NCBI GenBank assembly: GCA_000597885.1
Contig: CP004371.1
Coordinates: forward strand, 3,736,501-3,800,500
Length of the DNA: 64,000 bases
Direction of reading: 5' to 3'
From: Flammeovirgaceae bacterium 311
GTDB taxonomy: Bacteria; Bacteroidota; Bacteroidia; Cytophagales; Cyclobacteriaceae
Shown here in pieces: positions 1-64,000 of the stretch. How positions within the stretch are numbered: position 1 is the first letter of the stretch; each line of letters opens with the position of its first letter. Under the pieces are notes generated by a model that was not told the origin of the DNA, made no database searches, and worked only from the letters and a program-made list of their open reading frames with translations. The position numbers and the translations under genes were made by a program.

Positions 1-1615
1 AATCGTTTTTCAGCTCATTGAGCAGGTTAAGCACCTGTGCCTGCACCGATACATCCAACGCCGATACACTCTCATCGCAAATAATAAACCGCGGTTCTAA
101 GGCTAATGTTCGGGCAATGCAGATTCGCTGGCGCTGTCCGCCGGAAAATTCATGCGGATAGCGGTGAAACTGCTCGGGCTGCAGGCCTACGCGTTCCAGG
201 AGGTACATAACCCGCTCCCGCCTTTGCCTGTCGTTTTGCTGCAGCTTATGGATTTGCATGGGCTCCATAATGGCGCTGCCAATGGTTTGCCGCGGGTTGA
301 GGGAGGCGTAAGGGTCCTGGAAGATAATCTGCATCTGCCGCCGCAGCAGGCGCATATCGCGTCCTTTCAGGCTGAGGATATTTTGTCCGTCGAAGATAAT
401 TTCGCCGCTGCCGGGTTCTGTAAGGCGCAGAATACTGCGGCCCAGGCTAGTTTTGCCACAGCCAGATTCTCCTACCAGCCCCAGGGTTTCGCCCGGATAT
501 ACTTTAAAGCTAACGCCATCTACCGCAGTTACCTTGCCCTGCTGCCGCTTAAAGGGATTCTGGCTTACGTCAAACTCTACCTTCAGATCCCTGATTTCCA
601 GCAGGGGCCTGGTATTTTTTAATACCTGCAGGTGGCGCTGGTTAATTTCTTCTGTTGTCTCTACGTTCATCAGCAGGGCTTCACCTACTGAGTGGTAACG
701 GGCATCGGGCCGTTCAATCAGCTGGCCGCTGCTATCGTGCGCAACAAAATCTGTAATGGTGGGTAAGACCTTCAGTGTCATGTCCAGGCGCGGGCGGCAG
801 GCCAGCAGGCCTTTGGTGTAGGGGTGCCTGGGCCGGCTGAAGATGTCCAGCACATCTGCTTCTTCTACAGCTTTGCCGTTCCACATCACCATTACCCGGT
901 CTGCTACCTCGGCAATTACGCCCAGATCGTGCGTTATGAACATCACGGCTGTATTGATATCATCGCGCAGCTCGGCCATCAGCTTCAGGATGGATGCTTG
1001 TACCGTTACATCCAGCGCCGTAGTAGGCTCGTCGGCAATGACCAGCTGCGGATCGCAGGAAAGGGCCATGGCGATCATGACGCGCTGCTTTTGCCCGCCG
1101 GAAAGCTGGTGCGGATAGGCCTTGAAAATACGCTCGGGGTTTGGCAGCTGCACCCGCTCAAAAAGAGCCATGGTTTGCCGCCTGGCTTCGCTGTTGCTTA
1201 CGCGGCGGTGCAGCAGAATAGTTTCCATTACCTGGTTACCACAGGTGTATACCGGGTTGAGGGAGGTCATAGGCTCCTGGAAAATAATAGAGATCTCATT
1301 TCCCCGGATCTGCCGCATTTGCTCAGAAGTAGCCTTCAAGAGGTCTATTGGCCCCAGCAGGCGCGACTGAAAGATGGCCTGGCCCTCTGCATTTTTTCCC
1401 TGGGAGCCCAGCAGCTGCAGCAGGCTTAGGGCTGTAACCGATTTACCGGAACCAGATTCGCCCACTATTCCCAGGGTTTCGCCCTTGTGAATACTAAAGT
1501 CGATCCCATCTACGGCACGAATTATACCTCCGGGAGTTTTATAATGGGTTTGCAGATTTTTTACCTCCAGCAATACTTCCTGCTGAAGCTTTCCGCTTAG
1601 GTGTCGGTTGAGCAT
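1..1615 (-). CDS. Oligopeptide/dipeptide ABC transporter ATPase, two fused nucleotide-binding domains (3' end cut by window edge)
   Basis: 538 codons are visible from ATG at 1615 to the left edge, with no stop. Two complete ABC cassettes lie in tandem. Cassette 1 has Walker A GESGSGKS (residues 52-59), signature LSGGQKQR (171-178), Walker B LVIADEP (191-197) and the H-loop ITHD (227-230). Cassette 2 has Walker A GESGCGKT (382-389), FSGGQRQR (490-497) and CDESVSALD (513-521), the form usual for the DppF/OppF subunit. The protein is therefore a DppD-DppF-like fusion, as in GsiA and YejF, energising uptake of peptides or related solutes at the inner membrane. A family 5 solute-binding lipoprotein at 15457-17226 could be its partner, but the two genes are not linked in an operon. 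Only the last part of cassette 2 is missing. Family call is secure; substrate is not. Confidence 0.95.
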
Positions 1616-1696
1616 ACAGCCACCAAATTAATAAAAAATAGGGCTGTGGCGGAGTGGATGTAAGTTTAGTTGGGTGTTGATAGCGCTCCTGCTTAT

Positions 1697-2182
1697 TTAG
1701 AATTTATCACTGCGCCGCTCCAGCAGAATTGTATTGCGCCAGGTACCATTTAGCTGTGCAATCTTTTCGCGATAGCCAATTTCCCGAAAACCCCATTTTT
1801 TCTGAAGTGCAATGCTGGTTGTATTTATAGCAAAAGTAGCAGAGTAGAGGGTCCAGATGCCGTTGTTTTCACTTTCAGCAATCATGTGCTCCATCAGCAA
1901 ATCGCCTATGCCTTTGCCTCTGTGGTTGGCGCTGATGTAAATACTAAACTCGGCAACGCCCCGGTAGCAGTGGCGGGCCGAGACTGGTGAAAGTGCCACC
2001 CAGCCCACCACCTCATCGTTGAACAGGGCTACCAGTCTGCTGTGGGTGTGGTGGTTTTGATCCCACTCCTCCCAGAGGGGCACTACTGTATTGAAGGTTG
2101 CCTGGCCTGTTGCCAGGCCTTCTTCATAAATCTTCAGCACTGCCCCAGTATGTTCGGGCAGCATAGGTTTTACTTCTATCAT
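1697..2182 (-). CDS. GNAT family N-acetyltransferase (phosphinothricin/MnaT-like)
   Basis: A 161-residue protein starting at ATG 2182. The acetyl-CoA binding motif A is visible as NHRGKGIGDLLM (about residues 97-108), preceded by the beta strand AEFSIYIS and followed by the helix and AINTTSIALQKKWGF near residues 122-136, which is the C-terminal part of the GNAT fold. Length, the N-terminal MIEVKPMLPEHTGAVLKIYEEG and the WVALSPVSAR segment fit the branch that includes phosphinothricin acetyltransferase and L-amino acid N-acyltransferases (MnaT/YncA). It is expected to transfer an acetyl group from acetyl-CoA to a small amine in the cytoplasm; the substrate cannot be read from sequence. It lies 81 bp downstream of the ABC ATPase start, same strand, probably a separate unit. 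Confidence 0.88.
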   Translation of the reverse strand: MIEVKPMLPEHTGAVLKIYEEGLATGQATFNTVVPLWEEWDQNHHTHSRLVALFNDEVVGWVALSPVSARHCYRGVAEFSIYISANHRGKGIGDLLMEHMIAESENNGIWTLYSATFAINTTSIALQKKWGFREIGYREKIAQLNGTWRNTILLERRSDKF

Positions 2183-2709
2183 TGTGATGAAATAAGGACT
2201 AGGTCAAAAGTACTAAAAATAGACTAGAGTCACTAAGGGGGCTGTTTTGAACACAGCGTACAGATTTATAGGTTTTTGAAAAACAGGCTACAGGCTCAGC
2301 AGGAGGGGCAGTAGCATCAGCAGAAAGTACAGGAACAGGCTCCATTTACCAGTTGCTGGTTGTGCTGCCTCAGTTCCGTTTCTGCCTTCGAAAGGATTGC
2401 ACTGTCTGTTTCTGGTGGAATAGCAAAGAATTGGCTCCATGGTTCTATCGTAAATATAAGTTTGATTTAATTTCAACAGTACGACGGAGCCTGGGCTGAA
2501 AAGACGCAGGAGTTTTAAGAAAAATTTTAAGGAGGGTTATTTATTTCTTAAGATAGACTGCTCATAAATATTTAGATAGTGCTGCCAGTATTTATAGCCA
2601 GGTTTTTTAACATGGGTAAATTCAAACTGGCAGGCTTGGCTTCAGCCAGCAGTAAACACGCAGCTGGTCATTAGCACATTGTCACATTAAAAAATTAGCA
2701 TATTACTCC
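2183..2709. other. Intergenic stretch with one doubtful small ORF
   Basis: This gap separates the GNAT gene from the exonuclease gene. I see no tRNA, clear terminator or repeat in it. The only coding candidate is a minus-strand frame at 2288-2440. The part from 2500 to 2709 is AT-rich and shows no frame or hairpin I would defend. Confidence 0.5.
2288..2440 (-). CDS. Possible small membrane protein, 50 residues
   Basis: From ATG 2440 the frame encodes a polar N-terminal part of about 32 residues, then a strongly hydrophobic tail, SLFLYFLLMLLPLLLSL, that ends at the stop. This would be a C-tail-anchored micro-protein. An upstream TTG at 2476 would add 12 residues. Support is only the hydrophobic tail and the lack of any other gene in the gap. 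No ribosome binding site or promoter is evident and I recognise no homologue. It may be chance. Confidence 0.25.
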   Translation of the reverse strand: MEPILCYSTRNRQCNPFEGRNGTEAAQPATGKWSLFLYFLLMLLPLLLSL

Positions 2710-3441
2710 CTACACCACCACAATCTGCTCCGGCTTAAGCAGGGGCTGACAGCGGTAGCGCATGTAAACCTGTGCGGTGGCAATTACATCCTGCTGGCTG
2801 TGGAGCACAATGGCATCCAAACCCTCCTGGCCTTCCTCGTAAAATAGACGGTTGATCTCGTCGCCATCGGGATGTGCTTCGTACTGGATGCCAAAAAGAG
2901 CAGTGAGTGTTTGCAGGGAAATGGTGTACTTGCGGTTACCGAACATCCACATTTCCATGGTATCAAGGTGGGGCACCTCCCAGGGTTTTTTGCCGGCAAA
3001 GTCTAGTGCTTCGGGAATAGGAATGCAGTGCACCAGCATGCGGCGGCAGAGGTATGGAAAATCAAACTCCTTGCCATTGTGGGAGCACAGGCGCAGGCTG
3101 CGCTGATCAAAACGATCGTTGAGCAGCTGCATGAACTGCTTCAGGAGCCAGGGCTCATTATCTACCGAAGCATAGGTTTTTACCCGCAGCTCCAGCGCAC
3201 CGCCATCTTTTTCGTAAAAGTAAGCTACAGAAATACTCACGATCCGGCCAAACTCGGCGTATAGGCCGGCTTCATATTCAAATAATTCACCGGGGGTTAC
3301 TTCTTCTTCCGACCAGTCGATATAATCTACCTTACCTTCCCATGCCTGCCGCATTTGATCATTCATCTCCTCCAGGGAAGGTGCAGCAGCAACAGTTTCG
3401 ATGTCTACGAACAGAATATCACGTAGCGGACGAGCAGTCAT
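2710..3441 (-). CDS. Predicted 3'-5' exonuclease, PolB-like DnaQ fold
   Basis: 243 residues from ATG 3441. Exonuclease motif I is near the N-terminus (LFVDIETVAA, the D and E of a DEDD nuclease at residues 13 and 15). Motif II is in CSHNGKEFDFPYLCRRM (about residues 118-134; note N and D). Motif III is HSQQDVIATAQVYMRY near residues 214-229. This matches the stand-alone family related to the proofreading domain of family B DNA polymerases (PF10108), common in Bacteroidota and Proteobacteria, about 230-260 residues long. Expected activity is metal-dependent 3'-5' hydrolysis of DNA in repair; the cellular role is not established for most members. Monocistronic, with gaps on both sides. Confidence 0.85.
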   Translation of the reverse strand: MTARPLRDILFVDIETVAAAPSLEEMNDQMRQAWEGKVDYIDWSEEEVTPGELFEYEAGLYAEFGRIVSISVAYFYEKDGGALELRVKTYASVDNEPWLLKQFMQLLNDRFDQRSLRLCSHNGKEFDFPYLCRRMLVHCIPIPEALDFAGKKPWEVPHLDTMEMWMFGNRKYTISLQTLTALFGIQYEAHPDGDEINRLFYEEGQEGLDAIVLHSQQDVIATAQVYMRYRCQPLLKPEQIVVV

Positions 3442-3715
3442 GGCTATAGGGTTTAAGTGCGATAAAAAAATTTGAGTGCAACAGATCCTATCATCTGCCT
3501 CAGGGGCTGATGTGTTAATGGAAAATTAGAAAAAGGCAGAATTGTTTAGGGGAGGGGCAGAAATTATAGCTTACGCCTGCACAGGAATAACTAAAGCAAG
3601 GCTGCTACCACATGGTTTTACCAGTTATGGACAAAAATATCCGTTCATACCATCCGTTCTCTTTATTACATATAATTTATTATTTTGGTACCAAAACCAT
3701 TTATTTCAACTCAAG

Positions 3716-5071
3716 ATGTCAAAAATTTCCTCTTTAATGCTACTCTTATTGCTATTTATGCAATTAGCAGCAGTAGGACAAAAGAAAAATACGGATGTTT
3801 TTCCCTATAAGATTAACCAGAAAAAGCTGGCAAATGGACTCAATGTAGTAACCGTTCCCTACAACAGCCCGGGGCTGGCGGCTTTTTATATAGTGGTGCG
3901 TGTTGGCTCGCGCGAAGAAGTGGAGCCTGGGAAGTCTGGCTTTGCGCACTTTTTTGAGCATATGATGTTCCGGGGCACCGATAAATACTCCAAGCAGGAG
4001 TATAGTGATGTGCTCAAAGGCATCGGCGCCTCTGCCAACGCCAATACCTGGTGGGACCGTACCGAATACCATATGACGGGCAATGCCGGTATGCTGGAAA
4101 AAATGTTTGAGCTGGAGGCCGACCGCTTTATGGCACTAAAATACTCTGAAGCTGATTTTAAGGTGGAAGCAGGTGCGGTAAAAGGCGAGTATACCAAAAG
4201 CTTTTCCAGCCCGGCCATGATGCTCTATGAAAAAACCTACGATGTAGCCTTTACCGACCACACCTACAAACATACTACCATTGGCTTTTGGGATGATGTG
4301 GTAGACATGCCTAACCAGTACGAGTATTCGCTGGAGTTTTATGATAGATTTTACCGGCCGGAGTATACCACCATTATTGTGGTAGGAGATGTAAAAACCG
4401 AGCAGGTAAATAACCTGGCACAAAAATATTTTGGCAACTGGGAGCAGGGAAATTATGAACCCAAAATACCAACAGAGCCCGAGCAAAAGCAAACCCGCTT
4501 TGCACATGTGCAAAATGCCAACTACCCACCAACCCTAAGTCTGAACTACAAAGGACCTGGATTCAGCATTGAAAGTAAAGACAAAGCAGCACTTGATCTT
4601 TTTGCTGCCATTGCTTTCTCTCAAAAATCGCCTATTTACAAAAAGCTGGTGGTAGATGAGCAAAAAATACGTTTCATCAGCGCCAACGGATACGATACAC
4701 GGGATCCGTCCCTGTTCAGCATCTCCACCCAGCTGCTTAAGGCCGATGACCTGGGCTATGTAAAATCTGAAATTGACGGGGTGGTGGAGCAGTATAAAAA
4801 GCAGGCCGCAGATCCAAAGCTGCTGGAGGAGGCAAAATCCAGGTTCCGCTACAACTTTGCCATGGGCATCGACAGCCCGGGAAGCATTGCCGAAGCCTTG
4901 TCGGAAATTACCTGGCTCACCGGAAATCCATCGGATATCAATAAACTGTACACCCTCTACAACCAGATTACCCCACAGGATATCCAGGCAGCTGTAAAAA
5001 AATACTTTGTGAGTGATAATCTCACCATCAGCACCATTACTCCTGATAGTGATTCTCCTTTTAAGCAGTAA
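3716..5071 (+). CDS. M16 family zinc metalloprotease, catalytic subunit, exported
   Basis: 451 residues from ATG 3716, chosen because the resulting N-terminus MSKISSLMLLLLLFMQLAAVGQ is a signal peptide; the frame is open further upstream to 3542, but that extension has no such feature. The inverted zinc motif HxxEH is present as HFFEHMMFRGT, followed about 75 residues later by the third ligand Glu in the VKGEYTKS region. The protein belongs to the M16B/processing-peptidase branch, about 450 residues, which acts as a dimer or with an inactive partner to degrade peptides in the periplasm. The next gene, 38 bp downstream on the same strand, is such a partner, so the two probably form an operon and a heterodimeric protease. 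Confidence 0.93.
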   Translation: MSKISSLMLLLLLFMQLAAVGQKKNTDVFPYKINQKKLANGLNVVTVPYNSPGLAAFYIVVRVGSREEVEPGKSGFAHFFEHMMFRGTDKYSKQEYSDVLKGIGASANANTWWDRTEYHMTGNAGMLEKMFELEADRFMALKYSEADFKVEAGAVKGEYTKSFSSPAMMLYEKTYDVAFTDHTYKHTTIGFWDDVVDMPNQYEYSLEFYDRFYRPEYTTIIVVGDVKTEQVNNLAQKYFGNWEQGNYEPKIPTEPEQKQTRFAHVQNANYPPTLSLNYKGPGFSIESKDKAALDLFAAIAFSQKSPIYKKLVVDEQKIRFISANGYDTRDPSLFSISTQLLKADDLGYVKSEIDGVVEQYKKQAADPKLLEEAKSRFRYNFAMGIDSPGSIAEALSEITWLTGNPSDINKLYTLYNQITPQDIQAAVKKYFVSDNLTISTITPDSDSPFKQ

Positions 5072-5109
5072 AACAGCCTCGAGTAGACGTATTAAAACAT
5101 TATAAGAGC

Positions 5110-6678
5110 ATGAAACATCTAAAAATATATATAATTAGCCTGATGGCCTTACTGGCCACCGGCCTTGCTGCACAGGCACAGGAGGTAGTAGAGCTACCCC
5201 TGCCCGAAACGCCTTCGGTGGTGGTAAAGCTCTCTTTCCGCAACGGCTCCATAACCGATCCTGTAGGCAAGGAGGGACTCACCAACCTAACGGCACAGGT
5301 ACTTACCCAAACCGGCAACCAAACCCATACCAAAAGCCAGATCGAAGATATACTGTACCCCTGGGCTGCCACGTACTCGGCCTTTACTGATAAAGAGATG
5401 ACCACGCTTACCTTCGAGGTACACCGCGACCACCTGGACAGGTTTTATGAGATCTTCAAAGGTGTTTTGCTGAACCCATCCTTTGCCGAATCTGATTTTA
5501 ACCGGGTGAGGAGTAATGTGAAAAACTTTGTGGATCAGGTGATCAAATCTTCTTCTGACGAAGACTACAGTAAAATGGCCCTGGAAGCACAGCTTTACAA
5601 AGGCACCAATTATGAGCACATGAAGTGGGGCACCTCCGAGGGCCTGGCAGCCATTACGCTGGAGGATGTGAAAAACCACTATAAAAACTTCTTTACCCGC
5701 AATAATGTAATGATTGGCATTGCTGGCAACTATCCCAAGCCCTTTCTGGCAAAACTAAAAGCAGATATCAACCAGCTGCCCAATACAAAGCCTGCCATTC
5801 CGGCCCCGGCCGCACCTGCTATGCCCAATGGCATCCAGGTACAGCTGGTAGCCAAGCCACAATCTCTGGGCACTGCCATTTATACCGGTTATCCGCTCTC
5901 CATCAACCGGGCTTCCAAAGACTGGCCTGCCATGCTCATTGTTAATTCTTATCTGGGTGAGCACCGCAAATCTTACTCAAGGCTCTACCAGCTTATCCGG
6001 GAGCAGCGCTCTATGAACTATGGCGATTATACCTACATCGAGTGGTATGAAGCCGGCGGTAGTAATATGCTGCCCACCACAGGCTTTCCCCGTTCCTCCA
6101 ACTACTTCAGCATCTGGATACGCCCGGTGCAAACGGCTTACAGCTTAAAATCGCAATACCCCGAAATGAAGGACCTGCAGGTGGGCCATGCCCATTTCGC
6201 GCTGCGCATGGCGCTCGATGAAATTGACCGGGTGAAAAACCAGGGCCTGACACAGGAAGAATTTGAGCTGACCAAGCAGTTTCTGCGCAGCTACATGAAG
6301 CTTTACACCCAAACCCCTGAGCGCCGGCTGGGCTATTTGCTGGACTCTAAGTTTTATGGCCTGAACGACTATGTAGGTGAAATGGACAAGGCGCTTGAAA
6401 GAATTAGCCTGCAGGAGGTAAATGCCGCTGCCAGAAAGCATTTACAAACTGAAAATATGTGGGTATCGATGATTACAGACGCCGAAGAAGCAGAACCCCT
6501 GAAAGAAAGCCTGCTGCAAAACAAGCCATCGCCTATGTCGTATTCTCAGGCGGTAAAGGAAAGCCTGCCGCCGGAAGTGCTGGAGCATGATAAGAAAATA
6601 GAAAACAAGAAGCTGAATGTGAAAGAAGTAACCATCGTTAAACCCGATGAGACTTTTGTAGCGGGCCGAGAGAAATAA
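5110..6678 (+). CDS. M16 family peptidase-like protein, non-catalytic partner, exported
   Basis: 522 residues from ATG 5110 with a signal peptide ending at AAQAQ (residue about 24). It aligns by pattern with the M16 fold: the place where HxxEH should be reads GKEGLTNLTAQVL, so all zinc ligands are missing. The substrate-binding region of the second half keeps the arginine/tyrosine element typical of inactive M16 subunits, seen in RLYQLIREQRSMNYGDY (about residues 289-305). In characterised M16B pairs one subunit carries HxxEH and the other the R/Y pair, which is what the two genes at 3716 and 5110 show. The lysine-rich C-terminal tail (residues 480-522) is extra. Followed by a strong terminator at 6742-6781. 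Confidence 0.9.
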   Translation: MKHLKIYIISLMALLATGLAAQAQEVVELPLPETPSVVVKLSFRNGSITDPVGKEGLTNLTAQVLTQTGNQTHTKSQIEDILYPWAATYSAFTDKEMTTLTFEVHRDHLDRFYEIFKGVLLNPSFAESDFNRVRSNVKNFVDQVIKSSSDEDYSKMALEAQLYKGTNYEHMKWGTSEGLAAITLEDVKNHYKNFFTRNNVMIGIAGNYPKPFLAKLKADINQLPNTKPAIPAPAAPAMPNGIQVQLVAKPQSLGTAIYTGYPLSINRASKDWPAMLIVNSYLGEHRKSYSRLYQLIREQRSMNYGDYTYIEWYEAGGSNMLPTTGFPRSSNYFSIWIRPVQTAYSLKSQYPEMKDLQVGHAHFALRMALDEIDRVKNQGLTQEEFELTKQFLRSYMKLYTQTPERRLGYLLDSKFYGLNDYVGEMDKALERISLQEVNAAARKHLQTENMWVSMITDAEEAEPLKESLLQNKPSPMSYSQAVKESLPPEVLEHDKKIENKKLNVKEVTIVKPDETFVAGREK

Positions 6679-6741
6679 GCACCGGCTAACCGCTAAAGCA
6701 AAACATGAGTCATCCCAAATTTTCTAGTAAGTAAGATTTCT

Positions 6742-6781
6742 ATAAAAACGGCCTCTGCAGATCTGCAGAGGCCGTTTTTAT
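6742..6781. terminator. Perfect 40-bp palindrome, bidirectional intrinsic terminator
   Basis: The sequence is exactly self-complementary over 6742-6781, with a GC-rich core CGGCCTCTGCAG (6749-6760) and its mirror, flanked by A5 on the left and T5 on the right. In RNA it folds to a long hairpin followed by a U run in either direction. It lies 63 bp after the M16 pair, which it should terminate. Confidence 0.85.
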
Positions 6782-6794
6782 CAGCAGTACATCC

Positions 6795-6878
6795 TTTGCG
6801 AACGTAGCGAAGCGGAGTGTGGCAATCTGGCTTCTATGCGTGTAGATGCCAGATTGCTTCTTCGTACCTCCTCGCAAA
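6795..6878. repeat. REP-like imperfect palindrome, about 84 bp
   Basis: The outer arms TTTGCGA (6795-6801) and TCGCAAA (6872-6878) and the inner arms GCAATCTGGC (6822-6831) and GCCAGATTGC (6848-6857) are inverted, with GAAGC-type sequence between them on both sides (GTAGCGAAGC at 6805-6814; GCTTCTTCGTACC at 6856-6868). The look, GCGAxxxACGAAGCAATCTGGC, is that of dispersed intergenic palindromes seen in several bacterial phyla, including Bacteroidota. It sits between two terminators and codes for nothing. Only one copy is in this window, so dispersal cannot be shown here. Confidence 0.6.
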
Positions 6879-6895
6879 TACTGACCCTAGAATAC

Positions 6896-6931
6896 AAAAA
6901 AGGCTCTGGATGTTTTTCCAGAGCCTTTTTT
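6896..6931. terminator. Intrinsic terminator, works on either strand
   Basis: Stem AAAAAAGGCTCTGG (6896-6909) pairs exactly with CCAGAGCCTTTTTT (6918-6931), with an 8-nt loop. U runs follow the stem in both directions. It lies 80 bp beyond the end of the minus-strand lipoprotein gene at 7011 and is well placed to end that unit. Confidence 0.85.
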
Positions 6932-7010
6932 ATTAAGGAATCAATCTAAATAAAATTCGGGATGACTCATGTTTGTTTTTTACCCTCCACTCAAAATCTT
7001 GATTGAAGGT

Positions 7011-7472
7011 TTATAGCTCCCTTCGCAGTACACCGGCACTCTCCAGGGCGCAGGTGGGGGAGGCGGCGCAGTTAGATAGCTGGAGCTGGGCCTTAGTAGT
7101 ATCCTGGGCAATGCGCAGGGCCATGCGGCAGTTGTCCCTGTTGTAGAGGTAAATATCTATCCAGTAGAGCTCCCCGGTGCTTTCGTCAGTATCGGTTTCG
7201 GGATCGTAGCTAATGTAAGGGTTTACAGCATCACCGCTTAGGGTGTAATTGCAGTTGCCCTGGTGGTGCTCCAGCACAAAACTCACGGCTGTATCGTTGT
7301 ACCATCGCACCTGCAATATCTGCTCAACCTCTCCATTGCTAAAGGTAAAAGTTTTGTAAGCTGATTGTGTGCGTGCTGTGTCTGATGCCTCATTGCCTCC
7401 GCTGCCGCAGGCCCCTGCCAGTGCCAGGAGCATCAGCATAAGAAACCCGCCTGTACCACTGATTTTATGCAT
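7011..7472 (-). CDS. Hypothetical lipoprotein
   Basis: 153 residues from ATG 7472. The N-terminus has a hydrophobic segment and lipobox LAGAC (residues 18-22), followed by GSGG, so it should be lipidated. The mature part is mainly beta-strand-like and has three cysteines (NCNYTL, DNCRMAL, SNCAASPTCA) that could make disulfides. I do not recognise the family. It starts 6 bp after the stop of the nucleotidyltransferase gene and shares its transcript, but there is no obvious functional link between the two. Confidence 0.75.
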   Translation of the reverse strand: MHKISGTGGFLMLMLLALAGACGSGGNEASDTARTQSAYKTFTFSNGEVEQILQVRWYNDTAVSFVLEHHQGNCNYTLSGDAVNPYISYDPETDTDESTGELYWIDIYLYNRDNCRMALRIAQDTTKAQLQLSNCAASPTCALESAGVLRREL

Positions 7473-7478
7473 CTTCCG

Positions 7479-8483
7479 CTACTCCGTAAAATTTATTTCG
7501 GTGTTGTCACCTATGTTTAGCTGCTGGCTTAAGCCTAATATACGTGTGTCGTTTCCAATAATGGAGTGCGAGAGCATTATATTGCGTAATTCGCTGTAAG
7601 AGCCAACAATGGTATCCTCTATAATGGAGTAACTAACAATGGCATCATCGCCAATGGCAACGTTAGGACCAATAATGGAGTGGGTAATCTTACAGTTTTT
7701 GCCGATGCTAACCGGGGGTATGATAATGGTAGAGGGAAACTTATATTTCTGCGGATTTTCCTTTAGCTGACGGGTAAGCAATATAGCGTTGGCCTCCAGC
7801 AGGGAGGAGCGCCTGCCGCAGTCAAACCAGCTGTCTACCGGCACGGTCCGCATCTGGTGGCCTTTCTCCACCATAAACATCAGCGCATCGGTAAGCTGGT
7901 ATTCGCCCAGGTGCTTTACATCGTTCTGCATAATGTGCTCCAGCCCTTTTATGAGCAAAGCAGGATCGGCTATTTTGTATATGCCTACCAGCGCCAGATT
8001 GCTCTTGGGTATTTGTGGCTTTTCTACCAGGCGACGAATAAAACCCTCCTGACCAAGCTCTGCAATACCGAAACTTCCGGGGTTGCTTACCTTCTGTACA
8101 CCCAATACTGAGTCCGGGCTTTCGGTAAATGCCTTAAGATTCAGGTTTACGATCGTATCACCCAGCACAATCATGATTTCTTTTTCATGCTGAAAGGTAT
8201 CCCGGGCCAGGTAAAGGGCATGGCCAATGCCTTCGCGCGGATCTTGCAGCACAAACTCTATCCGCAGATCCTGATCCTGGTAGTGGGTGGTAATAAATCG
8301 CCTGATTTTGGCACCCATGTACCCGATTACAAATACCAGATCCTGTACGCCATTATCAATGAGCATATCAACGATATGCAAAAGAATGGCTTTGCCTGCA
8401 ACAGGTACCAGTGCTTTGGGTTGGGTATGAGTATGTGGACGCAGCCGGGAACCTACACCGGCTACTGGAATAATCGCCTTCAT
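7479..8483 (-). CDS. Sugar-1-phosphate nucleotidylyltransferase with left-handed beta-helix tail
   Basis: 334 residues from ATG 8483 (an upstream TTG at 8492 is less likely). The N-terminal signature GVGSRLRPHTHTQPKALVPV (residues 9-28) is the nucleotide-binding loop of the NTP-transferase family, with the catalytic Lys in PKAL. The metal-binding Asp is in IMIVLGDTIV near residues 102-111. Hexapeptide repeats (IIGPNVAIGDDAIVSYSIIE, residues about 274-293) form the C-terminal helix. It should make an NDP-sugar from NTP and a sugar 1-phosphate, feeding cell-surface glycan synthesis; glucose-1-phosphate thymidylyl- and mannose-1-phosphate guanylyltransferases are the nearest named types. The exact sugar and base cannot be told. 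Confidence 0.88.
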   Translation of the reverse strand: MKAIIPVAGVGSRLRPHTHTQPKALVPVAGKAILLHIVDMLIDNGVQDLVFVIGYMGAKIRRFITTHYQDQDLRIEFVLQDPREGIGHALYLARDTFQHEKEIMIVLGDTIVNLNLKAFTESPDSVLGVQKVSNPGSFGIAELGQEGFIRRLVEKPQIPKSNLALVGIYKIADPALLIKGLEHIMQNDVKHLGEYQLTDALMFMVEKGHQMRTVPVDSWFDCGRRSSLLEANAILLTRQLKENPQKYKFPSTIIIPPVSIGKNCKITHSIIGPNVAIGDDAIVSYSIIEDTIVGSYSELRNIMLSHSIIGNDTRILGLSQQLNIGDNTEINFTE

Positions 8484-8900
8484 AACATGCAATATATAAA
8501 AAAGGGTGGAAAGGCAGCTTTAGATCAGCAATCATTGACAAACGGTCTTTTACAGTTTATTTAGCCTTATAAATAACTACCCGTGTTAGCGCTCATTGTT
8601 TTACTTTATCTGCTGCCGAAGCTGCTTTTTTGGGTATTGGGCACCGTAAAGAGTGCATAACAGCAATGTTTTTATGCCGTCTGACCGCTGCCTGCAGGTT
8701 CGCGGTTCTATTGCAGCGGTGATGTTCTGGTTTTATAAGCCTATTGGTAGTTCGGCTAAACACAGCATTGATTTTATTTTATGGGCGGGGTTTTGCTGCC
8801 AGTATTCCGGGGCAGCTGGCTGTTTCTGTTATGCCTTACAAAAAGCAACAGCCTCTTGTAAGTGAGTTACAAGAGGCTGTTGCGTAAAGTGCGGTGCAAT
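8484..8900. other. Intergenic stretch before the nucleotidyltransferase gene
   Basis: This 417-bp gap lies between two minus-strand units. Its right end holds the terminator of the 8901-9332 gene; its left end must hold the promoter of the nucleotidyltransferase operon, though I find no convincing -33/-7 pair. A plus-strand frame at 8653-8865 runs into the terminator hairpin and has no family resemblance, so I do not call it. Confidence 0.5.
8840..8883 (-). terminator. Intrinsic terminator of the 8901-9332 gene
   Basis: Arms GCAACAGCCTCTTGTAA (8845-8861) and TTACAAGAGGCTGTTGC (8867-8883) are perfectly complementary, a 17-bp stem with a 5-nt loop. Read on the minus strand the stem is followed by five U residues (complement of A8840-8844). 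It begins 17 bp past the stop of the minus-strand gene. Confidence 0.88.
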
Positions 8901-9332
8901 CTACTTCTTCTTTCCTGAGAGCGCACGGGTTACTTTGGCAGCTACAACGCCGCCTAAAACATAGTAACTCACTGTCATAATCTGGGTAGTAAGGGTCTGG
9001 TTACTGGGTGCTTTGCCGAGATCCATTTTATCTGGCAGAAAAATACCTCCTAAACCAGCTGCCAGGCCAAGTAATACACCTTTGGTGGTGCTGCGGCCAG
9101 CCAAGCTGTAATAAGATGCGTTTGCCATCAGCTCACCACTCATGGCAATGCCATATTGTTCTTCCTGGTCTGGCATATCAGCTTCTGTTTTGTTGAATAT
9201 CTGACGCACTGCACGTATGCCATATAACTGAAGTTGGGGTGCATCTGGCATAAACTGCCGTACTGACTCATTCACCAGAGTAACAGCGGTTGCTCCGGCA
9301 AGCCCGCCAATAAAGTTTGCTATAGCGCTCAT
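8901..9332 (-). CDS. Conserved-type hypothetical protein with hydrophobic glycine-rich segments
   Basis: 143 residues from ATG 9332. Three stretches are rich in Gly, Ala and Val: residues 5-20 (ANFIGGLAGATAVTLV), 84-99 (GVLLGLAAGLGGIFLP) and 118-135 (TVSYYVLGGVVAAKV), with a basic C-terminal tail SGKKK. It is probably membrane associated. The central part holds an acidic stretch EADMPDQEEQYG. I do not recognise the family. It is a single-gene unit with its own strong terminator, which supports it being real. Confidence 0.7.
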   Translation of the reverse strand: MSAIANFIGGLAGATAVTLVNESVRQFMPDAPQLQLYGIRAVRQIFNKTEADMPDQEEQYGIAMSGELMANASYYSLAGRSTTKGVLLGLAAGLGGIFLPDKMDLGKAPSNQTLTTQIMTVSYYVLGGVVAAKVTRALSGKKK

Positions 9333-9603
9333 GAAAAAAGGGGTTGTAGTAAAAAAATACTTTTATAGTGCTCTATACGGTTGTTGTTACATCAAGTTCT
9401 TAGGGATAATTCAAAAAACTCTACTACTCCTGCCCTGCATACCACCTATCAGAAACTGATAAATAGAATAACTAACAGTAGCGGTATATGTTAATTTTTT
9501 TTCCTGCAGCTGTTCTGACACCAGGTGTGGCAGCATCTATTTTCCGGAGCACACCACACTATTGATGAAGAAGATAAAGAACAGATAAAAGCCTTTCAGC
9601 AGG

Positions 9604-10833
9604 CTAGATCCTTTCGCACAGGAGCAATTGTGGCCTCCCATCTGCAAGGGTAGTGGCAAACAGGTAGTGGGGATCTCCTTCTGCCAGTCCCAGTTTTTGC
9701 TGCAGCACCTCTGCTTTCAGAGGAAAATTACGCACCACCAGATGCGCCCGTCCCCCGGGCAGCAGTTTCTGCAGGGCCTTTTTATTCGCTTTCACCAGTT
9801 CCAGTAGCCGGAAGGTCCGTCCCGGAAAATTGGGGAGATGTTGCGGAGCAGTATAGAGGTGGCTGTGGGGGTGCAGCTTCTGCAGGTTAAAACGTATTGC
9901 CGGCAGCTTAAAGGCACCTGCTTTGCGTAAAGCAGCTCCCGGGTCGTACAGGTAATTCTGTGGCATACCAACGGCCGGAGCGGCGGTACTTTCTTCGCTG
10001 TAACGGAAGCTAAAGTTTTCCATTTCTCCTTCGGCACCCAGGTTTACGGCTGTAATGAGTGGATCTGGCTGTAAGCTGGCTTCTATGCGAAAGAGCAGTT
10101 CTTTTACTTCGCCCCTAAGGCTTACTACCTGAACCTCCTGCACCTGCTGGCCCAGCTCCTGCATGGCCCCTTTAATATCCAGCATGGGCGATGCTTTTAC
10201 CCACACCTGCCTGCCCTTTTGTAGAAGTAGCGGCAGCAGACTGACTACATCGGGCTGACATTCTGAAAGCAGCACCACTTTATTTCTGGCAGCATCGCGC
10301 CGGGCAGGGTCGAGGTAAAGCACCTCCAGTGGCTGCTGCAACTGCTGCAGAAAAAAAGAGGCCTCTGCCGTATGTACCTCCACATTGGTGGAATTGAGCT
10401 GCTTAAAATTATAGGCGGCCAGGGCTGTTAATTCCTCCTGCTGCTCTACATAATGCACTTTGTCAAATACCTGGCTGAAGGCCCAGCTATCCAAACCCAT
10501 GCCACCGGTAAGATCGGCAAGCATGCCTGCTTTCGATTTTTCCGGACCTGATTCAGTCATACGCCTATACACCAGCTGGGCTTTATAACGGGCAGTTTCT
10601 TCTGAAGAGGCTTGTTCTACTGAAAGGGGAGGAGGCATGAGCACGGCCGGATGAGCGTACCACTGTGGTAGTTTGTAGCGCGCTTTTTGCCTGGCTTGTA
10701 GCTGCTGCACGGCCTCGCGCACCGGTATACCGGGGTACAGGTGTGCCTGCAGCATAAGCCTGGCAGGCTCCTCCTGGGCATGCTCCTGTAACCATTGCTG
10801 TACCTCCGGCTGCTGCAGTTCCTGTAAATTCAA
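9604..10833 (-). CDS. SAM-dependent methyltransferase, PG_1098-like with THUMP-like C-terminal domain
   Basis: 409 residues. The start is TTG 10833: an in-frame stop lies two codons upstream, and the N-terminal helix LQQPEVQQWLQEH typical of the family would be lost from the next ATG. SAM motif I is LADLTGGMGLDSWAF (about residues 115-129) and the acidic end of the next strand is HYVEQQEE. A second-strand motif DPARRD (about 174-179) sits where RNA methyltransferases carry DPPR/DPAR. The C-terminal 70 residues (LELVKANKKALQKLLPGG onward) match the THUMP-like domain. It resembles the Bacteroidota family typified by P. gingivalis PG_1098; the target, perhaps RNA, is not known. Confidence 0.85.
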   Translation of the reverse strand: MNLQELQQPEVQQWLQEHAQEEPARLMLQAHLYPGIPVREAVQQLQARQKARYKLPQWYAHPAVLMPPPLSVEQASSEETARYKAQLVYRRMTESGPEKSKAGMLADLTGGMGLDSWAFSQVFDKVHYVEQQEELTALAAYNFKQLNSTNVEVHTAEASFFLQQLQQPLEVLYLDPARRDAARNKVVLLSECQPDVVSLLPLLLQKGRQVWVKASPMLDIKGAMQELGQQVQEVQVVSLRGEVKELLFRIEASLQPDPLITAVNLGAEGEMENFSFRYSEESTAAPAVGMPQNYLYDPGAALRKAGAFKLPAIRFNLQKLHPHSHLYTAPQHLPNFPGRTFRLLELVKANKKALQKLLPGGRAHLVVRNFPLKAEVLQQKLGLAEGDPHYLFATTLADGRPQLLLCERI

Positions 10834-10935
10834 GCTTTATTTCTTAATATAAATAGTATCGTTACCCACATACCTTGTATGTAAACATAAAATGCCCTGA
10901 AACGGGCACTAATTTTAAATTTTTCAGGAAAAGAA

Positions 10936-10965
10936 AAAAGCACAGGCGTTTTAACCTGTGCTTTT
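10936..10965 (-). terminator. Intrinsic terminator of the M23 peptidase gene
   Basis: Arms AAAAGCACAGG (10936-10946) and CCTGTGCTTTT (10955-10965) pair exactly over 11 bp with an 8-nt loop; on the minus strand the stem ends in a U run. It begins 24 bp past the stop codon of the peptidase gene. Confidence 0.82.
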
Positions 10966-10988
10966 AGGCGATGCTATTGATTAAGATA

Positions 10989-12290
10989 CTATAGGCTGGC
11001 TCTAAGATCTTTTGGTGCCTGCTCCTGATCTAAACTTGCTAAACGCTGGGTATACTGCTGCTTTATTTGTTCAAATGCCACCTGGTGCTGCTTGGCTACA
11101 GGCTCTGCCGGAGGCATTTTAACAGAGAAGGGATCTATTTGCTTGCCGTTCTTCCAGAAGCGGAAGCATAAGTGCGGACCGGTGGCCAGGCCTGTGCTGC
11201 CTACGTACCCAATTACTTCTCCCTGACGTACACGGGTGCCTTTCTTCATTCCCCTGGCTATCTTGCTCATGTGCAGGTACTGGGTAGTAAAGGTATCGTT
11301 GTGTTTTACCTTTACATAATTTCCATTGCCCCTGTTACGGCCTGCCTCAACTACTACGCCATCGCCTACTGTATAGATAGGCGTACCGGTAGGTGCTGCA
11401 TAATCGGTGCCCAGGTGTGCTTTCCAGCGCTTTTGTACCGGGTGGAAGCGCTTCATGGTGTAGCGGGAGCTAATGCGGGTAAAGTTTAAAGGTGCTTTCA
11501 GGAATGCCTGGCGCAGGCTGTTGCCTTTTTCATCGAAGTAGTTGCTGCCCTGGCCCTGATCGAAATAAAACGCATGATATGGCTGGCCTCCGTGATCGAA
11601 CTGCACTGCCAGAATTTTGCCAATGCCTATCTGTTGGTCTTCCACCCATTTTTCTTCGTAAATCACCCGGAAAGAATCTCCCTTCTGAATGCGGAAGAAG
11701 TCAATCTGCCAGGCAAATACATCTACCAGCTTGCTGGTAAGGGCAGGATTTCCGCCTGCTTCCTGCATGCTTTGCGATAAAGAGCTGTTGATGACCCCAT
11801 AGATGGTTTTTTCTACAGTTCTGACCTCACGCTGCACAATGGCTGCGCCAAGGGTATCACGTAGCGAGAATACTACAAATTCGGTTGGGTTAGGCTCATA
11901 GATTAAAAACTGAGCCGTCTGGGTGCTATCCTTAGAGGCAAGGATGGTTACCTTTTTATTGGCTGCAAGCTGACGTACATCAAAGATCTTGCGGCACTTT
12001 TGCGCCAGTTCGCTTGCAATGCGGGCTTCAATGTTAAAAGGATTAAGAATATCTGCCAGGTTCTGGCGTGGTTTGATCGTTTGCTCAACTATGTTGAAGG
12101 AATCCACTGCCATTCCGTATAAGAGCGTAGGCTCAGGCAGTTCCTCCATGATTTCTTCATGGATATGGAGTTCTTCAGTTTCACCGCTCACCTGTGGTTT
12201 TACATATTGCTTCAGCAAATCTTTTCCTGTCCACCAGGCACATACCATTACAGCAACCAACATGAAGGCGGCTACAGCTTTCTTAGTCAT
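10989..12290 (-). CDS. M23 family peptidoglycan endopeptidase, membrane anchored, with Cys in the HxH motif
   Basis: 433 residues from ATG 12290; the frame is open to a TTG at 12344 but the ATG gives a clean signal-anchor, TKKAVAAFMLVAVMVCAWW. Residues about 70-270 form the long N-terminal region with OapA/LysM-like and connector segments; the LytM domain follows. Zinc ligands are H292 and D296 in KAHLGTDYAAP. The usual C-terminal HLH reads TGPHLCFRFW, so H373 is kept and the second His is C375. The enzyme should cut peptide cross-links of peptidoglycan in the periplasm, and Cys can ligand zinc, so activity is plausible. Single gene with its own terminator. Confidence 0.88.
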   Translation of the reverse strand: MTKKAVAAFMLVAVMVCAWWTGKDLLKQYVKPQVSGETEELHIHEEIMEELPEPTLLYGMAVDSFNIVEQTIKPRQNLADILNPFNIEARIASELAQKCRKIFDVRQLAANKKVTILASKDSTQTAQFLIYEPNPTEFVVFSLRDTLGAAIVQREVRTVEKTIYGVINSSLSQSMQEAGGNPALTSKLVDVFAWQIDFFRIQKGDSFRVIYEEKWVEDQQIGIGKILAVQFDHGGQPYHAFYFDQGQGSNYFDEKGNSLRQAFLKAPLNFTRISSRYTMKRFHPVQKRWKAHLGTDYAAPTGTPIYTVGDGVVVEAGRNRGNGNYVKVKHNDTFTTQYLHMSKIARGMKKGTRVRQGEVIGYVGSTGLATGPHLCFRFWKNGKQIDPFSVKMPPAEPVAKQHQVAFEQIKQQYTQRLASLDQEQAPKDLRASL

Positions 12291-13080
12291 AGAGTTGAAT
12301 CTTTTCGGGATTAACGACTTATTAAACTTCACAAACGAAAGCAAAATTTAGTAATAAGCGTTCCATCTGTACTTATAGAAATCCAATAAAGTCATCTTGT
12401 GTAATAAAAACAAGAAGCTTGCGCCAATATTGCACTGCCCCCGAATATTTAAAGACTTTTTCATTTAAAGGTATCATTTTAAGATGTGCTGTTTTGCCAA
12501 AAACTGTTGAAATTTTCCACAACTTGTGTTTTATAGGCTATTCATGTACAAACGGTTAGCTTATGTGCTGCTTTACCGGCTGCTAACAGCCAAAATTGCC
12601 GGGCCTGCGGAAATCAGCCGCCAATCATGGAGCTAAATATTGGACTTTTCGTTGTTGTAAAAAGCAGATGTTCCACTGCCTGCAAATGGTTTTGTGCAAA
12701 TCACCATTTTTGCTTTTTTAGATTTTACTCCTGAAAATCATAAAAAATGAATACCCCTCTATATCACCGAACAACTAGCATTAGAACCCCGGGCAGCTAT
12801 AGCGATATTTAGCTCCAATTGCCAATGTTCGGTTTCTTTGGCAACAGTAAGCAGTAGATCTACGTATGATTGCGGGGGTTTTGCCAAGGCTAGTCACAGC
12901 ATAACATGCAGAAAGTGCCGATTAAAACCTGGTTTTAACATCCGCATTTACGCTGATAATGTAATCGATCTGATTTATTCCTGCTACAGCATGAAATTAT
13001 CCGCCTGAAGTACAGCATTTAGAAAATTATTCCAATTTACCCTTTGATTTTTGTAATTTGCCCCTGATTTGGTAGCGTGA
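12291..13080. other. 790-bp divergent intergenic region
   Basis: This is the longest gene-free stretch. It lies between the minus-strand M23 gene and the plus-strand flippase gene, where prevailing gene direction switches from minus to plus. One DnaA-box-like 9-mer, TTTTCCACA, is present near 12514; I find no cluster. An AT-rich tract at 12720-12790 and 13015-13060 probably holds the flippase promoter. I see no ORF, RNA gene or repeat. Confidence 0.5.
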
Positions 13081-14433
13081 ATGAAACGACTTTTTAAAAA
13101 ATTTTCTCAATCTTACTGGCTCCGCTCCGGAGCGTTTAAACTCTTCGAACGTGCTTCTATCGTTATCTTTGGTTTTATAGCCTACTACGCGCTGGTAAGG
13201 CATACCTCAAAAGAAGAGTTTGGTACCTGGGGCGTATTTCTGATGCTCACTGGTTTTATTGAGCAGTTCCGTTATGGCTTTATCAGTAATGGCCTTGTTC
13301 GCTACCTGAACCATACCGACAGCCGCGAAGATTACATACGGGTAGAAACCGGGGCCCTCTCCCTTAACATTACTGTTACGGTGCTGATCTCTGCTTTTTT
13401 ATGGACCTGCAGCGATTGGATAGGTGCCGTGACAAATGCCCCCCTGATCAGTCCAATGCTGCAGATATATGCTTTTCTTAATTTCCTGATGGTACCAGTT
13501 TTTCACCTGGAAATGATGCAGCGGGCAAACATGGATTTTAAAGGATCATCGCTGGGGCAGTTTGCCAATAAAGGCCTTTATTCCCTGTTGCTGATTGGCT
13601 ATATTTTTTACTACCAGGCTGTTTCGCTCACAGAGGTGGTAATGCTGCAGGGGGTAGGCATTATTGCCGGTACTTTCATAACCTATTACTATGGCAGCAA
13701 GTATATGTCATTTACCTGGCGCTTTAGCTTCAGCACGCTTAAGGAACAGCTTAATTACGGCAAATACACCTTTGGCACCTTTATCAGCGCCTACATGATG
13801 CGGAATATTGATAGCTGGATGTTAACAGCCCTGCTGGGGCCTACTGCTGTTGCACCTTATGTATTAGCCCTTAAAATTTCAAATATTTTTGAAGTACCTG
13901 CCAATACCGTATCGCAGGTTATTTTTCCAAAAATGGTGCGTGCTATCAAAGAAGAGGGCATCAAGGCAGCCAGGCCTTATTACGAAAAATCGGTGGCAAT
14001 ACTGTTTGCTGTAATGCTGCCCTTTGTAGGCTTTACACTACTATTCGCCCCACAGATTGTTACCTTCATTGGTGAAATCCGCTATGCCGAAGCCATTCCT
14101 GTGCTGCAGATAACCGTACTCTATGGTCTCTTGCTCCCCCTCGATAAGCAGGTAGGCGTGATGCTGGATGCTACAGGAAAGCAGAAAATGAATACTTTGT
14201 TTGTATTAAGAAATGCGGTGCTGAACATTGTGCTCAACTACATTTACATCACCAACATGGGCCTGATCGGAGCCGCACTGGCAACCCTTACTACTTATAT
14301 TATCAGTGTTATTCTTAACCAGATTTATGTTGGGCGTACCTTCAACGTTAGCACGGTCAATTATTTTAAGTACATAGGTTCATCTTATATGAAAGCCTGG
14401 GGCATGCTCAATAAAAGGCTCAAAGCACTATAA
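13081..14433 (+). CDS. Polysaccharide flippase (Wzx-like, MOP superfamily)
   Basis: 450 residues from ATG 13081. A basic N-terminus is followed by about 12-14 hydrophobic segments spread over the whole length, with SGAFKLFERASIVIFGFIAY (residues 16-35) as the first and the second-half pattern QVIFPKMVRAIKEEG (residues about 280-294) typical of polysaccharide-biosynthesis flippases. It is likely to move lipid-linked saccharide units across the inner membrane for exopolysaccharide or O-antigen. It stands alone, with no glycosyltransferase beside it. Over its first 120 codons I count 21 codons ending in G and 38 ending in C, more C-biased than plus-strand genes further right. Confidence 0.88.
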   Translation: MKRLFKKFSQSYWLRSGAFKLFERASIVIFGFIAYYALVRHTSKEEFGTWGVFLMLTGFIEQFRYGFISNGLVRYLNHTDSREDYIRVETGALSLNITVTVLISAFLWTCSDWIGAVTNAPLISPMLQIYAFLNFLMVPVFHLEMMQRANMDFKGSSLGQFANKGLYSLLLIGYIFYYQAVSLTEVVMLQGVGIIAGTFITYYYGSKYMSFTWRFSFSTLKEQLNYGKYTFGTFISAYMMRNIDSWMLTALLGPTAVAPYVLALKISNIFEVPANTVSQVIFPKMVRAIKEEGIKAARPYYEKSVAILFAVMLPFVGFTLLFAPQIVTFIGEIRYAEAIPVLQITVLYGLLLPLDKQVGVMLDATGKQKMNTLFVLRNAVLNIVLNYIYITNMGLIGAALATLTTYIISVILNQIYVGRTFNVSTVNYFKYIGSSYMKAWGMLNKRLKAL

Positions 14434-14628
14434 ATTAACAACTGCCCGGGGGAAAGGCAAGGCTAGTAAAGGCCTATGCAACATTTTTTACCCCCTTCTT
14501 ACGCAGAGAATACCCAATCAGTGCCTTACATTCAAGCAGATATCAAAAATTATAATTAATTTGCTCATATTGATGGTGTAGTCCATCAGCTATCAATTTT
14601 ATTATAAATCTCTGCTTTCTCTGTTTTT

Positions 14629-15390
14629 GTGAAGATCATCAGTTACAATGTAAATGGCATACGGGCAGCCATGCAGAAAGGCTTTGCCCAATGGCTTGCA
14701 GATCAGGATGCCGATGTAGTGTGCCTGCAGGAAATCAAAGCTAGGCCCGAACAGGTAGATATCAAAGCTTTCGAAGCCCTGGGCTATCATCTGTACTGGA
14801 TGCCGGCAGAAAAGCCCGGTTATAGTGGCGTTGCTATCTTTAGCCGGCCCCAACCGTTCCACGTGGAATACGGCTGTGGCTTACCCAGCTACGACTATGA
14901 GGGGAGAGTGCTAAGAGCCGATTATCCCGGGCTCTCTGTTATGAGTGTTTATATGCCTTCCGGATCCAGCGGCGATGTGCGCCAGGCTTTTAAAATGCAG
15001 TGGCTAACAGATTTTCAGCAATATATTAACGAGCTGCGGCTGGAACACCCCAACCTCATCATCAGTGGCGATTATAATATCTGTCATAAAGCAATTGATA
15101 TTCACGACCCTGTTCGCAATAAAGACTCCTCTGGTTTTCTGCCCGAGGAGCGCGAGTGGTTCGATGGTTTTGTAAATTCTGGTTTTATAGATACGTTTCG
15201 TCACTTTAACCAGGCTCCGCATTGCTATAGCTGGTGGAGCTACCGTGCTGGTGCCCGTAAGAACAACAAAGGCTGGCGTATCGATTATCACCTGGCTACG
15301 CTGCCCCTGCAGGAGCGGCTCAAAAGCGCAACGATTCTGCCGGATGCCCTGCATTCCGATCACTGCCCGGTTATTGTGGAGCTTTCATGA
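14629..15390 (+). CDS. xth: Exodeoxyribonuclease III (AP endonuclease)
   Basis: 253 residues starting at GTG 14629, since the family N-terminus begins exactly there (KIISYNVNGIRAA). All exo III motifs are visible: NVNGIRAA (residues 6-13), CLQEIKA with metal-binding Glu (about 31-37), YMPSG (about 107-111), SGDYNICH (about 146-153) and the terminal SDHCPVIVEL (243-252) with the catalytic Asp-His. It repairs abasic sites in DNA by cutting 5' of the lesion and has 3'-5' exonuclease activity. The next gene begins 66 bp later on the same strand. A near-parS palindrome lies inside the gene at 14855-14870. Confidence 0.95.
   Translation: MKIISYNVNGIRAAMQKGFAQWLADQDADVVCLQEIKARPEQVDIKAFEALGYHLYWMPAEKPGYSGVAIFSRPQPFHVEYGCGLPSYDYEGRVLRADYPGLSVMSVYMPSGSSGDVRQAFKMQWLTDFQQYINELRLEHPNLIISGDYNICHKAIDIHDPVRNKDSSGFLPEEREWFDGFVNSGFIDTFRHFNQAPHCYSWWSYRAGARKNNKGWRIDYHLATLPLQERLKSATILPDALHSDHCPVIVELS
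14855..14870. promoter_or_regulatory. Candidate parS site inside exonuclease III gene
   Basis: CGTTCCACGTGGAATA matches the GTTCCACGTGGAAC core seen at 21575-21588 in 13 of 14 positions. It encodes Pro-Phe-His-Val-Glu, so coding constraint alone could explain it; parS sites inside genes near the origin are common in bacteria. Confidence 0.45.
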
Positions 15391-15456
15391 AAAAAAGACC
15401 CGTTTTGACTACCGCTTATTTCTTTATCTTATATCTCTACTCTCTATCGATTAGCT

Positions 15457-17226
15457 ATGAATAAACGGTGGATTAAGCTTTCGCTGCTCTGCCTGCTGGC
15501 CGCTGCCTGCAGCACTACACAGGAACATACTGCTGATGGATCCGGATCTGCCAGCGAACTGCGCGAAGGGCAGGGGGGGCGCTATTATGGCGGCATATTC
15601 AGGGCCAATGAAACAGAGTATATCAAAAACCTATATCCGCCTGCCATTACCGATGTATACTCCTACCGGGTGGCAAACCAGGTCTATGAGGGCCTGTTTC
15701 GTTTAAAACCAGATAACCTTACCGTTATCAATGGCCTGGCCGAAAGCCACACCATGGATGAAAGCGGTACTGTATATACCATCAGGCTGCGCGACGATGT
15801 ATACTTTCATGATGATCCCTGTTTTGGCACCGGTAAAGGAAGAAAACTTATTGCTGATGATGTTGCCTTCTGCCTGACTCGACTCTGCACCTTTTCCCCG
15901 CAGAACCAGAATTTTGCCGTGTTTTCCGGCCTTATCAAAGGCGCCGATGCTTATTATGCAGCCAGCGCTAAAGGCAGCGCACCTGCCACTGGCGTATCGG
16001 GTATAGAGGTGCTGGACAGCCGCACCCTCAGGTTTACGCTTACAAGGCCTAACAGCATGTTCCTCATGCACCTGGCGCGGCCGGCATGTTTTATATACCC
16101 ACCAGAAGCATGGGAAAAATATGGCACCGATATGAGCCGCCACCCGGTAGGCACGGGTCCTTTCAAAATGGGTACTATCGAAGAAAACATTTCCATATTA
16201 CTGCCTAAAAATGAGCGCTACTGGCGAAGCGACGCTTTCGGTAACCAACTGCCTTTTCTGGATGCGCTTAACATACAGTTCATCAACAGCAAGAATACAG
16301 AGCTGCTGGAATTCCGCAAAGGCAACCTGGATATGGTGTACCGGCTGCCAACAGAGCACATCATAGAGATTCTGGATAATAACCAGACTGGTAGCGGTGA
16401 GTTCGTTAAGTACGAGCTGCAGCGCGAGCCGGAAATGGTTACCCAGTACCTGACCTTCAACATGACGGACAGAAAACTATTTAGCAATAAAGACCTGCGC
16501 AAAGCCATCAGCTATGCCATAGACCGGGAGAAAATTCTTAACTTTGCCCTGAATAACGAGGGGTATGCTGCTGGTAATCATGGCATTACGCCTCCTGTTT
16601 TTGCAGATTACAATATATCTGAAATCACCGGCTTTCGCCTGAATGTCGATTCTGCCCGCTATTACCTGGCCAAAGCCGGGTACCCGAACGGAAAAGGCTT
16701 TCCGAAAATAGAATTAATGCTGAATGCCGAGGGAGACAGAAATACCAACGTTGCTGTTGAAATTCAAAAGCAGCTGAGTGACTACCTGAACATACAGGTA
16801 GAGATCAATACCTATCCGATGGCGCAGCTGCTGGAACGCGCCTTTAGCGGCAAATTTGACATGATGCGCTCGGCCTGGTATGCCGATTATCCAAGTCCTG
16901 AAAATTTTCTATGGGTTTTTTACAGTGGCAGCGCAGATAGGCTTAGCAGAGACCAGGTTTATCCGAACATAGGGCGTTATAATAATGTTACTTTTAACAG
17001 ACTATATGAACAGGCACTTCAGGCGCGTTCTATCAAAGAAGCAAACGATCTTTTTTTAAGAGCAGAAAAAGTCCTTATGAAAGACGCGCCCGTAATCGTA
17101 CTCTGGTACGACGAAGGTTACAGACTTTTGCAATCATATGTAAAGAACTTTCCCAACAACCCCATGCAATACAGGGATCTAGGAGAAGTTTATTTTCAAC
17201 AGGCGCGCACTTTGCGCAGCCAGTGA
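15457..17226 (+). CDS. Family 5 extracellular solute-binding lipoprotein (peptide type)
   Basis: 589 residues from ATG 15457. Signal peptide with lipobox LAAAC (residues 14-18), so it is a lipoprotein. The fold signature of SBP family 5 (DppA/OppA/NikA) is seen in the N-terminal VYEGLFRLKPDNLTVINGLA (residues 77-96), the cleft motif TIRLRDDVYFHDDP (about 107-120) and RKAISYAIDREKIL (about 348-361). It would capture oligopeptides or similar solutes and deliver them to an ABC permease. The fused ATPase of this transporter type is at the left edge of the window on the other strand; no permease gene is in view. Confidence 0.92.
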   Translation: MNKRWIKLSLLCLLAAACSTTQEHTADGSGSASELREGQGGRYYGGIFRANETEYIKNLYPPAITDVYSYRVANQVYEGLFRLKPDNLTVINGLAESHTMDESGTVYTIRLRDDVYFHDDPCFGTGKGRKLIADDVAFCLTRLCTFSPQNQNFAVFSGLIKGADAYYAASAKGSAPATGVSGIEVLDSRTLRFTLTRPNSMFLMHLARPACFIYPPEAWEKYGTDMSRHPVGTGPFKMGTIEENISILLPKNERYWRSDAFGNQLPFLDALNIQFINSKNTELLEFRKGNLDMVYRLPTEHIIEILDNNQTGSGEFVKYELQREPEMVTQYLTFNMTDRKLFSNKDLRKAISYAIDREKILNFALNNEGYAAGNHGITPPVFADYNISEITGFRLNVDSARYYLAKAGYPNGKGFPKIELMLNAEGDRNTNVAVEIQKQLSDYLNIQVEINTYPMAQLLERAFSGKFDMMRSAWYADYPSPENFLWVFYSGSADRLSRDQVYPNIGRYNNVTFNRLYEQALQARSIKEANDLFLRAEKVLMKDAPVIVLWYDEGYRLLQSYVKNFPNNPMQYRDLGEVYFQQARTLRSQ

Positions 17227-17393
17227 GTGAATTGATAATGAGTAGTTAATAATTGTTGTAGTATATAATACAAAGTATAGCGTAGATGGTATATGGATAT
17301 TAGCCTGTTTAATATAAGGCAGCAGCTTTGCCACTGCTGCTCACAGAGCTGATACCTCATACCTGATACCAAAAAAAAGGAGCGGGATAGATT

Positions 17394-20300
17394 ATGGCGA
17401 AACGGGAAGATATAGAGGTAATCCGCAACATAAGGCGCTACAAGCGCAAATATTATACAAACTTATTGCTTCGCGGCCTTATCTGGACGCTGGCATGCCT
17501 GTTGGGTGTATTTTTGGTACTGGCCTTTGCAGAATACCTGGCCCATTTCAGCAGTCGTGTACGTACCCTTCTGTTCTTTGGCTTTAGCGGCCTGGCACTT
17601 GTTATCTTATATGTGTGGGTACTACGGCCACTTGGCTTTCTGTTTTCTATCACAAAACCCCTTACCGACGAGGAAGCCGCACAGCGCATTGGTGCCTATT
17701 TTCCCGAGGTGCGCGATAAACTCCTGAACGTACTGCAGCTGCAGCAGCTGGCCATCAGCAATCCTTTGGCCGCTGCGGGTGTTCGCCAGAAATCTGCCGA
17801 AATTTCTACTGTGCATTTCGATGCTGCCGTAGACTATAGCAGCAACAGGCAATACCTCAGGTACCTGCTGCCACCCCTGGCACTCTTACTGCTGGCCGCT
17901 TTCTTTTTGCCCGAGCTTATTACCGACAGCACCAAACGCCTGGTGAGCTATCAGCAGGAGTTCAAGCCTGTAGCTCCCTTCCAGTTTCAGCTGCTGAATG
18001 ATGATATGCAGGCTTTCCGTAACGAAGATTTTACCCTTAAGCTGCAGTTTGCCGGTTCTACAGTACCACAAACAGCTTATATGGTAACAGCAGAAGGGCG
18101 CAGGATTAAAATGCAGCGCGAAGGCAACTACTTCAGCCATACCTTTCCAAAAGTACAGGAAGCCAAAAGTTTCCATTTCGAAGCGGCAGGCTTTGAGAGC
18201 GATGATTACACCATAGCCCTGGCGGAACGTCCGGATCTGAAAGGCTTCAGGGTAAAGCTGCAGTACCCTCAGTACCTGGGTAAGGATCCTGCCGTACTCG
18301 ATAATACCGGCAGTTTTCAGGTGCCGGAAGGAACACAGGTACAATGGCAGTTTTTTACAGCTGCTACCGACAGCCTGCGTCTGCGTTTTTCACAAGATAG
18401 TATTTCCCTGAAAGGAGCACCCGGCCGGGAGCAGCAACTGCTGTTTTCTAAAACCATGCTGGCCTCGCAGTCGTACCAGGTAGAGCTTAAAAACCGCTGG
18501 AGCCAGAACAAAGAAGCCATAGAATACCAGCTGGAAGTGATTCCAGACAGGCACCCGCAGGTAAGTCTGAACAGATTCAGCGATACCCTGCTGTACAATT
18601 ACGTGATCCTGGCAGGCAATGTCTCCGACGATTATGGCTTAAGCCGCCTGCAGGTACATTACCGCCTAAGCAAGGGCAACAAGGAAGAGGGTCGTTATAA
18701 AACTATTTCACTGCCCCTGCAGCGGAGTAACCTAAGCCAAACCTACTACTACCGCTGGCAGCTCGATAGCCTGGGTATTGCTGCCGGCGACAGGCTGGAA
18801 TACTTTGTACAGGTCTGGGACAATGATGGCGTAAATGGTGCTAAAGCCTCCCGTACGGGTGTTTATATGCTAAAGCTGCCAGATGCAAAAGAGGTAGAAG
18901 AGCAAATTAGCAAAGCAGAGCAGCAAACCCAAAACCAGCTGGATGAAAACCTGAAACAGGCCAGGCAGCTTAAAGATCAGCTGAAGAAGGCAGAAGAGCG
19001 CATGCGCGGCAAAAATCAGCTGAATTACCAGGACGAGAAAGTGCTGCAGGATCTGGTAGAGGAACGTCGTAAGCTGGAGGAAGCCGTGAAGAAACTGCAG
19101 GAGCAGCAGGAAATGCTGAATGAGCAGAAAAAAAGATTCGATCAGCAGCAGGACGAGAAGATAGCCGAAAAGGCTGAGCAGCTGCGCCAGCTTATGGATG
19201 AGCTGCTGGATGAAGAAACTAAAAAGCTTTACGAAGAGCTGCAGAAGCTACTGGAAGAAAAGAGCAATCCCGATGACTTACGCAATGTTCTTGAAAAGCT
19301 AAACCGCAAGGAAAACAACCTGGAAAAAGAGCTTGAGCGAACCCTGGAGCTTTTTAAGCGCATGAAGTTCGAGGACAAACTGGAGAAAAACATTGATAAG
19401 CTCGAAGAAATGAGCCAGGAACAGGAGGAACTCTCCAAGCAGAGCGAAGAAAAAAATGCAGATTCTGAAGAGCTGAAGCAAAAGCAGCAGGAGCTGAATG
19501 AGGAGTTTAAGGAACTGGAGCAGGAAATGCAGGAGATGCAAAAACTTAACCAGGACCTGAAGAATCCGAACAGCATGGAAGATACCAATCAGGAGCAGCA
19601 GGAGATTAAGAAACAGCAGGAACAGAGCGAGCAGATGCTGGAGGAAGCTAAGCCTAAGAAAGCCAGCAAGCCACAGCAGAAAGCTGCAGAACAGATGCGC
19701 CAGATGCAGCAGAAGATGAAACAAATGCAGGGCGGCATGGAAATGGAGTCCCTTCAGGAGAATCTGGACCACCTGCGTGATATTGTGGACAACCTTGTTA
19801 AACTTTCTTTCGACCAGGAAGCTTTAATGAAGGAGTTCAGAGAAGTAAACCAGAGCGACCCACGTTTTGTGGAGCTGGGGCAAAAGCAGCTAAAGTTTAA
19901 AGACGATGCTGTTATTATGGAAGACAGTCTTCGTTCTTTGGCCGAGCGTGTGTTTCAAATCCGCAGTTTTGTTACCCGAGAAGTGGATAACATGAACCGT
20001 TACATGGAAGAAAGCGTAGAAGCTATAAAAGAACGTAAAAAGGGTGTTGCCGCAGGAAAGCAACAATTTGCCATGACTTCCATGAACAATTTGGCCCTTT
20101 TACTAGATGATATCTTACAGCAAATGCAACAGCAAATGGCCGATGCCATGGGCAATCCTCAAAAGGGTCAGCAAAAAGGGCAGAAACCCACGCTGGGGCA
20201 AATGCAGCAGCAACTCAACGAAAGGATCAGTGAGTTGAAAAAAGGAGGCAAAAGCGGTCGCGAGCTAAGCGAAGAACTGGCACGCATGGCTGCAGAGCAG

Positions 20301-20684
20301 GAGCGAATACGTGAAGCATTGAAAGAAATGCAGGAGAAATTTGGTAAAGATGGTAAATTGCCGGGAGGTGAAGGTTTGCAGAAAATGATGGAACAAACCG
20401 AAACAGAATTGGTGAATAAAAAATTATCTCGCGAACTTGTGGAGCGCCAGCAGGAGATCCAGACAAGATTACTCGAAGCTGAAAAGGCCATGCTGGAACG
20501 CGAGCTTGATGAAGAACGTAAAGGAGAAACAGCCAAAGATTACAATAAACAAGCTCCTAAAGCACTAGAGGAGTATTTAAAACAAAAAGAAAGGGAAATT
20601 GAGCTGATCAGGTCTGTACCACCAAAGCTTAACCCTTTTTACAAGGATGAAATTAATAATTATTTTAAGAGATTAGAGCAATAA
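17394..20684 (+). CDS. DUF4175 family membrane protein with very long coiled coil
   Basis: 1096 residues from ATG 17394, with an unusually good ribosome binding site (AAGGAGCGGG) 5 bp upstream. Hydrophobic segments at about 28-50, 59-82 and 158-178 anchor the N-terminus; residues 180-500 are a beta-rich, probably periplasmic part; residues 505-1090 are almost continuous Gln/Glu/Lys-rich heptads (LEEAVKKLQEQQEMLNEQKK is typical). This matches the DUF4175 family of Bacteroidota and Alphaproteobacteria, whose function is unknown. It ends 15 bp before a HATPase gene and then ybeY and mnmG, an arrangement I associate with Bacteroidota genomes. A structural or envelope role is a guess. Confidence 0.85.
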   Translation: MAKREDIEVIRNIRRYKRKYYTNLLLRGLIWTLACLLGVFLVLAFAEYLAHFSSRVRTLLFFGFSGLALVILYVWVLRPLGFLFSITKPLTDEEAAQRIGAYFPEVRDKLLNVLQLQQLAISNPLAAAGVRQKSAEISTVHFDAAVDYSSNRQYLRYLLPPLALLLLAAFFLPELITDSTKRLVSYQQEFKPVAPFQFQLLNDDMQAFRNEDFTLKLQFAGSTVPQTAYMVTAEGRRIKMQREGNYFSHTFPKVQEAKSFHFEAAGFESDDYTIALAERPDLKGFRVKLQYPQYLGKDPAVLDNTGSFQVPEGTQVQWQFFTAATDSLRLRFSQDSISLKGAPGREQQLLFSKTMLASQSYQVELKNRWSQNKEAIEYQLEVIPDRHPQVSLNRFSDTLLYNYVILAGNVSDDYGLSRLQVHYRLSKGNKEEGRYKTISLPLQRSNLSQTYYYRWQLDSLGIAAGDRLEYFVQVWDNDGVNGAKASRTGVYMLKLPDAKEVEEQISKAEQQTQNQLDENLKQARQLKDQLKKAEERMRGKNQLNYQDEKVLQDLVEERRKLEEAVKKLQEQQEMLNEQKKRFDQQQDEKIAEKAEQLRQLMDELLDEETKKLYEELQKLLEEKSNPDDLRNVLEKLNRKENNLEKELERTLELFKRMKFEDKLEKNIDKLEEMSQEQEELSKQSEEKNADSEELKQKQQELNEEFKELEQEMQEMQKLNQDLKNPNSMEDTNQEQQEIKKQQEQSEQMLEEAKPKKASKPQQKAAEQMRQMQQKMKQMQGGMEMESLQENLDHLRDIVDNLVKLSFDQEALMKEFREVNQSDPRFVELGQKQLKFKDDAVIMEDSLRSLAERVFQIRSFVTREVDNMNRYMEESVEAIKERKKGVAAGKQQFAMTSMNNLALLLDDILQQMQQQMADAMGNPQKGQQKGQKPTLGQMQQQLNERISELKKGGKSGRELSEELARMAAEQERIREALKEMQEKFGKDGKLPGGEGLQKMMEQTETELVNKKLSRELVERQQEIQTRLLEAEKAMLERELDEERKGETAKDYNKQAPKALEEYLKQKEREIELIRSVPPKLNPFYKDEINNYFKRLEQ

Positions 20685-20699
20685 CTTTTTAGGACGGGT

Positions 20700-21104
20700 A
20701 TGATCAATACTATAAAAATTGAGATTCCTTCTCTCATTGAAAATATCAGGATGATTGAGAGCTTCATTGACAATGCAAAGGAGGAGTTTCAGTTAGACGA
20801 TGGTCTGTATGGGAATATTATGATTGCTGTTACAGAATCAGTGAACAATGCTATTCGCCACGGGAACAGAATGGATCCGAGCAAGAACGTTAAGCTTACG
20901 CTTTATTTGCGGGAAGACAACATTCAATTTGAGATAGAAGATGAAGGGGAGGGGTTTGATTATGAAAATCTGCCTGATCCGACTGCTCCAGAGAATATTG
21001 AAAAGCCTGGTGGCAGAGGCATCTTCCTGATGAAGCACCTTGCAGATGAGGTTAATTTTAAAAACAAAGGCCGCCTGGTAGAGCTTTGTTTTTACCTGAA
21101 TTAA
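20700..21104 (+). CDS. HATPase-domain protein, anti-sigma regulatory factor (RsbW/SpoIIAB) type
   Basis: 134 residues from ATG 20700. The GHKL ATP-binding boxes are present: N box VTESVNNAIRHGN (residues about 45-57), G1 box DEGEGFDYENLPDP (81-94) and G2 box GGRGIFLMKHLADEV (102-116). Stand-alone proteins of this size act as serine kinases of anti-anti-sigma factors or similar switches. No STAS-domain partner lies nearby. The gene is 15 bp after DUF4175 and ends 1 bp before the ybeY start, so the three are very likely one operon. Confidence 0.88.
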   Translation: MINTIKIEIPSLIENIRMIESFIDNAKEEFQLDDGLYGNIMIAVTESVNNAIRHGNRMDPSKNVKLTLYLREDNIQFEIEDEGEGFDYENLPDPTAPENIEKPGGRGIFLMKHLADEVNFKNKGRLVELCFYLN

Positions 21105-21105
21105 T

Positions 21106-21543
21106 ATGCCTGCAATCAATTTTTTTGAGGAGGATATTGATTATAAATTGCCTCAAAAAACTAAAATAAGGAGCTGGATAAAAAATGTAGTTAAAAATGA
21201 AGGCGCAAGTATCGCCGAAGTAAACTACATTTTTTGCTCTGATCCCTACCTGAAACAGGTAAATATAGATTACCTGCAACACGATTATTTTACTGATATC
21301 ATCACCTTTGATAATAGTGAGGAAGAAGGAATTTTAGAAGGAGACATCTTCATCAGCATAGATAGAATCAAGGAGAATAGTGAAGACTATTCTAATTCCT
21401 TCAATCAGGAATTGCGCCGTGTAATTGTTCACGGCGTTTTACATTTAATAGGATATAGAGATAAATCTGAAACTGAGCAAGCACAAATGCGACAGAAAGA
21501 AGATCAGTATTTATCTTTGTACACATCTCTGAACCAAAGCTAA
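21106..21543 (+). CDS. ybeY: Endoribonuclease YbeY, rRNA maturation
   Basis: 145 residues from ATG 21106, one base after the stop of the HATPase gene. The family motif is HGVLHLIGYRDKSE (residues 109-122). Two of the three metal ligands are H109 and H113; the position of the third, His in E. coli (GYDH), is D119 here. The strand LPQKTKIRSWI and DIITFDNSEEEGILEGDIFI (residues 64-83) are typical. It acts in 16S rRNA 3'-end maturation and ribosome quality control. The Asp ligand is probably a lineage feature, not a defect. The stop is followed by the parS-bearing gap before mnmG. Confidence 0.93.
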   Translation: MPAINFFEEDIDYKLPQKTKIRSWIKNVVKNEGASIAEVNYIFCSDPYLKQVNIDYLQHDYFTDIITFDNSEEEGILEGDIFISIDRIKENSEDYSNSFNQELRRVIVHGVLHLIGYRDKSETEQAQMRQKEDQYLSLYTSLNQS

Positions 21544-21573
21544 TTTTCTTTTGTAAGTGTTTTATACCATACG

Positions 21574-21589
21574 CGTTCCACGTGGAACT
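21574..21589. promoter_or_regulatory. Candidate parS site 1 upstream of mnmG
   Basis: CGTTCCACGTGGAACT contains the perfect 14-bp palindrome GTTCCACGTGGAAC at 21575-21588, the ParB-binding core (general form TGTTnCACGTGnAACA). It lies in the non-coding gap, 76 bp before mnmG. Confidence 0.75.
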
Positions 21590-21627
21590 GTGGCAGCTGT
21601 ATAGAAAACCAAAATCTTTGCTGCTTA

Positions 21628-21643
21628 AGTTTCACGTGGAACA
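21628..21643. promoter_or_regulatory. Candidate parS site 2 upstream of mnmG
   Basis: AGTTTCACGTGGAACA differs from the B. subtilis consensus TGTTTCACGTGAAACA at two positions. It is 54 bp from site 1, start to start, and 22 bp before the mnmG start codon. Two near-consensus parS in one 121-bp gap are unlikely by chance. Confidence 0.78.
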
Positions 21644-21664
21644 TCTAGAATAGAAAAACAATTT

Positions 21665-23527
21665 ATGTTTCCGGAATACGATGTAATAGTAGTGGGTGGT
21701 GGCCATGCAGGTTGTGAAGCTGCGCATGCTGCTGCTAAAATGGGATCGAAGGTACTGCTGGTTACCATGAATATGCAGACCATTGCTCAAATGTCTTGTA
21801 ACCCTGCAATGGGTGGTGTAGCCAAGGGGCAAATTGTCCGTGAGATAGATGCATTAGGAGGTATGTCGGGTATTATATCAGATAAATCTACGGTGCAGTT
21901 CCGGATGCTGAACAGATCTAAAGGCCCGGCCATGTGGAGTCCGCGTACACAAAATGACCGCATGCGCTTTGCAGAAGAATGGCGCCTGGCACTGGAGCAA
22001 AATCCTAATATAGACCTGTGGCAGGAAATGGCTAAAGGTATTGTGGTAAAAGACGGTAGGGTGGTAGGTGTAAAAACTGCACTTGGTATAGAAATACCTA
22101 CCAAAGCAGTGGTGCTCACAAACGGTACTTTCCTGAACGGACTTATCCATATAGGGGAGAAGCAGTTTGGTGGTGGCAGGAGCGGCGAAAAAGCAGCCTC
22201 TGGTATTACAGAACAGCTGGTAGAATTAGGCTTTGAAGCAGGCAGAATGAAAACTGGCACACCGCCAAGGGTAGACGGCCGTACCCTTAACTATGCCCTG
22301 ATGGAAGAGCAAAGGGGAGATGAAAACCCCGGCAGCTTCTCCTATATGACAAATGCTCCTGTACAAAAGCAGCTGCCCTGCTACATTACCTATACCAATG
22401 AAGAGGTACATGCTACCTTACAAACTGGTTTTGATCGTTCTCCTATGTTCAACGGACGCATCAAAGGGCTGGGTCCGCGCTATTGCCCTTCTATAGAAGA
22501 TAAAATAAACCGATTTGCCGAGCGGGAGCGTCACCAGATATTTGTAGAGCCTGAAGGCTGGAATACTGTTGAAATATATGTAAATGGTTTTTCGACCTCC
22601 CTGCCAGAAGATGTGCAGTACAAGGCTTTAAGAAAAATAACAGGCTTTGAGAATGCAAAAATGTTCAGGCCCGGCTATGCCATTGAATACGATTACTTCC
22701 CACCAACGCAACTTCAGCTCACCCTGGAGACCAGGCTGGTAGAAAACCTGTTTTTTGCCGGGCAGATTAACGGAACCACAGGTTACGAAGAAGCAGCCTG
22801 CCAGGGGCTGATTGCTGGTATTAATGCTCATAATAAGGTGCATGAAAAGGAAGCCTTTATTCCAAAACGTTCCGATGCCTATATTGGCGTACTGATTGAT
22901 GACCTGGTGAACAAGGGCACAGATGAGCCATATCGCATGTTTACCTCCCGGGCAGAGTTCCGCATCTTGTTAAGGCAGGATAATGCAGACCTGCGCCTGA
23001 CAGAAACGGGCCATCGCCTGGGCCTGGCATCAGATGAGCGTTTAGAGCGTGTGCTTGATAAGAAAAATGATCTGCAAAAGGTACTGAACGATCTGAAACA
23101 GAAAAAAGTAGCTCCTGAATTGGCAAACGCCGGTTTGGAAGGTTTCAATACGGCAGCACTGAAAGAAACAACAAGTGCATTGCAGCTGCTTCGCCGTCCA
23201 CAGATTGGGATTGGTGAGCTAAAAAAACTCGATGCTGATTTGGCCAATTACCTGAACCGTTACCCGGATGAAGTACTGGAGCAGGCTGAAATTCAGATTA
23301 AGTATGAAACATATATTGATAAAGAGCAAAAGCTTGCAGAACGGATGGAAGGCATGGAAAACCATATTATTCCGCAAAGCTTCGATTACAATAAAATTGT
23401 AGCCCTATCAGCAGAAGCCAAACAGAAACTCAATAAACAAAGGCCGGCTACCATTGGTCAGGCCAGCCGGATCAGCGGCGTATCGCCAGCCGATATTTCA
23501 GTTCTTACCATTTATATGGGAAAATAA
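21665..23527 (+). CDS. mnmG: tRNA uridine-5-carboxymethylaminomethyl(34) synthesis enzyme MnmG (GidA)
   Basis: 620 residues from ATG 21665, the usual length. The FAD-binding Rossmann motif VVGGGHAGCEAAHAAAKMG lies at residues 9-27, CNPAMGGVAKGQ at 45-56, the GidA signature GPRYCPSIEDKI near residues 273-284 and the second signature AGQINGTTGYEEAACQG at about 363-379. With MnmE it installs the cmnm5 group at U34 of certain tRNAs, using FAD and NADH. In many bacteria gidA lies near the replication origin; here it follows two parS sites, in keeping with that. It starts the block mnmG - methyltransferase - Ig-like lipoprotein, with gaps of 5 bp and a 4-bp overlap. Confidence 0.97.
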   Translation: MFPEYDVIVVGGGHAGCEAAHAAAKMGSKVLLVTMNMQTIAQMSCNPAMGGVAKGQIVREIDALGGMSGIISDKSTVQFRMLNRSKGPAMWSPRTQNDRMRFAEEWRLALEQNPNIDLWQEMAKGIVVKDGRVVGVKTALGIEIPTKAVVLTNGTFLNGLIHIGEKQFGGGRSGEKAASGITEQLVELGFEAGRMKTGTPPRVDGRTLNYALMEEQRGDENPGSFSYMTNAPVQKQLPCYITYTNEEVHATLQTGFDRSPMFNGRIKGLGPRYCPSIEDKINRFAERERHQIFVEPEGWNTVEIYVNGFSTSLPEDVQYKALRKITGFENAKMFRPGYAIEYDYFPPTQLQLTLETRLVENLFFAGQINGTTGYEEAACQGLIAGINAHNKVHEKEAFIPKRSDAYIGVLIDDLVNKGTDEPYRMFTSRAEFRILLRQDNADLRLTETGHRLGLASDERLERVLDKKNDLQKVLNDLKQKKVAPELANAGLEGFNTAALKETTSALQLLRRPQIGIGELKKLDADLANYLNRYPDEVLEQAEIQIKYETYIDKEQKLAERMEGMENHIIPQSFDYNKIVALSAEAKQKLNKQRPATIGQASRISGVSPADISVLTIYMGK

Positions 23528-23532
23528 TCAAT

Positions 23533-24417
23533 ATGCATCAGGAACTACAGCACTGCCCGCTCTGTCACAGCGGGCAGTTCCGTTTGTTTATTACTTGTAA
23601 AGACTATAACGTAAGTGGCGAAAAATTTGGCATACAGCAATGCCAGAACTGCGATTTACTGTTTACAAACCCCAGGCCTGCAGAAACAGAACTTGGCAGT
23701 TATTATGATTCTGACACCTATGTATCGCACACCAACAAGGGCAATACCCTCATTAACCGCGCCTACAAGCTGGTAAGAAGGTTTACCCTGCGACAAAAAA
23801 CTGCGCTTGTAGAAAAGTGGAGCCTTTCCGGTGAACTGTTGGACATAGGCTGCGGCACCGGGCATTTTCTGCAGGCTGCAAAAGAAAAAGGATGGAAGGT
23901 AGAGGGGGTGGAAATAAATGATGGTGCCCGTACACAGGCCGAGGCTGCTTTAGAGCAGGAGCTGTACAAACATTTAACTGAAATTCCGCTCACCAGAAGA
24001 TTTCAGGCAATAAGTATGTGGCATGTGCTGGAACATGTATACGATTTAGGGCAGACTTTAACGTTATTAAAAGACCTGCTGCATAAGCAGGGTAGTTTGC
24101 TGATTGCAGTGCCAAATCCTCAAAGTTATGATGCACAGGTATATGGTAGTGCATGGGCTGCCTGGGATGTACCCCGCCACCTGTACCACTTTAGCCAGGA
24201 GGTTATGCATAAACTGGCCAGAAAACACGGTTTTACCATAAAAGCCATTAATCCCATGTATTTCGATGCTTTTTATGTGAGCATGTTAAGCGAGGAATAC
24301 AAAAAAGGCAGCAAAGCTTATGGAAATGCAGTTATTACAGGAATGCGCAGCAACCTTTGGGCTAAAAACCACAACAATCAATTTTCAAGTTTAATCTATA
24401 TTCTTCAACACGCATGA
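23533..24417 (+). CDS. Class I SAM methyltransferase with N-terminal zinc-ribbon
   Basis: 294 residues from ATG 23533, 5 bp after mnmG. The N-terminus has two knuckles, CPLC (residues 8-11) and CQNC (37-40), likely binding zinc. SAM motif I is LLDIGCGTGHFLQAAKEKGW (about residues 101-120), with acidic residue in VEGVEINDG and the post-motif SMWHVLEHVYD (about 160-170), the pattern of the Methyltransf_23 family. Proteins of this build methylate sugars or other small molecules; the target is not apparent. Its last codons overlap the next start by 4 bp (ATGA), so the two are translationally coupled. Confidence 0.88.
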   Translation: MHQELQHCPLCHSGQFRLFITCKDYNVSGEKFGIQQCQNCDLLFTNPRPAETELGSYYDSDTYVSHTNKGNTLINRAYKLVRRFTLRQKTALVEKWSLSGELLDIGCGTGHFLQAAKEKGWKVEGVEINDGARTQAEAALEQELYKHLTEIPLTRRFQAISMWHVLEHVYDLGQTLTLLKDLLHKQGSLLIAVPNPQSYDAQVYGSAWAAWDVPRHLYHFSQEVMHKLARKHGFTIKAINPMYFDAFYVSMLSEEYKKGSKAYGNAVITGMRSNLWAKNHNNQFSSLIYILQHA

Positions 24418-26105
24418 AGTTTTCTTCATTCATCCTGTACCTGTTCATGATAGTAAGCGGTGTTTGGTACATGGGCTCAGGTTGTGCCAATGTAGGAAGC
24501 CCTACCGGTGGCGACAGAGATACAATACCACCGCGCTTGATAAGCATTACGCCCGCACCAGGAACAATCAATTATAAGGAAAGAGTAATAAGTATGCAGT
24601 TTGATGAGCTGGTGACTCAAAAAAGTTTGCAGTCGCAGCTGATCATTACGCCCCGCACAGAGGTAAAGTATAAAACCAGGATCAATAAGAATATCGTTGA
24701 ACTTACTTTTGAAGAACCCTTTAGCGACAGCACCACTTATACTTTTAATTTCAGGGAGGGTATTGTGGATATCACAGAAGGAAATGTTGCCCCAAACCTC
24801 TATCTGGCATTCAGTACAGGAAGTTATCTGGATTCACTTATCATCAGTGGACAGGTGAGAGATGCTTTGACTGATAAAGCTGTAGAAGGTGCTACGGTTG
24901 TACTCTTCAACCCCAGAGATACTACAAATGTATTCACGGACAAGCCTGCCTACTTTAGCAGAACGGATAAAGACGGTAATTATGAACTAAGAAACCTTAA
25001 AAGGGGGCGCTACCTTGTCTATGGGTTTATGGATAATAATAAAAACCTAACGCTTCAAACCAAGAGTGAGCGCTATGGTTACTGGCCGGATACGCTACAA
25101 CTTACCGCTTCTCAGGATTCTGTGAATATCCGGCTGTTTAACGTTACTGCAGATAAGCCCCAGGTAAATAGTGCAAGACCTGCGGGTAACTATTTTGAAG
25201 TTACCTTCAATAAACCAATGAACAGCTATCAGCTGCAGACAGAAGGTAACATAGAGGTGAGCAGTAACTTTATCGAGAAAAATAAAAAGCTGAGAATTTA
25301 TCCGGTACCCATACAGGATAGCCTTAGGGCTATGATTACCGCAACCGACTCTTTACAGCAGATGGTTAGTGATACATTTTACATACGATATGAACAAAGC
25401 AGGCGTGCAAAAACACCCTTTACCCTGGAATCTACAAAGCCTAGAAAAGGAACTTCCATTACAAAGAACCTGCAGCTAACACTACAATTCACAAAGCCTG
25501 TTGTAAGCCTGAGAACAGATAGTCTGCGCCTTATGTACGACAGCTTAAACTGGGAGACTGTAACAGCACAGGAAATTGAGTGGAATAACAGCCGTGATAA
25601 ATTAATGATCAGAAAAACCCTGTCTCCGCCTCAGCCTGCAGCACCTGCAATATCTACTGCAGAAACAGATCCGCAAAAGCTGGCCAGGGGAGGAGCGGGA
25701 AGCAGGGAACAACAAGTAGAATTAAGGATACCTAAGGGAACAATTTATAGCGTTGAATCAGATACCCTTGATAATCAGACACTTAACTATAGATTTGCTA
25801 CAGAAAGCCTTACAGGAATCATAAATGGAACCATAGTAACCACTGCCAGTGACTATATTGTACAGCTCGTAAAAGCTGGAAATTTTGAAGTAGTTGCAGA
25901 ACAAATCAATGCCAGGCAATATACTTTCAAGCTGGTAGAGCCCGGTGATTACCTCATCAGAGTAGTGGTAGACAGCAATGCAAACGGGAGATGGGATCCA
26001 GGAAATATCTACACATTAGCTCCACCGGAACCCGTATTTATCTATGATCAGCCTATTACAATTAAGGCAAACTGGGAGATCCAGAATCCGGAAATTTTGC
26101 TGTAA
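24414..26105 (+). CDS. Ig-like (SbsA/Big_5) domain lipoprotein
   Basis: 563 residues from ATG 24414. Signal peptide with Cys in GSGCANVGSPTGGDRDTIPP (residues 22-41); this post-Cys sequence is characteristic of a family widespread in Bacteroidota, in which a Big_5 Ig-like domain (about residues 38-140, ITPAPGTINYKERVISMQFD) follows directly. A carboxypeptidase-regulatory-like segment is seen at about 143-210 (VEGATVVLFNP, NYELRNLKRGRYLVYGF). Function unknown; probably an outer-membrane or surface lipoprotein. The gene ends at the AT-rich putative origin region. Confidence 0.85.
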   Translation: MKFSSFILYLFMIVSGVWYMGSGCANVGSPTGGDRDTIPPRLISITPAPGTINYKERVISMQFDELVTQKSLQSQLIITPRTEVKYKTRINKNIVELTFEEPFSDSTTYTFNFREGIVDITEGNVAPNLYLAFSTGSYLDSLIISGQVRDALTDKAVEGATVVLFNPRDTTNVFTDKPAYFSRTDKDGNYELRNLKRGRYLVYGFMDNNKNLTLQTKSERYGYWPDTLQLTASQDSVNIRLFNVTADKPQVNSARPAGNYFEVTFNKPMNSYQLQTEGNIEVSSNFIEKNKKLRIYPVPIQDSLRAMITATDSLQQMVSDTFYIRYEQSRRAKTPFTLESTKPRKGTSITKNLQLTLQFTKPVVSLRTDSLRLMYDSLNWETVTAQEIEWNNSRDKLMIRKTLSPPQPAAPAISTAETDPQKLARGGAGSREQQVELRIPKGTIYSVESDTLDNQTLNYRFATESLTGIINGTIVTTASDYIVQLVKAGNFEVVAEQINARQYTFKLVEPGDYLIRVVVDSNANGRWDPGNIYTLAPPEPVFIYDQPITIKANWEIQNPEILL

Positions 26106-26453
26106 AACCTGTGCATAACTTGTACATGGCTGTAGATAACCATGGTGCATAAGTCTGCAGCAGTGGGGGTGTGGGTATAAGTGCTAAGTTGTCCAGATTA
26201 TACACAGTCTGTTTCCACACAGCCATAGTTTATCAACAGCTCGAAAAGCTTCATGTGGAACTTTAGGTGGATATCGATAAGTAATTAAATATCAGAAACT
26301 TAAGAGCAGTTATTTAACCTATTAATTGAGATATCCACATCAGTGTAAGAGCAAAATTAAAAAAAAGAAGCAGTTATTAACCTTTTAACAGCTTAATAGA
26401 AACAATATATTTCTTAAATATTTATTTATTAATAAGTATTAGAGGGTGGAATT
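26106..26453. other. Candidate chromosomal replication origin (oriC): DnaA-box cluster and AT-rich tract
   Basis: The gap holds several 9-mers close to the DnaA box TTATCCACA (both strands): TGTGCATAA at 26110-26118 and TTATACACA at 26198-26206 fit TTATNCACA exactly; TGTAGATAA at 26131-26139, TTATCAACA at 26230-26238 and ATATCCACA at 26331-26339 have one mismatch; GGTGCATAA at 26144-26152, GTTTCCACA at 26211-26219 and GGTGGATAT at 26266-26274 have two. The right part, about 26370-26445, is almost pure A/T and could be the unwinding element. A degenerate parS-like GCTTCATGTGGAAC is at 26248-26261. No dnaA gene is adjacent, which is not unusual for Bacteroidota. Skew analysis was not possible here. 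Confidence 0.6.
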
Positions 26454-28283
26454 ATGTGTATAAGTACTTTGAAAAAAAAATATTTGCTTCTGCTGTTCCT
26501 TTTTTTGCCCTTTGCAGGCTGGGCACAGGACAGGCAGGAAATAAAACTCGCTGATGAATATTACCAGCGCGGAGATCTGGTGAAAGCACGTCAGCTATAT
26601 GATGAACTGGCAGGAGATGAAGCAAACATTTCGCTTATTCACAATAATTACCTAAGCCTGTTGACAAGTCAGGAAGACTTCCGGGCAGCAGAACGTTATT
26701 TGCAGCGGCTAATCCGTAACAGAGCAAATGCAGAACGTTTTCAACTGGATCTGGCACAGGTCTACAGCCAGCAGGGTGATACAAAGAAAGCTGATAAGCT
26801 CTACCATGATATTATAGAAGCTGCTGCTACCAATAACTTCAAAACCCATACAGTAGCGCAGCAGCTGATGTCTAATCGCTTATATGAGAAGGCACTGCGC
26901 ACTTACGAAAGGGCTCGTGAGGTACAGTCTTCTCCTGATGAGTCTTATTCGCTTCAGATGGCTGTTCTTTACAATTTGCTTGGTCAGCAGAAGCAAATGT
27001 TTGAGGAGTACTTTCGTTATATCCGCCAGCAGCCCAATAGAGTGCAGCAGGCCAAAAATATGCTGCAGAATACTTTAACAACACCAGAAGACCTGCAGGC
27101 ATTAGAGACTTTACTTTTTGAAAAGGTACAGCAGGAGCCTGGCAACAGACAGTTTTCCGATCTGCTCATCTGGCTGCACCTGCAGCAAAAGAACTTTTAT
27201 GGTGCGTTTGTACAGGCAAGAGCCCTGCAGAAGCGTTTTAAAGAGGGGCCTGATCAACTCATGGAGATAGGGCAGATTGCCCTTGAGAATAAAGATTACG
27301 CAGGTGCCATCAAGATTTTTGAGTACATCAACGGGGCTTTTCCTGATTTACCGGAACGTTACCTGGCGCGCCGCTACCTGATACTCTCCCGCGAGCAGCT
27401 GGTAAAAACTACCTATCCGGTAGATACCCTGGAGATCCGAAAGCTGATCAGTGACTATGAACAACTGGTAGAAGATGCGGAAAACAGCCCCACGGCCATA
27501 GATGCACAAAACAGCATGGCCATGCTCTATGCTTTTTACCTGGACGAAAAAGCCAGGGCTACAGAGATCCTGAACATGCTGATCCAGAATCCGCGAACAC
27601 CCGGGCGCCTTAGAGGACAAAGTAAAATGGCTTTAGGCGACATTTACCTGCTTACTGGAGAACCATGGGAAGCTACGCTGCTCTACTCACAGGTAGAGAA
27701 AGCATTCAAGGATGACCCGTTGGGTTATGAAGCTAAACTGCGCAATGCAAGGCTTTCCTATTTCAAGGGAGAGTTTGGCCTGGCACAGGGGCACCTTGAT
27801 GTTTTAAAAGAGGCTACCACCCGTGAAATTGCCAATGATGCCATGGCGCTGAGTCAATTAATCAAAAACAATAGTTATTTAGACTCCGTAGACCTGCCGA
27901 TGCAACGTTATGCCAACACAGAGCTGTTACTCTTCCAGAACAAGAAAAAAGAGGCTCTGCAGGAACTTGATGCTATGCTCACCGACTACAAGGGGCATAG
28001 CCTTACCGATGATATCCTTTACCGGCAGGCTCAGGTCTATGTAGAGCTTGGAGAATTTCAGCAGGCTGTTGATAAGTTAAACCTGCTGGTGGATAACTGG
28101 TCTTTCGATATTCTGGCAGATGATGCCTGGTTTCTAAGGGCAACACTCTACGAAGAGTATCTTAAAGATCATGAAACAGCTAAAGAGCAGTATACAGAAT
28201 TCCTGAAGCGGTTTCCGGGTAGTGTTTATGTTGCTGAAGCAAGAAAACGCTACAGAACATTAAGAGGCGATTTTGCTAATTAG
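26454..28283 (+). CDS. Exported tetratricopeptide repeat protein
   Basis: 609 residues from ATG 26454; signal peptide with hydrophobic core YLLLLFLFLPFAGWAQ. TPR-like helical pairs run through the mature chain: ADEYYQRGDLVKARQLYDEL (residues 33-52), VYSQQGDTKKADKLYHDII, IALENKDYAGAIKIFEYING (about 277-296), AQVYVELGEFQQAVDKLNLL (about 524-543). It is probably a periplasmic scaffold for protein-protein contacts. No partner can be named. It is the first gene to the right of the putative origin and ends at a terminator. Confidence 0.88.
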   Translation: MCISTLKKKYLLLLFLFLPFAGWAQDRQEIKLADEYYQRGDLVKARQLYDELAGDEANISLIHNNYLSLLTSQEDFRAAERYLQRLIRNRANAERFQLDLAQVYSQQGDTKKADKLYHDIIEAAATNNFKTHTVAQQLMSNRLYEKALRTYERAREVQSSPDESYSLQMAVLYNLLGQQKQMFEEYFRYIRQQPNRVQQAKNMLQNTLTTPEDLQALETLLFEKVQQEPGNRQFSDLLIWLHLQQKNFYGAFVQARALQKRFKEGPDQLMEIGQIALENKDYAGAIKIFEYINGAFPDLPERYLARRYLILSREQLVKTTYPVDTLEIRKLISDYEQLVEDAENSPTAIDAQNSMAMLYAFYLDEKARATEILNMLIQNPRTPGRLRGQSKMALGDIYLLTGEPWEATLLYSQVEKAFKDDPLGYEAKLRNARLSYFKGEFGLAQGHLDVLKEATTREIANDAMALSQLIKNNSYLDSVDLPMQRYANTELLLFQNKKKEALQELDAMLTDYKGHSLTDDILYRQAQVYVELGEFQQAVDKLNLLVDNWSFDILADDAWFLRATLYEEYLKDHETAKEQYTEFLKRFPGSVYVAEARKRYRTLRGDFAN

Positions 28284-28302
28284 CTTTTATTGAAGGGCTT
28301 AG

Positions 28303-28340
28303 AAAAAGGAATAGAGCGAAAAAGCGCTGTTCCTTTTTTT
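28303..28340 (+). terminator. Intrinsic terminator of the TPR gene
   Basis: A hairpin with inner stem AGCG/CGCT and outer GGAA/TTCC arms (28308-28332) is followed by T7-8 at 28333-28340 and preceded by A5. It starts 20 bp after the stop codon. Confidence 0.7.
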
Positions 28341-28344
28341 TATG

Positions 28345-28375
28345 TTTGAACATATCATAAAAATGTGTAAATTTT
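28345..28375 (+). promoter_or_regulatory. Bacteroidota-type promoter before the acyl-CoA ligase gene
   Basis: TTTG at 28345-28348 and TAAATTTT at 28368-28375 match the -33 TTTG and -7 TAnnTTTG elements (7 of 8 in the second), spaced 19 nt apart. The start codon follows 25 nt later, and the terminator of the previous gene lies just upstream. Confidence 0.45.
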
Positions 28376-28399
28376 TAACTTAATCCAGATAAGCTTAAA

Positions 28400-30208
28400 A
28401 TGAAACCCAGCCGCCTGTTTGATTTAATTACACAACAGCTTAAGCAGTTTCCAAAATCTGATGCGGTAGCTTACAAGCAAAATGGCCAATGGGTAAGCTA
28501 TAGTACGGAAGATGTTGCTCGCATAGTAGACCAGATGAGCATAGGGCTACGTAAGCGCGGCATTGAAAAAGGAGACCATGTAGCTATCATCTCGCCCAAC
28601 CGACCCGAATGGAATTTTGTAGACTTTGGCCTGCAACAGCTTGGTGCCGTGAGTGTGCCCATGTATCCTACCATATCTGAGAAAGAATACAGATTTATTT
28701 TTGAAGATGCTGGTGTAAAAATGGTGTTTGTGGCCGATGAAGACCTGTACCGGAAAGCAAGCATTGCTGCAGAAGGTTTGCCAAAAGCCATAGAGATATA
28801 CACCTTCGATACGGTAGCAGGAGCAGCCCGCTGGAAGGAAATCCTGCGAGAGGGCAAAAATGAAGATGTAAATCAGTTAATACCACTCAAAGCAGCGGTA
28901 GATACGGAAGATCTGCTGACGATCATCTATACCTCGGGGACTACCGGAACGCCAAAAGGCGTTATGCTAACGCATCACAATATTCTTAGCAATGCACAAT
29001 CGGTAGCGGATCTCTTTCCGGAGGTTGGCCCCGATATGCGCATTTTAAGCTTTTTGCCTATTTGCCATATTTTTGAACGCACAGCCATTTATGCATATCT
29101 TAATATAGGCGCCAGCATTTATTACGCCGAGAACATGGAAACCATTGGTGAAAACCTGAAGGAGGTTAAGCCACATGTTTTTACAACGGTGCCACGTTTG
29201 CTGGAGAAAGTATATGGCAAAATAGTAGCAAAAGGATCTGAACTCAAGGGGATTAAAAAAACGCTCTTTTTCTGGGCGCTGGAGCTGGGAAAACGCCACG
29301 ACCCTGCAGCAGACCAGGGCAGCTGGTACAATTTTCAGCTTAGGCTGGCCAACAAAATTATTTTTGATAAATGGCGCGAAGCATTGGGCGGTAACATACA
29401 GATGATCGTTTCCGGTGCAGCTGCCCTGCAACCGCGACTGGCCAGAATATTCTGGTCGGCGGGCATTCCTGTGTGTGAGGCCTATGGTCTAACAGAAACT
29501 TCGCCTGGTATAAGCTTTACCCGAAACGATGCCAGCAGGGTGCAGATTGGTTACGTAGGTGAGCTGCTGGAAGGCGTACAGGTGAAAATAGCAGAAGATG
29601 GTGAGATCCTGGTAAAGGGCCCCAACATTATGAAAGGCTATTACCAGCGGCCCGACCTTACTGCAGAGGTGATAGATGCAGAGGGCTGGTTCCATACCGG
29701 CGATGTGGGAGAATTGAAAGATAACCGATTCCTGCGCATTACCGACCGCAAAAAAGAAATGTTCAAAACCTCGGGTGGCAAGTATGTTGCCCCGCAGGTG
29801 CTGGAAAATAAGCTAAAGGAGTCAACATTAATTGAACAGGTCATGGTGATTGGAGAGGGCCAGCGTTTTCCGGCTGCCCTGATTGTACCAGATTTTAACG
29901 CCCTGCGCAACTGGTGCCTCCACAATGGGGTAAAGTATACTTCAGATGCCTACATCATCAAGTCTCAGGAGGTACAGGAAAAGTTTCAGCAGGAGCTGGA
30001 GAAATACAACAAGGATTTTGGGCAATGGGAAAGGGTAAAGCAATTCAGGCTGATAGCAGAGCCCTGGAGTATTGAAAATGGCGAGCTTACCCCAACCCTG
30101 AAATTAAAGCGCCGCCGCATTATGGAAGAGTATGAATTACTGGTACGCAGCATCTACGAAGAAAATGAATCTGATGCATCAGAAAAAGAATTTTCTATCA
30201 TGGAATAG
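28400..30208 (+). CDS. Long-chain fatty acid--CoA ligase (AMP-binding, FadD/ACSL type)
   Basis: 602 residues from ATG 28400. The AMP-binding P-loop is TIIYTSGTTGTPKGVMLTH (residues about 175-193). Further core motifs: YGLTETSPG (about 363-371), GWFHTGDVG (about 430-438) and the hinge/A8 region ITDRKKEMFKTSGGKYVAP (about 447-465). Length and the RKKEMFKTSGGKYVAP motif place it with the long-chain acyl-CoA synthetases of about 600 residues. It activates fatty acids with ATP and CoA, at the inner membrane, for lipid synthesis or degradation. Monocistronic, with a recognisable promoter. Confidence 0.93.
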   Translation: MKPSRLFDLITQQLKQFPKSDAVAYKQNGQWVSYSTEDVARIVDQMSIGLRKRGIEKGDHVAIISPNRPEWNFVDFGLQQLGAVSVPMYPTISEKEYRFIFEDAGVKMVFVADEDLYRKASIAAEGLPKAIEIYTFDTVAGAARWKEILREGKNEDVNQLIPLKAAVDTEDLLTIIYTSGTTGTPKGVMLTHHNILSNAQSVADLFPEVGPDMRILSFLPICHIFERTAIYAYLNIGASIYYAENMETIGENLKEVKPHVFTTVPRLLEKVYGKIVAKGSELKGIKKTLFFWALELGKRHDPAADQGSWYNFQLRLANKIIFDKWREALGGNIQMIVSGAAALQPRLARIFWSAGIPVCEAYGLTETSPGISFTRNDASRVQIGYVGELLEGVQVKIAEDGEILVKGPNIMKGYYQRPDLTAEVIDAEGWFHTGDVGELKDNRFLRITDRKKEMFKTSGGKYVAPQVLENKLKESTLIEQVMVIGEGQRFPAALIVPDFNALRNWCLHNGVKYTSDAYIIKSQEVQEKFQQELEKYNKDFGQWERVKQFRLIAEPWSIENGELTPTLKLKRRRIMEEYELLVRSIYEENESDASEKEFSIME

Positions 30209-30348
30209 CAGCTGTACCACCAATTGCCTTAACTGCCATTGAATATTGTACTGGCTGCTAACAGCAATAAATTCTAAACTCCGCCGGGGCTTTGCCGTTA
30301 ATACTATACCTGTCTCAAAAAGATTTCAATAAAGTAAATACGGCAATT

Positions 30349-30738
30349 ATGGAAGATAAAAGCACCATTTCTATATTTCAGGGCTCGGCGGTAGAAGCCG
30401 ATACTGTTCATGATTTTCTGGCACAAAACAACATAGGTTCCCTGGTGAGAAACCACATGCAGGAGAGCTTAGGCGCAGGCTGGGTAACTGCAGCCCCTGA
30501 TTATGCAGCTGAAGTTTTTGTAGCTGTAGAAGACAGGGCTACGGCTTCAGAACTGTTAAAGAATCTCTTTCATGAAGATGGAGCACACCAGGCAACCAAC
30601 AGGGCAGAAACAACCCCCAATACTACAGCACCACCGTTAACTGCCCGTGGTCCCGTACCAGCCAGGGATAATAGCGCTAATGTGCCTCAGGAGAAGAAAT
30701 CCACCACCCCGCCACCTCCAAAACCGCCGGTTGTTTAA
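30349..30738 (+). CDS. DUF2007-type small signalling-like protein
   Basis: 129 residues from ATG 30349; a TTG start at 30292 would add 19 residues of no clear character, so I prefer the ATG. The first 75 residues (STISIFQGSAVEADTVHDFL at 5-24, AEVFVAVEDRATASELL near 58-74) match the DUF2007 ferredoxin-like fold (putative prokaryotic signal transducing protein). The C-terminal 50 residues are low complexity, rich in Pro, Thr and Ala (TTPPPPKPPVV), likely disordered. Role unknown. Confidence 0.75.
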   Translation: MEDKSTISIFQGSAVEADTVHDFLAQNNIGSLVRNHMQESLGAGWVTAAPDYAAEVFVAVEDRATASELLKNLFHEDGAHQATNRAETTPNTTAPPLTARGPVPARDNSANVPQEKKSTTPPPPKPPVV

Positions 30739-30868
30739 TAACTACCTGCCGGCGGTAAGAGGACATAAGGTTAATAGATTTCCGATTTTTTTATGGATTA
30801 ACAGCCTCTAACAGATAGGGCTTGATGAGCCGCTGCGAGAATGCAAGTGGAATCAATCCTGTACAGAC

Positions 30869-30877
30869 TGTGGATAA
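30869..30877 (-). promoter_or_regulatory. Isolated perfect DnaA box
   Basis: TGTGGATAA is the exact complement of TTATCCACA. It lies in the 267-bp gap between the DUF2007 and WG-repeat genes, 4.4 kb from the putative origin. A single 9-mer can occur by chance; its interest is the setting. Confidence 0.4.
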
Positions 30878-30936
30878 GCTGTATACAAAAAAGCAAGGCA
30901 GGGCTGGTAAACAGCCTGCCATGTGGCGTAACATAA

Positions 30937-30983
30937 TAAAGCCTACAGTAAGACCAGATAAACCGGGATTGCTGTAGGCTTTA
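30937..30983 (-). terminator. Hairpin ending the WG-repeat gene
   Basis: Arms TAAAGCCTACAG (30937-30948) and CTGTAGGCTTTA (30972-30983) pair exactly over 12 bp with a 23-nt loop. On the minus strand it starts 23 bp past the stop. The U run is short, so termination strength is uncertain. Confidence 0.6.
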
Positions 30984-31005
30984 CTTTATTACATCAGTCC
31001 GCTAA

Positions 31006-32091
31006 CTAAGGGCGGCGTATCTTATTGATGGTGTAGTACTCTTCAAGCTCCTGACGATAGATAATCTTGCCATCAGTATTCAGGTACATCAGCAGGTTGG
31101 TGTCTTCCAGAATTACCTCTTCTGCCAGCCGGTAGCTGTTGCAGGCTCTGTTTTCAGGAGAAACAGACATGAGCGCGGCCCCATTGGTAAAGGAGCGGGT
31201 ATGGCAAAGCTTGTCGTAGAGATCGTTATCAAAAACTTTATTGCCGTGCCTGTCTATAAAAAAAGCATCGCTTTCGGTGGTAACAAAGGCAAATCCATTA
31301 GAGAAAGAGTCGGCAGAACGGAACTGCAGGGGTACGGCCATGGAACCATCCGGCATAATGTAGCCCCATTTAAAGTCTTTCCAGACAGCAGCTACGCCAT
31401 TTGCAAATTCGCGCGCTTTGCTAAACTGGGGCTGAATAACAAACTGTCCTTTTTTATCTACATAACCCCATTTACCGGTGGCTTCGTCCAGTACGGGAGC
31501 CAGGCCATTGGCAAAAGTACCGCCCCCCCTGAAAATAGGTGGAATGGCGTAATCGCCATCACGGTTAATGTAGCCAGACTTACCATTCTTTTCTACCCTG
31601 GCAAGACCATCTGAAAAATTGTACACCTTGTCGTAATAGCCATATATCTCCAGCTGCCCTTCCTTGTTAAGAAAGCCGCTGATACCAGCACCCTTGTAGG
31701 TAGGGTCCAGTATTTGAATAGTGACGGGAATCAGGCCTTCTGAAAAATGATCGTGGGGCTTTACAGAAACTTTATAATCATACAGCTTGATGAAAGCACC
31801 AAAACCAAAATATTCTGACTGAATAACTTTCTGGCCTTTTTCATTGATAAAATCCCAAACCTCACCACCCTGGTAAGTATCTTTTACCATGGCCAGGCCA
31901 TCGTGAAAATCCATTGCCATCTGGTACTGGGGTTTTATCACCCAGCGGCCGGATTCATCAATATAACCCCACTTGTCATACTTGCGCATGGGGTATAATT
32001 GCTGGGCAGAAACAGCTACTGAAAATACTAACAGTACCATTCCTAAGGCAATAAGCCGGAGCCAAATGTTTTTAATAACGCTGGAGACCAT
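31006..32091 (-). CDS. WG-repeat protein, exported
   Basis: 361 residues from ATG 32091, with signal peptide ending near VSAQQ (residue 31). About seven WG-type beta repeats follow, for example KWGYIDESGRWVIKPQY (residues 40-56), KWGYVDKKGQFVIQPQF (about 208-224) and KWGYIMPDGSMAVPLQF (about 235-251). Some copies have lost the WG pair (SGYINRDGDYAIPPIF). Such repeats form a beta structure of unknown ligand and are common in Bacteroidota and Firmicutes. Expected in the periplasm or cell surface. Function not known. Confidence 0.9.
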   Translation of the reverse strand: MVSSVIKNIWLRLIALGMVLLVFSVAVSAQQLYPMRKYDKWGYIDESGRWVIKPQYQMAMDFHDGLAMVKDTYQGGEVWDFINEKGQKVIQSEYFGFGAFIKLYDYKVSVKPHDHFSEGLIPVTIQILDPTYKGAGISGFLNKEGQLEIYGYYDKVYNFSDGLARVEKNGKSGYINRDGDYAIPPIFRGGGTFANGLAPVLDEATGKWGYVDKKGQFVIQPQFSKAREFANGVAAVWKDFKWGYIMPDGSMAVPLQFRSADSFSNGFAFVTTESDAFFIDRHGNKVFDNDLYDKLCHTRSFTNGAALMSVSPENRACNSYRLAEEVILEDTNLLMYLNTDGKIIYRQELEEYYTINKIRRP

Positions 32092-32399
32092 TCAAGCTAC
32101 ACTGAAGCCAAACCTGGGGGTATAATACAAATCCAGGTACAATAATCATGCTAAACAAAATTAAATAACGGAAGGCTTGTCAGGCCCTGCTGGTTTAAGA
32201 GTAGGAGCAGACAATTAACCTTTAATACGTAAAATTCAAAAAAATATTTGAAAATTCAAAATTTTCTTACCTATGTGCTATTTATTTTAACGTTGCGTCT
32301 TTAAGCGGGTTTTACCTTTAGTCACTAAAGTACGTTTTAAATAACAGTGCCTATAGTAAGAAAATAAGTAAATTAACCTGCTCAAATGCAGCCAATAAA
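32092..32399. other. AT-rich divergent intergenic region
   Basis: This 308-bp gap separates the divergent WG-repeat and VOC genes, so both promoters should be here. The stretch 32215-32300 is very AT-rich. I see no matching -33/-7 pair that I would defend, and no repeat or RNA gene. Confidence 0.5.
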
Positions 32400-33119
32400 A
32401 TGTTTATGCCCAACGCCCACCATTTTTCAGTAAACCTACCGGTTGATAACAGTGCCTCTGTTGCCGTTTTTTTTGAAAATCTTGGCTTTACAGAGCTGTA
32501 TCCTCCTTTAGCAGAAAACACCAGACTGTACTCTGATGGCCATCTGCAGGTTCAGCTTAGTTCGGCAGGAGCTGACTGGCGGGAGGGGATCATCTTTTGT
32601 ACTGAACAACCCATCGACAGCCTTGCAGCAAGCCTGCAGCTAAGCGGAGTGCAAACCGTGGTACAAGATAACAAAATTAGAGTGGTTGCACCAGATGGTA
32701 CGGCTGTTTACTGGCTTAGCCTCAAAGATTTTAGCTTTCCAAAGCAGCCGCCTTCGGGCCAGACCTTATGTGGATGCTTTTACGAAATAAGCCTGGAAGT
32801 AGATGAATTGGAGGCTAATAAACTTTTCTGGGAAAATCTGGGCTTTACAAAAACAATGCCCGATGGGGATATCTCCAACTGGCTTACCATGAGTCACTCC
32901 CTGCTAAGGATTGGCCTCTATGAAAAAGGGAGTTGTCCGCATCCGTTCCGGAGTCCGGCACTTACCTGGTTTAACGCAGATGCTTCGGAAAGACTAGAGT
33001 TGCTTCAGCAAAAAGGATTTACCTTTGCCCATGTATTGCCTTCTGCTGCTGATAGCCCGGAAGAAGCAATTCTGGAAACGCCGGAAGGGCACCATCTTTT
33101 TCTTTTTAAAGCCTGGTAA
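32400..33119 (+). CDS. VOC superfamily protein, two glyoxalase-like domains
   Basis: 239 residues from ATG 32400. Two glyoxalase/bleomycin-resistance beta-alpha-beta units are present, the first starting HHFSVNLPVDNSASVAVFFE (residues 7-26) with ENLGF, the second at CFYEISLEVDELEANKLFWE (residues 124-143), again followed by NLGF. The second half ends with ILETPEGHHLFLFKAW. Metal ligands expected in active members (His on strand 1, Glu on strand 4) are partly visible. Could be a dioxygenase-like enzyme or a binding protein; no substrate can be given. Confidence 0.82.
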   Translation: MFMPNAHHFSVNLPVDNSASVAVFFENLGFTELYPPLAENTRLYSDGHLQVQLSSAGADWREGIIFCTEQPIDSLAASLQLSGVQTVVQDNKIRVVAPDGTAVYWLSLKDFSFPKQPPSGQTLCGCFYEISLEVDELEANKLFWENLGFTKTMPDGDISNWLTMSHSLLRIGLYEKGSCPHPFRSPALTWFNADASERLELLQQKGFTFAHVLPSAADSPEEAILETPEGHHLFLFKAW

Positions 33120-33199
33120 AGCCTTTTGCAGGCCCTGGAGCCCCTGATGTTGTTTAAACTGTGAAAATACAGTAGCTTTTGCCGTTGATAAGATTGTGT

Positions 33200-35740
33200 A
33201 TGAAAAATATTTTTACGCTCTATGCGCTTTGCCTTGCCGGCCTGATAAACCCCCTGCTTGCACAGCAAAACCTTAAAAACCCTGATGAATTTCTTGGCTA
33301 TACACTTGGTACACGCTTCACCCCACATCACAGGGTAGTACAGTATTTCGAATATCTGGCAGATAATAGCGATAAGGTACAAATACAGCCCTATGGCACT
33401 ACCTATGAGCACCGGCCCCTCATGCTTGCCTTTATCAGCAGCCCCGCAAACCTGGCCCGTCTGGAGAGCATACGTCAGAACAACCTGCGGCGGGCAGGGG
33501 TACTGGAGGGCAGGGTAGAGCCAGAAGAGCCCGTTTCGCTGGTGTGGCTTAGCTATAACGTGCATGGAAATGAAGCAGTAAGTACAGAAGCTTCTATGGC
33601 GGTGTTGCATGCCCTGGTGGAAGCCGAGGACGACAACATAGAGGAATGGCTTCAGAATGTGGTGGTTATTATAGATCCGGCCGTAAATCCCGATGGGCGG
33701 GACCGCTATGTAAACTGGTACAATGCTGTAGTAGGAGAGCAGCACAATGTGCTGCCGGAGGCACGCGAGCACCAGGAACCGTGGCCAGGCGGCCGTGCCA
33801 ACCATTACCTCTTTGACCTGAACCGCGACTGGGCCTGGCAAACCCAACGCGAAAGCCGCCAGCGCATGCAGGTGTATAACCGCTGGCTGCCGCACATTCA
33901 TGCCGATTTTCATGAGCAGGGCGTGGATGATCCATATTATTTTGCACCCGCAGCAGAGCCATTCCACCAGTATATAACCGAGTGGCAGCGCGAGTTTCAG
34001 ACAAGCATTGGCCTGAACAACACCCGCTATTTTGATGAAAAAGGCTGGCTTTACTTTACCCGCGAGCGCTTTGACCTGCTCTACCCGAGCTATGGCGATA
34101 CCTATCCTACTTTTAACGGTGCCATTGGTATGACCTACGAGCAGGGCGGTTCCGGACGTGCCGGCCTGGCCGTACTCACCAGCCAGAACGATACCCTCAC
34201 CCTTACAGATCGCATTCTGCACCATTATACCACCAGCCTGTCTACCATAGAGACTACGGCCAACAACCATCAGGAAGTAATCAGGAATTTTGAGAGTTTC
34301 TTCCGCAGTTCCAGCCAGCGCCCCCCGGGCAAGTACCTTAGCTACCTGATTCCGGCACAGAATGCCCCCGATAAGCGGCAGGCACTGCGGGAGTTCCTGA
34401 ACCTGCATCAGATCAATTATGCCGAAGCCAGTGCAGCACGCAATTTCCGTGGCTGGAGCTATGCAGATGGCCGGGAAAGCAGTTTCCGTGCCAATGCCGG
34501 AGACCTGGTAATTTCTGCCCGGCAGCCTAAAGCAGTGCTGGTGCAGGTATTAATGGATCCAACCACCCAGGTGAGCGATTCAGTTACCTACGATATCACA
34601 GCCTGGTCGCTTCCCTATGTGTTTGGGCTGGAGGCCTATGCAACTGCCGAACCTATTGCCACAAGAGCACCTGCTGAAAACAGGGCTTATGCACTGAACA
34701 TCAATGCTGAAAATCCTTACGCCTATGTACTGCCCTGGCAAAGTCTTGACGACAGCCGCTTTCTGGCAGAACTGCTGCAGCAGGGTATCAAAGTACGCTA
34801 TAGCCTGGAGCCTTTTACCACCAATGGCAGGGAGTATGGGCGGGGGTCCCTTGTGGTAACCCGCGCAGGCAATCAGCACCTGGGCGAGCGCTTCGATTTT
34901 CTGGTAAAGGAATCGGCCCGTAACTGGGAACGGCCGTTGCAGGCTGTGGGTACGGGGTTTGTGGCTCAGGGAAAAGACTTTGGTTCTTCCAGCATTCGTT
35001 ATATTAACCAGCCTAAAGTAGCTGTTTTATCCGGCGAGGGGGTTTCTTCCCTGTCGTTTGGCGAGGTATGGCACTTTTTCGATCAGCAGCTTGGCTATCC
35101 GGCAACTATACTGGGCACTAATTACCTTGATCGGGTACAGATGAATAAGTTTGATGTACTGATCCTGCCAAGTGGTTCCTATGCAGGCATCATCACCAAT
35201 GATGTGCACGAACAGCTGATGAACTGGGTTCGCTCAGGCGGAAAACTAATTCTGATGGCAGATGCTGTAAATGCATTTGCCGGCAGGGAAGGCATAGGCA
35301 TTGAACGTAAAAAAGCAGCTTCTGATAAAGAGGAGGAGGGAGAAGATAATATGGAGCTGCGCCTTAAAACCTTTGCCAGCAGCGAGCGCGAAGCCATTAG
35401 CAGCTACAATGCCGGCAGTATCTACCGGGTAACACTCGATCCTACCCATCCGCTGGCATTCGGTTATGAGCAGGAGTACTTCAGCTTAAAAACCGGTACC
35501 GATAGTTATGAATACCTGAAAGGGGGCTGGAATGTAGGCACCATTCGTTCAGAAAAAGCACATATGAGTGGCTTTGTGGGCGAACAAGCCAGAGAAAAGC
35601 TGGCAAACACCCTTGTTTTCGGTGTTGAGGAAAAAGGAGGGGGCGAGATTATTTATATGGTGGATAACCCGCTTTTCCGTGCCTTCTGGCACAGTGGTAA
35701 ATTATTCTTTGCAAATGCAGTATTCTTTGTAGGCCAATGA
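33200..35740 (+). CDS. M14 family zinc carboxypeptidase, exported
   Basis: 846 residues from ATG 33200, preferred over TTG 33179 because it gives a clean signal peptide (KNIFTLYALCLAGLINPLLAQ). Zinc motif HxxE is H122-E125 in NVHGNEAVSTEA; the third ligand is in HIHADFHEQG (about residues 232-241); the catalytic Glu is in TYEQGGSGRAG (about 315-325). The C-terminal half (from about 590) has a glutamine-amidotransferase-like fold region, FDVLILPSGSYAGIITNDVH. This two-part build is typical of large Bacteroidota M14 proteins. Probable role is trimming of C-terminal residues from peptides outside the cytoplasm. The next gene overlaps by 4 bp. Confidence 0.92.
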   Translation: MKNIFTLYALCLAGLINPLLAQQNLKNPDEFLGYTLGTRFTPHHRVVQYFEYLADNSDKVQIQPYGTTYEHRPLMLAFISSPANLARLESIRQNNLRRAGVLEGRVEPEEPVSLVWLSYNVHGNEAVSTEASMAVLHALVEAEDDNIEEWLQNVVVIIDPAVNPDGRDRYVNWYNAVVGEQHNVLPEAREHQEPWPGGRANHYLFDLNRDWAWQTQRESRQRMQVYNRWLPHIHADFHEQGVDDPYYFAPAAEPFHQYITEWQREFQTSIGLNNTRYFDEKGWLYFTRERFDLLYPSYGDTYPTFNGAIGMTYEQGGSGRAGLAVLTSQNDTLTLTDRILHHYTTSLSTIETTANNHQEVIRNFESFFRSSSQRPPGKYLSYLIPAQNAPDKRQALREFLNLHQINYAEASAARNFRGWSYADGRESSFRANAGDLVISARQPKAVLVQVLMDPTTQVSDSVTYDITAWSLPYVFGLEAYATAEPIATRAPAENRAYALNINAENPYAYVLPWQSLDDSRFLAELLQQGIKVRYSLEPFTTNGREYGRGSLVVTRAGNQHLGERFDFLVKESARNWERPLQAVGTGFVAQGKDFGSSSIRYINQPKVAVLSGEGVSSLSFGEVWHFFDQQLGYPATILGTNYLDRVQMNKFDVLILPSGSYAGIITNDVHEQLMNWVRSGGKLILMADAVNAFAGREGIGIERKKAASDKEEEGEDNMELRLKTFASSEREAISSYNAGSIYRVTLDPTHPLAFGYEQEYFSLKTGTDSYEYLKGGWNVGTIRSEKAHMSGFVGEQAREKLANTLVFGVEEKGGGEIIYMVDNPLFRAFWHSGKLFFANAVFFVGQ

Positions 35741-36963
35741 GCACAAATTTTTATAGGCTGCTGCTGGCAGTAATGCTGCTGGCTGCATGCACATCAGAAG
35801 AAAGAAAAGCAGAACAAGCGCCGGAAGAAAGGCTGGTGTTTAACACGCTGGCATCACCGGCCGATAGCCTTGCCCGCTATCCGCACCTGCTGGCAGACGA
35901 AGAGGAAAATCGGCTCTGGATGAGCTGGATGGTGCAGGATACTCCCGATTCTGCCTCCCTCTGGATGGCAGCCCTTGACGGAGAAACAGGCGAATGGCAG
36001 CAGCCTCAATTGGTACATGCAGGCAATAGGCTGATGGTGAACTGGGCAGATTACCCGCACCTGCTGAAAAACGGCCAGGAAGCCGGTATCCTGTATATGC
36101 AGGTGGCCGATCCCACAGCGCCCTATGCCTATCATGTAATGTGGAAAGGGGCAGGCAAAGCAGAGCAGCGGTTGCATACCGACAGCTCCGCTACCGAACA
36201 TGGCTTTGTCAGTACAGCTGTCTTACCCGGAGGCCAGCAGGCTGTTATTTGGCTGGATGGAAACAAATATGCCGGTGCCGGAGATGGGCACGGACATGGA
36301 CATGGTGGCGAAATGACCCTTCGCTTTCGCTCTCTGGCAGCAGATGGTAAGCTGCTGCCTGCACAGGAAGTTGATGGACGTACCTGCGATTGCTGCAATA
36401 CTGCCATGGTAGCAACACCAGATGGTGCCATGGCCTTTTATCGGGATCGTTCTGATGAAGAGATCCGCGACATCTATTACAGCCGCTACAGGGAAGGCAG
36501 CTGGTCTGCACCCAAGCCTGTGCATAGGGATGGATGGGAAGTGAAAGGATGTCCTGTAAACGGGCCTGCAGCCGATGCCCTTAACGAGCAGGTGGTGGTA
36601 GCCTGGTTTACCGGCGCCGGTGGAAATAACAAAGTGAATGTTCGCTTCAGTGATGACATGGGCGAAAGCTGGGGCCGGGTACTGGTTGCAGACAGCCTGA
36701 AGCCCCTGGGCCGGGTAGGCATTAAGTTAACAGCCGGTGGCAGCGCCCTGCTAAGCTGGCTCGATGGAGAAGGAAGGCTCGTGCTGCGGCAGCTGAACCC
36801 AAATGGCCAAATGGGAGAAACACAAGTTCTGGCAGACAGCCTCAGCAGCCGCAAGAGCGGATTTCCGCAGCTGGTACGCCTGAAGGAAAAAGTATACCTG
36901 GCCTGGACTCAGCCCGAACCCTACACTCAGTTAAAGGTAGTGGAAGGGGTCTGGAAGCAATAA
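35737..36963 (+). CDS. Beta-propeller (sialidase-like) lipoprotein with CDCC motif and His-Gly run
   Basis: 408 residues from ATG 35737, overlapping the M14 stop by 4 bp. Lipobox LLAAC (residues 14-18). The repeated Asp-box-like segments (NVRFSDDMGESWGRVLVADS, residues about 304-323) indicate a BNR/sialidase-like propeller. Two odd motifs stand out: GDGHGHGHGGE (about 184-194) and RTCDCCNTA (about 216-224), with a further Cys in VKGCPVNGP (about 270-278). Four Cys with clustered His suggest a metal site, copper or zinc (inference). Sialidase catalytic residues (Arg triad, Tyr) are not evident, so it is probably not a sialidase. The tight coupling suggests work together with the peptidase. Confidence 0.8.
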   Translation: MSTNFYRLLLAVMLLAACTSEERKAEQAPEERLVFNTLASPADSLARYPHLLADEEENRLWMSWMVQDTPDSASLWMAALDGETGEWQQPQLVHAGNRLMVNWADYPHLLKNGQEAGILYMQVADPTAPYAYHVMWKGAGKAEQRLHTDSSATEHGFVSTAVLPGGQQAVIWLDGNKYAGAGDGHGHGHGGEMTLRFRSLAADGKLLPAQEVDGRTCDCCNTAMVATPDGAMAFYRDRSDEEIRDIYYSRYREGSWSAPKPVHRDGWEVKGCPVNGPAADALNEQVVVAWFTGAGGNNKVNVRFSDDMGESWGRVLVADSLKPLGRVGIKLTAGGSALLSWLDGEGRLVLRQLNPNGQMGETQVLADSLSSRKSGFPQLVRLKEKVYLAWTQPEPYTQLKVVEGVWKQ

Positions 36964-36986
36964 AACCACGGAAGCGGCCCCATACC

Positions 36987-37901
36987 TCAATACACGATCG
37001 CCTCTATGGTATAGCCTCTGCGGCGCAGCAGGTTAATAAGGCCGTCTTCGCCGGGCAGGTGGGCAGCGCCTACAGCAAAAAAGGTGGGTTTGTTGCGGGC
37101 TATGGTCTCAACGGTGGGTATCCAGCGGCGGTTTCGGTCCTGCAGGAGAATCTTTTCATAGTTTTTCATGCCCAGGCTGGTTTCGCGCACAATGTAGAAG
37201 AGGCTCTCCAGATCTTTATTCTTATAGCTTACCACCATGTTCCAGAAATCTTCACGCAGTTCTTCATAATTCTTTACAGCCTCTAGCAGCAGCTTTGCCT
37301 GCTCCTGGTAGGGAATGGCATCCAGCGCTTTTAGCTGCGCTGAAGCGCCCTCCAGGCCTACTACAGGTTTGTTCTGTAGGCCCATCATGCGCGAGAGCTG
37401 CATCTCGTAAGAAAGCACTGGGCAATTTAGCAGTTTGGAGTAGAGCAGCGAACTGATGAAGAAAGGCTTCATGCTTTGCAGCTGGTCCAGGGCAACGCCC
37501 AGAGAATCGCGATAGAACCGCTCTACCAGGCTGTATTCACTGGCAGAAAGGTAGTCACTTAGCTTGCTGGGGGTTTTCATTTGCATACCCGCCTGCAGCT
37601 GCTTTAGCTCGGCAACATCAGATATGTTTACCTCCAGTGCCAGCTGTCGGCTATTTTGCATTGCCTGCAACATAGATTCAGACACCAGCAGATCTTCCAT
37701 ACAAATGGCATGAATGGTACCGTAGAGGTAAGAAGGCTGTTTTAACCCACCCCCTGAAATTTTCCAGAGCAGCGATTGTTCCTCTTGTTCCTGTGCAATT
37801 GCCTGTACAGGCATCAACGTATAAAGTGCTACAAAACAGAGGGTAGAAATTCCTACCAAAAATAAAGTGTAATTAAGTGCAAATTTTCTGCTGAAATTCA
37901 T
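36987..37901 (-). CDS. TraB/GumN family protein, exported
   Basis: 304 residues from ATG 37901; the frame is open upstream to 38033, but the ATG gives the signal peptide NYTLFLVGISTLCFVALYTL. Family hallmarks: LLWKISGGGLKQPSYLYGTIH near the start of the mature part (about residues 43-63), conserved Glu in LALEVNISD, and the terminal FFAVGAAHLPGEDGLINLLR (about 273-292), with the GxxH...G pattern. TraB/GumN (PF01963) proteins are putative metal-dependent peptidases of the Tiki fold. It faces the plus-strand propeller gene tail to tail with a 23-bp gap. Confidence 0.9.
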   Translation of the reverse strand: MNFSRKFALNYTLFLVGISTLCFVALYTLMPVQAIAQEQEEQSLLWKISGGGLKQPSYLYGTIHAICMEDLLVSESMLQAMQNSRQLALEVNISDVAELKQLQAGMQMKTPSKLSDYLSASEYSLVERFYRDSLGVALDQLQSMKPFFISSLLYSKLLNCPVLSYEMQLSRMMGLQNKPVVGLEGASAQLKALDAIPYQEQAKLLLEAVKNYEELREDFWNMVVSYKNKDLESLFYIVRETSLGMKNYEKILLQDRNRRWIPTVETIARNKPTFFAVGAAHLPGEDGLINLLRRRGYTIEAIVY

Positions 37902-37990
37902 GAACCTACTGGTAAAGAGGTGCGTAAGCAACAAACGGAAGAAAACAATAATTCTTATACAATGCTTTGTTAAACAGGTGTATATACAGA

Positions 37991-38017
37991 CCGGAGTTAC
38001 ACTCCGGTTTTTTTTAT
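37991..38017 (+). terminator. Orphan intrinsic terminator on the plus strand
   Basis: CCGGAGT (37991-37997), loop TAC and ACTCCGG (38001-38007) form a compact 7-bp GC-rich stem followed by TTTTTTTTT-type run at 38008-38016. No plus-strand gene ends before it: the nearest upstream one stops at 36963, behind the minus-strand TraB/GumN gene. Confidence 0.82.
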
Positions 38018-38270
38018 TTGGGTGTGGGTACAAAGATACGCTCTTCAGGGGTTTCTACCTTAAAAGTTTCTGGTGCAGGGGGCAAATTACCTGCAGCCGG
38101 GCTGTAAGATAGTGCCGCCTGAAGCAAAGATATGCCCCGGGAGCAGGCATTGGAGGGGCAATTAATTAAGGCAGACTATTTGCCGCTATAGACAATCTAT
38201 CCATAGGTACTGCATTTGCCATATTAGCTTCGGTAGACAAAGCGCTTATTTTTTTAGTAGTACGCATTAA

Positions 38271-38302
38271 CTTGGCAAATCTGTATTATTCCTGTAATTT
38301 TA
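38271..38302 (+). promoter_or_regulatory. Bacteroidota-type promoter of lspA
   Basis: CTTG (38271-38274) and TAATTTTA (38295-38302) resemble the -33 TTG and -7 TAnnTTTG elements, spaced 20 nt. The start codon GTG is 60 nt downstream. Confidence 0.42.
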
Positions 38303-38362
38303 GCGTTACTTTTTTGTTGAGCAAAAGTATCAACACACAGGCAGTAACAAGCAAAATATTCG

Positions 38363-39010
38363 GTGAAGTATTTGAAGTTCTTCTTGGCGGCGCTGGGGGT
38401 GATTGCCATTGACCAAACAGTAAAACTGCTGGTCCACTATAATATGGAACTCGGCATTGCCGGCGAGGTCAATGTACTGGGCGATTGGTTCAGGCTGCAT
38501 TACCTCCTGAATCCGGGAATGGCCTTTGGCATGAAACTCGATTGGGAGTGGGGCAAGCTCCTGCTCACCATGTTCAGGTTTGCTGCTACTATTGGCATAG
38601 GCTATTACATATGCCTGCTCATTAACCGTAAGGCACATCCGGGACTTATCTGGAGCATGGCGCTCATTCTGGGAGGAGCAGTGGGCAATTTAATAGACAG
38701 TATCTTTTACGGAGTTTATCTGGAAGGTAACCTGGTGCCGGGAGCTCCCACCCCCTGGTTTCATGGTCAGGTAATCGATATGCTCTACTTCCCCCTCTAT
38801 GAGGGGGTTCTGCCCGATTGGATTCCAGGCTGGGGAGGCCAGTACTTTATTTTCTTCCGGCCGGTTTTTAATATTGCCGACTCGGCTATTTTTGTAGGTG
38901 TTGCCCTGATTTTGCTCATGCAGCGCCGCTTTTTTAGCGAACCGGAAGAAACAGCACCTGCAGAAAGCGGGTATACAGATACCGAAGAAGTAACCACACA
39001 TCATCCATAA
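38363..39010 (+). CDS. lspA: Lipoprotein signal peptidase LspA
   Basis: 215 residues; the start is GTG 38363, since KYLKFFLAALGVIAIDQTVK is the family N-terminus and no ATG lies nearby. Four membrane segments are visible. Catalytic Asp residues are in GGAVGNLIDSIFYG (about residues 107-120, where D-R is more usual than D-S) and NIADSAIFVGV (about 170-180). It cleaves the signal peptide of diacylglyceryl-prolipoproteins in the inner membrane, and so serves the dozen lipoproteins encoded in this window. A hydrophilic tail EPEETAPAESGYTDTEEV extends the C-terminus. It is followed by a strong terminator. Confidence 0.95.
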   Translation: MKYLKFFLAALGVIAIDQTVKLLVHYNMELGIAGEVNVLGDWFRLHYLLNPGMAFGMKLDWEWGKLLLTMFRFAATIGIGYYICLLINRKAHPGLIWSMALILGGAVGNLIDSIFYGVYLEGNLVPGAPTPWFHGQVIDMLYFPLYEGVLPDWIPGWGGQYFIFFRPVFNIADSAIFVGVALILLMQRRFFSEPEETAPAESGYTDTEEVTTHHP

Positions 39011-39016
39011 AAACAG

Positions 39017-39044
39017 ACCCCGCCTAAACCAGGCGGGGTTTTTT
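39017..39044 (+). terminator. Intrinsic terminator of lspA
   Basis: ACCCCGCCT (39017-39025) pairs exactly with AGGCGGGGT (39031-39039), loop AAACC, followed by T6 (39039-39044). It begins 7 bp after the stop codon. The remaining 377 bp to fecR hold the shared upstream element described separately and nothing else I can support. Confidence 0.9.
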
Positions 39045-39370
39045 AATCTACTAATGCGCAGATGAGGTTACTGGTATTGTTGTTATTATCAGTGTTACCA
39101 AATAGGGCGAAATAAGCTTCTGCTCCTTCTGCAGTATGAGGCGTTGTATACTGCTAAGGCTGGTTCAGAATGAATTTCATGCTTTTCCCCCGGGCTACTG
39201 CAAATGCCAGAGCATCTCTGCTCTTCTGGATTCAGACCAGTCTTCGCCAGTGGCAGGAGCTGAACTGGCTATAGCGCTTCCTGCATAAGCATAGCTATAC
39301 CAGCTTATCTGGATGGCCCAAACCGGGCTTAGGGTTAGGTTATCTAAAAATTCAAAAATATTTACTGGTT

Positions 39371-39416
39371 GATAGTGGAAAAAAAGGAATAGCTGACTCT
39401 TGCTATAAAAAGCCGG
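39371..39416 (+). promoter_or_regulatory. Conserved element upstream of fecR (copy A)
   Basis: This 46-bp block is matched without gaps in 35 positions by 49708-49753. Identical cores are TAGTGGAAAA (39373-39382), CTGACTCTT (39393-39401), CTATAAAA (39403-39410) and CCGG (39413-39416). GTGGAAA resembles an ECF-type -35 element (GGAA) and CTGACTCTT or TATAAA could supply the -10. The block ends 5 nt before the FecR start codon, so if it is a promoter the leader is very short. Confidence 0.5.
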
Positions 39417-39421
39417 AATCA

Positions 39422-40504
39422 ATGAAAGGTGATTGTGGAGTAGATGATCTTTTGTCGGACCTGTCGTTTCAAAAATGGGTACTGCATCAGGATGCTGAAT
39501 CAGGCCTGTTTTGGGAAAAATGGGTGCGTGAACACCCTGGCTGTAAAGGAACAGTAGCAGAAGCTACGATTATACTGAAAACACTAAAGTTCAATGAAAG
39601 CAGCCTTTCAGAGAAAGAGAGTGATCAGCTGCTTCAGAGAATCAGGTATACCAATGCATCCGGCAATACATCTGGCGCTCCAAAAACAATTGTAAGACCC
39701 ATTAGCAGCCGTGTGGAACAGCTTCAGTACCAGCAAAGCAGGCGGAAAAGCACTATACGTACTTTTATGGGTTATGCGGCTGTTCTGGCAACTGCACTTG
39801 CTTTTGCTTTGTCAATACACTTTCTATCTGGAAACCAAAAAAAAGGTGCAGGCCCTCAGCTGGTTGAAAAAGTAAATAACAAAGGCCAGAAAGCAGCCAT
39901 ATTCCTGCCCGATGGCTCAAAAGTTATGCTTAATTCTTCCAGTACCATCAGGTATCCCAAGCAGTTTTCGGAAGATGTAAGAGAGGTTTACCTGAAAGGA
40001 GAAGCCTTTTTTGAGGTTACCACAGGTAGCAGGCCTTTTATTGTACAAACCGACAAATTAGCGGCAAGGGTACTGGGCACCTCCTTTAATGTTAATGCTT
40101 TTCCTGATAGTAAAGAGCACTCTGTTTCTTTGGTAACGGGCAAAGTAGAGCTGCATCCGGCAGATGCTGATCAGCAATACCTAATCCTTGAACCAGGCGA
40201 AAAAGGTAAAATTGAAAGTGTAGCAGGAAAGCTTGTTAAAACAGGTTTTGATTACGAGGAAGAGGTGGGATGGAAGGAGGATGTACTAATTTTTAAAGAC
40301 GTGCCCCTGGAAGAAGCACTTAAACGGATAGAGAAATGGTATGGAGTAGAATTTGTAACAGACGAAGTTCCCAAAGAGGATCACTATGTAACCGGCAGGT
40401 TTGCCCGGGAATCTCTTCATAATGTTTTGTTGAGTATAGGATTTACTGCAAAGTTTAAATACCAGTTGAAAGGCAATAAAGTATATATAACATTTCACCA
40501 GTAA
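39422..40504 (+). CDS. FecR family anti-sigma factor
   Basis: 360 residues from ATG 39422. Residues 1-100 are the cytoplasmic sigma-binding part (LSFQKWVLHQDAESGLFWEK is typical of Bacteroidota FecR). One membrane segment lies at 113-135 (FMGYAAVLATALAFALSIHF). The periplasmic FecR domain spans about 158-255 (GQKAAIFLPDGSKVMLNSSS, RPFIVQTDKLAARVLGTSFN) and the C-terminal DUF4974 domain about 287-358. It should hold an ECF sigma factor inactive until the STN domain of its SusC partner signals substrate import. Unusually, the sigma gene is not next to it but 8.5 kb downstream. SusC follows after 154 bp. Confidence 0.93.
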   Translation: MKGDCGVDDLLSDLSFQKWVLHQDAESGLFWEKWVREHPGCKGTVAEATIILKTLKFNESSLSEKESDQLLQRIRYTNASGNTSGAPKTIVRPISSRVEQLQYQQSRRKSTIRTFMGYAAVLATALAFALSIHFLSGNQKKGAGPQLVEKVNNKGQKAAIFLPDGSKVMLNSSSTIRYPKQFSEDVREVYLKGEAFFEVTTGSRPFIVQTDKLAARVLGTSFNVNAFPDSKEHSVSLVTGKVELHPADADQQYLILEPGEKGKIESVAGKLVKTGFDYEEEVGWKEDVLIFKDVPLEEALKRIEKWYGVEFVTDEVPKEDHYVTGRFARESLHNVLLSIGFTAKFKYQLKGNKVYITFHQ

Positions 40505-40658
40505 ACAGGGGATGGATTTCTAAAACATTGCGCCTTTAGGAATGCCCCCGGACCTGCAACCAGCTAGCAACATTTAAATATGCTAAACCAACCGTAATGA
40601 AGTTTCAGACAGAAAAGGAACAGGATGATTAAGTTCAGTTATTTAACTTAAAAAATTT

Positions 40659-43600
40659 ATGAAAAATAAGCATTTACCAAGTTTTTTTCTGGTAGCGAAG
40701 TCCCTTCTGTATGGGCTATTTTTGCAATGTATTTTTCTTAGCTCAGTTTTCGCAATCGAAGGAAATAGCTTGAATCCTAATTTGAAAGAGGTTCTTGTTA
40801 ATATCGAGGCAAAAAACGAGCGGATGGATAAAGTGCTGGGAGAAATAGAATCCCAGACCAAGCTAAGCTTTGTCTATGATTCTAAGCAACTGAACATGAG
40901 GAAAAAGGTATCTATCAATGCCCGGAATATACCTTTGTTCGATGTTTTGCAGGAGCTGTCTTTTCAGGCCAGGGTCAGATTCAGGCAGGTCAACCATAAT
41001 ATCAGCATCCAAAGTATTGATGAAAGAGAAGAAAAACCGACTGACATAAAAAAGGCCGTTCCGCCGGTTACCATAACAGGTAAAGTTACAGATGAGACGG
41101 GTGAGGGGCTACCGGGCGCAACTGTGAGGCTAAAGGGTAACAGATCAGTAGGTGCTGTTACTGATTTTGACGGTAATTTTCGGATTGAGGTACCGGAAGA
41201 TCAGCTAAACGGAACCCTGCTTATTTCATTTATAGGTTTTCGTGAGCAGGAAGTGCCCATTAATAGCCGATCTGTAATTGATGTGCAGCTGGCGCCGGAT
41301 GTTGAATCCCTGGAGGAAGTGGTGGTAATTGGCTATGGTACCCAACAGGAAAGAGATCTGACATCTGCCATTTCAAGGGTGCAGGCCGAAGAAATTACCC
41401 AGACGCCTACCGGGCAGGCCATGCAGTCGCTCCAGGGAAGAGTACCTGGCGTACAAATTGTAAGCAGTGGTGCGCCGGGTGCCGCACCAACCGTGCGGGT
41501 AAGGGGTGTTGGATCCCTGAATGGTAATGCATCGCCCCTCTATGTAGTCGATGGCATGTTTTTCGAGGATATCGATTTTCTGAACCCCAACGACATTGCC
41601 AGCATGTCGATCCTGAAAGATGCATCGGCAGCTGCCATTTATGGGGTACGAGCTGCCAATGGTGTGGTACTGATCGAAACCAAATCCGGCTCCTTTAACC
41701 AGAAACCAGAAATTGTTTACGATGGGTACTATGGGGTACAGCGGGCACAAAATATACTGAAGCTGGCCAATGCAGAGCAGTTTACCCGCTACATCCGGGA
41801 AACGGGAGCCACTGCCGATAACGAATTCATAGACAATGCATTTCAGCGCTTTGGCAGGAGCAGAATTAACCCTAATGTGCCGGATGTTAATACCGACTGG
41901 TACAATGAAGTTTTACAGACGGCTCCCATACAAAATCATTCGCTTAGTATTAGTGGGGGCAGCGAAAAAACAAGATACTCTGTAGGCGCAAACTATTTTG
42001 AGCAGGAAGGACTGCTTCGGGAAACCCGTAACTCTTTTGAAAGATATAACCTAAGAGGTAAGATTAATTTTGAGGCCACCGACTGGCTGAGTGCAGGTTT
42101 GAACATGAACGTCAGTTCGGCTACTCAGTATAATGCAGAAAATTCGGTATGGTTTAAAACCTACTTTGCCGTTCCGATTTTGCCGGTGTACGACGAGCAG
42201 AATACAGCAGCAAGCCCCATACGCCTGAGCAACGCCCAGCAGCTGGGGTATCGTAGTTCACAAAATCCTTTTTATGATTTATTTTACAACGATAACCGGA
42301 ACAGGGATAACAGGGTGCTGGCAAATGTATATGTAGATTTAAAGCTCATCCCTGATAAACTAACCTTTAATACTACCTACAATTCCAGCTATGGCAACAT
42401 CAATGCGCGGAATGTAGACTTCAGGTTCAATGATGGGCGTACACAGCACCCATATGCAATCAGAAAGGAAAGTGCTACCACCCTGAATGGTATCTGGGAT
42501 AATGTGCTCACCTATTCTGATATGTTTGGCAAACATGAACTTACCGCAATGGCAGGCTACTCCTTTAGGTCAGAAACCAGAGACGGACTTTATGCCAGGG
42601 GTACGGGAACGGGCGATCAGGGAGCGCCAAACAGAGACCGGGAAGAACTTTGGTACCTGTACTATGCCGAGGAAATAGATGTAGATAATGTGGAAGATTT
42701 TGGCTCCAGATTTTATGGCAGTTCCTATTTCGGGCGTATTTCTTATAATTACGACGGCCGTTACCTGCTCTTCGGTTCGTTCAGAAGAGATGGTACCAGT
42801 AAGTTTCAGCAAAGGTGGGGTAATTTTCCTACCATTGGCGCAGGCTGGGTTTTATCTGAAGAAAACTTCTTCAATGTTGCACCCATCAATTTCCTGAAAT
42901 TCAGGGCCGGCTGGGGTAGGTTAGGCAACGATGCGGTCGCATTTGCTACCGGAGCCCCAACCCTTTCTCCAGTTTTTACGGCAATCAACAACCAGTATGT
43001 ACAGGGAAGAGAAGTTGATTATGTTTTTGACTACCTGGACCGCTGGGAAACAACGGAAGAAATAAACGTTGGCCTCTCTTCCCGATTGCTGGATAACCGC
43101 CTGTCGCTGGAAGCCGACTACTACATCAGGGATACGGAAGATGCCGTGGTGACCATTATTTTGCCGGTTGTAAGGGAAAGTATCAGGAGAAACCGGGGCG
43201 AAATACGCAACTCCGGCTTTGAGCTTGCCCTGAACTGGACTGATGAGATATCCAATAATTTTAGCTATACCATTGGCGGTAATGTAGCCACCCTTAAAAA
43301 TGAGATACTGAACCTGGGTGGTCAGCAGTACTTAGATGCCGGATCAGCCGAATTTCGCCAGCGTTTCATAGTAGGTGAGCCTATTGCAGCATTTTTCGGC
43401 TATGAAGTAGAAGGTGTTTTCCAGAACGAGCAGCAAATAGCCAACAGTGGCTATAACAGCGAGTTTATTGCCGATAATAATCTTGTACCCGGCGATTTCA
43501 TTTACCGCGATCAGAATGCTGATGGTGTGATCAATGATCAGGACAGGGTGGTTTTAGGCTCTTATTTACCAAACCTGAATTACGGATTAAACCTGGGGCT

Positions 43601-44045
43601 GAACTGGAGAAATCTGGAGTTCACGGCACTTTTCCAGGGCCAGTCCGGCCACAGCATCCTCAACAGAAAGCGGGGTGAGATTATTTTCACTACTGACCCC
43701 AACATCGATGCAGAGCTGGCCAACAACTTATGGCGAGGCGAAGGAACCTCCAACAGATACCCTTCGGCAGCAGGCCTAAGAAAAGGATGGAATCAGAACA
43801 TGAGCGACTACTTTGTAGAAGATGGTTCCTTCTGGAGGATTCAGAACGTAAGGCTCGCTTATAACCTGCGCAACAACAGTCTCTTTGGAACCACCATGCC
43901 TGATGCCAGAGTTACCCTGACAGCCGAAAGGCCCCTGACGGTTTTTGATTACAATGGGTTTAACCCTGAAGTACCGGATGGTATTGACCGCCAGACCTAC
44001 CCGATCCCTGCAGTGTATACTTTAGGTTTAATGTTAAGACTCTAA
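40659..44045 (+). CDS. SusC/RagA TonB-linked outer membrane transporter with STN signalling domain
   Basis: 1128 residues from ATG 40659, signal peptide ending near SSVFA (residue 31). Domains in order: STN about 66-118 (FVYDSKQLNMRKKVSINARN), carboxypeptidase-like CNA/DUF4480 domain 131-212 (ITGKVTDETGEGLPGATVRL), TonB plug about 220-330 with the SusC signature EVVVIGYGTQQERDLTSAIS (216-235), then the 22-strand barrel ending YPIPAVYTLGLMLRL with the C-terminal aromatic/hydrophobic strand. It imports oligosaccharides with the SusD lid. The STN domain indicates sigma/anti-sigma signalling through FecR. SusD begins 13 bp after its stop. Confidence 0.97.
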   Translation: MKNKHLPSFFLVAKSLLYGLFLQCIFLSSVFAIEGNSLNPNLKEVLVNIEAKNERMDKVLGEIESQTKLSFVYDSKQLNMRKKVSINARNIPLFDVLQELSFQARVRFRQVNHNISIQSIDEREEKPTDIKKAVPPVTITGKVTDETGEGLPGATVRLKGNRSVGAVTDFDGNFRIEVPEDQLNGTLLISFIGFREQEVPINSRSVIDVQLAPDVESLEEVVVIGYGTQQERDLTSAISRVQAEEITQTPTGQAMQSLQGRVPGVQIVSSGAPGAAPTVRVRGVGSLNGNASPLYVVDGMFFEDIDFLNPNDIASMSILKDASAAAIYGVRAANGVVLIETKSGSFNQKPEIVYDGYYGVQRAQNILKLANAEQFTRYIRETGATADNEFIDNAFQRFGRSRINPNVPDVNTDWYNEVLQTAPIQNHSLSISGGSEKTRYSVGANYFEQEGLLRETRNSFERYNLRGKINFEATDWLSAGLNMNVSSATQYNAENSVWFKTYFAVPILPVYDEQNTAASPIRLSNAQQLGYRSSQNPFYDLFYNDNRNRDNRVLANVYVDLKLIPDKLTFNTTYNSSYGNINARNVDFRFNDGRTQHPYAIRKESATTLNGIWDNVLTYSDMFGKHELTAMAGYSFRSETRDGLYARGTGTGDQGAPNRDREELWYLYYAEEIDVDNVEDFGSRFYGSSYFGRISYNYDGRYLLFGSFRRDGTSKFQQRWGNFPTIGAGWVLSEENFFNVAPINFLKFRAGWGRLGNDAVAFATGAPTLSPVFTAINNQYVQGREVDYVFDYLDRWETTEEINVGLSSRLLDNRLSLEADYYIRDTEDAVVTIILPVVRESIRRNRGEIRNSGFELALNWTDEISNNFSYTIGGNVATLKNEILNLGGQQYLDAGSAEFRQRFIVGEPIAAFFGYEVEGVFQNEQQIANSGYNSEFIADNNLVPGDFIYRDQNADGVINDQDRVVLGSYLPNLNYGLNLGLNWRNLEFTALFQGQSGHSILNRKRGEIIFTTDPNIDAELANNLWRGEGTSNRYPSAAGLRKGWNQNMSDYFVEDGSFWRIQNVRLAYNLRNNSLFGTTMPDARVTLTAERPLTVFDYNGFNPEVPDGIDRQTYPIPAVYTLGLMLRL

Positions 44046-44058
44046 AAAAACTAAATAT

Positions 44059-45585
44059 ATGAACGCTATTAAGTTTTTAAAATATATGGGTGCCGTGGGC
44101 CTGTCCCTCATGGTTAATGTATCGTGCGATGATGCTCTGGGAGAGCCCCTGGAGCGGCAGGAACTAACGGAAAATACAGATTATACCCAAACTGAAAATA
44201 TGATCCAGCTGCTGAATGGTGCCTATGCAAACCTATATAATCTGCAGTGGGAAACCTTTCCGCTGATTTCGGTAAGAGGAGATGATGTAAATGCAGCTGG
44301 AGACCAGGTACCTTTAACTGAAACCGATTATTTCAGGTACGACCGTTCTTTCTGGATGTACAACTCAACCTGGTTGAACCTTTACGGAGATATCATCACC
44401 TGGCATGCTTCTATAGAGGAGCTGGAGCGTTACCGGGAGTATGCTTCCAATCCTGCCCAGGCCGATCAGTACATCGCAGAAATAAGAGTAATGAGGGCCT
44501 GGGAGCTATTTCAGCTGTCAAGACTTTGGGGAAGTGTGCTGATCCCCCAGAGCTCACAGCCTGAAGAGCTCTTTGAAACTTCTTTATCTTCTATGGAAGA
44601 AGTAATGCAGCATATTTCTGCTGAAATGGATGAGGTTATTCCTTTGCTTCCGGCAGTGCATCCTAATCAAAGAACAGATATACCCGGGGGCATTACCAGG
44701 TATACCGCCCTTGCGGTAAAAGCACTGGCAAATCTTGAAGCGAAAAACTACCCTGCGGTAGCAGAAGCCACAGGTGCCATCATCAGTTCCGGTGCATTTG
44801 CTTTAGAGCAGGATTATTACAATCTGTTTAAAATTCCGGGCAAGCTTAACCGAGAAAATATCCTGGAATTGCAGTACTCAGATTTTGGACAGGGATCGGG
44901 GGAGAGCAGAAATTACCAGAATGCCTTTTTTGGTCCGCAGGACTGGACTCCTGTAGTAGCCGGGGCCAGTGCAGGCTGGGGCTTTTGGGAGCCAAGCCTC
45001 AAGTATGTTAAGTTCATGATCGGTAGGGGCGAGACAGAACGCTTGGAAACCACTGTTTTGTTCACAAACCGGGGTATAAACGAAATCAGAAACGATCCTA
45101 ACTATGCCACACTGCCCGACTGGATCGACAACGTTACCCCCAGCGGCGATGTGATCAATGATTACAGCCGTGCCCTTTTTGCCAGTGGTAAGCATTACCT
45201 GCCCTCTAACCAGCTTACCCCGGGGAGGGTCGATTATGGCAGCAATAAAAATTTCATTGCCATCCGCTACGCCGAAATATTGCTGATGCACGCCGAAGCC
45301 CTTACACAAGGTGCGAGCAGCGGGGTAATGTCGGCCGACGAAGCCGTGAACCTGGTAAGAGCCAGGGTGGATATGCCGGCTCTGAGTGGCGTTACCATTG
45401 ATGATGTACTGGAGGAAAAGTATGCTGAATTTGCAACAGAATGGGGCATCAGGTTCTATGACCTGGTGAGACACGGCAGAACCTCCGAGCTTAATTATGA
45501 GGGAAGAAACTACAATGAGGGCGAAGACCGGTTTTTACCTTACCCACTGCAGCAAATCGATTTATTACCGCAGTTAGAACAGTAG
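44059..45585 (+). CDS. SusD/RagB family glycan-binding lipoprotein
   Basis: 508 residues from ATG 44059. Lipid-modified Cys is in MVNVSCDDAL (C23). The SusD_like_3/RagB arrangement is seen: TPR-like helices with EIRVMRAWELFQLSRLWGSV (about residues 141-160), ITRYTALAVKALANLEAK (about 212-229) and the terminal EYATEWGIRFYDLVRHGR-like segment (AEFATEWGIRFYDLVRHGR, about 453-471), ending in LPYPLQQIDLLPQLEQ, the usual family end (P-x-P-x-x-E-x-x-x-N-P-x-L-x-Q variant). It forms the lid over the SusC barrel at the cell surface. Confidence 0.95.
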   Translation: MNAIKFLKYMGAVGLSLMVNVSCDDALGEPLERQELTENTDYTQTENMIQLLNGAYANLYNLQWETFPLISVRGDDVNAAGDQVPLTETDYFRYDRSFWMYNSTWLNLYGDIITWHASIEELERYREYASNPAQADQYIAEIRVMRAWELFQLSRLWGSVLIPQSSQPEELFETSLSSMEEVMQHISAEMDEVIPLLPAVHPNQRTDIPGGITRYTALAVKALANLEAKNYPAVAEATGAIISSGAFALEQDYYNLFKIPGKLNRENILELQYSDFGQGSGESRNYQNAFFGPQDWTPVVAGASAGWGFWEPSLKYVKFMIGRGETERLETTVLFTNRGINEIRNDPNYATLPDWIDNVTPSGDVINDYSRALFASGKHYLPSNQLTPGRVDYGSNKNFIAIRYAEILLMHAEALTQGASSGVMSADEAVNLVRARVDMPALSGVTIDDVLEEKYAEFATEWGIRFYDLVRHGRTSELNYEGRNYNEGEDRFLPYPLQQIDLLPQLEQ

Positions 45586-45611
45586 AGCAAACAAACTAAA
45601 CTTTAGCGCAC

Positions 45612-46709
45612 ATGAAAATATTTAGAAATATAATGCTCCTGGCACTGTCCATAGCAATATTGGGTAGCTGTGATGACGATGGGTACATTGATCCTATCAC
45701 TGCTGTAGATCCGGGTCCGGATGAGGCGGCCCCAACAGTAAATATTATTTCTCCCAGCGAGGGCGCCACCATACGTGTGAGAGAAGATGTAACGCCTATT
45801 GAAATCAGCTTTGAGGTTGAAGATGATATAGAGGTACAGAGCATCGTAATAGCCCTGGATGGAAGTCAGATTGCAAGCTTCAGTGATTTCATGGACTATC
45901 GCAGGGTAATAGATCAATATGTGTATGAAGAGCTTACCAATGGCCAGCACACATTAACGGTAACAGCCACAGATGTATCCGGGAAAACCACTACCGAGTC
46001 GGTTACTTTCGAAAAGCTGGAACCCTACACAGCTGTTTATGAAGGAGAGGTTTTGTATATGCCTTTTGATGGCAGCTTTCTGGAGCTGGTCAACGTAGTT
46101 AGCCCTACAGTAGTGGGTACGCCTGGCTTTGCCGGCGAGGGAGTAGTGGGCGGAAATTCATATAAAGGTGCTGAAGGCGCTTATTTAACCATTCCAACAG
46201 AAAATTTAAACCTTACGGATGCATTTAGTGCTGTGTTTTGGATGAAGGTAAATGGTACACCAGACCGGGCCGGTATACTGGTGGTCGGACCGCCGGATCC
46301 TGACAGGCCCAATGCCATGAACAACAGAACCAGTGGCTTCAGGTTCTTTAGGGAGGCTGCTGCCGGTATGCAAAGGTTCAAGCTAAATGTGGGCACGGGT
46401 GAGTCAGACTCCTGGTTCGATGGAGGCGCTGCAGCCGATGTGGCTCCTAATACGGGAGAGTGGGTTCATATGGCATTTACCATCTCTGATACCGAAGCCA
46501 AGGTGTACATCAACGGAGAGGTAGTGTCAGAAGGTACCTTTGGCGGTGTAAGCTGGGCAGATACAGACATCCTCTCTATTATGTCGGGAGCCCCGCGTTT
46601 TGCAGAATGGGGGCATTTATCAGACCAAAGCCAGATGGATGAATTGCGCATCTTCAATACCGTTCTTACCCAGGAGCAAATACAGCAGATCATCGATGAT
46701 GAGTCCTAA
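45612..46709 (+). CDS. Surface lipoprotein with Ig-like and LamG (concanavalin-like) domains
   Basis: 365 residues from ATG 45612, 26 bp after SusD. Lipobox ILGSC (residues 16-20), then DDDG, an acidic post-Cys run that fits the surface-export signal known for Bacteroidota. Residues about 38-135 are an Ig-like domain (PTVNIISPSEGATIRVRED). Residues about 145-360 are a LamG-type jelly roll (AFSAVFWMKVNGTPDRAGIL, GEWVHMAFTISDTEAKVYIN, MDELRIFNTVLTQEQIQQII). It occupies the SusE/SusF position and probably binds the target glycan on the outer face. Confidence 0.88.
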   Translation: MKIFRNIMLLALSIAILGSCDDDGYIDPITAVDPGPDEAAPTVNIISPSEGATIRVREDVTPIEISFEVEDDIEVQSIVIALDGSQIASFSDFMDYRRVIDQYVYEELTNGQHTLTVTATDVSGKTTTESVTFEKLEPYTAVYEGEVLYMPFDGSFLELVNVVSPTVVGTPGFAGEGVVGGNSYKGAEGAYLTIPTENLNLTDAFSAVFWMKVNGTPDRAGILVVGPPDPDRPNAMNNRTSGFRFFREAAAGMQRFKLNVGTGESDSWFDGGAAADVAPNTGEWVHMAFTISDTEAKVYINGEVVSEGTFGGVSWADTDILSIMSGAPRFAEWGHLSDQSQMDELRIFNTVLTQEQIQQIIDDES

Positions 46710-46787
46710 AAATCGACCTTTGAGTTTTCATTAGGCAGCGATAAGGTTAAAAAGCCAGCGCTGATCCTTATAAGTTTTTAACATTGA

Positions 46788-46824
46788 TAAGGGCCTTGGA
46801 AACAAATGAGGCCCTTACTTTTTT
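46788..46824 (+). terminator. Intrinsic terminator just before the first GH144 start codon (possible attenuator)
   Basis: TAAGGGCCT (46788-46796) pairs exactly with AGGCCCTTA (46809-46817), 12-nt loop, then C and T6 (46819-46824). The GH144 ATG is at 46832, only 7 nt beyond, so no promoter fits between. Downstream expression must read through the signal, which makes regulation plausible. The hairpin could also hide the ribosome binding region. Confidence 0.8.
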
Positions 46825-46831
46825 ATCCTGT

Positions 46832-48808
46832 ATGTCAAGCATAAAAATTTTCTTTTCAGTTGTGCTACTGGGCTTGTTGTTTACAGCCTGCGACAAAGAT
46901 GAGTCCGGCAATGTAGGGGGTACCTTTAACCTGAATCATGTATATGCCGGATCAACGGAAATCAATCAGGATGGCACCCTAAGCACCGAGGTACCCGTTG
47001 ATGCCTCTCTGGCTTTGAGTTTTTCCCAGCCTGTAGACAGAACAACTACAGGTGACGGAATCAGGCTGAAGCAGGATGGTAATATCATCGCGACAAACGT
47101 AAGTTTCGGTTCCCAGGATAGAACTGTGCTTGTTTATCCGGCAGGCGTGCTTGAGAGCAGCACCGTGTATACGCTGGAAATAAACTCGTCGCTAAGGGGA
47201 GCAGCTGGAGAAAGGATTGAACCCCTGGAGCTAAGCTTTAGAACCAGGTCCGGGGCCTTAACAGTAAATGCAATCAGCATTGATGGAAGAGACATCAGAA
47301 GTGCCTCCAGGGTACCCAACGTACCGATAGATCTTAAAATAGCGTTGAACTTTGCTGTTCCGGTAAACCCGGAAACATTCGAGAATGCCCTGAGTCTGGC
47401 AGGCCCGGGCAACACAGCCCTGGAAATAGCTTATGCTGATGATCATAAAACCGCAGAAATTACAACTTCCGGCGCATTGCAGTACCTGTCAAAATACGAA
47501 TTTTCTATTTCCAGTCAGCTGAAAGGCGCCTCTGGTGAAAGCTTTTCAGGCTTTCACACTACTTTTTACACCCAGGTAGACTCCAGCTATAAATTTTCCG
47601 AAATCTCCGATGATGCACTGCTTACCAAGGTGCAGGAGCAGACTTTTAAATATTTCTGGGATTTTGCCCACCCCAACAGCGGGTTAGCCCGCGAAAGAAA
47701 TACTTCCGGAAATACAGTAACAATTGGAGGCTCCGGCTTTGGTGTGATGAGCATCCTGGTGGGCATTGAAAGAGGCTTTATCAGCAGACAGCAGGGCATT
47801 GACAGACTCCAGAAAATTGTAGGCTTCCTGGAAACAGCCGATCGCTTTCACGGAGTTTGGCCGCACTGGATAGATGGCAATAGCGGAAACGTAGTGCCCT
47901 TCAGCACCAAAGATAACGGTGGCGATCTGGTAGAAACTGCTTTTATGATCCAGGGACTGCTTACCGTACGGGAATACTTAAACCCGGACATACCTCAGGA
48001 AGCAGCAATCATAGATACCATTACAAGGCTGTGGGAAGCAGTGGAGTGGGACTGGTATACCCAGGGAGGACAGAACGTACTGTACTGGCACTGGTCTCCG
48101 GACTATGGGTGGGAAATGAACCACCGGATACAGGGCTGGAACGAAGCCCTGATCGTGTATGTGCTTGCAGCTTCCTCACCCACACATCCTATTGATCCGC
48201 AGGTATATCATGAGGGCTGGGCAAGAGGCGGTAACATGCAGAATGGCAACAGCTACTACGGCATAAACCTGCCCCTAGGCGAAGACTTTGGCGGACCCCT
48301 GTTCTTTGCACATTATTCCTTTTTAGGTCTGGATCCAAGGGAGCTGCAAGACCAGTATGCTGATTACTGGCAGCAAAATGTAAACCACAGCCTGATTAAT
48401 CATCAACATGCAGTTGCTAACCCACAAAACTGGATTGGGTATGGAGAACAGGCCTGGGGATTTACCGCAAGCGATAATCATGAAGGTTATTCTGCTCATT
48501 CGCCCACCAACGATAAAGGCGTAATTACTCCTACTGCCGCGTTATCATCCATACCATACACACCTGAGGAATCTATGGATGCGCTCAGGCATTTTTACTA
48601 TATCATGGGCGATAAGATATGGGGTGAATACGGGTTCAAAGATGCCTATAACCCAACAGCACAATGGTATGCCACCTCATATTTAGCCATTGACCAGGGA
48701 CCTATTATCATCATGATCGAAAATCATCGGACAGCGTTGCTGTGGGATCTTTTTATGTCGGCACCCGAAGTAAAAGCTGGTTTGGACAGATTAGGATTTT
48801 CATACTGA
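46832..48808 (+). CDS. GH144-type (Glycoamylase domain) lipoprotein with two Ig-like domains
   Basis: 658 residues from ATG 46832, preferred because it gives lipoprotein signal LLGLLFTAC (Cys20). Two Big_5-like Ig domains occupy about 31-137 and 140-246. The (alpha/alpha)6 catalytic domain (PF10091) runs 254-655: TFKYFWDFAHPNSGLARERN (271-290), HGVWPHWIDG, NGGDLVETAFMIQGLL (about 351-366), YWHWSPDYGWEMNHRIQGWN (about 407-426) and YLAIDQGPIIIMIENHRTAL near the end. Characterised GH144 enzymes cut beta-1,2-glucan, releasing sophorose or sophoro-oligosaccharides. The substrate here is inferred. Signal C followed by DKDES suggests surface exposure. Confidence 0.88.
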   Translation: MSSIKIFFSVVLLGLLFTACDKDESGNVGGTFNLNHVYAGSTEINQDGTLSTEVPVDASLALSFSQPVDRTTTGDGIRLKQDGNIIATNVSFGSQDRTVLVYPAGVLESSTVYTLEINSSLRGAAGERIEPLELSFRTRSGALTVNAISIDGRDIRSASRVPNVPIDLKIALNFAVPVNPETFENALSLAGPGNTALEIAYADDHKTAEITTSGALQYLSKYEFSISSQLKGASGESFSGFHTTFYTQVDSSYKFSEISDDALLTKVQEQTFKYFWDFAHPNSGLARERNTSGNTVTIGGSGFGVMSILVGIERGFISRQQGIDRLQKIVGFLETADRFHGVWPHWIDGNSGNVVPFSTKDNGGDLVETAFMIQGLLTVREYLNPDIPQEAAIIDTITRLWEAVEWDWYTQGGQNVLYWHWSPDYGWEMNHRIQGWNEALIVYVLAASSPTHPIDPQVYHEGWARGGNMQNGNSYYGINLPLGEDFGGPLFFAHYSFLGLDPRELQDQYADYWQQNVNHSLINHQHAVANPQNWIGYGEQAWGFTASDNHEGYSAHSPTNDKGVITPTAALSSIPYTPEESMDALRHFYYIMGDKIWGEYGFKDAYNPTAQWYATSYLAIDQGPIIIMIENHRTALLWDLFMSAPEVKAGLDRLGFSY

Positions 48809-48844
48809 TGCCCCTCGCCGGGGATGAATTTTATGCTTATCAAT

Positions 48845-48888
48845 ACAAATCAGACATGCTGGTAGATATTCTGGCATGTTTGATTTGT
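48845..48888 (+). terminator. Hairpin after the first GH144 gene, terminator-like without U run
   Basis: ACAAATCAGACATGC (48845-48859) pairs with GCATGTTTGATTTGT (48874-48888), 15 bp with one G-U, loop 14 nt. It begins 36 bp past the stop codon. No T run follows, so it may stabilise the 3' end instead of terminating. Confidence 0.45.
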
Positions 48889-48981
48889 TAAAAGATTAGT
48901 GAAAGAAATAAACATTATTTTATAATACTGAGCAGACTAAAGTTCTTGGATTTAGTTGGTTAGGTATAAGAGGGAGGAGTT

Positions 48982-49596
48982 TTGCAAATCCAGTATAAGC
49001 ATACATTCTTTACAGACGATGACATTGCGCTCTGGCAGGAATTTTCAGAGGGAAATGAACTTGCCTATGAACGCATCTACCATAAGTATGTAAATAAACT
49101 ATACAGATATGCTTATGTGGTGGTGAAGGATAAGGCATTGGCAGAAGATGTAATACACGATGTATTTACCGATCTCTGGAGTAGCAGAAAAACACTTGGT
49201 AAAGTGCGGTCTGTTCGCTTGTACCTGTTTGCCAGTGTGAAGAGAAGGTCTCTGCGAAAACTAAAAAAGGAAAACGTATTCTCTAATTTTGATTTGGCTT
49301 CGGCTAATCCCTCTTTTGGTATTACAGGTTCTTTTCTGGACGAGCTGATTGATGTTCAGCACAAAGAAACAATTGCAGCAAAAATAAAGAAGTGTCTCGC
49401 AGCTCTATCCAACCGGCAAAGGGAGATCATTTACCTGCGTTTCTACCAGAACATGTCTTATGAAGAGATAGCTCAGTTGCTGCAACTCGATCAGAAATAC
49501 ATCTATAACCTGGCCTCAAAAGCTTTTGGTATTCTTCGTAAAAGCATTCCTGCCTTTTTTGCAGCCTGTCTTTTGTTGATCCCTGATAATTTTTAG
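48982..49596 (+). CDS. ECF-type RNA polymerase sigma-70 factor, Bacteroidota FecR-linked family
   Basis: 204 residues. The start is TTG 48982: a strong GGGAGGAG lies just upstream (48971-48978), no ATG is available in frame, and the next residues match the family start (ALWQEFSEGNELAYERIYHK). Region 2 spans about 28-92 (YVVVKDKALAEDVIHDVFTD LW), region 4 about 136-190 (LSNRQREIIYLRFYQNMSYE, EIAQLLQLDQKYIYNLASKA). It should direct transcription of the SusCD locus under control of FecR. It sits in the middle of the locus, after the first GH144 gene, not beside the intact fecR. Confidence 0.93.
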   Translation: MQIQYKHTFFTDDDIALWQEFSEGNELAYERIYHKYVNKLYRYAYVVVKDKALAEDVIHDVFTDLWSSRKTLGKVRSVRLYLFASVKRRSLRKLKKENVFSNFDLASANPSFGITGSFLDELIDVQHKETIAAKIKKCLAALSNRQREIIYLRFYQNMSYEEIAQLLQLDQKYIYNLASKAFGILRKSIPAFFAACLLLIPDNF

Positions 49597-49707
49597 CGGT
49601 TCCTGCCTATTTAGGGTGCAATTCCAATTGTTGCCGATTCAGCCTGTAAACAGCAGCTGCATACGCTGTTCTTTTTGCCAGTGTAAAATTGAAAAAAAAC
49701 TCTTTCA

Positions 49708-49753
49708 GGTAGTGGAAAATACAGGCTCACTGACTCTTACTATAAAAGTCCGG
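49708..49753 (+). promoter_or_regulatory. Conserved element after the sigma gene (copy B)
   Basis: Copy B of the 46-bp block found before fecR: TAGTGGAAAA (49710-49719), CTGACTCTT (49730-49738), CTATAAAA (49740-49747) and CCGG (49750-49753) are identical in both. It lies 111 bp past the sigma gene stop and 162 nt before the metallophosphoesterase start. Confidence 0.5.
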
Positions 49754-49757
49754 CAGT

Positions 49758-49844
49758 AAGAAAAGATGTTGGCCGGCAGATCTTTTTGAAGAGTCAGCAT
49801 CTTTTATCAGTACAGGAAAAAACTCATCGGTTGCATGGTTTTGA
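49758..49844 (+). pseudogene. Probable remnant of a second fecR (N-terminal part only)
   Basis: Directly after copy B one frame reads ADLFEESASFISTGKN then SSVAWF and stops at TGA 49842-49844. This resembles the first 30 residues of the intact FecR (DDLLSDLSFQKW, then AESGLFWE): the stop falls where FecR has the Trp codon TGG of FW. The frame has no ATG; spacing from the upstream block differs by 4 bp from copy A. A sigma gene followed at once by fecR is the normal order in Bacteroidota, so a decayed fecR here makes sense. The match is short and judged by eye. Confidence 0.38.
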
Positions 49845-49914
49845 AATTTCCGGTGCCTGATAGAGGTGTATGCCCAGGATTCTACATTTTTTTATGGTCT
49901 ATGATTATTTGAGA

Positions 49915-50898
49915 ATGGTAAAGCTTTTACATTATTTTTTAGTTGTAGCAGCCTGTATCAGCTTAATTTCCTGTAACAGGGGAGGTAGGGCCTTTACCAT
50001 GGTATTACTGCCCGATACCCAAACCTATGCTGAGAAGTATCCGGAAGTTTTAGAAGCCCAGACCCAATGGATTGCAGCCCATGCCGATAGCTTTGCTTTT
50101 GTGCTGCAACAGGGAGATCTCACACAAAGCAATAATCATGAAGAGTGGCAGGTGGTGGAGGAGTCTCTTGCCAGGCTGGACGGAAAAATCCCCTACACCT
50201 TTGTACCCGGCAATCACGATATGGGTAGTGAGCCCGGCAAGTTCGCAGACGTACGTAACACCACCCTCTTAAACCAGTACCTGCCCCTAAGTCGCTATCA
50301 GGCGCTGCCTACTTTTGGCGAGACTTTCGAAGCAGGAAAAGTAGATAATACCTATCACAGGTTTAAAGCAGGGGGGCATAACTGGCTGATCCTTTCCCTG
50401 GAGTTTGGTCCCAGAAACGAGGTGCTGGACTGGGCGAATGGCGTGGTGGAAAAACATCCTGACTACAAAGTTATTCTGAACACACATGCCTACCTGTATT
50501 CCGACAGCACCCTGCACGATGGTGAGGATTGGTGGCGCCCGCAGGGTTATGGCATTGGCAAAGATACGGGCGCACAGGCACCAAACGATGGGGCACAAAT
50601 CTGGGAAAAGCTGGTGAAAAAGCATTCAAACATGATGTTTGTCTTTAGCGGACATGTACTGCACGACGGCGAAGGAACGCTGGTAAGCGAGGGCATTCAT
50701 GGAAACAAGGTGTACCAGATGCTGGCAAACTACCAGGAGGGGGTGAAAGGATCTGAAAAAGGTGGGAATGGTTACCTGCGGCTGATTACCGTTGATCCCA
50801 AAGCGAAAACCATTGAGGTAAAAACATATTCTCCCTACCTGGATACTTATATGACTGAGCCAAAGCAGCAGTTTATGTTCCAAAATGTAGATCTGTAA
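49915..50898 (+). CDS. Metallophosphoesterase (calcineurin-like) lipoprotein
   Basis: 327 residues from ATG 49915 (open further up to 49870, but this start gives the lipoprotein signal VVAACISLISC, Cys20). Motifs of the metallophosphoesterase fold: LLPDTQTY (about 30-37, Asp first ligand), VLQQGDLTQSNN (about 63-74), VPGNHDMG (about 99-106), NTHAYLY (about 183-189) and FSGHVLHDGEG (about 247-257). It should hydrolyse a phosphate ester outside the cytoplasm. Its place inside a glucan locus suggests removal of phosphate-type substituents, for example phosphoglycerol on cyclic beta-glucans; this is inference only. Confidence 0.88.
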   Translation: MVKLLHYFLVVAACISLISCNRGGRAFTMVLLPDTQTYAEKYPEVLEAQTQWIAAHADSFAFVLQQGDLTQSNNHEEWQVVEESLARLDGKIPYTFVPGNHDMGSEPGKFADVRNTTLLNQYLPLSRYQALPTFGETFEAGKVDNTYHRFKAGGHNWLILSLEFGPRNEVLDWANGVVEKHPDYKVILNTHAYLYSDSTLHDGEDWWRPQGYGIGKDTGAQAPNDGAQIWEKLVKKHSNMMFVFSGHVLHDGEGTLVSEGIHGNKVYQMLANYQEGVKGSEKGGNGYLRLITVDPKAKTIEVKTYSPYLDTYMTEPKQQFMFQNVDL

Positions 50899-51034
50899 AG
50901 GCCGATGACTGGATGGAGGCTGTCACTTAGCTAAAGGGTTCAGGGAGCAGAAGCCCGGACTGTTTTATGTTACTGCCAATGAGCAGGAGGAGGCCTGACA
51001 GAGTAGAATTTTTTAAACAACAGGAAATAGGCAA

Positions 51035-52417
51035 ATGAAAAATGCATCTATAGTTTACCTGCTGGTAGTTTTTCAGTTTTTGGCAAGTTGCCAGCAGCCT
51101 GGGGAGCAAACCAAGACTGCAGAGACAGCGAATGCCCCGGCAGACACCACTGTTGCAGGTAACAGTTTAAGTGATGAAGAGCTGCTAACGCTGGTACAGG
51201 AAAATACCTTTCAGTATTTCTGGGATGGTGCAGAGCCTACCTCCGGCCTTGCCCGAGAGCGCATTCACCTGGATGGCGACTATCCGCAGAACGATCAGAA
51301 CGTAGTAACCACCGGAGCCACCGGCTTTGGTGTTATGGCCATTCTGGTAGGAATCGAGCGTGGCTTCATCAGCAGGGAGCAGGGTTTTGAGCGGATGCAG
51401 AAGATTGTGAACTCCCTGGAGAAGGCAGATCGCTTTCACGGTGCATGGCCGCACTGGCTCCATGGAGAAACTGGCAAAGTAAAACCCTTTAGCCCCAAAG
51501 ACGATGGCGGCGACCTGGTAGAAACAGCCTTTCTGGTACAGGGGCTGATCACGGTGCGCGAGTATTTTAAAGGAGGCAATGCAGCAGAACAGACACTTGC
51601 TGCCCAGATAACCCGCTTGTGGGAAGGGGTAGAGTGGGACTGGTACCGCAATGGGCAGGATGCGCTCTACTGGCACTGGTCTCCAAACCACGAATGGGCC
51701 ATGAATTTTCCGGTATCTGGCTATAATGAGTGCCTGATCATGTATGTGCTGGCCGCTGCATCGCCTACCCACGGGGTGCCGCCAGCCGTTTACCATAAGG
51801 GCTGGGCCAGGAGCGGTGCCATCAGGGCAGATGCAGAGCAGTATGGCTTTAAAATTCCGCTGGAGCACAATGGCAACAAAGGCAGTGTCGGGCCTCTCTT
51901 CTGGGCGCACTATTCTTACCTGGGCCTGGACCCCCGTAACCTGAAAGATCAGTATGCTGATTACTGGTTGCACAACAGAAATCACACCCTGATACACCGT
52001 GCCTATTGCATTGATAATCCTAAAGATTATGAAGGCTATGGAGAGGAGGCCTGGGGCCTTACCTCCAGTTACTCCCCCAAAGGCTATGCCGGTCACAGCC
52101 CAAACGAAGATCTGGGAGTTATTTCTCCTACAGCGGCCCTTTCTTCCTATCCCTACACCCCTGAAGAATCCATGAAAGTAATCCGGCACTTGTATGAAGA
52201 CCTGGGCGATAAGGTATGGGGTAAATACGGTTTTTATGATGCATACAGCGAAGAGGAAGACTGGTACCCGCAGCGTTACCTGGGTATTGACCAGGGCCCG
52301 ATTGTGGTGATGATAGAGAACGGGCGCAGCGGCCTGCTGTGGGATTTATTTATGGGTGCACCCGAAGTCCAGGCTGGTTTGAAAAAGCTTGGTTTTGAAA
52401 GCCCTGCCATAAAGTAG
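51035..52417 (+). CDS. Second GH144-type (Glycoamylase domain) lipoprotein
   Basis: 460 residues from ATG 51035. Lipobox FLASC (residues 15-19), followed by QQPGE. No Ig domains: the catalytic domain begins at about 48 and fills the chain. Shared family motifs: TFQYFWDGAEPTSGLARERI (about 60-79), HGAWPHWLHGE, DGGDLVETAFLVQGLITVRE (about 156-175), YWHWSPNHEWAMNFPVSGYN (about 212-231), GEEAWGLTSSYSPKGYAGHS and YLGIDQGPIVVMIENGRSGL near the end. It is a clear paralogue of the 46832 gene. The lack of Ig domains and different lipobox context suggest a periplasmic enzyme working on shorter products. Confidence 0.9.
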   Translation: MKNASIVYLLVVFQFLASCQQPGEQTKTAETANAPADTTVAGNSLSDEELLTLVQENTFQYFWDGAEPTSGLARERIHLDGDYPQNDQNVVTTGATGFGVMAILVGIERGFISREQGFERMQKIVNSLEKADRFHGAWPHWLHGETGKVKPFSPKDDGGDLVETAFLVQGLITVREYFKGGNAAEQTLAAQITRLWEGVEWDWYRNGQDALYWHWSPNHEWAMNFPVSGYNECLIMYVLAAASPTHGVPPAVYHKGWARSGAIRADAEQYGFKIPLEHNGNKGSVGPLFWAHYSYLGLDPRNLKDQYADYWLHNRNHTLIHRAYCIDNPKDYEGYGEEAWGLTSSYSPKGYAGHSPNEDLGVISPTAALSSYPYTPEESMKVIRHLYEDLGDKVWGKYGFYDAYSEEEDWYPQRYLGIDQGPIVVMIENGRSGLLWDLFMGAPEVQAGLKKLGFESPAIK

Positions 52418-52499
52418 ATAATATCATCATATATAACACCCTTAACTATAGTAACCTTAATAATATTAATAACCCGTTTAGCCTTGATACAACAAGCAG

Positions 52500-54233
52500 A
52501 TGAATAACACCCTTTCAGGCATCATACCTCTAATACTTGCTGCACTTTGCTTTACAACAGCACAGGCACAGAGCACGCATATGAGCACCTACTGCAACCC
52601 CATCAACATAGATTATACCTATGCGGTATACGATGCCCATAAGGATATCTCGTACCGCTCCGGAGCCGATCCTGCGGTGGTGGAATTCAGGAACGAGTAC
52701 TATATGTTCGTAACCCGCTCCATGGGCTACTGGCATTCCACAGACCTGCAGCACTGGAGTTTCATCCATCCGGAAAAATGGTATTTCCAGGGCTCCAACG
52801 CACCGGCAGCATTCAACTACAAAGATTCTGTGCTGTATGTAGCTGGAGATCCCTCTGGCTCCATGAGCATACTGTATACGGATAACCCCAAAAGGGGCGA
52901 CTGGAAGGCAACTCCTGCCATTTTAGGTGACCTGCAGGACCCGGCACTCTTTATTGACGACGACGGCCAGGCCTATATGTACTGGGGCTCCTCCAACACC
53001 TATCCGCTCCGGGTAAAAAAGCTGGATAAGGGGCACAGATTTAAACCATCGGAAGAGACTGTTGAGCTTTTTAAACTGCATGGTGACCAGCACGGCTGGG
53101 AGCGCTTTGGCGAAAACCACTCAGATACGGTGCTGGCGGGTTATATGGAAGGCGCCTGGATGACCAAGCACGAGGGAAAGTATTACCTGCAATATGCCGC
53201 TCCGGGCACAGAATTTAATGTGTACGGCGATGGTGCTTATATAAGCGACAACCCCCTGGGCCCGTTTACCTATGCCCCCAACAACCCGGTATCATATAAG
53301 CCAGGTGGCTTTGCCAATGGTGCAGGCCACGGCAGTACGGTAGAAGGCCCCGGCGGACAGTACTGGCATTTTGGGTCGGCCACTGTTTCAGTGAATATGA
53401 ACTGGGAGCGTCGCATCAGCATGTTTCCTACCCACTTCGATAAAGATGGCCTGATGCACGTGAACACCTACTTTGGAGACTATCCGCATTATGCGCCAGC
53501 CATTGCCGGTAGAGAGGGTGCTTTTGCCGGCTGGATGCTGCTCTCCTACAAAAAACCTGTTAAGGCATCCTCTGTGCTCCAGGACTTCCGTGCCGATCAT
53601 ATGGTAGATGAAAACATTAAGACATTCTGGGTAGCTGAAGAAAACAACGATCAGCAATGGGTGGAGATAGACCTGCAAAGGCCGGGCACAGTACATGCCA
53701 TTCAGCTGAACTACCACGATTACCAGTCAGACCTCTACGGCAAGGTGCCGGGGCTCTACCATCGTTATCGGATTAGGGGCTCTGCAGATGGAAAAAACTG
53801 GATAACGCTAGTGGATAGAAGCGATAACTACAAAGATGTACCGAACGACTATGTGGCGCTGGGTACGCCACAAACCGTGCGCTACATCCGTTTTCAGAAC
53901 ATCCACGCACCTACCACCAATCTGGCCATCTCTGGTTTGCGGGTTTTTGGCCTGGGGCAGGGCAAAGCGCCGCAGCAGGTCAGAAATTTTAAGGTAAACC
54001 GTCGCCAGGACCGCAGAGATGCTATGATCAGCTGGGACAGGCAACCCAATGCACAGGGATATAACGTGCTATGGGGTATTGCACCGGATAAGCTTTATAG
54101 CTCCTGGATGGTGTATGATAACAATTCGCTCGATCTGAAGAGCTTGTCTGTAGACCAGACCTACTATTTCGCGGTAGAAGCATTTAATGAAAACGGCGTA
54201 TCAGCAAGAACAAAGGTTGTCAAAGTAGAATAG
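52500..54233 (+). CDS. GH43-like five-bladed propeller protein with F5/8 type C and Fn3 domains
   Basis: 577 residues from ATG 52500; signal peptide ending at AQAQS (residue about 24). Propeller about 40-325: GADPAVVEFRNEYYMFVT (residues 55-72), LQDPALFIDDDGQAYMYWGS (about 143-162), EGAWMTKHEGKYYLQYA (about 217-233). The three GH43 acids can be assigned to D57, D145 and E217. F5/8 C (discoidin-like, sugar-binding) about 345-480, with KTFWVAEENNDQQWVEIDL and YIRFQNIHAPTTNLAISGLR; Fn3 about 487-577. The enzyme acts on a glycan side chain or glucan; GH43-type folds cover several specificities, so I do not name one. Confidence 0.85.
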   Translation: MNNTLSGIIPLILAALCFTTAQAQSTHMSTYCNPINIDYTYAVYDAHKDISYRSGADPAVVEFRNEYYMFVTRSMGYWHSTDLQHWSFIHPEKWYFQGSNAPAAFNYKDSVLYVAGDPSGSMSILYTDNPKRGDWKATPAILGDLQDPALFIDDDGQAYMYWGSSNTYPLRVKKLDKGHRFKPSEETVELFKLHGDQHGWERFGENHSDTVLAGYMEGAWMTKHEGKYYLQYAAPGTEFNVYGDGAYISDNPLGPFTYAPNNPVSYKPGGFANGAGHGSTVEGPGGQYWHFGSATVSVNMNWERRISMFPTHFDKDGLMHVNTYFGDYPHYAPAIAGREGAFAGWMLLSYKKPVKASSVLQDFRADHMVDENIKTFWVAEENNDQQWVEIDLQRPGTVHAIQLNYHDYQSDLYGKVPGLYHRYRIRGSADGKNWITLVDRSDNYKDVPNDYVALGTPQTVRYIRFQNIHAPTTNLAISGLRVFGLGQGKAPQQVRNFKVNRRQDRRDAMISWDRQPNAQGYNVLWGIAPDKLYSSWMVYDNNSLDLKSLSVDQTYYFAVEAFNENGVSARTKVVKVE

Positions 54234-54338
54234 ATCTCTAAGGCAAAATACCTGAATATAGAGTGGCGAAGAGCATAGAGCTTTAGCCTGGCATAAAAAG
54301 ATAACAGCACAGTGACCAAATCTCAAAACACACTATTT

Positions 54339-56663
54339 ATGAAGCGAATCATATGCACAGCACTTATCCTGGGGATGGGGCTGATGGGCACGCAATGCAG
54401 TGTAGCGCAACAGACAAAACCTGCGCCAACAGCAGGAACTGCTCAGAGTGGGCAGAACATGGACCAGTTTGTGAGTGATCTGCTGGGTAAAATGACGCTG
54501 GAAGAAAAGATAGGCCAGCTAAACCTGGTGGCGGTTGGTTTTGATGTTACGGGTCCGGTGGTGAGCGAGAACGTAGATGAGAACATTCGCAAAGGAAATG
54601 TGGGTGGTGTATTTAACACATTTACCCCGCTGGCTGCCAGAAAACTGCAGGAGTTTGCCGTTAATAATACCCGCCTTAAAATTCCACTTTTGTTTGGCTA
54701 CGATGTAATACATGGGCACCGCACCATCTTTCCGATGCCCCTGGGGCTGGCAGCCAGCTGGGATATGGAAGCCGTAGAGCGCAGTGCCCGCATTGCTGGC
54801 GACGAAGCCAGTGCCGATGGTCTGAACTGGGTATTCTCTCCCATGGTAGATATATCGCGCGATCCGCGCTGGGGGCGCATTGTTGAGGGAGGCGGAGAAG
54901 ATCCTTTCCTGGGAGGTAAAATAGCAGCGGCCATGGTGCGTGGCTACCAGGGCGATGACCTGACAAAGAACAATACGGTAATGGCAACGGTAAAGCACTT
55001 TGCCCTGTATGGCGCTCCTGAAGCCGGGCGCGATTACCATACGGTGGATATGAGCATGAACCGTATGTTCAACGAGTACATGTACCCCTACAAAGCTGCC
55101 ATCGATGCCGGTGCCGGGAGTGTGATGACTGCTTTCAACGAAATAAATGGTGTGCCGGCCACTGCCAATAAATGGCTGCTCACGGAGCTGCTGCGCGATC
55201 AGTGGGGCTTCGATGGTTTTGTGGTCACCGATTACACCGCCATCAACGAGCTGGTACCCCACGGTTTGGGAAATGATGCCGAGGTAGGCGCCCTGGCGCT
55301 AAAAGCCGGTGCCGATATGGACATGGTAGGCGAAATATACCTTAAAAATGTGGCGCAGCTGGTAAAAGATGGCAGGCTGACAGAAGAGGACGTTGAAAAA
55401 TCTGCCCGCCGTATTCTGGAGGCAAAATATAAGCTGGGCCTGTTCGAAGATCCCTATCGTTATATAGATGAAGCACGTGCGAAGAATACGCTCATGAAGC
55501 AGGAATACATAACTGCTGCCCGTGATATAGCCCGTAAAAGCATGGTGCTGCTGAAAAACGAGAATGGTGTACTGCCCCTCCAAAAAGGAGCCAGTATTGC
55601 CCTGGTGGGTCCGCTGGCCAGGAATCAGCGCGATATGATCGGTAACTGGAGCGGTGCAGGCGACTGGAAGCAGGCCGTATCTGTGGAGCAGGGTATTCGG
55701 GCTGTGGCTGGCAGTGGTGTGAGGATCAATCATGCCAAGGGCGCCAACATTGCCGACGATCCACAAATGATCGAGCGTTTGAATGCACATGGTGGAGAAC
55801 TTGAAATAGATACCCGTTCATCCGAGGATATGATAGCAGAGGCTGTAAAAGCAGCACAGGCTTCTGATGTGATAGTTGCGGTGGTGGGAGAATCGCAGGG
55901 CATGTCGGGCGAGGCCGCCAGCCGTGCTGATATAGGCTTGCCTGGCCAGCAACAGGAGTTGCTCAGGGCCCTGAAGGAAACCGGTAAGCCCCTGGTGCTG
56001 GTGCTTATGAACGGTCGCCCCCTGGCACTGCAGTGGGAAGATGAAAACGCAGATGCCATTCTGGAAACCTGGTTTGCCGGTACACAGGCAGGCAATGCCA
56101 TTGCCGATGTGCTGTTTGGCGATGCCAATCCATCGGGTAAGCTACCTGTTACCTTTCCGCAGGTAGTAGGGCAGGTGCCTATTTACTACAGCCAGAAAAA
56201 TACCGGCCGGCCTTTTGGAGGCGAGCAGCTCGATAAATACAAGTCGCGGTATCTGGATGTAACCAACGAGCCACTTTATCCATTTGGCTACGGGCTGAGC
56301 TACACTACTTTTACCTATGCACAGCCGCAGATCAGCCAGACAAGCATGACACCCCAGCAGGAGCTGGAGGTGCGGGTAAATGTGACCAACTCCGGCACCA
56401 GGGATGGAGAGGAAGTGGTACAGCTCTACATTCAGGACCTGGTGGGCTCAATTACCCGACCGGTAAAAGAGCTGAAGGGCTTCCAGAAAATCATGCTGAA
56501 AAGAGGCGAAAGCAAAACAGTTACTTTCAGGATTACGGCCGATGATCTGAAATTCTACAACAATGAACTGGAACATGTGTATGAGCCCGGCGAATTTAAA
56601 GTGTATGTAGGACCTAACTCCAGGGATGTGCAGGAGCTAAGCTTTACGCTTACCCAGCAATAA
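54339..56663 (+). CDS. bglX: GH3 beta-glucosidase (BglX type), exported
   Basis: 774 residues from ATG 54339 (GTG 54312 would add 9). N-terminus KRIICTALILGMGLMGTQCSVAQ is a signal peptide with a Cys that could be a lipobox. GH3 N-domain: KIPLLFGYDVIHGHRTIFPM (about 114-133), RDPRWGRIVEGGGEDPFLGG (about 174-193), KHFALYGAPEAGRDY; nucleophile D298 in GFVVTDYTAINEL. C-domain about 385-610; Fn3-like domain at the end (VNVTNSGTRDGEEVVQLYIQ). BglX-type enzymes release glucose from beta-gluco-oligosaccharides in the periplasm, including sophorose in known beta-1,2-glucan loci. Confidence 0.93.
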   Translation: MKRIICTALILGMGLMGTQCSVAQQTKPAPTAGTAQSGQNMDQFVSDLLGKMTLEEKIGQLNLVAVGFDVTGPVVSENVDENIRKGNVGGVFNTFTPLAARKLQEFAVNNTRLKIPLLFGYDVIHGHRTIFPMPLGLAASWDMEAVERSARIAGDEASADGLNWVFSPMVDISRDPRWGRIVEGGGEDPFLGGKIAAAMVRGYQGDDLTKNNTVMATVKHFALYGAPEAGRDYHTVDMSMNRMFNEYMYPYKAAIDAGAGSVMTAFNEINGVPATANKWLLTELLRDQWGFDGFVVTDYTAINELVPHGLGNDAEVGALALKAGADMDMVGEIYLKNVAQLVKDGRLTEEDVEKSARRILEAKYKLGLFEDPYRYIDEARAKNTLMKQEYITAARDIARKSMVLLKNENGVLPLQKGASIALVGPLARNQRDMIGNWSGAGDWKQAVSVEQGIRAVAGSGVRINHAKGANIADDPQMIERLNAHGGELEIDTRSSEDMIAEAVKAAQASDVIVAVVGESQGMSGEAASRADIGLPGQQQELLRALKETGKPLVLVLMNGRPLALQWEDENADAILETWFAGTQAGNAIADVLFGDANPSGKLPVTFPQVVGQVPIYYSQKNTGRPFGGEQLDKYKSRYLDVTNEPLYPFGYGLSYTTFTYAQPQISQTSMTPQQELEVRVNVTNSGTRDGEEVVQLYIQDLVGSITRPVKELKGFQKIMLKRGESKTVTFRITADDLKFYNNELEHVYEPGEFKVYVGPNSRDVQELSFTLTQQ

Positions 56664-56713
56664 GCATAAGCATTATACCGGTAATACGCCCGCCATGCAG
56701 CAAAAAGATGTTT

Positions 56714-56752
56714 TTAAGAACATTAGCAACCTTAGGTTACTAGTGTTCTTAA
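56714..56752. repeat. Inverted repeat between the GH3 and PQQ dehydrogenase genes
   Basis: TTAAGAACATTAGCAACC (56714-56731) is inverted against GGTTACTAGTGTTCTTAA (56735-56752), 18-bp arms with one G-U and one mismatch, 3-nt loop. It could be a terminator hairpin of the GH3 gene (no U run) or an operator in the region before the dehydrogenase gene, 87 bp upstream of its start. Confidence 0.5.
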
Positions 56753-56838
56753 TATTAATGATAGGTCAAATGTATTGATTTCAGGTACTTACAGCCTGAA
56801 CATCAGTAAGAACAAAGAACTATAACTGCAGGATTTGA

Positions 56839-59652
56839 ATGACGAGGTTCCTATACTTAGCATTGTTGGCTGGCATATTATCAGCATGTTCTGAATCTGT
56901 TTCTGAAACTGAAGAGGCTGATTCTGCAGCCAAACCAGAACCAACCCGTTTTACGCAAAAAGTACTGGTGGATGGTCTGGAAGAACCCCTGCAGCTGGAC
57001 TTTGACAGCGAGGGCCAGGTGTACTGGGTAGAACGAACCGGCTACATCAGGAGGTTGAATGAAGCAAGCGGACAGGTGGATGCACTTGGTAGAGTTTCTG
57101 TTGCCGGAGAGCGCGCACCGGGACTGATCGGCATTCTGCTGGACAAAAATTTTAAAAACAGCCGACAGCTCTATTTGTATTATTCACCTGCAGAAGATAA
57201 AGGGGAAACGATGCGACTGTCACGTTTTACCCTGGGCACCGACAACAAAATTGACAGGGGCTCCGAGCTGGTGGTGCTTAGTCTGCCCTGGGAGCAGCCC
57301 GATGGGCACCACTTCGGAGGCGGTATGACCTGGGACGGGCAGGGGAATCTGTATCTTGCAGTGGGTGGTGATTCAGAGCCTACCCAATACGCGCCTTTGG
57401 CCTTTACCAATGAAGGCGGCCGGGGGCAGGATGCAGCACGAACAGCTGGCAACACCAACGACCTGCGTGGGGCAATTCTGCGCATACGTCCGCAGCCTAA
57501 TGGTAGCTATACCATTCCAAAGGGAAACCTTTTTCCTGTGGGTACCCCAAATACACGCCCGGAGATCTTTGTGATGGGCAACCGCAATCCGTGGCGTTTA
57601 TCGGTGGATTCAAAAACAGGCTACCTTCACTGGGGAGAGGTTGGCCCCGATGCAGGGGCCGATTCTGAAAAGTATGGTCCTATGGGGTACGATGAATTTA
57701 ACGTAGCCAGAGAAGCCGGCAATTATGGCTGGCCCTTCGTGGTGGGAAAAAACCTGCCCTATAAAAGCTATGATTATGAGACCGGTACCAATGGAGAACC
57801 ATACGATCCCGAATCCATCATCAATAGTTCGCCGAATAATACAGGTTTGCGGGAGCTTCCCCCTGCACAACCAGCGCTGATAGCTTATCCATACCAGGTA
57901 TCGGATGAATGGCCCATACTGGGCAGTGCGGCACGTTCTGCAGTAGGGGGACCAATCTTTCGGCGGGCTGACTTTGCCCCCGATGCACCGCGTGTATTTC
58001 CGGATTATTTCGAGGGGAAATGGCTGGTTACCGACTACGTCCGCAACTGGATCATGCTCATCAGCATGAACGAAGAGCGGACACAGGCAGAGTCCATAGA
58101 ATGGTTTCTGGCCCCTGAACAACTCTCTCACAAGCAACCGCTCGATATGGATTTTGGCCCTTCCGGAGACCTTTATATGGTCGAATATGGCATTACAGGG
58201 CAGGGGCGTATCTCAAAAATTGAGTATAACGCCGGGAACCGGGCACCCATTGCACTTGCCGCTGCAGAACCGGCAACAGGTGCCGTACCCCTGCAGGTTC
58301 GTCTTTCTTCCAGGGGTTCCGTAGATTATGACGAAGACAAATTATCATACAGCTGGGTGATACAATCTGTTGGAGGTGGAGCGGCAGAAGAATATACGGA
58401 GCCAAATCCTGTGGCCACCATCCGGCAGCCAGGCAGGTACGAGGTATCGCTGAGGGTGAGTGATCCGGCGGGAGCAACAGACAGCACTACTTTTGAGCTG
58501 GTAGCAGGAAACAGCCAGCCCCATGTTGATTTCAGGATCACATCAGGAAACCGCACCTTCTATTTTCCGAATAAGTCAATTAGCTACCAGGTGGAGGTAA
58601 AAGATCGGGAAGATGGCAGTCTGGCCAATGAAGGTATTGCTCCCCGAAATGTATCCGTTACGGCAGAATACATACCATCAGGTATGACCTTTGAGCAACT
58701 CTCGGCGCTCCGGGAAGGAGGGGCGCTCGAGCCGGGCACAGTGCTTCGCCACCTGCAGGCCAAATCCCTGATTACAAAATACAACTGTGTTACCTGCCAC
58801 AGGGTGGATGAGCCACTGATAGGCCCCGCTTTCAAAGAGGTAGCGCAAAAGTACAGGGATGAGGAAAAGGTTTTTGAAATCCTGGGCAGCAGCATTACAG
58901 AAGGCAGCGCGGGAAAATGGGGTACAACCGCCATGCCGCCACATCCCATGCTTACCCAAACAGAAACCAGGCAGATTGTAGACTATATTCTTGATCTTGC
59001 CGGTACTGAAGGCAGCAACCGCTCACTTCCGGTAGCAGGTAATTTCCAGACAACAGCACAGAAAATGCAGGGCAGTGGCGGCCGGATGGCTTCTTTCTTC
59101 TCGCCCGCCTACGAGCTGGGTGCTTACGTATTTCGGGCAACCTATACCGATAAAGGGTCTGACGAAGTGGCCGGACTCAACCTGACCGGCGATAGTATGG
59201 TGCTGCTGCGCTATCCCTTACTGGCGCCAGAAACAGCCGATATTATTTCAGAGAAGGGCGTATCATTTACCCCTTCCACCAATGATCCGGGGTTTATCTT
59301 TACAGGAAAGGGGGGGCATATCGGCTTCATAAACATCGATCTTACAGACATTAGCAGGATTAACATTGGTGCCATTACCAGGTTCTGGCACTGGTCGCAC
59401 TTTATTGGCGCCACCATTGAGCTAAGACTGGGATCACCAACGGGCAGGCTTATAGGGGAACCTTACAAAAGGACTCCTCCGGCTACCTCAGAGGCGGAAG
59501 GGCCTTTTTTTGGTGATACCTGGGGCAAACCCATTCCTGTAGATGTTTCGGGCATTGATGGTGTGCATGATATATATATAGTAGTGCATAACCCGGAAGC
59601 GGGTGAAAATGATGCGCTGGTCATCATGACAGGAATAGAATTTCAACAGTAA
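56839..59652 (+). CDS. PQQ-dependent sugar dehydrogenase - PKD - cytochrome c - CBM6-like fusion lipoprotein
   Basis: 937 residues from ATG 56839. Lipobox LSAC (residues 14-17). GSDH/sorbosone-type six-bladed propeller about 35-465 (LIGILLDKNFKNSRQLYLYY, GGDSEP, VMGNRNPWRLSVD at 245-257). PKD domain about 468-556 (RGSVDYDEDKLSYSWVI). Cytochrome c: heme motif CVTCH at 650-654, with axial Met probably M699 in TTAMPPHPML. CBM6-like jelly roll about 760-937. It should oxidise a sugar outside the cytoplasm and pass electrons via its own heme; homologous multi-domain proteins are frequent in Bacteroidota. The true substrate is unknown, and PQQ itself must be imported or made elsewhere. Confidence 0.88.
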   Translation: MTRFLYLALLAGILSACSESVSETEEADSAAKPEPTRFTQKVLVDGLEEPLQLDFDSEGQVYWVERTGYIRRLNEASGQVDALGRVSVAGERAPGLIGILLDKNFKNSRQLYLYYSPAEDKGETMRLSRFTLGTDNKIDRGSELVVLSLPWEQPDGHHFGGGMTWDGQGNLYLAVGGDSEPTQYAPLAFTNEGGRGQDAARTAGNTNDLRGAILRIRPQPNGSYTIPKGNLFPVGTPNTRPEIFVMGNRNPWRLSVDSKTGYLHWGEVGPDAGADSEKYGPMGYDEFNVAREAGNYGWPFVVGKNLPYKSYDYETGTNGEPYDPESIINSSPNNTGLRELPPAQPALIAYPYQVSDEWPILGSAARSAVGGPIFRRADFAPDAPRVFPDYFEGKWLVTDYVRNWIMLISMNEERTQAESIEWFLAPEQLSHKQPLDMDFGPSGDLYMVEYGITGQGRISKIEYNAGNRAPIALAAAEPATGAVPLQVRLSSRGSVDYDEDKLSYSWVIQSVGGGAAEEYTEPNPVATIRQPGRYEVSLRVSDPAGATDSTTFELVAGNSQPHVDFRITSGNRTFYFPNKSISYQVEVKDREDGSLANEGIAPRNVSVTAEYIPSGMTFEQLSALREGGALEPGTVLRHLQAKSLITKYNCVTCHRVDEPLIGPAFKEVAQKYRDEEKVFEILGSSITEGSAGKWGTTAMPPHPMLTQTETRQIVDYILDLAGTEGSNRSLPVAGNFQTTAQKMQGSGGRMASFFSPAYELGAYVFRATYTDKGSDEVAGLNLTGDSMVLLRYPLLAPETADIISEKGVSFTPSTNDPGFIFTGKGGHIGFINIDLTDISRINIGAITRFWHWSHFIGATIELRLGSPTGRLIGEPYKRTPPATSEAEGPFFGDTWGKPIPVDVSGIDGVHDIYIVVHNPEAGENDALVIMTGIEFQQ

Positions 59653-59711
59653 GCAGCAAGCCCATCAATAAAAGCAGGATTAACAGTTTACAGCGGAAAA
59701 ACTACATTAGG

Positions 59712-60476
59712 ATGCAAAAGCTTTACAAACATGATAAAGTACCAGGTTGTGCTGTTGCCAGGTGCCTGCAATGCTGGTTAAGGATAGGAGCCATTTGCCT
59801 TTTACTGCTCATAGCCGGCCCCCTAACTCTCTATGCCCAGATAGGAAAAATTCCTAAAGGCTTTACGCCTATCTTCAATGGTAAGGACCTTAGGGGCTGG
59901 CATATCAGCAAAATAAGCCACCATGGCACCGTGGGTAATTTTTTTGTGGAAGATGGCATACTGTTTATGAAGCAGTATCCCTACGGACAGGGCGGTATCA
60001 TACTGACTGATAAAAAGTATAAAGATTTTGAACTGTATCTTGAATTCAAAGGAGATCCGGGTACCAATGGAGGGATTTTTTTCAGATCAAATGAAAGTGG
60101 TTCCGCTTATCAGCTTGAAGTTTCGGGAGACGGAGAACCGGGCACCGGTAATTTGATAGGAGAGATGCTCCGTACCACCACCCCTGCACAGGCTAAGGAG
60201 TTGGCAAAGGTATGGAATAAAGGTGGATGGAATTCTTTTCGCCTACGGGTGGTAGGAGCAAAGCCGCATGCAACACTATGGGTGAACGGGGTGCAGATGT
60301 GGGAGGTAAAAGCCCAACGCAACGATTTAATTGCAGATGTTACGGAAGGAATGATAGCCCTGCAACTGCACTGGAGCTCAACACTTTTGCCGGTGCCGGG
60401 CGGTAGCTGCTGCGGGTATTCCTGGCGGCCGGATGGTGCCCATGCATACCGCAACATTGCCATCAAAGAATTGTAG
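59712..60476 (+). CDS. DUF1080 / 3-keto-disaccharide hydrolase family protein, exported
   Basis: 254 residues from ATG 59712. Signal-anchor segment RIGAICLLLLIAGPLTLYAQ (residues 24-43). The concanavalin-like DUF1080 domain fills the rest: GFTPIFNGKDLRGWHISK (residues 50-67), YKDFELYLEFKGDPGTNGGI (about 98-117, then FFRSN), WNSFRLRVVGAKPHATLWVN (about 176-195). PF06439 members include glycoside 3-keto hydrolases and glycan-binding domains. Next to a sugar dehydrogenase, cleavage of an oxidised (3-keto) sugar is possible but inferred. Its end overlaps the upstream open part of the next frame; the next start I use is 22 bp after the stop. Confidence 0.85.
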   Translation: MQKLYKHDKVPGCAVARCLQCWLRIGAICLLLLIAGPLTLYAQIGKIPKGFTPIFNGKDLRGWHISKISHHGTVGNFFVEDGILFMKQYPYGQGGIILTDKKYKDFELYLEFKGDPGTNGGIFFRSNESGSAYQLEVSGDGEPGTGNLIGEMLRTTTPAQAKELAKVWNKGGWNSFRLRVVGAKPHATLWVNGVQMWEVKAQRNDLIADVTEGMIALQLHWSSTLLPVPGGSCCGYSWRPDGAHAYRNIAIKEL

Positions 60477-60498
60477 TTTTTATCAAAACCAGGCAAAA

Positions 60499-61353
60499 AT
60501 GAAAATATTCGGCCTTCCGCTCATTCTGGTATTATTCACTTCGGCTACGCTTTACGCTCAGCAAACAGGCAGCTTAAATTCAAAGCGGAAGCTTACCAAT
60601 GCAATAGGAATGGAATTTGAGCTCATAGAACCCGGTAGTATGATTGTGGGGCGGATAGCGCTGGAGTGTCCTTCTCCGCCCGATACTAGGGATGTGGATG
60701 AAAGTATTCGGTGGACGGAGGAGGACTTCAGGCGTTGTGAAGAGCTGAAGCGCCGCGATTCGAGGCCGGGATTCATGGTAACCATTGAGCAGCCCTACTA
60801 CATGGGAAAATATGAAGTAACCCAGGGACAGTGGAAAAAAGTAATGGGTACCAATCCTTCTTTTTTTCAGGGAAACAGGGTAAAAGGCAATACCGACATG
60901 CATCCTGTGGAGAGCGTTACCTGGGAGCAAACACAGGCCTTTATTCAAAAGCTTAATGCCATGGACACCACGGCAGTTTACAGGCTGCCAACGGAGTTTG
61001 AGTGGGAATATGCGGCAAGAGCCGGAGCCCAGGAGCTACTTTCATGGGCAGAAACAAAGGAACAGGCCTGGATTCAGGCCAGCGATAAAGGCAGTACGCA
61101 GCCGGTAGGCCAGCTAAAACCAAACCCCTGGGGCTTGTATGATATGCTCGGCAATGTATGGGAATGGGTGGAAGATTATTATAATAATAAAGTTTACCCG
61201 GGCCCTGTGCCGCCGCATACCGGAGAAGTGCATGTTTTAAGAGGCGGCAGTTTTCTTGCAGATGTGGTGAACGCCACCTACTTTTTTCATGCAGGCGGAC
61301 CTGGAAACAGTTATGATGTAGGCTTTCGGGTTGTGAGAGAGGTAAAGCAGTAA
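60499..61353 (+). CDS. SUMF1/formylglycine-generating-enzyme-like protein, exported
   Basis: 284 residues from ATG 60499, chosen because it gives signal peptide KIFGLPLILVLFTSATLYAQ; an upstream in-frame ATG at 60433 overlaps the DUF1080 gene. FGE-fold motifs: YYMGKYEVTQGQWKKVMGTN (residues 98-117), HPVESVTWEQTQAFIQKLNA (about 134-153), RLPTEFEWEYAARAGA (about 162-177), DMLGNVWEWVEDYY (about 213-226), VLRGGSF, DVGFRVV at the end. The Cys pair that binds copper in true FGE is absent from the C-terminal part, and no sulfatase gene is near, so sulfatase activation is unlikely. Confidence 0.85.
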   Translation: MKIFGLPLILVLFTSATLYAQQTGSLNSKRKLTNAIGMEFELIEPGSMIVGRIALECPSPPDTRDVDESIRWTEEDFRRCEELKRRDSRPGFMVTIEQPYYMGKYEVTQGQWKKVMGTNPSFFQGNRVKGNTDMHPVESVTWEQTQAFIQKLNAMDTTAVYRLPTEFEWEYAARAGAQELLSWAETKEQAWIQASDKGSTQPVGQLKPNPWGLYDMLGNVWEWVEDYYNNKVYPGPVPPHTGEVHVLRGGSFLADVVNATYFFHAGGPGNSYDVGFRVVREVKQ

Positions 61354-61922
61354 GTGTTCTTCTACTAAGGGATTAAGCCAGCGCTAAATAGGTAGAAACA
61401 ATAGTGTCAGCGGGTGGTGTGTGGGGGTTCTTTTATGTGCCACAGCAGCTACTGCATAGGCTACCGGGTTACGGCACGCATGCGATCGTCTCCAGATACA
61501 GGATTAGAAAACACTGGATTCAGATGTGTATCCGCAGACTAAGTCGGTGGGGTGCTTTATGTACAGGAAATATTTGAGTGCTGAAAGATCCAAAAGGTTC
61601 AGGCGCTCTGGCGACATTTTATCAGCAGGTTACCTGAGAGACAGAAGCCAGTAAAGGTTCAATGATAGCAGAGGTAGTATGAGGCATGTTATCAGATATC
61701 ATCAGTAACATTATCAACATTAATACAATGACTCATAAAACCGGCACTTATTTTTTGCTGGTTATACTGTTGCAGTAGGAAGATAGATTTTAAGGAGTGT
61801 TCCGGCCGCACATACTAGTTTTCCGGTTGTTTTACAATCCATTAAATTCGAAATAGCCTATGCGCAGAAATAAAGAACAGCACCATAGAAAAACCCACCG
61901 TAAAGTGGGTTATTGATTTTGT
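61354..61922. other. 569-bp gene-free stretch ending the glucan locus
   Basis: The stretch lies between convergent units. The plus strand of 61381-61740 has clearly more G than C by hand count (about 96 to 64). I see no ORF, repeat or RNA gene. The minus-strand terminator of the next gene is at its right end (61889-61911); I see no terminator for the plus-strand SUMF1-like gene. Confidence 0.5.
61889..61911 (-). terminator. Intrinsic terminator of the solute-binding-like gene
   Basis: AACCCAC (61892-61898) pairs with GTGGGTT (61905-61911), loop CGTAAA; read on the minus strand it ends in a short U run. It begins 12 bp past the stop codon. Confidence 0.72.
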
Positions 61923-62798
61923 CTACACCAGCTGAGCTCCACCAAAACAGAGGGTTTCGGGAGGAGTCTTTTTAGTGATCAGGTTAACACTTTTAAGCGA
62001 GTTCATTACTTCCTCCAGCATCAATATAGGTACCAGGCTGTTATTGGCCCAGCGTACCTCATCCCACCAGGTTTTGGCATCTTCGGGCTTCAGGTGGTAA
62101 CGGCGGGCAATAATGGCAGGGGCCTCGGGATTGAATTTAAGCTGCTGGGCATACTGCCGCACCACCTGCAGCACCTGGCTTACCAGCTCTGCCTGCTGTT
62201 CCATTACCTCCTCGCGCACCACCACCACAAAGCAGGGCCAGGGAGTAGGTCTTTCGCCTATGCGTCGCCACTCGCCACTATCTACAAGTGGTTTCGTCAT
62301 AAATTTCTCCCACATAAAAATCTCGGCAGTGTTGCCAGCCAGCGCTGTTCTGGCCCCCTCCAGGTTACCTACTATTTCAAATTTAAGGCTTTTGGTGTTC
62401 CATTCACGAGATTTAGCATCTACAAAGGCCATAATGTGAGAACCGCTGCCTTCCCGGCTAATGGCATAGGTGCGCCCTTTCATGTCGTTAATTTCCTGAA
62501 CAGAAGAATTGGCATGTACATGAATGCCCCAGATCAGCGGGCTGTCTACATAAAGCGAGAGAATCCGGTAATTGGCACCACGGATAATATCGGCAACAGC
62601 TCCTTCGGTCAGGAGCATGGCCATATCCAGCTTGTTCTCACGTAAATCTTTGGCCATGGCGCCGGTGCCACCGGGATAATCCTGCCAGGCTACAGTAAGG
62701 TTAAGGCTGTCAAAGGCATTATCTTCCAGGGCCAGGTGCCAGGGCAGGTTAAAATGCTCGGGTACTCCGCCAACGCGCAGTTGAGGTTGATTTTTCAT
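61923..62798 (-). CDS. Cytoplasmic NMT1/SsuA-like substrate-binding-fold protein
   Basis: 291 residues from ATG 62798. The type II periplasmic-binding fold is recognisable: RVGGVPEHFNLPWHLALEDN (residues 8-27), VAWQDYPGGTGAMAKDLREN (about 36-55), DMAMLLTEGAVADIIRG (about 58-74), MKGRTYAISREGSGSHIMAF (about 106-125). It resembles SsuA/ThiY/NMT1-like solute-binding proteins, but it starts straight at the fold with MKNQPQL and no signal peptide or lipobox, and no ABC permease or ATPase is beside it. It may be a cytoplasmic sensor or enzyme built on this fold. GH1 lies 108 bp upstream on the same strand. Confidence 0.78.
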   Translation of the reverse strand: MKNQPQLRVGGVPEHFNLPWHLALEDNAFDSLNLTVAWQDYPGGTGAMAKDLRENKLDMAMLLTEGAVADIIRGANYRILSLYVDSPLIWGIHVHANSSVQEINDMKGRTYAISREGSGSHIMAFVDAKSREWNTKSLKFEIVGNLEGARTALAGNTAEIFMWEKFMTKPLVDSGEWRRIGERPTPWPCFVVVVREEVMEQQAELVSQVLQVVRQYAQQLKFNPEAPAIIARRYHLKPEDAKTWWDEVRWANNSLVPILMLEEVMNSLKSVNLITKKTPPETLCFGGAQLV

Positions 62799-62906
62799 GG
62801 ATAAAAGCGCTGTAAAAAGTCATAAAAATAAGGAGCGTGCAATGCTTTCGGTTAATCACTTACGTTCAAAAAATAAAGAAGTGGCAGTGATTATACTAAT
62901 CCTAAC

Positions 62907-64000
62907 TTAAAAAGTGTGTGGCTGTTTACTTTCTGTTGCAGAAGAAGCACCCTCTGCCAGAAAACGGCTGTACCAGAGGCCGGAGTCTTTAACAGTACGT
63001 TTTTGAGTGGCATAGTCAACGTAAACCAGTCCAAAGCGTGGGCGGTAGCCTTCTGCCCACTCAAAATTATCCAGAAAGCTCCAGACAAAATAACCGGCTA
63101 CAGGTGCTCCTGCCTGCCGGGCCTTCAGCAGCTGGTCTAAATGCTCCTGCAGGTACTGCTGCCGTCGGGTATCCTGTACTCTTCCGTTTACCAGCTTATC
63201 GGCAAAGGCAGCGCCATTTTCGGTGATGATGATTTTCTTAATGCCCTTGTAACGGCTGTACTGCATCAGCATGTGGTATAAAGCTGGCGGGTGTACCTCC
63301 CAGTTCATTTCGGTGCCGGGCACTGCCCGTTTGGCTGCTGATACCAGGCGAGCCTGCAGCAGAGGCACCCAAAAGCTATAGCGCACAATTTCTCGGGTAT
63401 AAAGCTGCAGGCCAATAAAGTCGAAATCAAATGGCAGCAATTGTTCGTCTCCGGGGAGTAAATATTTATCCAGGCGCTGCAGAAATGGCAGCGCCTGCAG
63501 GGGATACCCCAGCCCCAGGGCGGGCTCCAGAAATAAGCGGTTCAGGAGCGCATCCGTCCGCTGGGCAGCGGCAACATCTTTAGGGTACCAGGGACGGAGG
63601 GGCTCTACCCAGCTGCCGCTAAAGGTGCTGCCAATCTGTGCCTGCGGACAAAGCTGCCGCAGAATGCGGCCTCCGGCTGCCTGGCAGAGCGCGGCATGGT
63701 GCACGGCCGGTAAAAAATTTTTAAGCCAGCGCCTGCCCGGTGCATGGATGCCTAAAAAGTGGCCGGCTCCGGTAAAAGCCAGGGGTTCATTCAGCACCAT
63801 CCAGTGATTTACCCGGTCGCCAAAGCGCCGGGCGCACAGGCTGGTGAAGTCACTGAACCAGTCAACGACCTGCCGGTTGGTCCAGCCTCCTTTTTCTTCC
63901 AGCGCCTGGGGCAGGTCCCAGTGGTAAAGGGTAACCCAGGGGTTGATGCCTGCTTCCAGCAGCCTGTCAATAAGCCTGTCGTAAAAATCCAGCCCTTTTT
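62907..64000 (-). CDS. GH1 family beta-glucosidase (5' end cut by window edge)
   Basis: About 364 codons are visible; the N-terminal part lies beyond the right edge. GH1 motifs: TLYHWDLPQALEEKGGW just inside the edge (63900-63950), acid/base Glu in VLNEPLAF (63779-63802 region), nucleophile in IIITENGAAF (about 63200-63230), and the aglycone region GYFVWSFLDNFEWAEGYRPR (about 63036-63095) near the C-terminus. The protein is a retaining beta-glucosidase of the usual length of about 450 residues, cytoplasmic or exported (start not seen). It may complete glucan or cellobiose breakdown by releasing glucose, but it is outside the plus-strand locus and may serve another substrate. Confidence 0.93.
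   Translation of the reverse strand, partial: KGLDFYDRLIDRLLEAGINPWVTLYHWDLPQALEEKGGWTNRQVVDWFSDFTSLCARRFGDRVNHWMVLNEPLAFTGAGHFLGIHAPGRRWLKNFLPAVHHAALCQAAGGRILRQLCPQAQIGSTFSGSWVEPLRPWYPKDVAAAQRTDALLNRLFLEPALGLGYPLQALPFLQRLDKYLLPGDEQLLPFDFDFIGLQLYTREIVRYSFWVPLLQARLVSAAKRAVPGTEMNWEVHPPALYHMLMQYSRYKGIKKIIITENGAAFADKLVNGRVQDTRRQQYLQEHLDQLLKARQAGAPVAGYFVWSFLDNFEWAEGYRPRFGLVYVDYATQKRTVKDSGLWYSRFLAEGASSATESKQPHTF

Follow-up and report, generated by a model that had tools for sequence, protein, structure and literature searches.

A very probable chromosomal replication origin in the mnmG neighbourhood, 859 kb from dnaA, in a Cytophagales genome

The intergenic gap at 26106-26453 raises the question of whether a cluster of DnaA boxes far from dnaA marks the place where this chromosome starts to replicate. 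The gap belongs to a window of 64,000 nucleotides (the whole stretch of DNA that was analysed; bases 3,736,501-3,800,500 of one 6,665,617-bp contig) and exactly fills the space between the + strand genes 24414-26105 and 26454-28283. The first-pass annotation had seen in it an oriC-like organisation away from dnaA, a claim now supported by the skew minimum, an excess of boxes and conservation in relatives. We conclude that 26106-26453 is very probably oriC, the single replication origin of the chromosome, as it combines a box cluster beyond chance, a skew minimum with balanced arms, an unstable element and a conserved locus. That relatives keep the box cluster at this position is stronger evidence than any that the annotation had offered. 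The neighbourhood is arranged as follows.

21574 to 21589, no strand assigned: parS site CGTTCCACGTGGAACT
21628 to 21643, no strand assigned: parS site AGTTTCACGTGGAACA
21665 to 23527, plus strand: mnmG (gidA), a conserved origin neighbour
23533 to 24417, plus strand: methyltransferase-like gene, a conserved origin neighbour by synteny, its function read from sequence
24414 to 26105, plus strand: gene for a bacterial Ig-like (Big_5)/DUF2141 protein, left border of the putative oriC
26106 to 26453, no strand assigned: very probable oriC, between the Ig-like/DUF2141 gene and the TPR gene
26454 to 28283, plus strand: TPR-repeat protein gene, right border of the putative oriC

GC skew of the chromosome was sampled in 100 stretches of 20 kb, covering 30% of the genome. 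The results showed negative skew in 49 of 49 samples from 0.53 to 3.75 Mb and positive skew in 49 of the remaining 51. Cumulative skew reached its minimum within the window, flanked by the samples at 3.733-3.753 Mb and 3.799 Mb, and its maximum near 0.48 Mb, giving arms of about 3.4 and 3.3 Mb. In one complete relative the skew switches at the locus (10 of 10 samples negative to the left, 8 of 10 positive to the right), and in another it switches within about 0.4 Mb of it. Two local strand arguments made earlier for an origin proved weak: gene orientation left of 13 kb is mixed, and third-codon and fourfold-site skew do not discriminate within the window, because coding strands carry less G than C at fourfold sites on both sides.

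Nothing but the general expectation from many bacteria would place the origin beside dnaA, which is found here at 4,621,546 (4.62 Mb). That locus is 859 kb from 26106-26453, sits inside a uniformly positive-skew arm and has no DnaA-box cluster in the 3.2 kb around it; an origin beside dnaA is thus already contradicted and has practically no chance of being correct. The host DnaA itself carries the usual GRDHSTV box-reading signature (read by eye) that goes with standard box recognition.

Within the gap, sites fitting TTATNCACA occur twice exactly, five times with one mismatch and nine times with two. The exact count given by the first-pass annotation stands, and its counts of three each for one and two mismatches were too low. 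The following sites have at most one mismatch, the left boxes pointing leftward and the right boxes rightward.

26110 to 26118, minus strand: DnaA box TTATGCACA, exact; three species of the genus (very probably Cesiribacter) agree at 8 of 9 positions
26131 to 26139, minus strand: DnaA box TTATCTACA, one mismatch; conserved at 8 of 9 positions within the genus
26144 to 26152, minus strand: DnaA box TTATGCACC, one mismatch
26172 to 26180, minus strand: DnaA box TTATACCCA, one mismatch
26198 to 26206, plus strand: DnaA box TTATACACA, exact; present in the 90% relative, absent in the 79% relative
26230 to 26238, plus strand: DnaA box TTATCAACA, one mismatch; invariant in the genus
26331 to 26339, plus strand: DnaA box ATATCCACA, one mismatch; invariant in the genus

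A chance cluster has nothing to recommend it beyond the AT-richness (67%) of this intergenic DNA. Shuffling these 348 bp 20,000 times with dinucleotides preserved gave on average 0.70 boxes with at most one mismatch and never more than 5; none of the shuffles (0/20,000) reached the 7 found, which upholds the excess over shuffled intergenic sequence. A scan in 340-bp stretches over 2.05 Mb, made up of the window, the dnaA locus and 99 samples, also put the gap first, with 7 boxes against 5, none of them exact, in the runner-up. Conservation in relatives already refutes the chance reading, to which we assign next to no probability. Across the whole window, TTATNCACA-type sites are not enriched (69 found versus 58 expected); clustering is what stands out, and no second box cluster occurs elsewhere in the window.

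The right part of the gap holds two further elements, the first of which was absent from the earlier annotation.

26374 to 26407, plus strand: conserved core, with tandem degenerate boxes TTATTAACC and TTTTAACA at 8-bp pitch, a GCT spacer and a TAATAGAAACAATA run
26404 to 26484, no strand assigned: weakest duplex, the lowest 80-bp stability of the 64-kb window, extending into the TPR gene start

Within the genus, 32 of the 34 core positions are identical, and invariance is 94% in the core, 73% in the boxes and 55% in the remainder of the gap. At the corresponding position relatives have TTATCCACA plus (A/T)ATCCACA at 8-bp pitch, 3-4 bp, a TAATAATAA-like run and very AT-rich DNA, and the arrangement TTATTAACC-TTTTAACA-GCT-TAATAGAAACAATA is a diverged form of this tandem-box/TAATAATAA motif. 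The core boxes of this genome are poor: comparison by eye with TTATCCACA shows 3 mismatches in one and 5 in the other. A profile from other genera, its matrix built from 21 relatives outside the genus, ranked 26374 on the plus strand top in 2.05 Mb, at 24.0 bits versus 17.3 for the next match. The A/T tract previously noted in the gap is real: judged by nearest-neighbour stability only, the window's weakest 80 bp lie at 26404-26484 and begin inside the core. This stretch is probably the DNA unwinding element, and the core beside it is the likely unwinding site.

The start could instead lie elsewhere in 13-26 kb, at a local skew minimum or in the parS/mnmG gap, with 26106-26453 acting as an accessory DnaA-binding region. 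Inside the window the local minimum is at about 18 kb, some 8 kb to the left of the gap, and a parS site at 21.6 kb points the same way. However, this offset is small at the 20-kb sampling resolution, and 18-26 kb is entirely + strand coding, which confounds the local skew there. The window has no other box cluster, its weakest DNA is at 26404-26484, and cluster and core together are conserved across an order; we therefore regard a start elsewhere in 13-26 kb as very improbable.

The putative core was compared with the basal unwinding system (BUS) of Bacillus subtilis, which consists of DnaA boxes, a spacer and DnaA-trios (PMC6669920, PMC8287927, PMC10721633), a module present in about 85% of origins examined (PMC8287927). 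Relatives resemble it: their boxes are in tandem, the spacer is short, and a trinucleotide-like TAATAATAA run adjoins weak DNA. Unlike in the BUS, the boxes here abut at 8-bp pitch, the run is TAA/ATA and not repeated CTA (3'-GAT-5'), and the boxes of this genome are degenerate, with fewer than three trios in frame. We applied a BUS rule with limits from PMC8287927, under which three or more trios with a middle A must lie no farther than 16 bp from a box that departs from TTATCCACA at two positions or fewer, the trio reading strand being taken from general knowledge and the sequence given in PMC7561715. The rule was matched by 63 of 72 relatives versus 72 of 300 random pieces (24%); in the gap 26106-26453 it returned only one zero-scoring match, on the minus strand. 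This genome has its layout (tandem boxes, spacer, TAATAA run) and the homologous position in common with relatives that fit the rule. By homology of position and layout, 26374-26407 would work like a BUS module, formally outside the class in this genome.

The gene order mnmG - methyltransferase - Ig-like gene - oriC gap - TPR gene is kept across Cytophagales, the nearest named relative being Cesiribacter sp. SM1 (90% identity over the TPR protein), which makes Cesiribacter the very probable source genus of the window. DnaA boxes are dense just upstream of the TPR orthologue at the window's own locus and in 29 relatives, with two exceptions, L111, where a contig end cuts off the upstream region, and L133. 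The latter (relative G056) has the TPR orthologue, but only a single DnaA box precedes it and the core is missing, so this genome probably has its origin at another site. In the 79 named loci whose upstream sequence was long enough, a mean of 6.6 boxes was counted in the 600 bp preceding the TPR gene, versus 0.6 in equal lengths elsewhere, a count free of matrix-training circularity. The best core match fell within 400 bp upstream of the TPR gene in 64 of the 79, a figure that is partly circular because the relatives used to train the matrix partly overlap those loci. All 15 exceptions (Pontibacter, Adhaeribacter, Botryobacter) are without the mnmG-Ig-like neighbourhood at the TPR gene, and in Pontibacter and close kin, where the TPR gene is gone from that neighbourhood, no box cluster accompanies it. 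Since loci without the neighbourhood are also without the core match, they form a natural control, and the boxes belong to the locus and not to the TPR gene.

This control bears on the reading of the cluster as a DnaA-titration site or a DnaA-regulated promoter site of the TPR gene (datA-like) and not an origin. The cluster does lie directly upstream of the TPR gene, with boxes conserved alongside it, but they do not follow the relocated gene in Pontibacter and Adhaeribacter. Moreover, the skew minimum of the whole genome and its only parS sites fall together with the cluster, and titration sites do not need a conserved weak-DNA core. A titration or promoter role in place of an origin is thus highly improbable, and oriC remains our reading of the gap.

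Three Pontibacter loci, L181, L188 and L211 (genomes G059, G060 and G066), have the TPR gene away from the mnmG-Ig-like neighbourhood and no box cluster. Each of these genomes contains one copy of the double box TTATCCACATTATCCACA, which is possibly the core of a relocated origin; by the listed coordinates it is not near mnmG or dnaA in the three genomes, and the origin was not found. G066 has three DnaA C-terminal domain matches (C9 and C10), of which two lie on a single contig in short frames; this suggests an additional or incomplete DnaA, or else a fragment of the assembly. A core profile, R1, gave mostly weak matches against 118 Bacteroidota genomes and missed the window's own site under strict filters, so non-detection by R1 carries no meaning. 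In 15 comparable genomes, nine R1 matches in total lay no more than 80 kb from mnmG, five of them <7 kb and one more 9.6 kb away, a proximity that is suggestive only.

The position of mnmG 2.6 kb left of the gap, noted in the first pass, was confirmed by the end of the gene, as were the two parS sites before it (21574-21589 and 21628-21643). A search of the whole genome for the parS core GTTNCACGTGNAAC gave just these two sites, both in the gap preceding mnmG and 4.5 kb left of the putative oriC, as expected near an origin. Of 58 loci in relatives, 55 have parS at this position, the remaining three ending too close to mnmG to tell, and no parS occurred in 571 kb of other sequence of those 58 loci. 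More widely, 58 of 61 Bacteroidota genomes contained parS-core sites. Among the genomes whose sites were listed, parS lay within 300 bp of mnmG in 32 of 33; 69 of the 75 listed sites were within 2.5 kb of mnmG, and many Bacteroidota genomes have them on both sides of the gene.

From the boxes, weak DNA, skew switch, parS sites and conservation, all read from sequence, we infer how this region would act as an origin in the cell. DnaA would load on the oppositely oriented box groups of 26106-26453 and, from the tandem pair at 26374-26390, its filament would extend onto one strand of the adjoining TAATAA-rich weak DNA. The filament would open this DNA from 26394 to about 26484, allowing two helicases to load. 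Forks would then depart both ways and meet near 0.5 Mb, while ParB on the two parS sites, 4.5 kb away, would segregate the new origins.

E. coli oriC lies close to mnmG and away from dnaA. The putative origin here is likewise near mnmG and far from dnaA, but two genes separate it from mnmG and parS sites are present, whereas the E. coli placement is gidA - oriC - mioC (PMC10225481). In Flavobacteriaceae, Ori-Finder predicts origins next to mnmG (PMC11278836, PMC12843772), and the dnaA position disagreed with the skew plot in one of these studies (PMC11278836); in gut bacteria, too, origins are not always at dnaA (PMC10197239). Replicative oriC plasmids of Cytophaga hutchinsonii are named in the title of Xu et al. 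2012 (cited in PMC5891637), and that bacterium belongs to the same taxonomic order. Because mnmG-near, dnaA-distant Bacteroidota origins have already been predicted and oriC plasmids exist, 26106-26453 adds to a known type of origin. It shares with bacterial oriC of the Ori-Finder/DoriC type a box cluster, weak AT-rich DNA, a skew minimum and nearby mnmG and parS, and differs in not lying beside dnaA and in having a TPR gene as its right border.

We found no description of the order-wide 8-bp-pitch core or of the tight parS-mnmG link in the open-licence literature searched. As a tentative generalisation, held with somewhat less than even confidence, Cytophagales origins may open at a compact core that joins a TAATAA run to two DnaA boxes with 8-bp pitch, Bacteroidota parS may be locked to mnmG with the origin following that module and not dnaA, and the Cesiribacter core may have lost most C residues while staying almost invariant. 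In that case, DnaA would start the opening from boxes that, judged against the usual consensus, seem unable to function. A dnaA-start convention would misplace the origin of this genome by 859 kb; placing it at 26106-26453 gives strand analyses and estimates of copy number (growth rate) the correct reference point. In an order where few origins have been studied, the conserved core provides a short candidate unwinding site that can be tested, and throughout Bacteroidota the parS-mnmG link can serve as an easy marker for the region of the origin. The origin-proximal cluster also includes, at 20700-21104 between a DUF4175 gene and ybeY, a small HATPase_c_2 protein that is anti-sigma-factor-kinase-like.
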